A stretch of 25,940 nucleotides of DNA from a virus, in IMG/VR virus record IMGVR_UViG_3300009079_000111, positions 1 through 25,940 of that record. One strand, 5' to 3'. The notes beneath the pieces were generated by a model. The model saw only the letters and a program-made list of their open reading frames with translations. It was not told the DNA's origin and ran no database searches. A program made the position numbers and the translations under genes. This document shows, one piece after another, positions 1 to 25,940 of the stretch (the stretch's first letter is position 1; the number at the start of each line of letters is the position of its first letter).

Positions 1-192
1 ATATCTGTTCGACGAACCAGACCCTATTTTGCCGATATATAATTTTGTACCATCAGAACTTAGGCCAAATGATATCATGTAATTTGCGTTCAGGGGAAAA
101 CTGCCACCGTCGCCAATAAGGGACAGTTTCGACAAATCCCAGCCGCCGCCGACGCCAGCCGCCGCCCGCATCATTGCTCTTGAAACGGTCAT
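1..192 (-). CDS. Partial distal tail / fibre-like protein, beta-propeller-type start (3' end outside window)
   Basis: The first 64 codons of a gene that runs off the left edge. It starts MTVSRAMMRAAAGVGGGWDL and contains the phrase FGLSSDGTKLYIG near residues 42-54. Short 'DGTKLY' strands following a 'WDLS' segment resemble the repeated blades of beta-propeller-like surface proteins found in the host-contact region of marine phages; this family assignment is from memory of the motif style. The ATG overlaps the stop of the preceding gene in an ATGA arrangement (192..189), the same coupling seen repeatedly in this operon, which supports the start. Position at the end of the tail module fits a fibre or receptor-contact protein. 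Fold and length cannot be judged from this fragment. Confidence 0.6.
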   Translation of the reverse strand, partial: MTVSRAMMRAAAGVGGGWDLSKLSLIGDGGSFPLNANYMISFGLSSDGTKLYIGKIGSGSSNRY

Positions 193-935
193 GCCATTGC
201 CGCCCCGGCCAGAAAGCCGTGCCAAATTGTGCCGCCATCGCGGGTCATAAATGTGTAAAGGTTTTTCGCCCCGCTCGCCGGTGCGTCAGGTGCAGCCCCC
301 TCCGCCCAATCAACAGACGCGGGCCATGTTAGCGTGTGCGTCCCGCCCGCCGTCAGTTCCAGCGTGAATTGCGAAACTGTGCCGCTTGCCGCCGGATTGG
401 TAAACGTGAACGTGGTATTGCCGCTGGTGGTCAGCGTGAAATACGTTCCGTCCTCCAGATCAACGCTTGGCGTCGTGCCGGAAAGCGCAGAGGCGACAGT
501 CTCTTGCAGTTCTGTGACCAGCGTTGCGCCGGAAAATAACGCCGCTCCAGAAACCGTAACCGTGGTTAATGTCGGTGTCTTGCCAAGTGTGAATATTGCC
601 CAATTTGTCGCGTCCGCGCTTGGGTCGGTTGTTTCCCCGCTGTGCGTTGTCGCCGCCCGATATGACTGGAAATCGACCGTGGAATAGACCGCATCGCCAG
701 AGGTATATGATGCCGCCGAAACCCACGCATCAGCCTCAGAACCCGCAGCAGACGCCGCAGCAGACGCCGCAGCAGACGCCGCCGCCGCCGCGTCTGTCGC
801 CGCGTCTGTCGCCGCCGCATCCACCAGAACCGCGACCGGCGTGAACCACGACAGCCAATCGTCCATGTCGCCAGAGAATGTCGCCACCCCGGTGATCCGG
901 TTCGGGATTGTCCCACTATATGCTGTAATCGCCAT
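189..935 (-). CDS. Tail fibre-like protein with Ala-rich linker and chitin-binding-like module
   Basis: A 248-residue protein. An N-terminal segment (1-38) is followed by a low-complexity Ala/Ser/Asp/Thr stretch (about 39-66, TDAATDAA then AAAS units), probably a helical or extended linker. Next comes a small module at about 69-116 with aromatic and GD positions (AWVSAASYTSGDAVYS, then a Tyr, HSG and NW), like the carbohydrate-binding modules of chitinase type found on phage tails. The rest is Thr/Ser/Gly-rich beta sequence ending in an aromatic TIWHGFLAG tail typical of trimeric fibre C-termini. The start overlaps the previous stop (TAATG at 937..933). It most likely forms part of the tail tip or a side fibre that touches the host surface. 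The linker is coded by short tandem DNA repeats. Confidence 0.7.
   Translation of the reverse strand: MAITAYSGTIPNRITGVATFSGDMDDWLSWFTPVAVLVDAAATDAATDAAAAASAAASAAASAAGSEADAWVSAASYTSGDAVYSTVDFQSYRAATTHSGETTDPSADATNWAIFTLGKTPTLTTVTVSGAALFSGATLVTELQETVASALSGTTPSVDLEDGTYFTLTTSGNTTFTFTNPAASGTVSQFTLELTAGGTHTLTWPASVDWAEGAAPDAPASGAKNLYTFMTRDGGTIWHGFLAGAAMA
745..813. repeat. 12-bp tandem repeats encoding the Ala-rich linker
   Basis: Three perfect copies of GCAGCAGACGCC (745-780), three GCC triplets, then two perfect copies of GCGTCTGTCGCC (790-813). All lie inside the fibre-like gene and keep its frame, since the unit is four codons. On the coding strand they give Ala/Ser and Thr/Asp/Ala units. Such arrays can gain or lose copies by replication slippage without breaking the frame. 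Confidence 0.85.
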
Positions 936-1855
936 TAAACTAATCCCTCAACTTCCATTGTTGCATCTGAAATTGTCGCGCCCGTAGTGATCGACCAGCC
1001 GCGATAGAAACCGTAAACCGTGACACCGTATTGCTCGGTGTCCGTTCCGGCATTGAACACAGCCGGGGTCGCCCGCACCGTTTCCAGCAACGTAGCGGCC
1101 CGCCGAATTTGCTCCGTTCGGACCACGAAGTCAAAGTCGATCAACTTGGCAAAAGGCCGTTCGGTGATGATCGCGTTGCCCCATTGGTCCCGTTCTTTGA
1201 CCGAATAATCCTCAATCGAAACCGTTGTCCCGAAGAGCGTTTCGCCAATCTGGTATTCACGCCCCAAAACAATCTCACCAATCTCAGGAACCTCGCCAGA
1301 CGCCGCCGTAAACGTCAGATCGAACGTGGCGGCGGCATAGGGAGGAATGCCCGAGAAAATGGCCTCCGTCCTGTAACGGACTGGATCAAATGCGTAGGTG
1401 TAGGCGTCAACAATCATACTGTTATCAATTAGCGAGACCGTTTCGTCGAATACCTCGCCGTCATTCGGGTCGGTAACAACAAGCTGCACCGAAATCCCGT
1501 CAAGGCCGAGACACGTCACGCCGTTGGCGGGTTGCGTAAAACCGTTGAGCGAATACGTTTCTGTCACGCTGTCGCCTATCGTGGGGTCCGAGATGATATT
1601 GTCAAAGGCCCGCCAGATATTCGTGGCAGAAATCCGCAGCCAATTTGGCGGGTCTGATGTGTCGGTGTCAGGGTTAGTCGATGCGCCGCTAGTGTGAGCG
1701 ACAAGGCATTCATAAACGCTGTGTGTGGTCGTGGAAATCACGTTATCCCCGACCGAATAACTGGTCGAAGTCGCCCACACGGCATAGTCGTTTTCTGGCA
1801 GACTGCACGAGTTCAGGTTGGCGTCCGTAATCGCAAATGGAATTGTGACTAGCAT
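935..1855 (-). CDS. Distal tail protein downstream of tape measure, with chitin-binding-like module
   Basis: A 306-residue protein. I place the start at MLVTIPFAIT because AGGAG lies seven bases before that ATG, just after the tape-measure stop; an upstream in-frame start would overlap the tape-measure gene by more than 120 bases. Residues about 23-76 hold a module with VWATSTSYSVGDNV, a later Tyr-Glu-Cys, an HTSG turn and NWLRI. This resembles the small carbohydrate-binding module also present in the next gene. It is followed by TNIWRAFDN, a phrase common to phage proteins encoded just after the tape measure. The remainder looks like beta-sandwich sequence. It probably belongs to the tail tip or baseplate. 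There is no enzyme motif that I can see. Confidence 0.7.
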   Translation of the reverse strand: MLVTIPFAITDANLNSCSLPENDYAVWATSTSYSVGDNVISTTTHSVYECLVAHTSGASTNPDTDTSDPPNWLRISATNIWRAFDNIISDPTIGDSVTETYSLNGFTQPANGVTCLGLDGISVQLVVTDPNDGEVFDETVSLIDNSMIVDAYTYAFDPVRYRTEAIFSGIPPYAAATFDLTFTAASGEVPEIGEIVLGREYQIGETLFGTTVSIEDYSVKERDQWGNAIITERPFAKLIDFDFVVRTEQIRRAATLLETVRATPAVFNAGTDTEQYGVTVYGFYRGWSITTGATISDATMEVEGLV

Positions 1856-1859
1856 CTGA

Positions 1860-4800
1860 TTACTCCTGCAAAGCCGGTTGGCCGATATTGTCCCACTTGC
1901 GCAGGGTATCGCCAGTGCGCTTCGTGTATTTAGTGATCTGGTGCGAACTAGTGCGTTGCTCAGTGCGCAACTCGCGCAGTTCCTCACGCAAGGCCCTAAG
2001 CTCCCTCACCATTCCAGCGTTGCCGCCGCCCTTGGTCATATCGGTCACATGCTCTTGAGGGTGCAGCATAGACAGGAACCCGCCCTGCCCGTCCAAGCCC
2101 CCGGAGCGCGGACCGGAGCCGGTAAAACCGCCGCCAGCGAATGACGGAACAGCACCAACACCTTCTATGTTGCTGGACCAATTATCTATCCAGCCGATAG
2201 TTGACAGGATGGCCGAACTAATCTCGCCAATCTGCGATTGCAGTCCGCCCGCGCCGTAGAATTGGCTGACAAACTCTGCGTCCCCGGCCCCTTGCGTCCG
2301 ACCATCTGCAATGTACTGGATGGTGCCGTTCGCGAGTTGAGTTAGGGTTGCGGCGGCACCATTTGGACCGTTCGTCAGGGTTGTTCCTGTTGATGCCTCA
2401 AGCGCCCTGATTTCCGCAATAATGTCTGCGGCTGTTGACTGTTGATTGGCGAGCCTGTTTGCGGCGGTTGTGCCGTGGGCCTGCCAGTTGGCGATTTGTG
2501 TCGCAGTTTGTGCCGCCTGCTCAGACGCCACCATTTCGGCAGCGATTTGCCGCGTCAGGTTGCGGATTAACCCTCCTAGACTGGTAAGTTCGTCGCCCAA
2601 CTCATCCATGCCAAGGTCGAGCGTTCCAATCTCGCCGCTGAACCAACTTGAAAGGGTTGCGCTTGGGTCAAATTCAAACCCACCGCCAATTTCAATGAAG
2701 TTGGTTCTAGCCGCATCTAACAGGTGCAATAGCCGTGTACCGGGACGCCCACCTTGGATTTCCGCGAGCATGGTCAATGTCGCGTCGAACCCGCCGCCAG
2801 TTAGCAGTCTGGACAGGTACTCCCCTTTAACGTCGCCCAAGGAGGCGCTCATTGTAACAGTTCCGGTCAGACCTTCGTTGGCGATAACATCGGCCAGCCA
2901 ATCCACGCCTGACACACCGGCAACCGGCGAGATAATTCCGTCCACGCCAAACGCGCCGCCGTTCAGTATGGTAGATACCCAATCGGTTGCTGCTTCCAGT
3001 CCTTCAGGCGTTATAACCCCGTCTGAATTAAATGCGTCACCGCTCAGTATGGTAGCAACCCAATCCACCGAGGATGCAACGCCCAATGGCGAGATAATCC
3101 CGTCTGCCGTAAGGTCGCCACCGCCGAGGATAATTGCCAGCCAAGCCGGTACATCCATCGTTCCATCAGCGTTTGGGCTGATCAGAATATCCGTAGGGTC
3201 GATGCCGACCCCGTTCAATACATCCTCAATCCCCGGCGGCACACTGTCGCCTAGAATTGTGCTGACATTAACCGATGAGGCCAGCGTTGCCCCGGAGAGG
3301 GCAATCAGATCGTCAATTGAAATATCGCCAGAGTTGAATGCGTCGATGCCAAGATCAAGCCCGGTGATCATGTTGTTGGCTTCTGCCGCCAACAAGAACC
3401 TCAGGCCGGGGTCCATATCCTCATCGCGGAAAATCAGATCAACAAGACCCTCAAGCGACGTGCCGGAGGCGTCCAATAGGTCTTTAACATAATCAGGGAC
3501 GTTGGCGTCATTGACATTGATCATCAGGTCGGCCAGCGCGGCCTGAATTGTGTCATAACTCATCGCCGCAACGTCTGTCAGGATGCCCTCAAGTTCGACT
3601 ATATCGCCGTACAGCAGCCCAATCTCGTTAAGGATGCTCTCGTAATCTTTGGGGTCGGCTGTCAACAGGCTTTGGAACAGGTCGCGCATATCCTCAAAGA
3701 TGCTGATTTGCGCGTGATAAATGTCGGCCATGTACTGATCTTTTGCGCCCTCAAATTCAGAGATGCCCGCGAGCAATTGCGCGTCCCGCTCGACCTGAAT
3801 AGCCGCGCGTCTGTAATCGGTTGCGCTGGATGCCGTGTCGAACACTGCGCCCAGATACTGGTTAGCCGCCCCGACATAATCATTTGCCGCGCCCTGATCC
3901 CCGCCCCTCGCCGCTGAATAAATATCGCTATACCGCATGGCGGTTGCTTCGAGAATTTCCGCACGACTGCGACCGCCAAGGTCGGTGGTCCGCAATGTCA
4001 CGAGGAAGTCGCGCAATTTATCAGCCGTTTGCAGCCAAAGCCGGGATGATTGCTCAAGCGTTTGGGCCAGCGATTTACGCTGTGCAATCTGCTCGTTCAC
4101 CATGTTGACGCCCTCAGCGACGAACTCCGAAACCTCCGGCGATACGCCCCCAAGGATTGACCCCATAGCACTGGCCAGCGACATTAACTGTGCGTAGAGA
4201 GTGGCCCCCGCGCTGGTGGTCGTGTCAATGCTTTCGACCAGTGCCCTGAATTGGCCCTGCGTAGTCGGCATGGCAAATCCCAATTCGGTAATCTCGTTCC
4301 TCAGATATTCGGTTGTCAGCGCCGTTTGTTCGGCTTCGGTGTAGAACGCTTGGAAGTAGGCTTGCGTTGCGCTCGCCATGTTCGACGCGCCGCCGAATGC
4401 GTCCACAAGCGTAGAGGCCATATCAGCCCCCGCTAGGGACGCTTCAAACATTTGATGACCCAAGAGGCGTGCGCTGTCGTTTGCCGCGTCCAGTGACGTT
4501 GCCAGCCGCGTCAGCGTGTCCATAGCACCTTCGCCCGCGCGGGTGTATTCCTCAGTGCCTAGAACCAGTTCAGCCATTGCGTTCGATACGGTCGCAATCT
4601 CGCTGTTCAGCCCTTCCATGATCTCGGCTTCGGACAAGTTGTGAACCCAGAGCGTGAATTCGTCGCCCACGAAGTTGCGGATTTCCCTAACCGACAGGCC
4701 CAAGCTGCGTCCCATGTCGCGGATACTGTCGGTCACAGCGTCCATTGCCGTGTCAAGTATCGCTGTCACTTGGCCGTCAACGTCGCTGTAATCAGCCCTA

Positions 4801-7800
4801 TCGCCGCGCAGGAACCCGCCGCGATAGAAATCAAACTGCGTCCCGTCAAAGCCATCTGACCCCATTGTGCCGCGAATGGCGGTGCCCGCGTATGTCTGCG
4901 ACAGCCCCTTCACCAAGATGCCGATGCCAACCGCCAATGGTCCCAGAGCGCCAACAAGCCCGCCGATTGCCGACAGGCTACCGGTCATGGCCGAGCCAAA
5001 CTGCGCCCCGAGGGTGCCAATGTAGCCACCGATGCCGCCGCTCATAAGCGAGCTTACGCCAAGGCCCAATCCACTACTCAAGCCGCCGATCAGGCCGTTG
5101 GCCCCGATGGTATTGCCCAACAAGCCGCCAAGGATACCGTTGCCGGTTCCGTTGCCCGTCTGCGCCGCAACCGCGCCCCCGGCCAACGCCGCAGCCCCGC
5201 CACCGGCTATCGTGCCGCCAAGTGCCAGCAAAATTCGGTTGCTTGCCGCTGTCGCGACCATTTCTGAAATCATGCGCTTGAACGAATTCAGAACCGCGTC
5301 CTTGAACCCCTCAAAGTCAGTGAAACCAGAGGCCACAAAGTCACCCCATGCAGACGTGATACTGTCAACGCTGGTCGCCATTTCCTTGCCAAGAATGTCA
5401 GACAGATCAACCGCCTCTTCCTTGGCTTCCTTGATCGCCTTACCCGCCCCGCTTGTGCTCTTGGCAAGTTTGGCCGCTCCGCTTGCGCTTGCCACCAATT
5501 CCCTGCCGAGCTTTTTCAGCGAGTTGATTGCCGGTGTCGCTGTTTTGACAAAAATCCCCGTCACCCTACTGGCAGTGCTGAATGCCTGTCCGACGCGAGT
5601 ACCGGCCCCGATCATGCCGCCACCTACGCGCGACAACGCACCGGCTAGGTTGTCAGCGTCAACAATTAGGCTCCTTAGCGAGTTTCCCGCGCTTGACAGG
5701 GCGGAAAGAAGCTCACCGAGCGGGTCTGAGGTCTCAATCGCCCCATAAAAGGTGAGGATGTTCTGCGCCAGAACGCCAGCCGCGCTTGCCGCGTTTCCAG
5801 CCCCGACACTGAGGTCAGACATGCCGCCGCCAGACCTCAGAATAGTGGCCTCAGCGGTTGTCAGGAACGTCACCATACGGCTCAGAATGTCAGCCTGTTC
5901 CTTGTATCCGGTCGCGGCTTCAAAGTCCCTGATCATCAGGGCGAATTCACGCTGAGCCTCTATGCCAAGGGACAGCTTGCTGACCATCGCATCAATCGAA
6001 GTGACTTGTTCGTCAATGCTTGCCGAGAAATTGGCCTCAGCTAAGACGTTCATGGCCTTGCCAAGATCATACGCCTTTACCGCCGCAAATCCGTATTGCT
6101 CTACCAGCTTGGCAAAGTCCAGATCGACAAGGGCAATTGACGAACGTGTCGCCTCCTTGATTTCATCTGACAGCCCCCCAAGATCATCTGTCGCGAGGGG
6201 AATTCTTCCGCTTAGCTCCAACTCAATAGCCGCGCCAAGTTGGGCTATGTCGCTGGTGAGGTCCGCCAGAGCTTGGTGCTGTTCTGGCGTGCCGTATTCG
6301 ACATTTTCAATCGCCTGTTGCAACTTGCTTTGCTCGTGCAGCAAGTCGGCCAAAACCTGCTTTTGCTTTTCGACAGCCGACGCACGACTTTTTGCGTCCG
6401 AGATACCGGGCAGATCAACGCCCATTTCTTGCGCTCGCAGGGCAACCGTTTCCAACTCCAGAAGCTGGTCCCTTGCATACACAATGTCCTCGTACAGTTG
6501 CTGACCACCAAGAGCGGCTTGAGCTTCGGCCCGTTGGCGGTCCAGAATTCGCGACAACTGTTGTTTCTCAAACTCCATTGACGCCTTGGTCACGGCCAAT
6601 TTCTCACGCGCGGCGTTTGTCAGTTCGATCATTGCGGTTTTGGTCAGTGCTATCTTTTGGCCCTGAGCCTCAAGGGCGGAGGTTGCGCCCTCTGCCGCCG
6701 CTCCAAACTCTTCCTGAGCATCCCGCAAGCCAAAGAATACAAGGATGCCGTCCGCTGCATCGCTGAGCGCCGTGATAAGCTTGGCGGTAAGCCGCAGCAC
6801 TTCGGTCATGGCCTTAACGACCCCACGCAGCACCGCCGTCAGACCAGCGTCGCCAAGGGCCGTGATCACCCCCATCAGCGCTGACTGCAAGCTGTCAAGA
6901 TCACCGCCCAAGTTGTCCCGCATCGTGTCAGCGGTTTCCTTGGTGGCCCCGTCCACGTTCCCAAGCTCATCTGTAAGATCGCCAAGCCGGTCAGTTGCCG
7001 CGACCATTGCCAGCGCCGCCGGTCCGCCTTCCATGCCAAAGATACGCATAGCTTGCGCCGCGCTCATCCCCTTTTCGTGGAACAGGTCCATAATGTCCGT
7101 CAAATCGACGGTGGCCGGGTTCACTTGGGCGAGGCTGATGCCCATTTCCTTGAGGGCGTTGGAAGCATCTTTCGTTGGGGTGACAAGGCGCGAAAGAATG
7201 TTGCGCAAGCTGGTGCCAGCCATGCCGCCCTGAATACCCGCGTCTGACAGGACGCCCACCGCCGCCGCTGCCTCCGACATGGATATGCCAAGGCTGGACG
7301 CGACCGGGCCGACAAACTTCATTGCCTGACCAAGCTGAGATACGTTCGTGTTTGCGCGGGTTGATGCCGCTGTCAAAATGTCCGTTGCCTTGGATGCCTC
7401 TTTGGCGCTCAGGCTGAACCCCGACATGATGTTTGACGCCGTGTCAGCCGCTTCTGCTAGGCCCATTGACGCCGCCGTCGCAAGATCGACCACCGCCGGG
7501 ATTGTGGCCATCGCGTCACGCGCAGAAAACCCGGCCATAGCGAGGAAGGTCATTCCGTCAGCGGCTTGCTTGGTGCTGAATTCAGTTTCAACGCCCAGCC
7601 GCTTGGCGACCTTGCGCATTGCGTCCATTTCACCGCCGGTCGCCCTAGAGACGGCGGAAAGCTTTGACATGGATCGTTCTAGTTCAGACAGGACGGAAAT
7701 AGAGCTTGCCAGACCTTGGAGCGCACCAGCAACAGCGGCGACAATTAGGCCAACACCCTTGAAGCTCTTGCTGGCCGCTGCACCGGCGGCGACGCTCTTG

Positions 7801-7934
7801 TTGCCAAGATCACCGACGCTTTTCTCTGCGCCCTTAGCCGCGTCAGACACGCCCTTTAGGGAAGTCTTGCCCTTGTCAGCGCCACTCGTGTCAATTCGAA
7901 TTCCGAGTGTTGCAACGTCACCACCAAAGGCCAT
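1860..7934 (-). CDS. Tail tape measure protein (TP901-type core)
   Basis: A 2024-residue protein, by far the longest in the window. Residues about 85-360 match the TP901-type tape-measure core (ELERSMSKLSAVSRATGGEM, then TEFSTKQAADG, GISMSEAAAAVGVL and GGMAGTSLRNILSRL). A central coiled-coil-rich part follows, then a Gly/Ala-rich hydrophobic stretch at about 890-1015 of the kind thought to interact with the host membrane. Four 27-residue repeats lie at about 1577-1684. The C-terminus carries FAGGGFTGSGPRSGG (about 1928) and a short charged coiled coil (about 1981-2000). It sets tail length and is threaded through the tube during assembly. The ATG overlaps the stop of the chaperone frame (TGATG) and AAAGGA lies upstream. 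At the usual 0.15 nm per residue it would fit a tail near 300 nm (inference). Confidence 0.95.
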   Translation of the reverse strand: MAFGGDVATLGIRIDTSGADKGKTSLKGVSDAAKGAEKSVGDLGNKSVAAGAAASKSFKGVGLIVAAVAGALQGLASSISVLSELERSMSKLSAVSRATGGEMDAMRKVAKRLGVETEFSTKQAADGMTFLAMAGFSARDAMATIPAVVDLATAASMGLAEAADTASNIMSGFSLSAKEASKATDILTAASTRANTNVSQLGQAMKFVGPVASSLGISMSEAAAAVGVLSDAGIQGGMAGTSLRNILSRLVTPTKDASNALKEMGISLAQVNPATVDLTDIMDLFHEKGMSAAQAMRIFGMEGGPAALAMVAATDRLGDLTDELGNVDGATKETADTMRDNLGGDLDSLQSALMGVITALGDAGLTAVLRGVVKAMTEVLRLTAKLITALSDAADGILVFFGLRDAQEEFGAAAEGATSALEAQGQKIALTKTAMIELTNAAREKLAVTKASMEFEKQQLSRILDRQRAEAQAALGGQQLYEDIVYARDQLLELETVALRAQEMGVDLPGISDAKSRASAVEKQKQVLADLLHEQSKLQQAIENVEYGTPEQHQALADLTSDIAQLGAAIELELSGRIPLATDDLGGLSDEIKEATRSSIALVDLDFAKLVEQYGFAAVKAYDLGKAMNVLAEANFSASIDEQVTSIDAMVSKLSLGIEAQREFALMIRDFEAATGYKEQADILSRMVTFLTTAEATILRSGGGMSDLSVGAGNAASAAGVLAQNILTFYGAIETSDPLGELLSALSSAGNSLRSLIVDADNLAGALSRVGGGMIGAGTRVGQAFSTASRVTGIFVKTATPAINSLKKLGRELVASASGAAKLAKSTSGAGKAIKEAKEEAVDLSDILGKEMATSVDSITSAWGDFVASGFTDFEGFKDAVLNSFKRMISEMVATAASNRILLALGGTIAGGGAAALAGGAVAAQTGNGTGNGILGGLLGNTIGANGLIGGLSSGLGLGVSSLMSGGIGGYIGTLGAQFGSAMTGSLSAIGGLVGALGPLAVGIGILVKGLSQTYAGTAIRGTMGSDGFDGTQFDFYRGGFLRGDRADYSDVDGQVTAILDTAMDAVTDSIRDMGRSLGLSVREIRNFVGDEFTLWVHNLSEAEIMEGLNSEIATVSNAMAELVLGTEEYTRAGEGAMDTLTRLATSLDAANDSARLLGHQMFEASLAGADMASTLVDAFGGASNMASATQAYFQAFYTEAEQTALTTEYLRNEITELGFAMPTTQGQFRALVESIDTTTSAGATLYAQLMSLASAMGSILGGVSPEVSEFVAEGVNMVNEQIAQRKSLAQTLEQSSRLWLQTADKLRDFLVTLRTTDLGGRSRAEILEATAMRYSDIYSAARGGDQGAANDYVGAANQYLGAVFDTASSATDYRRAAIQVERDAQLLAGISEFEGAKDQYMADIYHAQISIFEDMRDLFQSLLTADPKDYESILNEIGLLYGDIVELEGILTDVAAMSYDTIQAALADLMINVNDANVPDYVKDLLDASGTSLEGLVDLIFRDEDMDPGLRFLLAAEANNMITGLDLGIDAFNSGDISIDDLIALSGATLASSVNVSTILGDSVPPGIEDVLNGVGIDPTDILISPNADGTMDVPAWLAIILGGGDLTADGIISPLGVASSVDWVATILSGDAFNSDGVITPEGLEAATDWVSTILNGGAFGVDGIISPVAGVSGVDWLADVIANEGLTGTVTMSASLGDVKGEYLSRLLTGGGFDATLTMLAEIQGGRPGTRLLHLLDAARTNFIEIGGGFEFDPSATLSSWFSGEIGTLDLGMDELGDELTSLGGLIRNLTRQIAAEMVASEQAAQTATQIANWQAHGTTAANRLANQQSTAADIIAEIRALEASTGTTLTNGPNGAAATLTQLANGTIQYIADGRTQGAGDAEFVSQFYGAGGLQSQIGEISSAILSTIGWIDNWSSNIEGVGAVPSFAGGGFTGSGPRSGGLDGQGGFLSMLHPQEHVTDMTKGGGNAGMVRELRALREELRELRTEQRTSSHQITKYTKRTGDTLRKWDNIGQPALQE
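2883..3206. repeat. Four 81-bp repeats inside the tape-measure gene
   Basis: Equivalent positions recur at 2883, 2964, 3045 and 3126, exactly 81 bp (27 codons) apart. The middle copies share runs such as CAGTATGGTA and CCCAATC; the outer copies have diverged. Each unit encodes a pattern of W-x-(8)-G-G-x-(4)-DG-I-(S/T)-P, for example DWVATILSGDAFNSDGVITP. The acidic and Asn/Asp-Gly positions look like a calcium-binding loop of EF-hand or dockerin type, though the match is incomplete. The leftmost copy, which is last in the protein, has lost the DG pair. Confidence 0.8.
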
Positions 7935-8290
7935 CAGGCATTCCTTTCAATCGGCATGATGGAGAAAATGTTTTTCCCCTCATTCATCCCCCTGACGAAA
8001 GAGGCGCTCATGTCCCTAAGGGCACGCGCTTCCCAAGTCTCAATGTCCCTCTGTGCAAGGCCACAATAGGCTGACAACTCTTGCCAGTCTAGGGGCGTGG
8101 CATTCCCCATTTGATCATAGCGCACCGCGCCGCAATCCATCAGTATTTCCATGAGATAATAGCCGCCCTCAATAGGCGGCATTGGTAGCTCTTTTCCCGC
8201 GCGGACAAACTGTTCCGCCCTTGTCAGTTCGTGGGGTTCGGTCTTTCCCTTGCCCACTTCAATCTCAGGCCGCGCTTGCAGCCAGCCCAT
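7934..8290 (-). CDS. Downstream tail-assembly chaperone frame (GT-like, made by -1 frameshift)
   Basis: The ATG-initiated part is 118 residues, but the same frame is open further upstream without a stop to at least 8341, inside the preceding gene. Translation of that extension gives LQGRVTRLILAACQ directly before MGWLQARPEIEVGKG, which reads as continuous protein. There is no ribosome-binding sequence before the ATG at 8290. It lies between the tail-tube gene and the tape measure, the place of the lambda G/GT pair. I therefore read it as the T domain, translated mainly as a fusion of about 270 residues (138 from the first frame, 132 from this one). The T domain is known in lambda to bridge the tape measure and tube protein during assembly and is absent from the finished virion. 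Confidence 0.8.
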   Translation of the reverse strand: MGWLQARPEIEVGKGKTEPHELTRAEQFVRAGKELPMPPIEGGYYLMEILMDCGAVRYDQMGNATPLDWQELSAYCGLAQRDIETWEARALRDMSASFVRGMNEGKNIFSIMPIERNA

Positions 8291-8316
8291 TTGGCAAGCT
8301 GCAAGTATCAGGCGGG

Positions 8317-8745
8317 TTACGCGGCCTTGAAGAAATTTCCCTTTTCCTTCGCAAAGTCGATCACCTGACGGACAAGATCATCCGACTGATCAAAGAACGC
8401 TTCCTTGTTGGCCTGCGTGGCCTCAAGGGGTTTTCCGCCAGATTGCAGGTTGATAAACTTGACGACAATGGAGCAGACCAGAACAAGCCCAAGCGCCTCG
8501 TCATCCCGATCACCACCGGCCATTGCGCCCTTGCGCGACTTCTTGAGACGCCCCTGCACGGTGGCGCTTTCGATGCCCCGGCACATCACGCCGACCTCTT
8601 TTGGGGTCTTGGTCTTGTCGATCCAAGCGCCTTCCTCGTCGGTGCCCTCGCCAGAGTAAAGCAGATGCCCCAAGACAGGGTGGCGGAGTTGAAGAAAGGC
8701 ACCGGTTTCGGCGTCGGTTTTGGTGTCAAGCTTTCGAAAGTCCAT
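8317..8745 (-). CDS. Tail-assembly chaperone (G-like)
   Basis: A 142-residue protein, MDFRKLDTKTDAETGAFLQL at the start and KEKGNFFKAA at the end. The N-terminal half has beta-type sequence with a variable substrate-like loop (HLLYSGEGTDEEGAWIDK), and the C-terminal half is helical and charged. I recognise it mainly by position, directly after the tail-tube gene and before the tape measure, and by the frameshift site near its 3' end that joins it to the next frame. In lambda-type tails this protein coats the tape measure so that the tube can polymerise around it. An AGGA sequence lies about nine bases before the ATG. It is separated from the tube gene by a terminator, so it is probably made at a lower level. 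Confidence 0.75.
   Translation of the reverse strand: MDFRKLDTKTDAETGAFLQLRHPVLGHLLYSGEGTDEEGAWIDKTKTPKEVGVMCRGIESATVQGRLKKSRKGAMAGGDRDDEALGLVLVCSIVVKFINLQSGGKPLEATQANKEAFFDQSDDLVRQVIDFAKEKGNFFKAA
8332..8341 (-). promoter_or_regulatory. Programmed -1 ribosomal frameshift site GGGAAATTTC
   Basis: On the coding strand the upstream chaperone frame reads AAG GGA AAT TTC, so the decamer GGGAAATTTC holds two overlapping heptamers of X XXY YYZ form: G GGA AAT and A AAT TTC. The first differs from the well-known lambda GGGAAAG site only at its last base. The site lies five to six codons before the stop of the first frame, and the -1 frame is open from here to 7934. A -1 slip is the direction needed to enter it. 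Confidence 0.8.
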
Positions 8746-8792
8746 TTTCAGGTTCCTCAGTTTTGGGGATTAATTGTGCGGCGAATATTCGC

Positions 8793-8825
8793 AAAAAAAG
8801 AGGGCCACCGCAATTAGTGGCCCTC
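8793..8825 (-). terminator. Rho-independent terminator after tail-tube gene
   Basis: On the minus strand: a perfect 9-bp stem GAGGGCCAC / GTGGCCCTC with an 8-base loop, followed at once by seven T. It starts 26 bases after the stop of the tail-tube gene. It probably reduces, rather than abolishes, transcription into the chaperone and tape-measure genes, which are needed in far smaller amounts than the tube. Confidence 0.9.
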
Positions 8826-8850
8826 TCATGTGTCAAGTTGTCGCAGCGGG

Positions 8851-9285
8851 TTAGCCGATAGTGATGCCCGACTGTCCGCGCAGCACAACGGTCTGACCCT
8901 TGTAGGCGCTGGCAGTCCGCTCGCTGTCCTTCAGGTTTGCCACGAGGCCGTAGAAATACTTCACAACGCCGTCGCTGTCAGTAATGGCAAAGCTTTGGGT
9001 GGTGTTCGTGTCAGCCGCAGCGAGCAAGAGGATTTGGCCAGCATCTGCGTCATCAGTCTCCATCGAAACGGAAACCTCGCCAACATCCTTGACGCCGTTG
9101 ACGCGCGTGCGGCGTCCGGTTTTCAGCAGATCAAACGTAATGTCCTCGGAGGTGTCTCCGATTTCACCGATGCTGATCACCTTGCCAACTTCAATGTGAG
9201 TTTGCGCGCCGTATCCGGCAACGTCCTCGGTTGCTGGAACGCCAGCGACAATGCCCAATGTTGAGCCGATGTAAGAAATAGACAT
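8851..9285 (-). CDS. Major tail tube protein
   Basis: A 144-residue beta-rich protein (MSISYIGSTLGIVAGVPATE at the start). The run ISIGEIGDTSEDITFDLLKT followed by KDVGEVSVSMETDD and a final GQTVVLRGQSGI is typical of the lambda gpV / HK97-type tube fold, where a beta-sandwich polymerises into hexameric rings around the tape measure. Length is usual for the family. The gene has a strong AGGAG eight bases before the ATG, a double hairpin just upstream and a strong terminator just downstream, all in keeping with very high expression. The neighbour transcribed before it is the tail-terminator gene. Confidence 0.85.
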   Translation of the reverse strand: MSISYIGSTLGIVAGVPATEDVAGYGAQTHIEVGKVISIGEIGDTSEDITFDLLKTGRRTRVNGVKDVGEVSVSMETDDADAGQILLLAAADTNTTQSFAITDSDGVVKYFYGLVANLKDSERTASAYKGQTVVLRGQSGITIG

Positions 9286-9333
9286 TTTGCAATCTCCTGC
9301 TTTGGGTCTACCCCGGCTAGAACCCGTTGCGGG

Positions 9334-9360
9334 ATCGCTCTGCCGGGCGAGCGATTTTTT
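9334..9360 (+). terminator. Terminator-like hairpin reading on the plus strand, upstream of the tube gene
   Basis: A perfect 7-bp inverted repeat ATCGCTC / GAGCGAT with an 8-base loop, followed on the plus strand by six T (9355-9360). A second small hairpin CCCG-TTG-CGGG lies next to it (about 9323-9333). On the minus strand the same stem forms in the untranslated segment before the tail-tube start but has no T run after it. It may stop antisense transcription or act as a 5' stabilising structure in tube mRNA. Confidence 0.6.
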
Positions 9361-9370
9361 ACCTCAGAAT

Positions 9371-9772
9371 TTAAGTCGTCATGGCGCTGTACCCGATCAT
9401 AACCGGAACCCTCCAATCGCCATCGTCATTGTATCCATCGCGTATGTCTGCCGGGCGATTAAAGGCTATCTCACCGCCCGTGATCGCAATTCTCGACCCC
9501 TCAGGGAAGATCGCTGCGACCTGATCTGCCAAAACATCCCCTGAGACCGCCCCTGACGCCGCCTGAGTGACGATAATGGCTGACATGACCCCTGAGTAGC
9601 GAATGACCTCAGAGCCTTTCAGGGTGCCGCTGGTGCGCTCTGAGGAAATGTGTGAAACCTCAATTCGCGGCCATACCGCAGAGCGCGGGGAATTCGGCCA
9701 ATCAATATCCACGCCAAGCGCCGCGTCATAGAGCGCCTTTTGCAGTAGTGCTTTGACCTCGTTCGTATTCAT
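9371..9772 (-). CDS. Tail terminator protein (DUF4128-like)
   Basis: A 133-residue protein starting MNTNEVKALLQKALYDAAL. The ATG overlaps the previous stop (ATGA at 9772..9769), which favours it over an upstream in-frame start. After an N-terminal helix it continues IDWPNSPRSAVWPRIEVSHI, SGDVLADQVAAIFPEGSRI and ends with DGDWRVPVMIGYSA. This layout, with a WP.I motif, a late helix with AAIFP and a final strand, matches the tail-terminator fold (lambda gpU-like) annotated as DUF4128 in many siphophages. Its role is to cap the finished tail tube and offer the surface that joins the head. Its place between the gp10-like neck protein and the tube protein agrees. Confidence 0.8.
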   Translation of the reverse strand: MNTNEVKALLQKALYDAALGVDIDWPNSPRSAVWPRIEVSHISSERTSGTLKGSEVIRYSGVMSAIIVTQAASGAVSGDVLADQVAAIFPEGSRIAITGGEIAFNRPADIRDGYNDDGDWRVPVMIGYSAMTT

Positions 9773-10209
9773 TTGACGTTGTTCCTCACCCAGATCGCAT
9801 TGCGCCTGACAATGGCTTGCCAATTCACAACCGCGCGGTCAATCCAGAACCAGCCGTCCATGTGCTTCGTGCCGTAATGGACGTGCCGCGCATAGCTTGC
9901 CGCCGGTCCGCCCCACATGAAGCTAATCACATCGCCAGACTTTACCTTGCCGATAATGAGCCGGTGGCTGTCAGCGCCTTCCTGACGAATACCGCCGTGG
10001 ATGGTCGAGACCAATGATTTTGACAGAGTTGAGAGGTCAACCGGGATGAAACCGGGCTTGGCATTCTTGGCCCCGCGCGTGATGCCCATAGTTCTGCGAG
10101 CCGCGCGACCGATCACGTCGCCGGTGCTGCGACGCGCCACCAGATCGAGACGCCGTTGGCTCTTGGCAATCCAAGCGTCAACGTCAGCGGAGAATTCCTT
10201 CGTTTCCAT
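9769..10209 (-). CDS. Neck / tail-completion protein (HK97 gp10-like)
   Basis: A 146-residue protein from METKEFSADVDAWIAKSQRR. The ATG directly before it (10212) is equally possible; a more upstream start would overlap the previous gene further. The central part (FIPVDLSTLSKSLVSTIHGG) and the late motif YARHVHYGTKHMDGWFWIDR with a final helix are the signature of the HK97 gp10 / lambda gpZ-like group, where an aromatic 'YA.yVEYGT' loop is followed by a helix. Proteins of this group sit at the head-tail joint or help complete the tail. It precedes the tail terminator in the usual order and overlaps it by four bases. Confidence 0.75.
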   Translation of the reverse strand: METKEFSADVDAWIAKSQRRLDLVARRSTGDVIGRAARRTMGITRGAKNAKPGFIPVDLSTLSKSLVSTIHGGIRQEGADSHRLIIGKVKSGDVISFMWGGPAASYARHVHYGTKHMDGWFWIDRAVVNWQAIVRRNAIWVRNNVK

Positions 10210-10447
10210 CATCTTTCCAAGCGTCTTTCGCAGGATCATATAGCGACATTATGTCGCGTGTCAGCCCCATTGCCAAGCTTGTTCCTCTAATGTCGGGCCA
10301 AGCCTCTCTTTTGACGTGTGCCCCAAGTGACGCAGCCGGGGCCACAAAGCGCTGAACCCTCGTGTGCCAAACGCGCACAAGCTCGCCCCGATGGTCCTCG
10401 CCAACCTTGACCAGAATGCGGCGTCCCTTCTTTCCGATAACCTTCAT
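10184..10447 (-). CDS. Small protein of unknown function downstream of the MuF gene
   Basis: An 87-residue basic protein, MKVIGKKGRRILVKVGEDHR at the start and DPAKDAWKDDGNEGILR at the end. I do not recognise it. Its ATG overlaps the stop of the 1335-residue MuF gene (ATGA at 10447..10444), and its 3' end overlaps the start of the gp10-like gene by 26 bases. The N-terminal part looks like a small beta unit and the rest is mixed. There is no signal peptide or membrane segment. It could be a neck protein; because it is coupled to a MuF protein with a possible effector extension, it could also be a cognate immunity or chaperone partner. That second idea rests on gene order only. Confidence 0.6.
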   Translation of the reverse strand: MKVIGKKGRRILVKVGEDHRGELVRVWHTRVQRFVAPAASLGAHVKREAWPDIRGTSLAMGLTRDIMSLYDPAKDAWKDDGNEGILR

Positions 10448-13400
10448 GTTTCCATGCCCCCGCCATCATATTCCCTAAGCTTCCACGTTGTCGGCTCCCA
10501 AACCAACGTGGAATAATCATCGGTTCCCAATCTATGCTCGACCCAGACGTACCGATCTGCCGTTGGCAGGTACTCGTATGCGCTGCCGCTGCCCGCCCCT
10601 TTGACAATTTCGCGATGGAATTCAGCCGGGGAAAGCGTTGATGGAATGGGGGTCTCCCTGCCGGTAACATCAGGCACCCCGCGAGGGTCAGCGGTTTTCC
10701 AGATATGCGGCTCCAATGTCTCAGACATAATCACCAGCCGCCCGTCCTTCCAGACCGCTCGCTCTGTCTTGTCATCGTCCGCCTTGATCCAAATCTTGCC
10801 GCCGATCTTGCCAATCTCGCCAAGAGAGAATTCGAACCCGCTCTTTTTGGCCTCAGCCTTGGCCTCTTCGTAGGTTGACGGATACGCGCTGACCACCCTG
10901 CCAAAATCAGAATAGGTGCTTTCGATCATCGCATTTCTGATCTCGCCCTTTGACTTGGCGTCATCCTTCCCTCCGATACTGCCTGACTTGTAAATTGTCA
11001 TCTCGGCGGTGATGGGATTGATGATATAGGTCCACGTTTTTTCGCCGCTTGGAATTAAGCCGCTCCCCTCGCTTGTCCAACTGCGAACAAACACGTTGGG
11101 GTCTGCCGTTGGGAAAAATTCCCCGCGCTCGACAAAGCCTGACACAATGCTCCTGACCTGCTTGTGATCCATCCGCATTTGTTTGATTTGATCACCTGTC
11201 GTGTCTGGAACCCCGATAGAAATGCTCTCAGGATACAGGTCATCAAGAATACGAGGTGCCTCGGAAACGACAAATCGCCCGGCGTCATCAAACTTGCCGA
11301 TCCTGATTACATGCTCATCAGCATAGCCCCAAGTGTCCCCGTCATAGGCGCTCAAGCCAAGCTTTTTGGCGTACTCTGTAACATCTTCCTCAGACATACG
11401 AGCAACGCTTGTGACCTCACCGGGAAAGCCGATGACCGGGCTGACAATCGGGTCAATGTCAGTGTCGAGATATGACCCCCTACCCCACGTCAGCCGATCC
11501 AGTCTCCCGCCGGTCCAGACCTCAATCCGACCTTCCTCGCGGGAGTAGAAATATACGCCGTGGCTTTTGCTGTCAGCGCCGCGCTTGACGAACGTGTACC
11601 GGTCACTTGTTGGCACCATGTCTCTGACCATCGCCATAAAGTCACCATAGCTCTGGTGCTCAATCGTGTCGGTCATGTCGCCCGGCCCGGCGGTGCCCTT
11701 CAATCCGCCGATAGAAAACGCCCTGTGATCTGGCATGGGTCGATCATATGCCGTCATCGTCCCGGTCGCCATGTCAAACTCTACGGTTCTGATTACCTCA
11801 ATCCTAGCGCCGGTCTCCGTTCTCACCCTTAGACCCACATCGGTCCACACGTCGCCGTCACGGTACACATTCCCAGAGGTTATCGCGTTCGCAGCCTCAT
11901 AAATATCTCCCCCTGACAATCCAGTAACACGCGCTGTCACAGGCCCCAGATCAGACCGCAGGGAAGAGGCCCGCATAACATCAGCCAAGTCGCCAGAGCG
12001 CGGCAGCTTGAACACCTCAAGCGTCCTTGACCCCGCGTCCCAAGTCATCGTCACGTCCGACCTGTCAAGGGCGTCATACCCGGTCCAGATGCCCGGCGTG
12101 TCCGTTGCCTCAAGGGAATACCGCGAGCTTTCGACAAACCGTTCAACATCCTCAAGGTCAGCATCCATGCGGCTGTCAAGCGCACCAAGGCCATCACCGG
12201 CCCATGCAAACAGGTCGCCGCCCACCGGAAAATCAGAACCCGCCGCGTCGTTCGCGTCGTATTCTTTCAGTTCAAACTTTTTCCGCCAGTTGTCATTGCC
12301 GCCCTCTTCCCAAGGCGCTCTGAAATCTGGGTATCCATCAATTCGAATTTCTGGCCTTGCGCCGGTTGCCTCTAGGACCGAAAACAGGTCAGGCAACAGG
12401 GCGTCACCATCGTTATCAAGGTGATAATCCGACATTTCAGAAATGATGATCTGACTAATGTCGCCGCTGTCAACTTCACCGAAAATCTGCGCCTCAACAT
12501 AGCCCACCTCGTCAATACCGTTTGGCGGCGAAAGAGCATCGCCATTTGATAGGGGGATAAGAAATTCACGGCTTGCCGTATTCGCACCTGATGAGCCTGT
12601 CGGCTTGAACGGAACAGACCACGCGCGGGGGTCATTCATTGGTGACGGTGCCAATGGTAGATACTCAGGTTTACCCCAACTTGACACAGCCACTGGCCCC
12701 TTTGGACCGTTGCCCACGCGACGCAGAGAGGCCATAGCCATGCTGGTATCATCAAGCGTGTCACCAAAGACAAACGTGGTTCTCGCCCTGACCTCAGGCT
12801 TGAGCTTGATTGTAATGTCGCCATACCCAGCAAGGCGTGAGGCAAATTCCTCTTCACGATTATCCATGACAAAGCCGTAAACCGGACGTTCCTCATGGTG
12901 TGCGCCCTGATCAATGTCCCAGAGCGCAGCCTCCGCAAAGTCCCTCGTGTCATGGCTCAGGTAGCCGCCTGACGTGTTCGTATAAAACTGGTTCCTGAAC
13001 CTGTCATTGAGGATCGAATTTAGGTCATTACCGCTGACCTGAATTGCCGGGACCGCGTGCTCAAGATACTGAGCCAAGCCATCCTCAACATTGTCAGGCG
13101 TCATACCGTCTGGCCAGAATGAGATTGTCTCATCCTTGAGGTAATCCTCCCAAGCGCCGTCCGACCACTCAGCCGTTCGCAATTCATAGGGGGGAACCGG
13201 CTGATCCAGACCCCACGACAAATAATCGTCCTTTTGTGTCGCGCCAAAATCAATGTCCGTGATAACGAAGCAACGGCAGTTTATTGCGTCAGCCGCCGTC
13301 GCCCCCATAGACCTGTCCATCGGAAACATCATTTTCCCGCGAATGCCTGATGTAAAATAGGCCCTGTCAGTTACCCCAATCGCAACTTGGCCGTCCATGC

Positions 13401-14451
13401 TTGCGTGATGGTCCCGCGTTGCCTTATCGGCGGTCGCGTCCCAAGTTCTCTTGACTTGGTGATCCTCAACTTCACCGCGCTCGACCATCTGTCGCAAGCT
13501 CTCAAATTCAGCATGGTTCATGCTGCCGATAAGCTCAGTTCGCGCGATATTCTCAGCCCGATACCGTAGCGTCCGGTTGCGGTACTTCGTCACCATCTTG
13601 TCGGCTTGCGCTGACGTGATCTTGCGGCGTCCCGGCATGGCGGCAAGGCGGCGCTCACGTCCAGCCAATATCACCCGCATGGCACGCTCACCGGCGGCGT
13701 CATCCCGGCGCTGGGCTTCAGCTATCCGCTCGCCAAGAACAACCCGGTCCTTGATCATCGCTTTTTCGTGGCGAAGGTATAGGACGCGGTTTTCTACGGC
13801 GGTGTCAAATCTAGGGTCTCTCAGTTCCCTTGACAGGTAGCTATTCAAGCCAGAAATGGTGTCGCTGTTCAGTTCGGTTCTGACATTGTTGGCCCATTGG
13901 TTTTGGGCCGGGGTCAGCCCGATCATGCCGCCCTCTCGCATCCCCGTGCGCCGGTTGATACGGCCCACCAGATCAAGCGCCGTTGTTCTCGGGCTTCGAC
14001 CCTCTGTCATGCTCTGCGTCAGAGCCATCCGCACGTTGTCGCGGGTCTCGTTTTCGATTGAAGTGATGAGCGTTGATGATCTTTCCGCCAAATACTGTTC
14101 AGCTCGTGGATTTCTGGCGTCAAACGACACAACCGCAGCCGGTGCCATGTCTGGAACCCTGTCAGGCAATTGTGGGTTGGCGGCATATTCGGCAAACGCC
14201 TGAGCCGCGTTTTCTGTCACTTGCTGACCGGCCTGACCATAGGCCAGCTCAACAACGTCTTGGACCTCCCAGAAATAGTCTGGCAGATACCCGAGCCGAC
14301 CCAAAACGCCGGTCATTGATCCGGTTCTGACAGCATCCATAAGTGCAGTGAATTGCGCAGCGCTGCCAAACGAGTAAATGCTCTCGACAAAGCGCTCCTG
14401 AAACTCAGGCTCAAGAGCCTCAAGGATACTGGAAAAACCATCGTTGATCAT
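10444..14451 (-). CDS. Giant MuF-type minor head protein with DUF3626-like segment and C-terminal repeats
   Basis: A 1335-residue protein. Residues about 1-295 are mostly helical, as in other minor head proteins. Residues about 295-400 carry the Mu gpF / SPP1 gp7 domain: ENIARTELIGSMNHAEFESL, KRTWDATADKATRDHHASMD and the terminal NCRCFV cysteine motif. Ordinary family members end near here. This one continues for some 930 residues. Segment 450-705 (FRNQFYTNTSGG at 485-496, ERPVYGF at 521, LKPEVRARTTFVFGDT at 550-565, YVEAQIFGEVDSG at 651-663) resembles DUF3626 as I remember that family. From about 765 to the end are alternating diverged repeats. The MuF part is injected or capsid-internal in related phages, so the extension may be cargo that enters the host. 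Start by ATGA overlap with the upstream gene (14451..14448). Confidence 0.85.
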   Translation of the reverse strand: MINDGFSSILEALEPEFQERFVESIYSFGSAAQFTALMDAVRTGSMTGVLGRLGYLPDYFWEVQDVVELAYGQAGQQVTENAAQAFAEYAANPQLPDRVPDMAPAAVVSFDARNPRAEQYLAERSSTLITSIENETRDNVRMALTQSMTEGRSPRTTALDLVGRINRRTGMREGGMIGLTPAQNQWANNVRTELNSDTISGLNSYLSRELRDPRFDTAVENRVLYLRHEKAMIKDRVVLGERIAEAQRRDDAAGERAMRVILAGRERRLAAMPGRRKITSAQADKMVTKYRNRTLRYRAENIARTELIGSMNHAEFESLRQMVERGEVEDHQVKRTWDATADKATRDHHASMDGQVAIGVTDRAYFTSGIRGKMMFPMDRSMGATAADAINCRCFVITDIDFGATQKDDYLSWGLDQPVPPYELRTAEWSDGAWEDYLKDETISFWPDGMTPDNVEDGLAQYLEHAVPAIQVSGNDLNSILNDRFRNQFYTNTSGGYLSHDTRDFAEAALWDIDQGAHHEERPVYGFVMDNREEEFASRLAGYGDITIKLKPEVRARTTFVFGDTLDDTSMAMASLRRVGNGPKGPVAVSSWGKPEYLPLAPSPMNDPRAWSVPFKPTGSSGANTASREFLIPLSNGDALSPPNGIDEVGYVEAQIFGEVDSGDISQIIISEMSDYHLDNDGDALLPDLFSVLEATGARPEIRIDGYPDFRAPWEEGGNDNWRKKFELKEYDANDAAGSDFPVGGDLFAWAGDGLGALDSRMDADLEDVERFVESSRYSLEATDTPGIWTGYDALDRSDVTMTWDAGSRTLEVFKLPRSGDLADVMRASSLRSDLGPVTARVTGLSGGDIYEAANAITSGNVYRDGDVWTDVGLRVRTETGARIEVIRTVEFDMATGTMTAYDRPMPDHRAFSIGGLKGTAGPGDMTDTIEHQSYGDFMAMVRDMVPTSDRYTFVKRGADSKSHGVYFYSREEGRIEVWTGGRLDRLTWGRGSYLDTDIDPIVSPVIGFPGEVTSVARMSEEDVTEYAKKLGLSAYDGDTWGYADEHVIRIGKFDDAGRFVVSEAPRILDDLYPESISIGVPDTTGDQIKQMRMDHKQVRSIVSGFVERGEFFPTADPNVFVRSWTSEGSGLIPSGEKTWTYIINPITAEMTIYKSGSIGGKDDAKSKGEIRNAMIESTYSDFGRVVSAYPSTYEEAKAEAKKSGFEFSLGEIGKIGGKIWIKADDDKTERAVWKDGRLVIMSETLEPHIWKTADPRGVPDVTGRETPIPSTLSPAEFHREIVKGAGSGSAYEYLPTADRYVWVEHRLGTDDYSTLVWEPTTWKLREYDGGGMET

Positions 14452-14798
14452 GTTGTAAGCTCAACCTCATAGACAACGGAAACGCCCTTGTATTCCGCCT
14501 CCTTAACCTCGCCAACAATGTGTATCGCGCTGCCGATTGTCAGCTTGTCGCCCGGTGTCGGGGTTATACCGTCAGCCGAGCGCATGATGACCCCGCGATA
14601 ATAGACTTTGGCACCGTCTCTGATGCGGACAAGTCGGTCGCTCTCGACCACATAGACCGGGGTGTCTGCATCGGCACCCGCCGTAGGGTTCCAAGGGTCG
14701 CCCCCCACCGCCGTTCTTGTCAGGGTTGCCAGTGTTCCGTTGTCGCCAATGAGCTTGTCAGCAACCGCCCGTAGGCTGGCGAAGTTTATTCCCGCCAT
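14448..14798 (-). CDS. Head completion / stopper-like protein
   Basis: A 116-residue protein, MAGINFASLRAVADKLIGDN at the start. After an N-terminal helix it has LTRTAVGGDPWNPTAGADAD, then beta strands including GDKLTIGSAIHIVGEVKEAE and a terminal VSVVYEVEL. This order (helix, 'G.(W/Y).P..G' turn, 'P.PGD.L.I' and a last strand with 'YE(V/L)') is common to siphophage head-completion or stopper proteins that plug the portal after packaging. Recognition is by pattern and place, so the exact subfamily is uncertain. The start overlaps the previous stop by one base (TGATG at 14800..14796) and the stop overlaps the MuF start. Confidence 0.65.
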   Translation of the reverse strand: MAGINFASLRAVADKLIGDNGTLATLTRTAVGGDPWNPTAGADADTPVYVVESDRLVRIRDGAKVYYRGVIMRSADGITPTPGDKLTIGSAIHIVGEVKEAEYKGVSVVYEVELTT

Positions 14799-15037
14799 CA
14801 GTCATTCTCGCTCTCTGCTTTTTTCTCCGACTTGTTCTTTGGGGCTATCGGGATCGGGGCCGTATGGATCACGCGGTCAACCTCAATGCTGCCGCGTACA
14901 AGTTGAAGCCCAAAACGCGGCTCACCCTTGAGACGCGCAAGCGTCCGGTCATCGACCGTGATGGTCTCCCCCGGCTCCATCTTGTGCATAGTTGTCAGTG
15001 TGATTGTGGCGGCTGTCGTGTTTGTCAGGGTGGGCAT
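14798..15037 (-). CDS. Small structural-region protein, unknown function
   Basis: A 79-residue protein read from MPTLTNTTAATITLTTMHKM, with AAAGGAG eight bases before this ATG; that decides the start over an upstream in-frame ATG. The pattern of short beta strands with an EPGETITVDD turn (residues about 20-29), LKGEPRFGLQLVRGSIEV, and a Lys/Glu-rich disordered tail (KNKSEKKAESEND) resembles small proteins often encoded in the head-neck region of siphophages, whose role is not settled. It overlaps the next gene by one base. Confidence 0.65.
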   Translation of the reverse strand: MPTLTNTTAATITLTTMHKMEPGETITVDDRTLARLKGEPRFGLQLVRGSIEVDRVIHTAPIPIAPKNKSEKKAESEND

Positions 15038-15088
15038 AGCTTGGTCTCCTTTGGGCCGGAGCATACGCAGAACCACCCATCCGAGCAA

Positions 15089-15370
15089 CTAGCCAAGCAG
15101 TAACATCATGTCCTCAAACTCATCGGCAGCTACAAGCACAAACCCACGCTTGGCCGCAAGCGCTGCGAGCGTTTCATGACCAAGGTCCAAGTTCCCTTCG
15201 AATTCGCCACCAGCAAGGGCAAGCTCAAGAGTGATTGTCGGAACGCTCCCCGCCTTGATTGTGGATACCGTTGCGGAAAGGACGTTCTTGATTTCGTTCC
15301 CGTCCTCATCCGTCACGATGGTCCCCGCGCCTGTCACGGCATTGCCGGGCATTGTCACCTTGATCCTCAT
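15089..15370 (-). CDS. Small beta-rich structural-region protein, unknown function
   Basis: A 93-residue protein from MRIKVTMPGNAVTGAGTIVT. The start is set by the TGATG overlap with the previous stop (15372..15368). The DEDGNEIKNVLSATVSTIKA segment followed by SVPTITLELALAGGEFEG is like a small phage family that carries a 'DE.G.EI..V....V......T.tLEL' pattern near portal or head-completion genes; I do not know a proven role. The C-terminal helix has an acidic EFEDMMLLLG end. Probably a virion or assembly component, by position and company only. Confidence 0.6.
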   Translation of the reverse strand: MRIKVTMPGNAVTGAGTIVTDEDGNEIKNVLSATVSTIKAGSVPTITLELALAGGEFEGNLDLGHETLAALAAKRGFVLVAADEFEDMMLLLG

Positions 15371-15681
15371 CAGTCGCTCCACAGGTTGTCTAGGTTCTCT
15401 GCAAACCAAATGATTGCGTTACGCGCATGTAAGCGCAGCGTCGCCTCTTCAATGACCCCGGCGTCAAGCTCCCACATCCTGCCGTAGTGCCTGAGCGCAT
15501 GGCCGCGAGCTAAAACATCAGCACGCCACTGTTCAGCCGTCAGGCCATCGGGGGGGTCTGTGAATTCACCGTGCTTGGCTAGGAATATCAGCCGCTTGCC
15601 GAGCCATTCCGCCGCTGACGTGTCCAGATTAAAGGCGTCCCGCCCAACTGATCGCGACCATTTCTTGCTCTTCTTTGCCAT
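15370..15681 (-). CDS. Conserved-looking phage protein, unknown function
   Basis: A 103-residue, Trp-rich protein (MAKKSKKWSRSVGRDAFNLD; AEWLGKRLIFLAKHGEFTDP; ARNAIIWFAENLDNLWSD). I do not recognise it. It is the first gene after the accessory island and looks like the head of a new transcription unit: a probable promoter, an inverted repeat and a duplicated 11-bp element lie just upstream, the nearer copy of which supplies GAGG as ribosome-binding sequence seven to ten bases before the ATG. It is coupled to the next gene by TGATG. No membrane segment or enzyme motif is evident. Confidence 0.65.
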   Translation of the reverse strand: MAKKSKKWSRSVGRDAFNLDTSAAEWLGKRLIFLAKHGEFTDPPDGLTAEQWRADVLARGHALRHYGRMWELDAGVIEEATLRLHARNAIIWFAENLDNLWSD

Positions 15682-15682
15682 T

Positions 15683-15704
15683 GGTTATCCTCAGGTTATC
15701 CTCA
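15683..15704. repeat. 11-bp tandem duplication over the ribosome-binding site
   Basis: GGTTATCCTCA occurs twice without spacing. On the coding strand each copy is TGAGGATAACC, so the Shine-Dalgarno-like GAGG is present twice, once at normal distance from the ATG at 15681 and once 11 bases further up. It may be a recent duplication or a protein-binding direct repeat. Confidence 0.85.
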
Positions 15705-15709
15705 GTTCT

Positions 15710-15757
15710 CTGTCAAGTTCGTGTCAGCGGTTGTAGCTTGACAGGGGTTTGTGACAA
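15710..15757 (-). promoter_or_regulatory. Probable promoter with overlapping 8-bp inverted repeat
   Basis: On the minus strand TTGTCA (15757-15752) and TACAAC (15735-15730) are 16 bases apart and resemble -35 and -10 boxes of a housekeeping promoter, about four of six bases in the -10. A perfect inverted repeat CTGTCAAG (15710-15717) / CTTGACAG (15737-15744) lies across and just after the -10. Its right arm sits inside the promoter spacer, so a repressor bound there would block transcription; in RNA the left arm alone would be in the leader. Promoter strength and repressor are unknown. Confidence 0.5.
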
Positions 15758-15780
15758 GGGGGCGGATTGCCGCACATGCT

Positions 15781-15808
15781 GGGATGGATATGTTGGGATG
15801 GATATGTT
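15781..15808. repeat. 14-bp tandem repeat, two copies
   Basis: GGGATGGATATGTT occurs twice in direct succession (15781-15794, 15795-15808), followed by GGG of a third unit. It lies upstream of the probable promoter for the neck operon, in a gene-free stretch of about 165 bases. The copies are identical, so the duplication is recent or maintained. Confidence 0.85.
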
Positions 15809-15838
15809 GGGCTGGCCAAATTGGCGCTCGACCAGCCC
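15809..15838 (-). terminator. Hairpin after the accessory island, possible terminator without T run
   Basis: A perfect 7-bp inverted repeat GGGCTGG (15809-15815) / CCAGCCC (15832-15838), with a smaller GCCAAATTGGC palindrome near one arm. It starts nine bases after the stop of the last accessory ORF. No run of T follows on either strand, so it may be a weak or factor-aided terminator or an RNA-stabilising stem rather than a true intrinsic terminator. Confidence 0.4.
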
Positions 15839-15846
15839 TGTGTAGC

Positions 15847-15954
15847 TTAGCCTTGTAATTCATCCGTCAGCATCCAGCCGCGTCCGTCGCCAGTCTCCTT
15901 GATTTGCACCTGTTCCCCGGTGCCGGGATGGGGGTTAGTCGGGTTCCGCCACAA
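15847..15954 (-). CDS. Small ORF with TTG start (35 residues), unknown function
   Basis: A 35-residue reading frame, last of the accessory genes. From a TTG it reads WRNPTNPHPGTGEQVQIKET and then GDGRGWMLTDELQG. The 'EQVQI.ETGDGRGWML' part has the look of a small conserved phage peptide, better than chance sequence, but I cannot name a family. The TTG overlaps the end of the preceding 32-residue ORF, and GTAGAG lies just before it as a weak ribosome-binding site. An in-frame GTG (codon 15) would give a 20-residue product. Confidence 0.4.
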   Translation of the reverse strand: MWRNPTNPHPGTGEQVQIKETGDGRGWMLTDELQG

Positions 15955-16033
15955 TCTCTACTTTCTTGCGGTCTTCGAAGACCGCCGTTGGGCATTGGAC
16001 GATTTCGTAATCTGGCAAAACGCCCTCAAACAT
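15935..16033 (-). CDS. Small ORF (32 residues), unknown function
   Basis: A 32-residue frame starting MFEGVLPDYEIVQCPTAVFE and ending VEIVAEPD. Its ATG overlaps the last eight bases of the HNH gene, a normal coupling in this cluster, and its codon choice fits its neighbours. Function is unknown. It is acidic and short, with no membrane segment. Confidence 0.4.
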   Translation of the reverse strand: MFEGVLPDYEIVQCPTAVFEDRKKVEIVAEPD

Positions 16034-16379
16034 TCCCATCCAGTACCCGCCGCACGTTAGCGGGCAGCATCGCCGCGACATGCGGGACTGGCGTCATGGC
16101 ATCGACAATATTGCCGCGCGTATGGTTGCACTCGGCGCAGGCGCAGCAGATGTTACGCAATCCCAGACTGCCGCCACATGACTTGGGAACGATATGTTCC
16201 GCCGTGGCCTTGCGGCGTCTGAGGTTGCGTGTGGCGTTCGGTGTACCCTTGGTTATGTCCAGACGGTCCCGCGCCTCATCGCGGCTCATGGTGGTGTGGT
16301 TCCACGTTTCACGACCACACCAGATGCACAGGCGGTTTTGCTCCTGCCAGCGCGTGAGGAGTTCGGTTCTGTAACTCAT
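16026..16379 (-). CDS. HNH endonuclease
   Basis: A 117-residue protein with a compact beta-beta-alpha-metal nuclease motif. A first zinc pair is C18-x2-C21 (LCIWCGRE). The catalytic region is A-E61-H62-I-V-P with GG at 69-70, followed by N76, and the second zinc pair C81-x2-C84 before N85-H86 and N90 (AECNHTRGN). These residues bind a structural zinc and a catalytic divalent metal and cut DNA. In many phages a small HNH protein next to the terminase helps cos-end packaging; here it lies some 7 kb from the terminase in the accessory island, so it may equally be a free-standing homing-type or nicking enzyme. It is coupled to its upstream gene by ATGA (16379..16376). Confidence 0.85.
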   Translation of the reverse strand: MSYRTELLTRWQEQNRLCIWCGRETWNHTTMSRDEARDRLDITKGTPNATRNLRRRKATAEHIVPKSCGGSLGLRNICCACAECNHTRGNIVDAMTPVPHVAAMLPANVRRVLDGNV

Positions 16380-16723
16380 GTCTGCGCCTCATTCGCGGCT
16401 TCGTATTTGGCGAGGGCTTCGGTCAGGCTCGGGGCACCATCACGAGAGTAGAATATCTCAGAGCGAACAGCCTCCGCCAGTTCGTCCGCAGCCAGCACCA
16501 GCGCCTCTAGTTGTGGGACGCGGGCAATGCGGCGGGCGTTGGCAAAGCGGGTTGGCTCCCTCTCCGGTGTGTCTTTGTCGTTGGCGACCAGTGCCACAAA
16601 GTTGGCACCATCCTCGGGCAATTCGGCGGCAATTACACCATGGCATCCGCGCCCAAGTGCCGCGCTCCAATCCCCCGGCGTACCAGCTTCACGGTCGCGG
16701 CGAATGTCGTCTATCAGGCTCAT
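16376..16723 (-). CDS. Ead/Ea22-like small phage protein, unknown function
   Basis: A 115-residue protein with AGGAG before the ATG. It opens MSLIDDIRRDREAGTPGDWS, has a beta-type middle ending VALVAND, then FANARRIARVPQLEALVLAA and an acidic helical tail. The phrase 'G.W....NA..IA..P.L.ALV.AADELA' is shared by many short phage proteins usually labelled Ead/Ea22-like, which in lambdoid phages sit in the early left region and have no firmly known role. Its presence inside a late operon is unusual. The assignment rests on this motif pattern alone. Confidence 0.6.
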   Translation of the reverse strand: MSLIDDIRRDREAGTPGDWSAALGRGCHGVIAAELPEDGANFVALVANDKDTPEREPTRFANARRIARVPQLEALVLAADELAEAVRSEIFYSRDGAPSLTEALAKYEAANEAQT

Positions 16724-16773
16724 GTCGTTTCTCCTTGTGTGGGTGGGGCGATCAGGGATTGCGGGCAGGCCAT

Positions 16774-17010
16774 CTATTTCAGAGCCTTATGAGCAAGTGC
16801 ATAGCAGGCGCTTAAATCCCTGTGTTCAGACGCCTCCATAATTGCCTTTAACGCAGCCCTCAGGGCCTGTTGATCGGCAACAAGATCGGCGCGGACGTAC
16901 TCGGTTTGCCAACCTTCTGGCATATGTTTTTTCATGCGGACTTCGTCATCGTTCCAACTGCCGGTAGTTCCGTTTCCAGTGGCCCAAATCCGTTCTGGTG
17001 CTTCGGTCAT
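16774..17010 (-). CDS. Small phage protein with TEYVRADLV motif, unknown function
   Basis: A 78-residue protein, MTEAPERIWATGNGTTGSWN at the start, with EYVRADLV at about 37-44 followed by a helix that ends the protein. The combination of an N-terminal 'P.RIW' strand and '(T/E)(E)Y(V/I)RADL' is very common in short phage proteins of unknown role, again usually in early or accessory regions. The ATG overlaps the previous stop (ATGA at 17010..17007). Confidence 0.65.
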   Translation of the reverse strand: MTEAPERIWATGNGTTGSWNDDEVRMKKHMPEGWQTEYVRADLVADQQALRAALKAIMEASEHRDLSACYALAHKALK

Positions 17011-17201
17011 TGGCTCGCCCCCCTGATCCGTGACGGATACCGCCCGCTGCTCTCTATGTAATCCACCAGCCTGTCAGTCTCGCTTGCGATTAGGCGCAGT
17101 GAATGCCTGTCAACGTCAGGTAGAGCCGCTGTGTCGCCACCCGCGCGAATGGCGGCATAGGCGGCGGCATTTAGGGCGCGGATTGCTTCTTGGTATGTCA
17201 T
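17007..17201 (-). CDS. Small hypothetical protein (64 residues)
   Basis: A 64-residue, mostly helical protein, MTYQEAIRALNAAAYAAIRA at the start and a basic end (GRYPSRIRGASQ). I do not recognise it. It is held in the cluster by ATGA overlaps on both sides (17201..17198 and 17010..17007), which supports translation. No domain or membrane segment is visible. Confidence 0.55.
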   Translation of the reverse strand: MTYQEAIRALNAAAYAAIRAGGDTAALPDVDRHSLRLIASETDRLVDYIESSGRYPSRIRGASQ

Positions 17202-17548
17202 TCCTGCACCTCCCGCAGATGGATTGTGCGAACAGCGCCCACAGCATACCGCTGGGCTTCTGCTTTACTGGCGTGATAAGCCCCAAGCCGCCCGTTCTGG
17301 TATATATTCACCCACCCCTCAGGTAGCGGCTCTTCCAGCGGGACGAGCTTGAGGTTTGGACGGCCAAACCTGCTGGTGCCATCCGATGTATGCCGGGTAA
17401 TCCGGCCTTCCTTATCCTGCACCACTACGGGGTGTCCGGGGAGGGTTCCGTCAACGGTCAGGACGCGAACCTCTGCGGTTGGGTCGAACTCGTGAGCATA
17501 CTTGTCGGTCATGTTGACCTTGAGCTTTTCCTCTTGTTCAGTGGTCAT
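17198..17548 (-). CDS. Hypothetical protein (116 residues)
   Basis: A protein of 116 residues from MTTEQEEKLKVNMTDKYAHE, chosen because this ATG overlaps the upstream gene by only 11 bases; the internal ATG at MTDKYAHEF is a possible alternative. It has beta-type segments VRVLTVDGTLPGHPVVVQDK and a C-terminal part GWVNIYQNGRLGAYHASKAE with a terminal IHLREV strand. That last part looks like a small unit seen in other phage accessory proteins ('VN.Y..G..G..H.SK..A'), but I know no function. Confidence 0.55.
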   Translation of the reverse strand: MTTEQEEKLKVNMTDKYAHEFDPTAEVRVLTVDGTLPGHPVVVQDKEGRITRHTSDGTSRFGRPNLKLVPLEEPLPEGWVNIYQNGRLGAYHASKAEAQRYAVGAVRTIHLREVQE

Positions 17549-17801
17549 AACGCACACCGCCAAATGAAAGCCTTTTGATCCGCGCGACAGCGGCTGGAGC
17601 AAGGGCGCTTTCGATCACTTCGGTGGCCATAGCCTCATCCTCGCCACAAGCCCATGACGCGACAATTGAGATTGTCATTTCGAGCGCGAGTAGCATCACC
17701 TCTGGACTTTGCTCCCCGACGCAGATGCTCCTTGAGGCCGCCGCAGCTTTTTCAATAGCAACGTCAATCAACCTCTTCGCTTCTTTTTCTGAAATATCCA
17801 T
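17538..17801 (-). CDS. Hypothetical helical protein (87 residues)
   Basis: Read from MDISEKEAKRLIDVAIEKAA, because AAAGGGG lies a few bases before this ATG; the frame is open to a GTG nine codons earlier, which has no such site. The protein is mainly helical (VMLLALEMTISIVASWACG in the middle, mildly hydrophobic but broken by charged ends). No family is recognised. It follows the methyltransferase-like gene after a 72-base gap in which the near-repeat TAACGATCA / AAACGATCA occurs. Confidence 0.55.
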   Translation of the reverse strand: MDISEKEAKRLIDVAIEKAAAASRSICVGEQSPEVMLLALEMTISIVASWACGEDEAMATEVIESALAPAAVARIKRLSFGGVRYDH

Positions 17802-17873
17802 CGGTTTCCCCTTTGATTGGATTTGCACAAACCAACCTAGTGGTTAACGATCATCCATTCAATAGGTAAACGA

Positions 17874-18467
17874 TCAATCGGCGGAATGAGTACAGATGAA
17901 CCCGCTATCTGTGCGCTGTACGATCCGGTAGCCGACCGTCTCCAGCCAAGGCTCAAGGGTCGGTTCAGGCTTGCCAAAGCAGAACAGGACCGGGCGGTTC
18001 TCTGACAGGGTTCTTGTTGCGCCTGTAAGCGCGTCCTGATTGGTCTCGCCAATGACAATGAGGTCGGGCCGGGATGACCGGCTGTCGAGGGTAAAGACCT
18101 CAACCTTTGATCCTGACATGATGATCCGGTTCGATCTGCAATTGTCGGGATCATCCCTGACAAGATGACCAGTCCCAGATTTGCCAGAAAGGCCGGCGCA
18201 GTAGGGCATGACGTTCTCGGTCGAATTCTTCAAGAGCGCCCTGTAATTTTCGGGGTCAGGCTCATAGGCTTCGACCCGCCTGAATTCCGCTGACAAAAGC
18301 ACCGCCGAAACGCCGCAATCCCCTACGGTACAAATCGCCTCTCCGTACCGTGAGACGTAGGCATAAGCCTCAACAAGATCACTTGCGGCCTCAATGGCCG
18401 ATCCCACCCCAAACACGTCCGTCGCTGGCCACGAAAAACCAGCCGCTCCCATAGTCAATCCACGCAT
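17874..18467 (-). CDS. FkbM-like methyltransferase-fold protein with altered motifs
   Basis: A 197-residue protein. Residues 45-60 (ICTVGDCGVSAVLLSA) occupy the place of the SAM-binding loop, followed by VEAYEPDPENYRALLKN (65-81) where E69 would bind the SAM ribose, and LDSRSSRPDLIVIG (127-140) with GATRTLSENRPVLFCFG (149-165) in place of the FkbM 'kiDvEGaE..vl.GA...l....P.l..e' segment. So fold and order match FkbM O-methyltransferases, but the usual DVGAN loop is TVGDC and DVEG is IGETN. It may have changed substrate or lost activity. Such genes in phages could modify surface glycans or metabolites. AGAAGGGG lies before the ATG. First gene of the accessory island. Confidence 0.65.
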   Translation of the reverse strand: MRGLTMGAAGFSWPATDVFGVGSAIEAASDLVEAYAYVSRYGEAICTVGDCGVSAVLLSAEFRRVEAYEPDPENYRALLKNSTENVMPYCAGLSGKSGTGHLVRDDPDNCRSNRIIMSGSKVEVFTLDSRSSRPDLIVIGETNQDALTGATRTLSENRPVLFCFGKPEPTLEPWLETVGYRIVQRTDSGFICTHSAD

Positions 18468-18947
18468 AATTCACCCCTTCTGATTTGCACCAGTTTACTG
18501 AGGCCAGAGCCGCTTTGATAGGTGGGATATATGTCAGTGATTGTGACCTAGTTTTCGTCAGGCAATAGCCGTCACCCGCTCCTATCCCCCGATATACAGG
18601 GATAGTTCCTACACCTCCTGACCTGTATCCACGCGATGCCTTTTGTCGGTGGCCAGCCGCTATCCCTCAGGCTTCTATCCTGACCCGCTGTTAAACGGTC
18701 CCCGATCTGTCACAGTCACTATTCTGACCTTCACCAGCCGGTGGGTTCTTTTGTCGCGTATCTGGCAAGGCCTAGTAGGAACCAGTCCCCTGCCGGGTTG
18801 GGTGAATACCCCAGATCATATCAGCGTTTTGGGCACGGGAACGCTGCAAACCGGGGGTCAGACATATTTCTTGAACGTAGGTTCATGTTGTTGTAACCCT
18901 TGTTCTGCAACACCATTACGTCTGACCATAAAATTCGGTGTCGCCAC

Positions 18948-18986
18948 GCCCCGGTGTCTGATAAACAGCCGGGGCATTTTTCTTTT
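18948..18986 (+). terminator. Plus-strand intrinsic terminator-like hairpin
   Basis: GCCCCGG / CCGGGGC, a 7-bp GC-rich stem, with an inner CTG/CAG that can extend it, followed on the plus strand by ATTTTTCTTTT. No plus-strand gene precedes it, so if real it would end an unannotated RNA or block antisense transcription into the head genes. Confidence 0.6.
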
Positions 18987-19012
18987 CTAGGCTCAATTTC
19001 CCCAACCGTCAA
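18984..19012 (-). promoter_or_regulatory. Possible promoter for the accessory operon
   Basis: On the minus strand TTGACG (19012-19007) and TAGAAA (18989-18984) are separated by 17 bases. The -35 box is five of six, the -10 four of six. It begins seven bases after the T run of the terminator that ends the head operon, a sensible place for restart. It would give a leader of about 500 bases before the methyltransferase-like gene. Confidence 0.4.
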
Positions 19013-19018
19013 TCGGTC

Positions 19019-19046
19019 AAAAAAAAGACCCCCGAGAATGAGGGTC
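19019..19046 (-). terminator. Rho-independent terminator at the end of the head operon
   Basis: On the minus strand a 7-bp stem (GACCCTC pairing with GGGGGTC, one T-G pair), a 6-base loop, then eight T. It lies 18 bases after the stop of the connector-like gene and so ends the packaging-capsid transcript. Confidence 0.85.
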
Positions 19047-19063
19047 CAGTTGGGGCAGAATTG

Positions 19064-19585
19064 TTAGGCCCGGTTTGAGTTGCCGACTAGGCGTGAGCCG
19101 CCACCGCCAGCCAACAGTGGGCCGATGATCCCTTTGACAATAAGCAGCACCGGTCTGGCGCTCTCAGCATCTGTGCGGCTCAGATCATACGATACGGAAA
19201 TTGGACCGACCGACGCTGATGCGAGCCGTTCTGATGGCGTGTAGTCAGGGGTCATTGCCCCCGGTGTCACAAGTTCCCTCAGGGCTATCTCATACGTCGC
19301 CAGAACAATCTCCTTGGGTAGTCCAGAAACGGTGTACCCATTATTGTCTGTGAACACGGCGCGGGGGAAAGCTAACCCCTGATCGCGTCCGTTGACAGGC
19401 CAGCTTTTCCAAGCGAACCCTTCTGACAGGAACGTGGAGGCCCGGCGCAGCGCCTGTTCCTTCACTTCGTCCGTTCCCGTCCAGTCTGTGTTGCCCCGGT
19501 CGCTGTGATAGGCGTCAGCACCTGCAACCGCGCCGAAACTCTCAGCCGTGGCAAGCCCTGTTCCATCCTCTACGACCAAAGCCAT
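19064..19585 (-). CDS. Head-tail connector region protein (DnaT-like family name)
   Basis: A 173-residue protein opening MALVVEDGTGLATAESFGAV, then ADAYHSDRGN, a helix EVKEQALRRASTFLSEGF, WPVNGRDQGLAFPRAVFTDN and GLPKEIVLATYEIALREL. This is the pattern of a phage family listed in databases as 'DnaT-like ssDNA-binding'. In phages it occurs next to capsid and neck genes and its layout ('Y...(R)G', helices, 'P....(P)..v..A..e.A') is that of head-tail connector/adaptor proteins, so I favour a neck role over DNA binding. TAATG couples it to the 43-residue gene before it. It is the last gene before a terminator. Confidence 0.7.
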   Translation of the reverse strand: MALVVEDGTGLATAESFGAVAGADAYHSDRGNTDWTGTDEVKEQALRRASTFLSEGFAWKSWPVNGRDQGLAFPRAVFTDNNGYTVSGLPKEIVLATYEIALRELVTPGAMTPDYTPSERLASASVGPISVSYDLSRTDAESARPVLLIVKGIIGPLLAGGGGSRLVGNSNRA

Positions 19586-19716
19586 TACTTGGAACCCCTA
19601 CGCTTGACTGGTGCCTTGGCCTTGCCGAATTCAGTGTGAACCTTGGGATCAAAGTCCGCCTTGTTGATGATCCGAAACCCGCGCGGGGTATCGTCGATGA
19701 TCTTGATGGTTTCCAT
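19585..19716 (-). CDS. Small basic protein (43 residues) in the head operon
   Basis: A short gene starting METIKIIDDTPRGFRIINKA, then DFDPKVHTEFGKAKAPVKRR and GSK. It is held between its neighbours by one-base overlaps at both ends (TGATG at 19718..19714 and TAATG at 19587..19583), strong evidence for translation. Small proteins of this layout ('I......G...IN..DFDP..H..') with a Lys/Arg-rich tail occur after the capsid gene in several tailed phages; their role is not known to me. A virion-associated or DNA-contact role is possible from the charge. Confidence 0.7.
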   Translation of the reverse strand: METIKIIDDTPRGFRIINKADFDPKVHTEFGKAKAPVKRRGSK

Positions 19717-20204
19717 CACATAGTTCCTTGGATCATGAAGGTGTGCGACACGAGGTTTGTCAGGTCATCCCTGATGGTCAGCCGCAGCCTCTCGTTGTTG
19801 TTCAGGATCAGCGGCGCACCAGCCTTTTCAAACGTCCAGCGAACGGCCAGAAATTCATCGCCCGATCCCCAATCCGAATGCACAACGTCAAAACACTGGC
19901 GAGACCAGCCACCTGAGGTCAGGATCGGCACGCCGTCAAGCAGATCGGTAATGACGTTTCCATCCGCGTCAACATGCTCGATCAACATGCCGTTTGTCAT
20001 TGCAATCGCGTTGCCATAAGCGCCGGTGTCGAATGACCCGGTGTCCCTGACATAAACGATCATGCGAGTGAGCTTCATTGAGCCAACACCGGCAGGAACA
20101 CTAAGAGAGAATTCGACCGGCGTAACGGACCCGTCCACGTTGGCTTCCTTGGCTCCGGTGCCGTCGCCGTTCGTGTCGAGGTATCTGAAAAATGAGGTAG
20201 CCAT
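19716..20204 (-). CDS. Probable head decoration or capsid-associated protein
   Basis: A 162-residue beta-rich protein (MATSFFRYLDTNGDGTGAKE at the start). Strands such as FSLSVPAGVGSMKLTRMIVY and LRLTIRDDLTNLVSHTFMIQ suggest a jelly-roll or similar sandwich. The 'RYLDTNGDGTG' opening followed by 'PA.......R(M/L)I(V)' is one I associate with proteins encoded just after the capsid gene in marine siphophages, probably bound to the capsid outside. An Asp/Asn-rich loop at residues 10-15 could bind calcium. It is separated from the capsid gene by a terminator and coupled to the 43-residue gene. Role inferred from position. Confidence 0.6.
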   Translation of the reverse strand: MATSFFRYLDTNGDGTGAKEANVDGSVTPVEFSLSVPAGVGSMKLTRMIVYVRDTGSFDTGAYGNAIAMTNGMLIEHVDADGNVITDLLDGVPILTSGGWSRQCFDVVHSDWGSGDEFLAVRWTFEKAGAPLILNNNERLRLTIRDDLTNLVSHTFMIQGTM

Positions 20205-20218
20205 GCTGTCGCTCCGTT

Positions 20219-20252
20219 AAGAGAAACGGGCCGGGGGGTTAATCCCGGCCCG
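20219..20252 (-). terminator. Terminator or attenuator after the major capsid gene
   Basis: On the minus strand a perfect 9-bp stem CGGGCCGGG / CCCGGCCCG with an 8-base loop, followed by TTTCTCTT. It begins six bases after the capsid stop codon. The broken T run suggests partial termination, so that capsid mRNA exceeds that of the genes beyond. Confidence 0.8.
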
Positions 20253-20258
20253 ATCTGT

Positions 20259-21404
20259 TTAGCCAATGAGCAAGCCAAGGTGAGCCGGTTTGATCAGCTT
20301 GACGCCCCAGCACATGGCGACTTCGTATGTCACCTGACGGTACTGACGGTACACCGAAATCTCGTACACGAGACCCGAAACCGGATCGGCGACATAGGTC
20401 CGGTCATCAGCCTGATCACCACCATCTGGCAGGGCAGGAACACGGGCCGCGAGCTGGATCGCGTCACGGCTCATCACCATGTTGGCAACGTAGGCAGCAG
20501 TGCCAGAGGCAGCAACGCCGTCAGCACCAGCAGCGACCAGACCGGGCGCTCCCAGAACAACGTCCTTGTCACCATCGCCAGCCGCGCCGGTCGTGATGAC
20601 GTACTTGCTTGCGTCGCCAGCAAAGCTGATCAGATCGCCCGCAACGTGCGTACCAGTACCAGTGTCAAGGTGAACCGTAGCGACGCCAGCGGCCACGTTG
20701 CCATCAATCAGGTAGTTGGCAGCGGTTCCCGGCGTGTGGGTCGCAATCGCACCAGAGGCGTGCATAGACGCGCCAAAGGTCTGTTCCATCGCACCAAACC
20801 GGCGAGCGGTATCATCGCCAGCTTCGTTGATTTTGAAGAACGCAGGTTGCTTACCAATGAGCTTGGCAACAGCCGCCGATCCCAGAACCGCATGACGGTC
20901 AGACTTCGGAGCGCCGTTGTCATCAAGGATACGCATGGCTTCGGACAGGTCGGTGAGGTCATCACCCGTGCCAAAAGGCGTGGTTCCCGCCGTACCGTAG
21001 GCGCGGGAGGCACCGACGTAGAGCGCGGCAAGATCAGCTTCGATTTCGTTGGTCAGGGTCCGCATGGCTTGGGCAAAACGGCCCTCAGCAATGACAGACT
21101 TGTTCTTGTCGCCAAGGCCACGGCTTTCTTCGCCGGTCAGGTTGAAAGAAACCTTGCGTTGCTTGGTGATCGACATGTCAACGTAGTCGATGGTCTGATC
21201 AGTGCCGCTTGCCGCGATGTTGGCAGCGGTAATGTCAGCAGCGGCCATCGCGCCGACAACTGGCGAACGGACGGTTGCGTTGATAGCGGCCATTTCAGCC
21301 GTTGCGTCACGAGATACGGCCTGAATGATACCAACCTGTTCACGCGACACGACATTCATCGCGTTATACATGATCGGCAGGAGGCCAGATAGAGTATTAG
21401 ACAT
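20259..21404 (-). CDS. Major capsid protein (P22 coat-like)
   Basis: A 381-residue protein. I choose MSNTLSGLLPIMYNAMNVVS, not the ATG two codons earlier, because AGGAG lies eight bases before this ATG and only two bases before the other. The N-terminal 'REQVGIIQAVSRDATAEMAA' and 'DYVDMSITKQRKVSFNLTGE' segments, with a late MVMSRDAIQLAARVPALPDG and a final VTYEVAMCWGVKLIKPAHLG, follow the P22 gp5-like coat family, an HK97-fold shell protein. Residues about 225-300 (VATVHLDTGTGTHVAGDLIS and following) form an inserted beta domain, as in P22. Placed after the scaffold gene and followed by a terminator, as expected for a very abundant product. Confidence 0.9.
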   Translation of the reverse strand: MSNTLSGLLPIMYNAMNVVSREQVGIIQAVSRDATAEMAAINATVRSPVVGAMAAADITAANIAASGTDQTIDYVDMSITKQRKVSFNLTGEESRGLGDKNKSVIAEGRFAQAMRTLTNEIEADLAALYVGASRAYGTAGTTPFGTGDDLTDLSEAMRILDDNGAPKSDRHAVLGSAAVAKLIGKQPAFFKINEAGDDTARRFGAMEQTFGASMHASGAIATHTPGTAANYLIDGNVAAGVATVHLDTGTGTHVAGDLISFAGDASKYVITTGAAGDGDKDVVLGAPGLVAAGADGVAASGTAAYVANMVMSRDAIQLAARVPALPDGGDQADDRTYVADPVSGLVYEISVYRQYRQVTYEVAMCWGVKLIKPAHLGLLIG

Positions 21405-21497
21405 TTCCATGTCTCCTATTTTGAGGGTTTGCCTGTCAAGGCGGTGCTGGCCGTCCGACCTTCAATTTTCGCAAACGTCCGTTCGCTTTAATGGCCC

Positions 21498-22280
21498 TTA
21501 ATCAACCACAGTCATGCCGTCGCTGACAAGAGCCTTTTGAGCGGCGGCGGGATCGGACATGGCGAGCTTGTCAAATTCGCCGCGTGTCATGGTTTTTCCG
21601 TTTGAACCGCTACCGTTGCCACCGCCCGGTGCTTGCGAGCCGTTTTGATTGGCCCCGCGCAGCATCTTGTCACGGCCCGAGTGGCTTGAAATCAGGTGTT
21701 CAATTGCCTCATCAAAGGACGCGGCCTCGCCGGGGTTTTCCGGTGAATAGATCGCATTCCCGTTTCCATCTTTCGAGACCATCCCGCCAGTTTCATCCAA
21801 GCTGAAATTGCCACCAAAGATTGCTTCGATCATGTCAGCGGGAAGGGATACCTTTTCGCGCAGGTATTCAGACCGGCTGAAAGCGCCCGTGATCTTTTCG
21901 GTGCGCAAGCTGGCCTTGAGGGTTTCGTTCTCGGCCACGACTGGCTTGTACTTGTCCTCTACGGCCTTGATCACCTCTGCCTTGACGCGCTCGACTTCGC
22001 CAGCATCGACCAGCTTCTTGTCATCAAGGTTCGACATGGTTTCAAGAGCCTTGCGAGCGGCGGCAGGGTCCAGATCGCCAAAGGCTTCCAGAGCGGTCTG
22101 TGAGGCAGCGGCCTCTTCCCGGCGCGTCTTGTTCTCGACGCCCAGATCAATGATCTTCTGGTGCATACCGGGTGGGTCGAGGGCGACCTCCTTGCCAGCA
22201 TTCATGTAGATTGGTTTTCCATCCCGCAGTTCGGCATAGACTTTACCATCGGTTTCGAAAGTTTTCAGTTCAAAGGACAT
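21498..22280 (-). CDS. Capsid scaffolding protein (DUF6651-like)
   Basis: A 260-residue, acidic and strongly helical protein. An N-terminal part (FELKTFETDGKVYAELRDGK) leads to long charged helices (DLGVENKTRREEAAASQTAL; EVIKAVEDKYKPVVAENETL), a segment SLPADMIEAIFGGNFSLDET, a Gly/Asn/Ser linker (about 210-228) and a short C-terminal helix GEFDKLAMSDPAAAQKAL. Long helices, a flexible linker and a terminal helix that could bind coat are typical of scaffolds lying between portal and capsid genes. No protease motif is seen, so the scaffold is probably expelled rather than self-cleaved. AGGAG precedes the ATG. Confidence 0.8.
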   Translation of the reverse strand: MSFELKTFETDGKVYAELRDGKPIYMNAGKEVALDPPGMHQKIIDLGVENKTRREEAAASQTALEAFGDLDPAAARKALETMSNLDDKKLVDAGEVERVKAEVIKAVEDKYKPVVAENETLKASLRTEKITGAFSRSEYLREKVSLPADMIEAIFGGNFSLDETGGMVSKDGNGNAIYSPENPGEAASFDEAIEHLISSHSGRDKMLRGANQNGSQAPGGGNGSGSNGKTMTRGEFDKLAMSDPAAAQKALVSDGMTVVD

Positions 22281-22304
22281 TTTTCATTCTCCTTGACCAT
22301 CCGG

Positions 22305-23798
22305 TCATTTTCGCGCACGTCCGAGCGCTGTGATGTTGCCCTTATTAGGCAGCACTTCGTCATCGGAAGCCTCCTCATCCAGAAGTTCCAATTCATCCTC
22401 ATCTTTCCTAAAGCTCCGGTCCAGAATTCCCCGGCGCACGGCCTCTCTAATGGCGGCGGCGGTTGAAATCATAGGCACGGCGGCTGTCGCCATTGTCAGG
22501 ACATGGGCAAAGCTCTCATCATCGCCATATCCAAGGTCGAATTCAGTGTCGATCACAACGTCACCAGAGAATTCCTCTTTGACCCATTTGCCCGTGAGCG
22601 TAAGGCAGCGTTCGAGCGCCGCTTTGAGGTTCAGCGCCCATGCCTGAATGGCAGCATTGCCCTTTTGGGCGGCAAAGGCGGTTGTCACGACCGTCAGGTT
22701 TCCAGACTGCGCTGTCAGGGGCTGTCGCCCTAGCTCGCGCAATTCCCTGATTGTGTCCTTGATATTGTCAGCCAAGAACCGGAGCGATTGAGAGTTTGGC
22801 TCGATGTATCCCCATGATCCAGCCGTGCCGCTTGCGCCGACCCCGCCGTACAGGACGGTATGAGGTGAAACGCGAATGGGAACAGGCTCGCCAGAACCAT
22901 CAACCTCGGGGTCGATCCCATTGGCTGACAACATCGGGAACCCTGTCAACGTCCATATATTCTTGAGGGCGCTTTCCTGCTGGAATAGCTCAACCTGCAA
23001 GTCAGCCGCGTCACGCATGGGTGGGTGCATAGTCCACGACGATCCGATACGCCGCCCGGTCGCGAACGGCACAAGGGGGATTTCGTCAATCGTCATCGCC
23101 CGAGCGGGCTGGAATAGCTCCCATTTGTCGGGTCGATCCTTGACCTCGCGCCAAAGCTCGAAAGTTGGCTTGCCCACCGCCACATCATCAAGCACTTCAC
23201 GGTTGAACACGCGGACCTGCTTGACCTCTGTCTCTTCGAAGTCATCACTCATCACGGTTTCGACTTCCATCAGCCGCGCGTGAACAATCTGCTCGACCCC
23301 GGCGATAACCTGTGAGCGAACCGCGATGACGCTCTCCGCCGGGTATCTGACCCAGAACGGTCGAACCCCGGCGATGCGCTCATCCTCGACGCTGGCGTCA
23401 GCGGGTAGCTTTTCGTTGCTCGAATAGTCCACTAAAATCCAGTCGATGGATGAATTGATCCCGGCAAAGAAAACATCACCGGCGAAGCTGTGAATTGATG
23501 ATCCGCGCCCGTCCACGTTGTCAGAGAATTCGATGAACTTTTCCGGCGTGTCCTCGCTCAAGACAACCTCAGCCGAGAATGGCCGCTGCGCCAAGTTCTC
23601 AACAATGTCCCGGTACACGTTTGTCATCCGAGCATTCTTGCGCCGAAATTCATATGCCTTGTCATCCTCGTCAGGGAATTGTGGCAGATAATCAGGGCGC
23701 GTCCGCATAACCTCAACACCCCCCATGATTGCCGAGACCTTAGACCAATAGGGAGCCATTGCCACATGATCGCGGGACGGAGTGCTTGGGTTTTTCAT
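22305..23798 (-). CDS. Portal protein (DUF4055-like)
   Basis: A 497-residue protein. It opens with a helix (MAPYWSKVSAIMGGVEVMRT) and YLPQFPDEDDKAYEFRRKNA, then RMTNVYRDIVENLAQRPFSA. The middle has DEIPLVPFATGRRIGSSWTM followed by PPMRDAADLQVELFQQESAL and LTGFPMLSANG, the main DUF4055 signature, and the C-terminal third has AAQKGNAAIQAWALNLKAAL, the long helix that lines the portal tunnel. Length is normal. Twelve copies would form the DNA entry gate and the terminase dock. Its ATG overlaps the terminase stop (ATGA at 23798..23795). Confidence 0.9.
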   Translation of the reverse strand: MKNPSTPSRDHVAMAPYWSKVSAIMGGVEVMRTRPDYLPQFPDEDDKAYEFRRKNARMTNVYRDIVENLAQRPFSAEVVLSEDTPEKFIEFSDNVDGRGSSIHSFAGDVFFAGINSSIDWILVDYSSNEKLPADASVEDERIAGVRPFWVRYPAESVIAVRSQVIAGVEQIVHARLMEVETVMSDDFEETEVKQVRVFNREVLDDVAVGKPTFELWREVKDRPDKWELFQPARAMTIDEIPLVPFATGRRIGSSWTMHPPMRDAADLQVELFQQESALKNIWTLTGFPMLSANGIDPEVDGSGEPVPIRVSPHTVLYGGVGASGTAGSWGYIEPNSQSLRFLADNIKDTIRELRELGRQPLTAQSGNLTVVTTAFAAQKGNAAIQAWALNLKAALERCLTLTGKWVKEEFSGDVVIDTEFDLGYGDDESFAHVLTMATAAVPMISTAAAIREAVRRGILDRSFRKDEDELELLDEEASDDEVLPNKGNITALGRARK

Positions 23799-25222
23799 CG
23801 TTGCCTTCCTTGCTTGGCTCGCGGCGGTGCCAATGTCAGGGCCATGAACGCCCTTGAGGCCGCATCAACTTGGTCAGCAAATTTGCCAGACGGAAAACTT
23901 GCAAGCTCATTAATAAAATCGCGGTTCCAATCCCCTTTGACAAGCAAAACATTCCCCGCGTCAATCTGAGCTGCAAGAGGTGTCGCCCTTGTCACCTTGT
24001 CACCAGTCTCCGGTGTAGCGCGATAAACCAATCCTGCCAAGCTCGCCAGTAGCGACTGGACCTGAGCTTTACCGGCCTGACCGGGGTCTTGTGGCAGCGA
24101 GCCTTCGACCCCCCGGCCATCTATGGCAGCGGTGTTCTTGATCAGGGCCGTAACATCCGCCGGGCCGAGCTGACCTTTCACCACATCGACAATAACCGTT
24201 CGTCCGTCAGGTAGCCGACCGATGCGAACCCCGGCGGTCCTTGCGGCGCTCACATCAGCGGTCGCGGCCAAGTCCCACCCCCTGACCTCTCTGACGCAGA
24301 CCGGCGGCGCTTGGATCACTTCCATCTTGTGGGGCTTGAACAGGCCACCCTCTCGTGGCGCTGGCCTTTGCTGATACTGGCCAGCATGTGCGAACGGACC
24401 CAGAACTTTCTTGTCGCGCTCAACCGTCTTGCGGCTGAACCGATCCGGCATAAGAAGCTCGCCCTCTTTGGTCCTTGGGTCTTTGAACCCGATAGAGGTG
24501 GTACGCGCCCGATCAGGTTCGTATTCCATCGGCAACATCAAATGCTCATACCCAAAGTCGTTCTCGAGGATGTAGCCTGACACGTCGCCCTCGTGCAGTC
24601 GCTGCATGACAATGATGATCACCGAGCTATCGGGATTATTCAGGCGCAGTGGCAGGGTCTCAGAGAATACCCGGTTCGCGGTCTCGCGCTCAACGTCAGA
24701 GTAGGCTTTCTCAGGTGACAGGGGATCATCCCAGATCACAAAGTCGCCACGCTTGCCTGTCATGCCCTTGACTGCGCTCGCCTGACGGAACCCGCGCTTG
24801 TCATTCTCGAAGTACCGTTTCTCGTTCTGGTCGCTTGTCATCTGCACTGGCCAGCGGGATTGATACCAGTCGCTTTCGATCAATAGCCGGGACTTCCTGT
24901 TATCCCTGATCGCCAAGTCCTGTTCATGTGAGGCTGACAGGATGCGCGAGTGAGGCATACCTTTCGGCCCCCATAGCCACGCGGGAAAAAACACGCCGAC
25001 CATTGAGGACTTCGAGGTTCCCGGCGGGATGTTGATCAACAGTCGGCTGATCTTCCCGTCAACCGCCGCCTCAAGGTGTTCTGCCATCGCATCCATGTGC
25101 CATCCGTGCAGGTAGGTCTGACCGGGGTCGATCACGGGCCAGCCCCTCTTGAGGAAGTATGACAGAGACCGACTGCACATTTCCTTTTCGGCGGCAACAA
25201 TGTCCTGAGGTGTCAGCCGCAT
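23795..25222 (-). CDS. terL: Terminase large subunit
   Basis: A 475-residue packaging motor protein. ATPase domain: Walker A-like PPGTSKSS (66-73), Walker B DFVIWDD (160-166), and a coupling motif VIIIVMQRLHEGD (201-213). Nuclease domain of RNase H fold: first acid D317 in RGWDLAATAD, second D379 in SLPQDPGQAGK, third in FADQVDAAS (D450 or D453). All expected catalytic residues are present. It translocates DNA through the portal and cuts concatemers. The start overlaps the small-subunit stop (TGATG at 25224..25220) and the stop overlaps the portal start. Family is closest to the Terminase_6 type by motif style; the packaging mode cannot be told from sequence alone. Confidence 0.95.
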   Translation of the reverse strand: MRLTPQDIVAAEKEMCSRSLSYFLKRGWPVIDPGQTYLHGWHMDAMAEHLEAAVDGKISRLLINIPPGTSKSSMVGVFFPAWLWGPKGMPHSRILSASHEQDLAIRDNRKSRLLIESDWYQSRWPVQMTSDQNEKRYFENDKRGFRQASAVKGMTGKRGDFVIWDDPLSPEKAYSDVERETANRVFSETLPLRLNNPDSSVIIIVMQRLHEGDVSGYILENDFGYEHLMLPMEYEPDRARTTSIGFKDPRTKEGELLMPDRFSRKTVERDKKVLGPFAHAGQYQQRPAPREGGLFKPHKMEVIQAPPVCVREVRGWDLAATADVSAARTAGVRIGRLPDGRTVIVDVVKGQLGPADVTALIKNTAAIDGRGVEGSLPQDPGQAGKAQVQSLLASLAGLVYRATPETGDKVTRATPLAAQIDAGNVLLVKGDWNRDFINELASFPSGKFADQVDAASRAFMALTLAPPRAKQGRQR

Positions 25223-25749
25223 CAGTCCTCACTGTACTCGCTGGCCTCAAGGTCGATGACCTCAGCGTTGTCCACGATTTCCTTCAGGGTCTCATCCGAA
25301 AGCTTGCTCGGGTCTACCGTCAGCTTTTCGATGTTCTCATTGATAACGTGCTTCTTGTCAGCCTGATCCAAGTGCTGTTTTCCGAGCCATATAAGCATGG
25401 CCGGATTGCGGTCATATATAGCCGCTGCATACTGCGCCCGGCGCAAGCTCATCCGCCCGCCAGCACTGTATTTTAGGTAAACTGACCTGAAGGACGGAAA
25501 CCCATGTTTCTTGCAAAGCGCCTCAAGTGTTTGCTGTGTGAGTTGCATCACATCGCGCACTTCCTCGGCTGAGGCTTGCCACCGACACATGCGGATTACT
25601 TGCTGGAATTCCTGATCATCCAGCGCGGCTATCTGGTCTCTGCCGGGTTTGATCTTTTCCTCGCCATTGAGCTTGGTGCCAAAGTCGGCGTCGCCCATTG
25701 GTGCTGTGACCTTGCGCTGACGTGGCGCGTTCTTGATCATCTTGACCAT
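25222..25749 (-). CDS. Terminase small subunit (probable)
   Basis: About 175 residues. The frame is open to a TTG at 25827, but I prefer ATG at 25749 with AAAGGA nine bases upstream; ATG at 25740, in ATGA overlap with the small upstream ORF, is a near alternative. Residues about 60-95 (VIRMCRWQASAEEVRDVMQL, TQQTLEALCKKHG) look like a helix-turn-helix. The following RMSLRRAQYAAAIYDRNPAM and LIWLGKQHLDQADK are the standard 'slRraq......g....lIwLGKq.Lgq.d' motif of small terminases. The last 30 residues are acidic. It recognises phage DNA and stimulates the large subunit encoded next to it. Confidence 0.85.
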   Translation of the reverse strand: MVKMIKNAPRQRKVTAPMGDADFGTKLNGEEKIKPGRDQIAALDDQEFQQVIRMCRWQASAEEVRDVMQLTQQTLEALCKKHGFPSFRSVYLKYSAGGRMSLRRAQYAAAIYDRNPAMLIWLGKQHLDQADKKHVINENIEKLTVDPSKLSDETLKEIVDNAEVIDLEASEYSED

Positions 25750-25865
25750 CCGGTCTGTCCTTTCGCTGTCCAGCGCTGCGGGTCGAGGCACAAAAGGGAG
25801 GAAAGGCCCCGACCCGCCTTGAGCCAATCACGCACTGAGGATTGCAACTGGCTTGGCGGGGACAT
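25737..25865 (-). CDS. Small ORF upstream of terminase (42 residues), uncertain
   Basis: A frame starting MSPPSQLQSSVRDWLKAGRG, then LSSLLCLDPQRWTAKGQTGW and SR. AAGGTG lies about nine bases before the ATG, and its stop overlaps a possible small-terminase ATG in an ATGA arrangement (25740..25737). This fits the coupling style of the operon. The product shows no known motif. It conflicts with the longest version of the small-terminase frame, so only one of the two can be fully right. Confidence 0.35.
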   Translation of the reverse strand: MSPPSQLQSSVRDWLKAGRGLSSLLCLDPQRWTAKGQTGWSR

Positions 25866-25940
25866 TACCGATGACACCTTGCCATGACAACAGCGGGTGC
25901 GTTCCTACATATCGGGGGGGACACGGGGGACATGCGGGGG
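25865..25940 (-). CDS. Possible 3' end of an upstream gene (right edge), uncertain
   Basis: An open frame from the right edge to a TAA that overlaps the next ATG (TAATG at 25867..25863). Its last residues are MSPVSPPICRNAPAVVMARC, then HR. The coupling suggests a real gene, but its codons (ATA, TGT, AGG) differ from the usual choice here and the edge is a G-run-rich repeat. Too short to assign. Confidence 0.2.
   Translation of the reverse strand, partial: PRMSPVSPPICRNAPAVVMARCHR

What the first reader, a model, noticed from the sequence alone, without database searches (positions are those of the whole stretch)
8332..8341. Double slippery sequence joining the two tail chaperone frames
GGGAAATTTC contains G GGA AAT and A AAT TTC in frame with the first gene. 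The -1 frame is open from before this site to the tape-measure start and encodes LQGRVTRLILAACQ directly ahead of the annotated downstream ATG, which has no ribosome-binding site. This is the G/GT arrangement of lambda with two overlapping heptamers, which may allow two fusion products differing by one residue or raise the slip rate.
Basis: partly seen in the sequence, partly recalled or inferred. Interest (0 to 1): 0.6.

Follow-up and report, generated by a model that had tools for sequence, protein, structure and literature searches.

The report
Tail-chaperone frameshift with overlapping slip sites
Where two overlapping phage tail-assembly genes meet, the ribosome is set up to slip back one base and make a fused protein, a standard trick of long-tailed phages; the doubled slip signal is real, but both copies give the same protein and such doublings are no more common among relatives than chance allows.

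Summary
GGGAAATTTC (minus strand, 8341-8332) carries G_GGA_AAT and A_AAT_TTC, both in frame with gene G (8745-8317), a tail assembly chaperone gene between the tail tube and tape measure genes. The -1 frame runs open to the tape measure start; its ATG (8290) has no ribosome-binding site and is not conserved.

In 36 of 36 related G/T pairs T lies in the -1 frame of G, and 33 hold an in-frame slippery heptamer (5.3 expected by synonymous chance). This is lambda-type G/GT frameshifting, giving a 270-residue fusion.

Two corrections. Both heptamers give the identical protein (Phe138 read as TTT or TTC), so there are not two products and mass spectrometry cannot tell the sites apart. The doubling is not enriched: given one heptamer, 2 tandems seen, 1.9 expected.

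Two additions. A very stable predicted stem-loop (-36 kcal/mol, z -4.2) starts 5 nt after A_AAT_TTC and holds the ATG in its loop. Among relatives the slip site sits at four codon positions of a junction that aligns without gaps, and double-site loci join neighbouring positions, as if the site moves by synonymous changes without altering the product.

Ordinary as a system, mildly interesting as slip-site turnover. No experiment was possible.

The parts
8317..8745 (-). gene G: tail assembly chaperone, 142 aa, zero frame, own SD (gaggaa)
   Evidence: phrog_313 E 4.9e-6; 14 of 22 aligned relatives match phrog_313; SD
8335..8341 (-). upstream heptamer G_GGA_AAT, in frame with G
   Evidence: no relative has a heptamer at this codon position
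8332..8338 (-). downstream heptamer A_AAT_TTC, in frame with G; probable main slip site
   Evidence: same position as AAATTTT in CGphi29, Effie, MD-2021a and L080
7934..8332 (-). T part reached by the -1 slip (132 aa plus stop); -1 frame open from 8377
   Evidence: Phage_TAC_18 and phrog_18915; homology from the slip site onward
8317..8319 (-). TAA stop of G, 12 nt after the decamer
8288..8290 (-). ATG in the T frame; no SD, in the apical loop of the predicted stem; aligns with Ile or Leu codons in relatives
8320..8326 (-). 5' arm GGCCGCG of the predicted outer stem, 5 nt after A_AAT_TTC, 8 nt after G_GGA_AAT
8268..8274 (-). 3' arm CGCGGCC of the outer stem
8275..8305 (-). inner hairpin CTTGCAGCT...GGCTGCAAG stacked on the outer stem
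1860..7934 (-). tape measure protein, 2024 aa
   Evidence: phrog_1533 E 6e-78; PF10145
8851..9285 (-). tail tube (major tail) protein, 144 aa
   Evidence: phrog_158 E 1.6e-16; PF16460 above cut-off

Best explanation
A programmed -1 ribosomal frameshift signal of the lambda G/GT kind. Most ribosomes finish G and release a 142-residue chaperone. A minority, delayed by a stem-loop that starts 5 nt past the slip site, slip back one base with Asn- and Phe-tRNA on A_AAT_TTC (perhaps sometimes with Gly- and Asn-tRNA on G_GGA_AAT) and go on through T, giving one 270-residue G-T protein that is the same whichever heptamer is used. By analogy with lambda the G part binds the tape measure protein and the T part recruits the tail tube subunit. 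Shown here: frames, heptamers, stop and start context, identity of products, conservation in relatives. Predicted only: the stem, which heptamer dominates, the slip rate. Inferred from lambda: the role in tail assembly.
For: Site and frames. Gene order tail tube - G - T - tape measure and family matches. All 36 distinct G/T pairs have T in -1; 33 have an in-frame heptamer against 5.3 expected. T homology runs upstream of the ATG to the slip site; fusions align without gaps across the junction. 21 of 36 have no ATG/GTG/TTG in the T frame from the slip to 60 nt past the G stop. A fusion-length chaperone family, phrog_8233, matches the L080 fusion across its junction. Stem: -36.1 kcal/mol, z -4.15, 5 nt spacer. 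A-site UUY and cognate re-pairing are favourable in E. coli (PMC4066793).
Against: No expression data. The window's own T match to Phage_TAC_18 (23.5 bits) is below the curated cut-off of 27. Three of 36 relatives lack a canonical heptamer (L034, L035, L078). The host and its tRNAs are unknown, so E. coli rules may not carry over. The stem's shape is not conserved across subgroups.
Confidence: 0.93

Rival explanations
1. T is translated on its own from the ATG at 8290, for example by re-initiation 26 nt after the G stop, and the heptamers are incidental.
For: An ATG exists there and gives a 118-residue frame; SD-less starts occur in many bacteria (general knowledge).
Against: No SD, and the ATG lies in the loop of a very stable predicted stem. 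The codon is Ile or Leu in relatives; homology continues upstream of it; 21 of 36 pairs have no start codon in the region; heptamers are conserved.
Confidence: 0.04
2. Both heptamers are used, and the doubling was selected to raise the slip rate.
For: Both are in frame and 5 or 8 nt from the stem, each within the 4-10 nt range used in PMC4066793. Other loci also have two sites (L080, L074, L077).
Against: Given one heptamer, tandems are as frequent as synonymous chance predicts (2 against 1.9; multi-site loci 4 against 2.4, P 0.21). Given GGA AAT TTC the upstream heptamer needs only AAG before it, the codon for 71% of Lys here. AAU is a poor A-site shifter in E. coli.
Confidence: 0.25
3. The frame change is a sequencing error or is bridged by transcriptional slippage instead of ribosomal slipping.
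For: Both can mimic a -1 shift.
Against: No homopolymer longer than four bases lies at the site. A second contig is identical over 10.4 kb. The same frame relation recurs in 36 pairs with different slip motifs.
Confidence: 0.02

Closest known systems
Phage lambda G/GT tail assembly chaperone frameshift (G_GGA_AAG), widespread in long-tailed phages (review PMC5009743)
   Same: Gene order, -1 overlap at the end of G, slippery heptamer, fused G-T product, T without its own start signals.
   Different: Slip site is a decamer with two overlapping heptamers, neither of them lambda's GGGAAAG; strong predicted stem-loop after the site; different chaperone sequence families.
G/T pairs of relatives: Paracoccus phage Pkon1 (GGGAAAG), Salicola phage CGphi29 and Acinetobacter phages Effie and MD-2021a (AAATTTT), Thioclava and Sulfitobacter plasmid-borne elements (GGGAAAC)
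   Same: Homologous G and T, -1 relation, in-frame heptamer at or within three codons of the same junction position.
   Different: Single heptamers; annotated as separate hypothetical proteins.
IV contig L080 (IMGVR_UViG_3300037780_000051), nearest relative of the fusion (38% identity)
   Same: Also has two overlapping in-frame heptamers (AAATTTTTTC) that give one product.
   Different: The pair is shifted one codon downstream (AAATTTT plus TTTTTTC); no unusually stable stem after it.
IS3-family -1 frameshift cassettes studied in E. coli (PMC4066793)
   Same: Heptamer followed 4-10 nt later by a hairpin closed by G-C pairs.
   Different: Unrelated genes; the stem here is only predicted.

Membership tests
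Lambda-type G/GT tail assembly chaperone frameshift | Two small genes between the tail tube and tape measure genes | tested here: met
   tail tube 9285-8851, G, T, tape measure 7934-1860
Lambda-type G/GT tail assembly chaperone frameshift | Second gene in the -1 frame, overlapping the end of the first | tested here: met
   61-nt open overlap in -1; 36 of 36 relatives
Lambda-type G/GT tail assembly chaperone frameshift | In-frame slippery heptamer in the overlap, conserved among relatives | tested here: met
   33 of 36 against 5.3 expected
Lambda-type G/GT tail assembly chaperone frameshift | Second gene lacks its own initiation signals | tested here: met
   no SD, ATG not conserved
Lambda-type G/GT tail assembly chaperone frameshift | Proteins belong to tail assembly chaperone families | tested here: met
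   G phrog_313; T Phage_TAC_18 sub-threshold in the window, 13 of 22 relatives match, best 5.6e-20
Lambda-type G/GT tail assembly chaperone frameshift | Low, fixed ratio of fusion to G | not testable with these tools
   needs a reporter or protein measurement
Lambda-type G/GT tail assembly chaperone frameshift | G part binds tape measure protein, T part binds tail tube protein; neither is in the virion | not testable with these tools
   needs biochemistry
   identical 270-aa translations
Stem-loop-stimulated -1 frameshift | Stable hairpin starting 4-10 nt after the heptamer | tested here: met
   5 nt (8 nt for the upstream heptamer), -36.1 kcal/mol, z -4.15; prediction only, effect not tested

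The most novel reading that the evidence does not exclude
Overlapping or neighbouring heptamers are transit states by which the slip site moves along the G/T junction. A -1 slip anywhere in the shared stretch gives a fusion of the same length, so the site can move by synonymous changes while function is kept. The peptide Ser-Asn-Phe-Leu-Gly-Asn occurs with TTTTTTG alone (L162), TTTTTTG plus GGGAAAC (L074) and GGGAAAC alone (L007); the window (columns 17+18) groups with L080 (18+19) and L060/L063/L065 (19).
Probability: 0.4. Interest if true: 0.4.

Novelty: new member of a known kind. Interest (0 to 1): 0.25.

Why it matters
It indicates that T in this phage and its relatives is made only as a G-T fusion; in the annotated relatives the two genes are listed as separate hypothetical proteins. 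It corrects the proposed test: mass spectrometry can show the fusion (tryptic GNFLQGR, residues 136-142, against GNFFK from unshifted G) but cannot say which heptamer slips. The relatives form a small natural series for asking how a recoding signal changes position and type (GGGAAAN, AAATTTN, TTTTTTN) while its product keeps its length.

Tried and rejected
A scan for the decamer plus flank (GGGAAATTTYTWYAARGC) gave 21 contigs, of which only the twin contig of this virus holds a G/T pair. Rfam and tRNA scans found nothing. Two further in-frame heptamers inside T (GGGAAAG 8249, GGGAAAA 8198) lead to stops after 24 and 7 residues and were taken as chance. A stem conserved across the whole family was considered and dropped: stems after the site are frequent but differ between subgroups. 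AAAGGGA just upstream makes a third overlapping heptamer of the X_XXG_GGZ type; I did not count it because such motifs are generally weaker, and a role is not excluded. A literature search for tandem or overlapping slippery sites in phages found nothing relevant in the open library.

Full report
WHAT IS THERE. The decamer GGGAAATTTC is on the minus strand at 8341-8332. The gene that contains it, G (8745-8317, 142 aa), reads ...GAA AAG GGA AAT TTC TTC AAG GCC GCG TAA, so G_GGA_AAT and A_AAT_TTC are both in the slippery phase. The -1 frame is open from 8377 to the TGA at 7936-7934, which overlaps the tape measure ATG. Upstream is a lambda-like tail tube protein (9285-8851); downstream is a 2024-residue tape measure protein. 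G matches phrog_313, 'Tail assembly chaperone'. T matches phrog_18915 and, below the cut-off, Pfam Phage_TAC_18; 13 of 22 aligned T proteins match Phage_TAC_18, the best at 5.6e-20.

IS IT MORE THAN CHANCE. In the window's genes 9 in-frame heptamers of the A/T type occur in 7,959 codons, and only here do two overlap. On its own this is weak: re-drawing synonymous codons over the overlap gives a heptamer in 24% and a tandem in 3.6% of trials. Relatives decide it. Loci with a related tape measure protein, plus annotated phage and plasmid hits, were collected, G and T were found in them by iterated profiles, and 36 pairs with distinct junction DNA were kept (the window counts as one of them). All 36 have T in the -1 frame of G. 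In 33 the overlap holds an in-frame heptamer, against 5.3 expected under synonymous re-drawing. The motifs are GGGAAAC/G, AAATTTT/G/C and TTTTTTC/G/T. Many loci are related to each other, so the 36 are not fully independent.

T HAS NO START OF ITS OWN. The ATG at 8290 has no SD-like sequence, unlike G (gaggaa), the tape measure gene (aaagga) and the tail tube gene (aggaga). The aligned residue is Ile in L007 and Pkon1 and Leu in CGphi29. In 21 of 36 pairs no ATG, GTG or TTG lies in the T frame between the slip site and 60 nt past the G stop. Homology of T extends upstream of the ATG to the slip site, and simulated fusions align without gaps across the junction in nearly all rows. The fusion-length family phrog_8233, 'tail assembly chaperone', matches the L080 fusion in one piece across its junction.

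ONE PRODUCT, NOT TWO. Slipping on G_GGA_AAT reads GGA AAT, then TTT CTT CAA; slipping on A_AAT_TTC reads GGA AAT TTC, then CTT CAA. TTT and TTC both code for Phe, so both give ...KGNFLQGRVTRL... and the same 270-residue protein. In any tandem of this build the length cannot differ and at most one residue can. L080 and L077 likewise give one product; L074 gives two that differ by Lys/Asn.

WHICH HEPTAMER. A_AAT_TTC sits where AAATTTT sits in CGphi29, Effie, MD-2021a and L080, while no relative has a heptamer at the GGGAAAT position. In E. [quoted passage not shown]). This favours UUC over AAU. Given GGA AAT TTC, the upstream heptamer needs only a preceding AAG, the codon used for 71% of Lys here. 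Across relatives tandems are not enriched: 2 seen, 1.9 expected; multi-site loci 4 seen, 2.4 expected, P 0.21. So the upstream heptamer may be incidental. A contribution to the rate is not excluded.

The 72 nt after the decamer fold at -36.1 kcal/mol, z -4.15. A 7-bp stem GGCCGCG/CGCGGCC starts 5 nt after A_AAT_TTC and 8 nt after G_GGA_AAT, with a second hairpin stacked on it and the ATG in its loop; 0.3% of 72-nt windows of this strand are as stable. It fits the stimulator rules used in PMC4066793. In 28 loci the best hairpin 4-10 nt after the site is more stable than in control stretches nearby (mean -27.8 against -21.7 kcal/mol, Wilcoxon p 0.0002, rows not independent). The shape differs between subgroups, so it is a predicted stimulator, not a conserved RNA element.

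MOVING SITE. On the junction alignment the A-site codon of the slip falls at column 17 (window only), 18 (AAATTTN), 19 (TTTTTTN) or 21 (GGGAAAC/G). Double-site loci occupy neighbouring positions: window 17+18, L080 18+19, L074 19+21; L077 has the same TTTTTTGGGAAA arrangement but aligns poorly. In the tree of fusions the window groups with L080 and the column-19 loci L060/L063/L065 (SH-aLRT 89, fork drawn open), and L007 (21) is sister to L074 (19+21) at 99; the primary position changes at least seven times. L162, L074 and L007 share Ser-Asn-Phe-Leu-Gly-Asn yet use 19, 19+21 and 21. This suggests, without proving, that the site moves by synonymous change through double-site states. Several deep branches are long and weakly supported.

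COMPARISON. In function and anatomy this is the lambda G/GT system, described as widespread in long-tailed phages (PMC5009743). Gene order, -1 overlap, conserved heptamer, missing start signals and chaperone-family membership were tested and met; product ratio and protein contacts could not be tested. The nearest relatives infect or reside in Paracoccus, Thioclava and Sulfitobacter, so a host among the Alphaproteobacteria is likely (inference).

VERDICT. A new member of a known kind.

Noticed in passing
window 10444-14451 (-): A 1335-residue protein with a Mu F-like head morphogenesis domain (285-397) and a weak DUF3626 match (484-568); the rest, about 770 residues, matches nothing in Pfam.
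   Followed up: no
L074:3674-3802 (and L094:3819-3947): Directly after an intact T there is a second, out-of-frame copy of the T C-terminus from another lineage (SMTDIEPWEANLLRKMSEAFVSGMNEGTSPFSIPPADRK), which looks like a scar of recombination at the T/tape measure boundary.
   Followed up: partly
L008:2246-2578: T is split by an in-frame stop and lacks an internal stretch relative to its close relative L007: a decaying copy or an assembly error.
   Followed up: partly
L034:2459-2486, L035:510-528, L078:3077-3110: Three relatives keep the -1 G/T overlap but have no canonical heptamer; they carry GCTTTTAC or GCGCTTTTTACG at about the same place, so a weaker or different slip motif may serve.
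   Followed up: partly
L032 (NZ_CP136687.1, 46,389 bp circular Sulfitobacter plasmid): The record annotated as a plasmid carries tail terminator and G/T genes of this family and is probably a phage-plasmid.
   Followed up: no
L003 (Paracoccus phage Pkon1) 3588-6340; L033 (Thioclava) 3499-5229: Between T and the expected tape measure gene lie unexpected genes: short ORFs and Arc/KilA-N-type regulators in Pkon1, a 577-residue 'calcium-binding protein' in Thioclava.
   Followed up: no

Follow-up and report, generated by a model that had tools for sequence, protein, structure and literature searches.

Our analysis suggests that the 1335-residue head protein of this virus carries an ADP-ribosyltransferase domain of the same class as the Salmonella effector SopF. 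In the reading we favor, to which we assign a probability of roughly two in three, this enzyme is borne by the virion on a minor head protein, is injected at infection and modifies a host macromolecule.

The window, i.e., the whole stretch of DNA analyzed here, is a contig of 25,940 b (IMG/VR record IMGVR_UViG_3300009079_000111) that contains chiefly head and tail genes, and a tRNA search found none. The gene of the giant head protein lies at 10444..14451 on the minus strand, which the original prediction of this long frame had left unstated, and it reads from an ATG start through 1335 codons without an internal stop. DNA identical to that of the window is present in two further IMG/VR records, namely 3300027525_000506 (100% identity over the whole 7,317 b compared) and 3300009024_000096 (100% identity over 11,796 of its 18,469 b). 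An assembly slip is thus unlikely and the long frame can be regarded as real. The GC content, calculated in steps across the gene, ranges from 0.52 to 0.58 with no marked shift.

Residues 1-400 (13252..14451, minus strand) correspond to a head-morphogenesis/MuF part, as indicated by PHROG matches and tblastn. The protein was matched by phrog_3517 at E 3e-71 (the better of its two stretches covering residues 9-221 alone) and by phrog_2468 at E 5e-27 (residues 91-396), and the head morphogenesis protein of Rhizobium phage RHph_X2_24 aligned to this part at 33% in tblastn. The MuF domain had been expected to end near residue 400, and the Pfam Phage_Mu_F domain (PF04233) does span residues 285-397 (13261..13599, minus strand; E 1.3e-8, 36 bits against a cut-off of 29.6). 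The 1335-aa protein therefore possesses the N-terminal MuF domain that is a trait of MuF polymorphic toxins. Directly upstream lies a head closure Hc1-like gene (14448..14798, minus strand; phrog_161, E 4.4e-7), while a Neck1/tail completion-like gene (9769-10239, minus strand; phrog_5, E 7.3e-6) and a tail terminator gene (9371-9823, minus strand; phrog_179, E 2.9e-14) are found downstream. A similar order, i.e., terminase, portal, capsid, head morphogenesis, tail protein and tail terminator, is seen in Paracoccus phage Pkon1, the head gene of which is 1,032 nt long. The homologous head gene measures 1,029-1,041 nt in four related phages, so that the extension is dispensable for head assembly in them. 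In addition, the ATG of an 87-aa ORF (10184..10447, minus strand) overlaps the stop codon of the head gene. This ORF had no match in PHROG, Pfam and NCBIfam searches, and its best row in the phage tblastn was at E 4; it may encode an immunity protein, or else it may be a head gene.

The SopF-class domain, also known as DUF3626 (PF12294), occupies residues ~451-735 (12247..13101, minus strand), as judged by profiles, an AlphaFold2 model and a fold search. When the 1335-aa protein was analyzed alone by hmmscan, DUF3626 was placed on residues 484-568 with E 2.6e-5 and 23.8 bits, under the 27-bit cut-off. Adding a second piece near YVEAQ raised the total to 29.6 bits, over the cut-off, in line with the DUF3626 character originally proposed for the extension. 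A profile built from 34 relatives, with the window excluded, was further run against the 189 frames of the window together with 200 shuffles and the protein in reverse. It recovered the 1335-aa ORF at E 3.5e-42, while the next best entry was one shuffle at E 0.13, and membership in the DUF3626 family is thus beyond chance. The motifs common to the aligned relatives (R503, PxYG, YG, RxT, D[ST] and YxEAQ) are all present in the window. As a point against, phrog_8314, a PHROG listed as unknown, matched 10/10 relatives scanned but was absent among the 12 PHROGs matching the 1335-aa protein at E 0.1.

SopF carries DUF3626 at residues 178-338 (PMC6682159) and is an ADP-ribosyltransferase with an I-Y-E triad that modifies a protein (PMC10333799). 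Family profiles including the window reached the SopF crystal chains in the PDB at E 9.6e-11 and 5.2e-10, and the family profile without the window did so at E 3.1e-7; SopF was the one known enzyme reached in this way. The 1335-aa protein as sole query reached no PDB sequence at E 5, so the link to SopF runs via the family profile. The AlphaFold2 model of residues 430-760 had a pLDDT of 73.5 and a pTM of 0.75, with 69 of its 331 residues under pLDDT 50 in low-confidence loops. Among PDB folds the model matched SopF first (Foldseek E 2.5e-7, VIA Z 13.5), i.e., an enzyme, which supports the ADP-ribosyltransferase initially suggested. OspC3 was also among the fold matches and CteC appeared in the VIA list; VIP2, Alt and other phage enzymes of the RSE type were not in that list, which shows nothing alone. 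In BFVD, SP-15, a Nodularia DUF3626 protein and minor capsid proteins of phages were among the best matches. NAD+ use is predicted from the fold, and ART-fold NAD(P) glycohydrolase effectors such as Tne5 have been reported (PMC13285283). The domain could accordingly be an NAD+ consumer that hydrolyzes NAD+ and hits the energy state of the cell, either on injection or from a prophage. We consider this unlikely, given that SopF, its closest solved relative, modifies a protein and that no feature of the window domain favors hydrolysis.

Concerning the active site, the window keeps R503, Y525, G526, Y543, G544, R557, T559, D564, Y651, E653 and Q655, each of which is found in 31-35 of the 35 aligned sequences. 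The glutamate of YVEAQ, E653 (12493..12495, minus strand), had been proposed as the final element of the site; it is present in 35/35 sequences and lies on a late core strand of the model (residues 652-656), and is the candidate catalytic glutamate of an ADP-ribosyltransferase. Y543 of the YG motif (12823..12825, minus strand) is likewise invariant (35/35), and Y525 of the VYGF strand (12877..12879, minus strand), where 34/35 sequences have Y and the model a strand, is a candidate for the tyrosine of an I-Y-E site. R...TNTSGG as the first part of an R-S-E site fared less well: R484 and S494 are found in only 28/35 sequences each, the position of R486 is mostly K, and the triad of SopF is I-Y-E. 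The R-S-E reading, being weakened, was not kept. ADPrib_exo_Tox was not among the Pfam matches of the 1335-aa protein at E 1.

The window also departs from its family at three well-kept places, having Y490 where 31/35 sequences have E, T565 where 33/35 have S, and no residue where 32/35 have G before RF. These differences, the low hmmscan score of the window domain and a tail of 600 residues without a known enzyme are consistent with a degenerate or structural domain, which would retain the fold but be inactive, the extension serving head assembly or DNA packaging only. However, the eleven conserved residues from R503 to Q655 and the short head gene of the four related phages argue against this view, and we regard it as decidedly unlikely.

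The enzyme does not form the C-terminal tip of the protein but lies centrally, with ~600 further residues after it. This orphan tail (residues 736-1335; 10447..12246, minus strand) appears to consist of weak alpha-beta repeats. No Pfam or NCBIfam match was obtained for residues 760-1335, and no PHROG stretch extended past residue 409 of the protein. Searches with the tail returned no relatives in viral_contigs besides the identical copies and nothing better than E 7 and 9 among the collected phages. The tail profile A7 found none of the other collected loci, and the 50 PDB rows returned for the tail profile, mostly glutamate receptor chains, were no better than E 0.2, which we take as chance. 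In a leave-one-out profile test, the repeat units R3, R5 and R7 each had 0/100 shuffles scoring as high, while R1, with 4/100, was not clear; an ungapped diagonal test gave a best score of 37 against a maximum of 39 in 30 shuffles. For the C-terminal 156 residues, the model reached a pLDDT of 51.6, too weak for a fold search.

The domain is found on diverse carriers. All 29 newly collected viral loci except L019 and L020, whose matched stretch equals that of L018, and the fragment L044 were scanned with Pfam, 26 in total. A head fusion was detected in 10/26, involving MuF (5), VG15 (1), Phage_min_cap2 (2) or portal (2), and an eleventh relative was found to be fused to a head-morphogenesis part in the PHROG scan, which covered 10 of the 26. 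Against the reading that we favor, no head domain was seen in the remaining 15, nine of which were also scanned with PHROGs and three of which run off a contig end, and only two of 10 neighboring genes matched head/packaging families; these neighbors were hand-chosen, upstream or downstream, at 10 of 12 loci, nine beside head-less loci and one beside L024, which has a head part. In L024, the match to phrog_16625, the PHROG of the antibacterial toxin Bxa, at residues 79-322 is joined to a DUF3626 end. The tree contains one 100/100-supported clade of five rows with portal, VG15 and MuF carriers, although VG15 and MuF may be related to each other and the bootstrap is not settled; L024 is labeled MuF by PHROG and L046 is labeled WXG by likeness without a scan. 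A second ADP-ribosyltransferase type was detected in L030 and L043. In Actinomycetota, DUF3626 follows WXG100_2 in 3 of the 9 genome proteins scanned with Pfam (L045, L047 and L050), out of 22 genome loci. These fusions fit a shared toxin domain, and the proteins themselves may be toxins. SAP or HeH domains, which are DNA-binding in known cases, occur in L021, L030, L033 and L035, and DarT is the second-best fold family for the model (VIA Z 7.8-9.3), but a DarT-like modifier of DNA or RNA, perhaps shielding the phage DNA on entry or damaging that of the host, is highly improbable, since SopF scores clearly higher and, of the two, is the one reached by sequence.

Under the preferred reading of an injected SopF-class enzyme, the N-terminal 400 residues would assemble into the procapsid like other MuF/head-morphogenesis proteins, and the domain would be carried along as a passenger. 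At infection the protein, whole or in part, would be ejected together with the DNA. The domain would then bind NAD+ and, using E653, modify a host macromolecule (most probably a protein) with ADP-ribose, thereby helping takeover or countering defense. Within a lysogen the domain may serve as a toxin of the MuF type, restrained by the small neighboring ORF. A broader proposal, possible but somewhat short of probable in our view, is that SopF-class enzymes form a mobile cassette of virion effectors that is widespread among tailed phages. This cassette would move between portal, MuF, VG15 and minor-capsid proteins, at times with 2-4 copies per chain, and would be shared with WXG100 proteins. SopF would in that case have branched off, as a secreted protein, from a phage/interbacterial pool, and the repeat tail of the window might guide ejection or pick the target.

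Fusions of MuF and ADP-ribosyltransferases are already known (Bxa and VIP2 types), and in the open-licence literature searched no paper was found that reports enzymes of the SopF/DUF3626 class as parts of phage heads. DUF3626 and PHROG 8314 in phage head genes gain a testable function, a Salmonella effector is linked to a family that phages use and that is also present in bacterial WXG100 proteins, and the set of enzymes that phages may deliver along with their DNA gains a class. SopF itself (PDB 7DN8, 7DN9) belongs to the same sequence family by profile and is the closest PDB fold. According to PMC10333799, SopF is a stand-alone type III effector that Salmonella injects into animal cells, where host ARF activates it, whereas the window domain sits inside a phage head protein and is flanked differently at either end. 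ARF activation and a V-ATPase target involve eukaryotic partners and would not be expected for a phage of bacteria.

Among head-fused toxins, Bxa of a Bacteroides stercoris prophage is, according to PMC11699363, an antibacterial MuF-fused ADP-ribosyltransferase with adjoining immunity proteins. The window similarly combines a MuF head part, an ADP-ribosyltransferase and small ORFs alongside, but the enzyme is C-terminal in Bxa (621-869) and central here; that of the window is of the SopF/DUF3626 class, a class that Bxa's enzyme might share. The MuF polymorphic toxins (Jamet et al., 2017; PMC5576092) also share with the window a MuF domain with an extension, an adjoining small ORF and a putative toxin domain common to other toxin families; they are tied to temperate phages, while the window is known from a contig of mostly head and tail genes. 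Head fusion and predicted injection are also features of the ADP-ribosyltransferases of the Alt/VIP2 and N4 types that are joined to MuF (PMC9503650; Microbacterium phages, PMC7302621); Alt/VIP2 belong to the RSE clade, a type of site that is weakened as a reading for the window domain. Phage N4 was considered as a source of the family and rejected, as the best E of the family profile was 0.26, not above chance; the N4-like family of PMC9503650 may nevertheless overlap. Mycobacterium phage Tierra gp9 (727 aa), whose database record already names ADP-ribosyltransferase, and the Lactococcus phage P1045 minor capsid protein (555 aa) resemble the window in joining a head protein to a DUF3626-type domain next to a portal gene, and both are without the orphan tail; the P1045 protein has MuF as well as DUF3626 matches, and the minor head protein of Lactococcus phage TP901-1 gave one tblastn row to the domain at E 3e-3. 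Finally, polyvalent proteins carry several effector domains per virion protein (PMC5512222); the protein described here combines one enzyme domain with a repeat tail.

The gene of the giant head protein P0001 occupies 10444-14451 of a 25,940-b virus record; it reads on the minus strand, with 1335 codons from its ATG to the stop, and its DNA is 100% identical in two other IMG/VR records (7,317/7,317 and 11,796/11,796 bases compared). The MuF part had been expected to end near residue 400, and Pfam indeed places Phage_Mu_F at residues 285-397 (E 1.3e-8), with head morphogenesis matches (PHROG 3517 and 2468) over most of residues 9-396. The whole protein matched 124 phage records by tblastn, none above 80% of the query, and the matches listed (40 rows) all fall within residues 2-419. 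In reading order, the genes run from the large terminase (Terminase_6C) through a DUF4055 protein (Pfam), read here as the portal from its position, a 260-aa ORF termed scaffold-like from position only, the major head protein (phrog_283), the Ad1 adaptor (phrog_477), several small ORFs and the Hc1 head closure gene (phrog_161) directly to P0001, and then to an 87-aa ORF, a Neck1-like gene (phrog_5), the tail terminator (phrog_179), the major tail protein (phrog_158) and the tape measure. A methyltransferase-like 197-aa ORF (17874-18467, minus strand; phrog_8156, E 7e-6; NCBIfam fkbM_fam, E 0.0012, below that family's cut-off) is found among the head genes, and a small HNH endonuclease (16026-16379, minus strand; PF14279, E 2.6e-9) between the capsid and head-closure genes. 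Past the tape measure gene, a 350-aa ORF (935-1987, minus strand) matches phrog_6278, whose function is not assigned, and weakly the carbohydrate-binding module CBM_5_12 (23.1 bits, below cut-off).

The homologous head gene lacks the extension and measures 1,029-1,041 nt in the four phages compared (Paracoccus phage Pkon1, Rhizobium phage RHph_X2_24, Salicola phage CGphi29 and Bacteriophage sp. 438212). It is followed by opposite-strand genes in Pkon1 and RHph_X2_24, and thus the place behind it may be open to cargo. In Pkon1 a HipB/RelE-like toxin-antitoxin pair (L069:6997-7602) sits on the other strand directly past the head gene, in the place corresponding to the extension of P0001.

Concerning the middle domain, the DUF3626 likeness noticed in the original prediction was borne out. 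Pfam scored residues 484-568 at 23.8 bits, under the cut-off, and the sum reached 29.6 bits, above it, once a second piece near YVEAQ was added. The enzyme region alone matched 20 phage records (tblastn, E up to 10), including SP-15, Nodularia phages (some annotated as DUF3626), TP901-1-type minor head proteins and Mycobacterium phage Tierra, annotated as 'capsid maturation protease and ADP-ribosyltransferase'. Since the best of these rows stood at E 1e-6 and many at 1e-3 or worse, they would not by themselves prove kinship, which is established at the sequence level by profile tests. A window-free profile of relatives, run against 189 window frames together with 201 controls (shuffled or reversed sequences), ranked the P0001 ORF first (E 3.5e-42; next best 0.13), while profile A1, built from the window and eight relatives, recovered the domain in 29/29 new viral loci.

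Profiles of the family lead to SopF, the Salmonella effector. Against all PDB sequences, A1 found the SopF chains 7DN8 (E 9.6e-11) and 7DN9 (1.3e-9), with the next row at 0.78; the 35-row alignment A4 found them at 5.2e-10 and 1.3e-8 (next row 0.084), and a profile of seven relatives without the window found SopF chains only (3.1e-7 and 3.6e-6). P0001 alone had no match to PDB sequences at E 5. An AlphaFold2 model of residues 430-760, computed from the window and 34 relatives, reached pLDDT 73.5 and pTM 0.75, with 69/331 residues below pLDDT 50. The expectation of an enzyme-like fold held: Foldseek returned 7DN9 first (E 2.5e-7), followed by 7DN8 (8.3e-7) and DarT (6.3e-4), and VIA-align gave Z 13.5 and 13.2 for SopF, 7.8-9.3 for DarT, 7.3 for tRNA 2'-phosphotransferase and 6.3 for OspC3 and CopC. 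In the viral structure library BFVD there were 16 matches at E <= 0.001, SP-15 being the best (2.2e-18) and the first five including a Nodularia DUF3626 protein and a minor capsid protein. Lower in the list, with E values no higher than 9e-5, come fold matches to uncharacterised proteins from giant viruses (Bodo saltans virus, Yasminevirus, Tupanvirus) and from an invertebrate iridescent virus. In SopF, DUF3626 spans 178-338 (PMC6682159); a review describes an ADP-ribosyltransferase with an I-Y-E triad that modifies Q124 of ATP6V0C and is activated by ARF (PMC10333799).

By analogy with SopF, an I-Y-E-like site may comprise E653, which lies on a strand of the model, together with Y525 (or Y543) and one of the hydrophobic residues in the first strand (466-472). 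E653, Q655, Y543 and G544 are kept in 35/35 aligned sequences, and R503, Y525, T559, D564 and Y651 in 34/35. We favour, at odds of roughly two to one, a SopF-class ADP-ribosyltransferase carried on a phage head protein and injected at infection. The window also departs from its relatives, with Y490 where 31/35 have E, T565 where 33/35 have S, and no G before RF (present in 32/35). These departures slightly lower the weight of the injected enzyme and slightly raise that of a domain that has kept the fold and lost activity, which we still regard as improbable.

Searches with stretches of the C-terminal tail (residues 736-1335) gave no match, and one tail profile search returned no row better than E 0.2. 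Visual inspection suggests about seven units in the tail, each combining one helix with three to four strands. With leave-one-out profiles of four units, R3, R5 and R7 scored above 100/100 shuffles and R1 above 96/100; a plain diagonal test was not separable from shuffles. The last 156 residues were modelled as a helix plus four strands, twice, but at a low pLDDT of 51.6.

Of the 31 loci that a scan of viral_contigs yielded, 2 represent the window's own gene. Pfam, run on 26/29 of the others, detected DUF3626 at E 0.01 in 21 (18 above cut-off) and a head domain in 10/26, namely MuF (L018, L023, L030, L038, L042), VG15 (L021), Phage_min_cap2 (L025, L028) or portal (L027, L035). L024 is an eleventh head-fused relative by PHROG, and part of it matches the family of Bxa, the MuF-fused enzyme of a Bacteroides stercoris prophage. 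No head domain was found by Pfam in the other 15 (nine also searched with PHROGs), three of which (L032, L034, L037) run off the contig end. Ten neighbour genes, selected by hand from ten loci (nine of the 15 and L024), matched terminase or portal in two cases, and otherwise tail fibre, helicase, Alt-like ART, epimerase, a family of no assigned function, or nothing. Head fusion is thus frequent but not universal. The gene directly before the DUF3626-type gene in L031 (1826-2605) matches phrog_802, an Alt-like family of RNA polymerase ADP-ribosyltransferases (E 1.8e-5). The domain occurs four times in L026, three times in L037 and twice in L032, L034 and L043, and ADPrib_exo_Tox is also matched in L030 and L043. 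The L026 protein (2994-6632, 1213 aa) has its four domains in a row, and a 1769-aa chain (L027:1107-6413) joins portal, NUDIX and DUF3626-type domain. In genome_contigs the profile found 22/22 loci; among the nine scanned, three carry WXG100_2 and two MuF, one of the latter slightly under cut-off (28.7 bits). The large Actinomycetota proteins of L045, L046, L047 (Microtetraspora) and L050 (Actinomadura) have the domain at their C-terminal end or close to it, and the three scanned (L045, L047, L050) carry WXG100_2 N-terminally. In a tree of 49 domains, whose deep branches are weak and bootstrap not settled, 9 changes of the MuF label have to be assumed, and well-supported branches force at least 4 of them. 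A clade of five carriers (support 100/100) includes two with portal, one with VG15 and one with MuF, the fifth being unassigned; the window groups unsurely with L016 (84/53).

The MuF part would probably, by analogy, bring P0001 into the head near the portal, and the enzyme domain would be ejected together with the DNA and ADP-ribosylate a host target early in infection. Head-fused ADP-ribosyltransferases as a kind are already known, and the annotators of the Tierra GenBank record had recognised one member of this family as such. The SopF/DUF3626 class on a phage head protein was not found in the open-licence literature searched, where DUF3626 returned Salmonella papers only, SopF with polymorphic toxin nothing related by title, and SopF with ADP-ribosyltransferase and ATP6V0C no phage paper by title. 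Within the portions of text available, neither term occurs in PMC9503650 or the first 300,000 characters of PMC3482391, DUF3626 is absent from PMC5512222, and SopF from PMC11699363.

As regards known systems, phage T4 packages its Alt protein and injects it (PMC5512222), and enzymes of the Alt/VIP2 and N4 types have been catalogued as fusions to MuF (PMC9503650; Microbacterium phages, PMC7302621). The present family may partly coincide with the N4-like one of PMC9503650, although phage N4 itself gave no match to the family profile. When expressed, Bxa lowers E. coli viability, an effect that depends on its predicted catalytic glutamate, and two neighbouring immunity proteins neutralise Bxa (PMC11699363). 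A small ORF accompanies 89.4% of 191 MuF toxins vs 25.5% of 952 short MuF genes (PMC5576092); the 87-aa ORF that overlaps the stop of the P0001 gene fits this pattern, yet it may equally be an ordinary small head gene.
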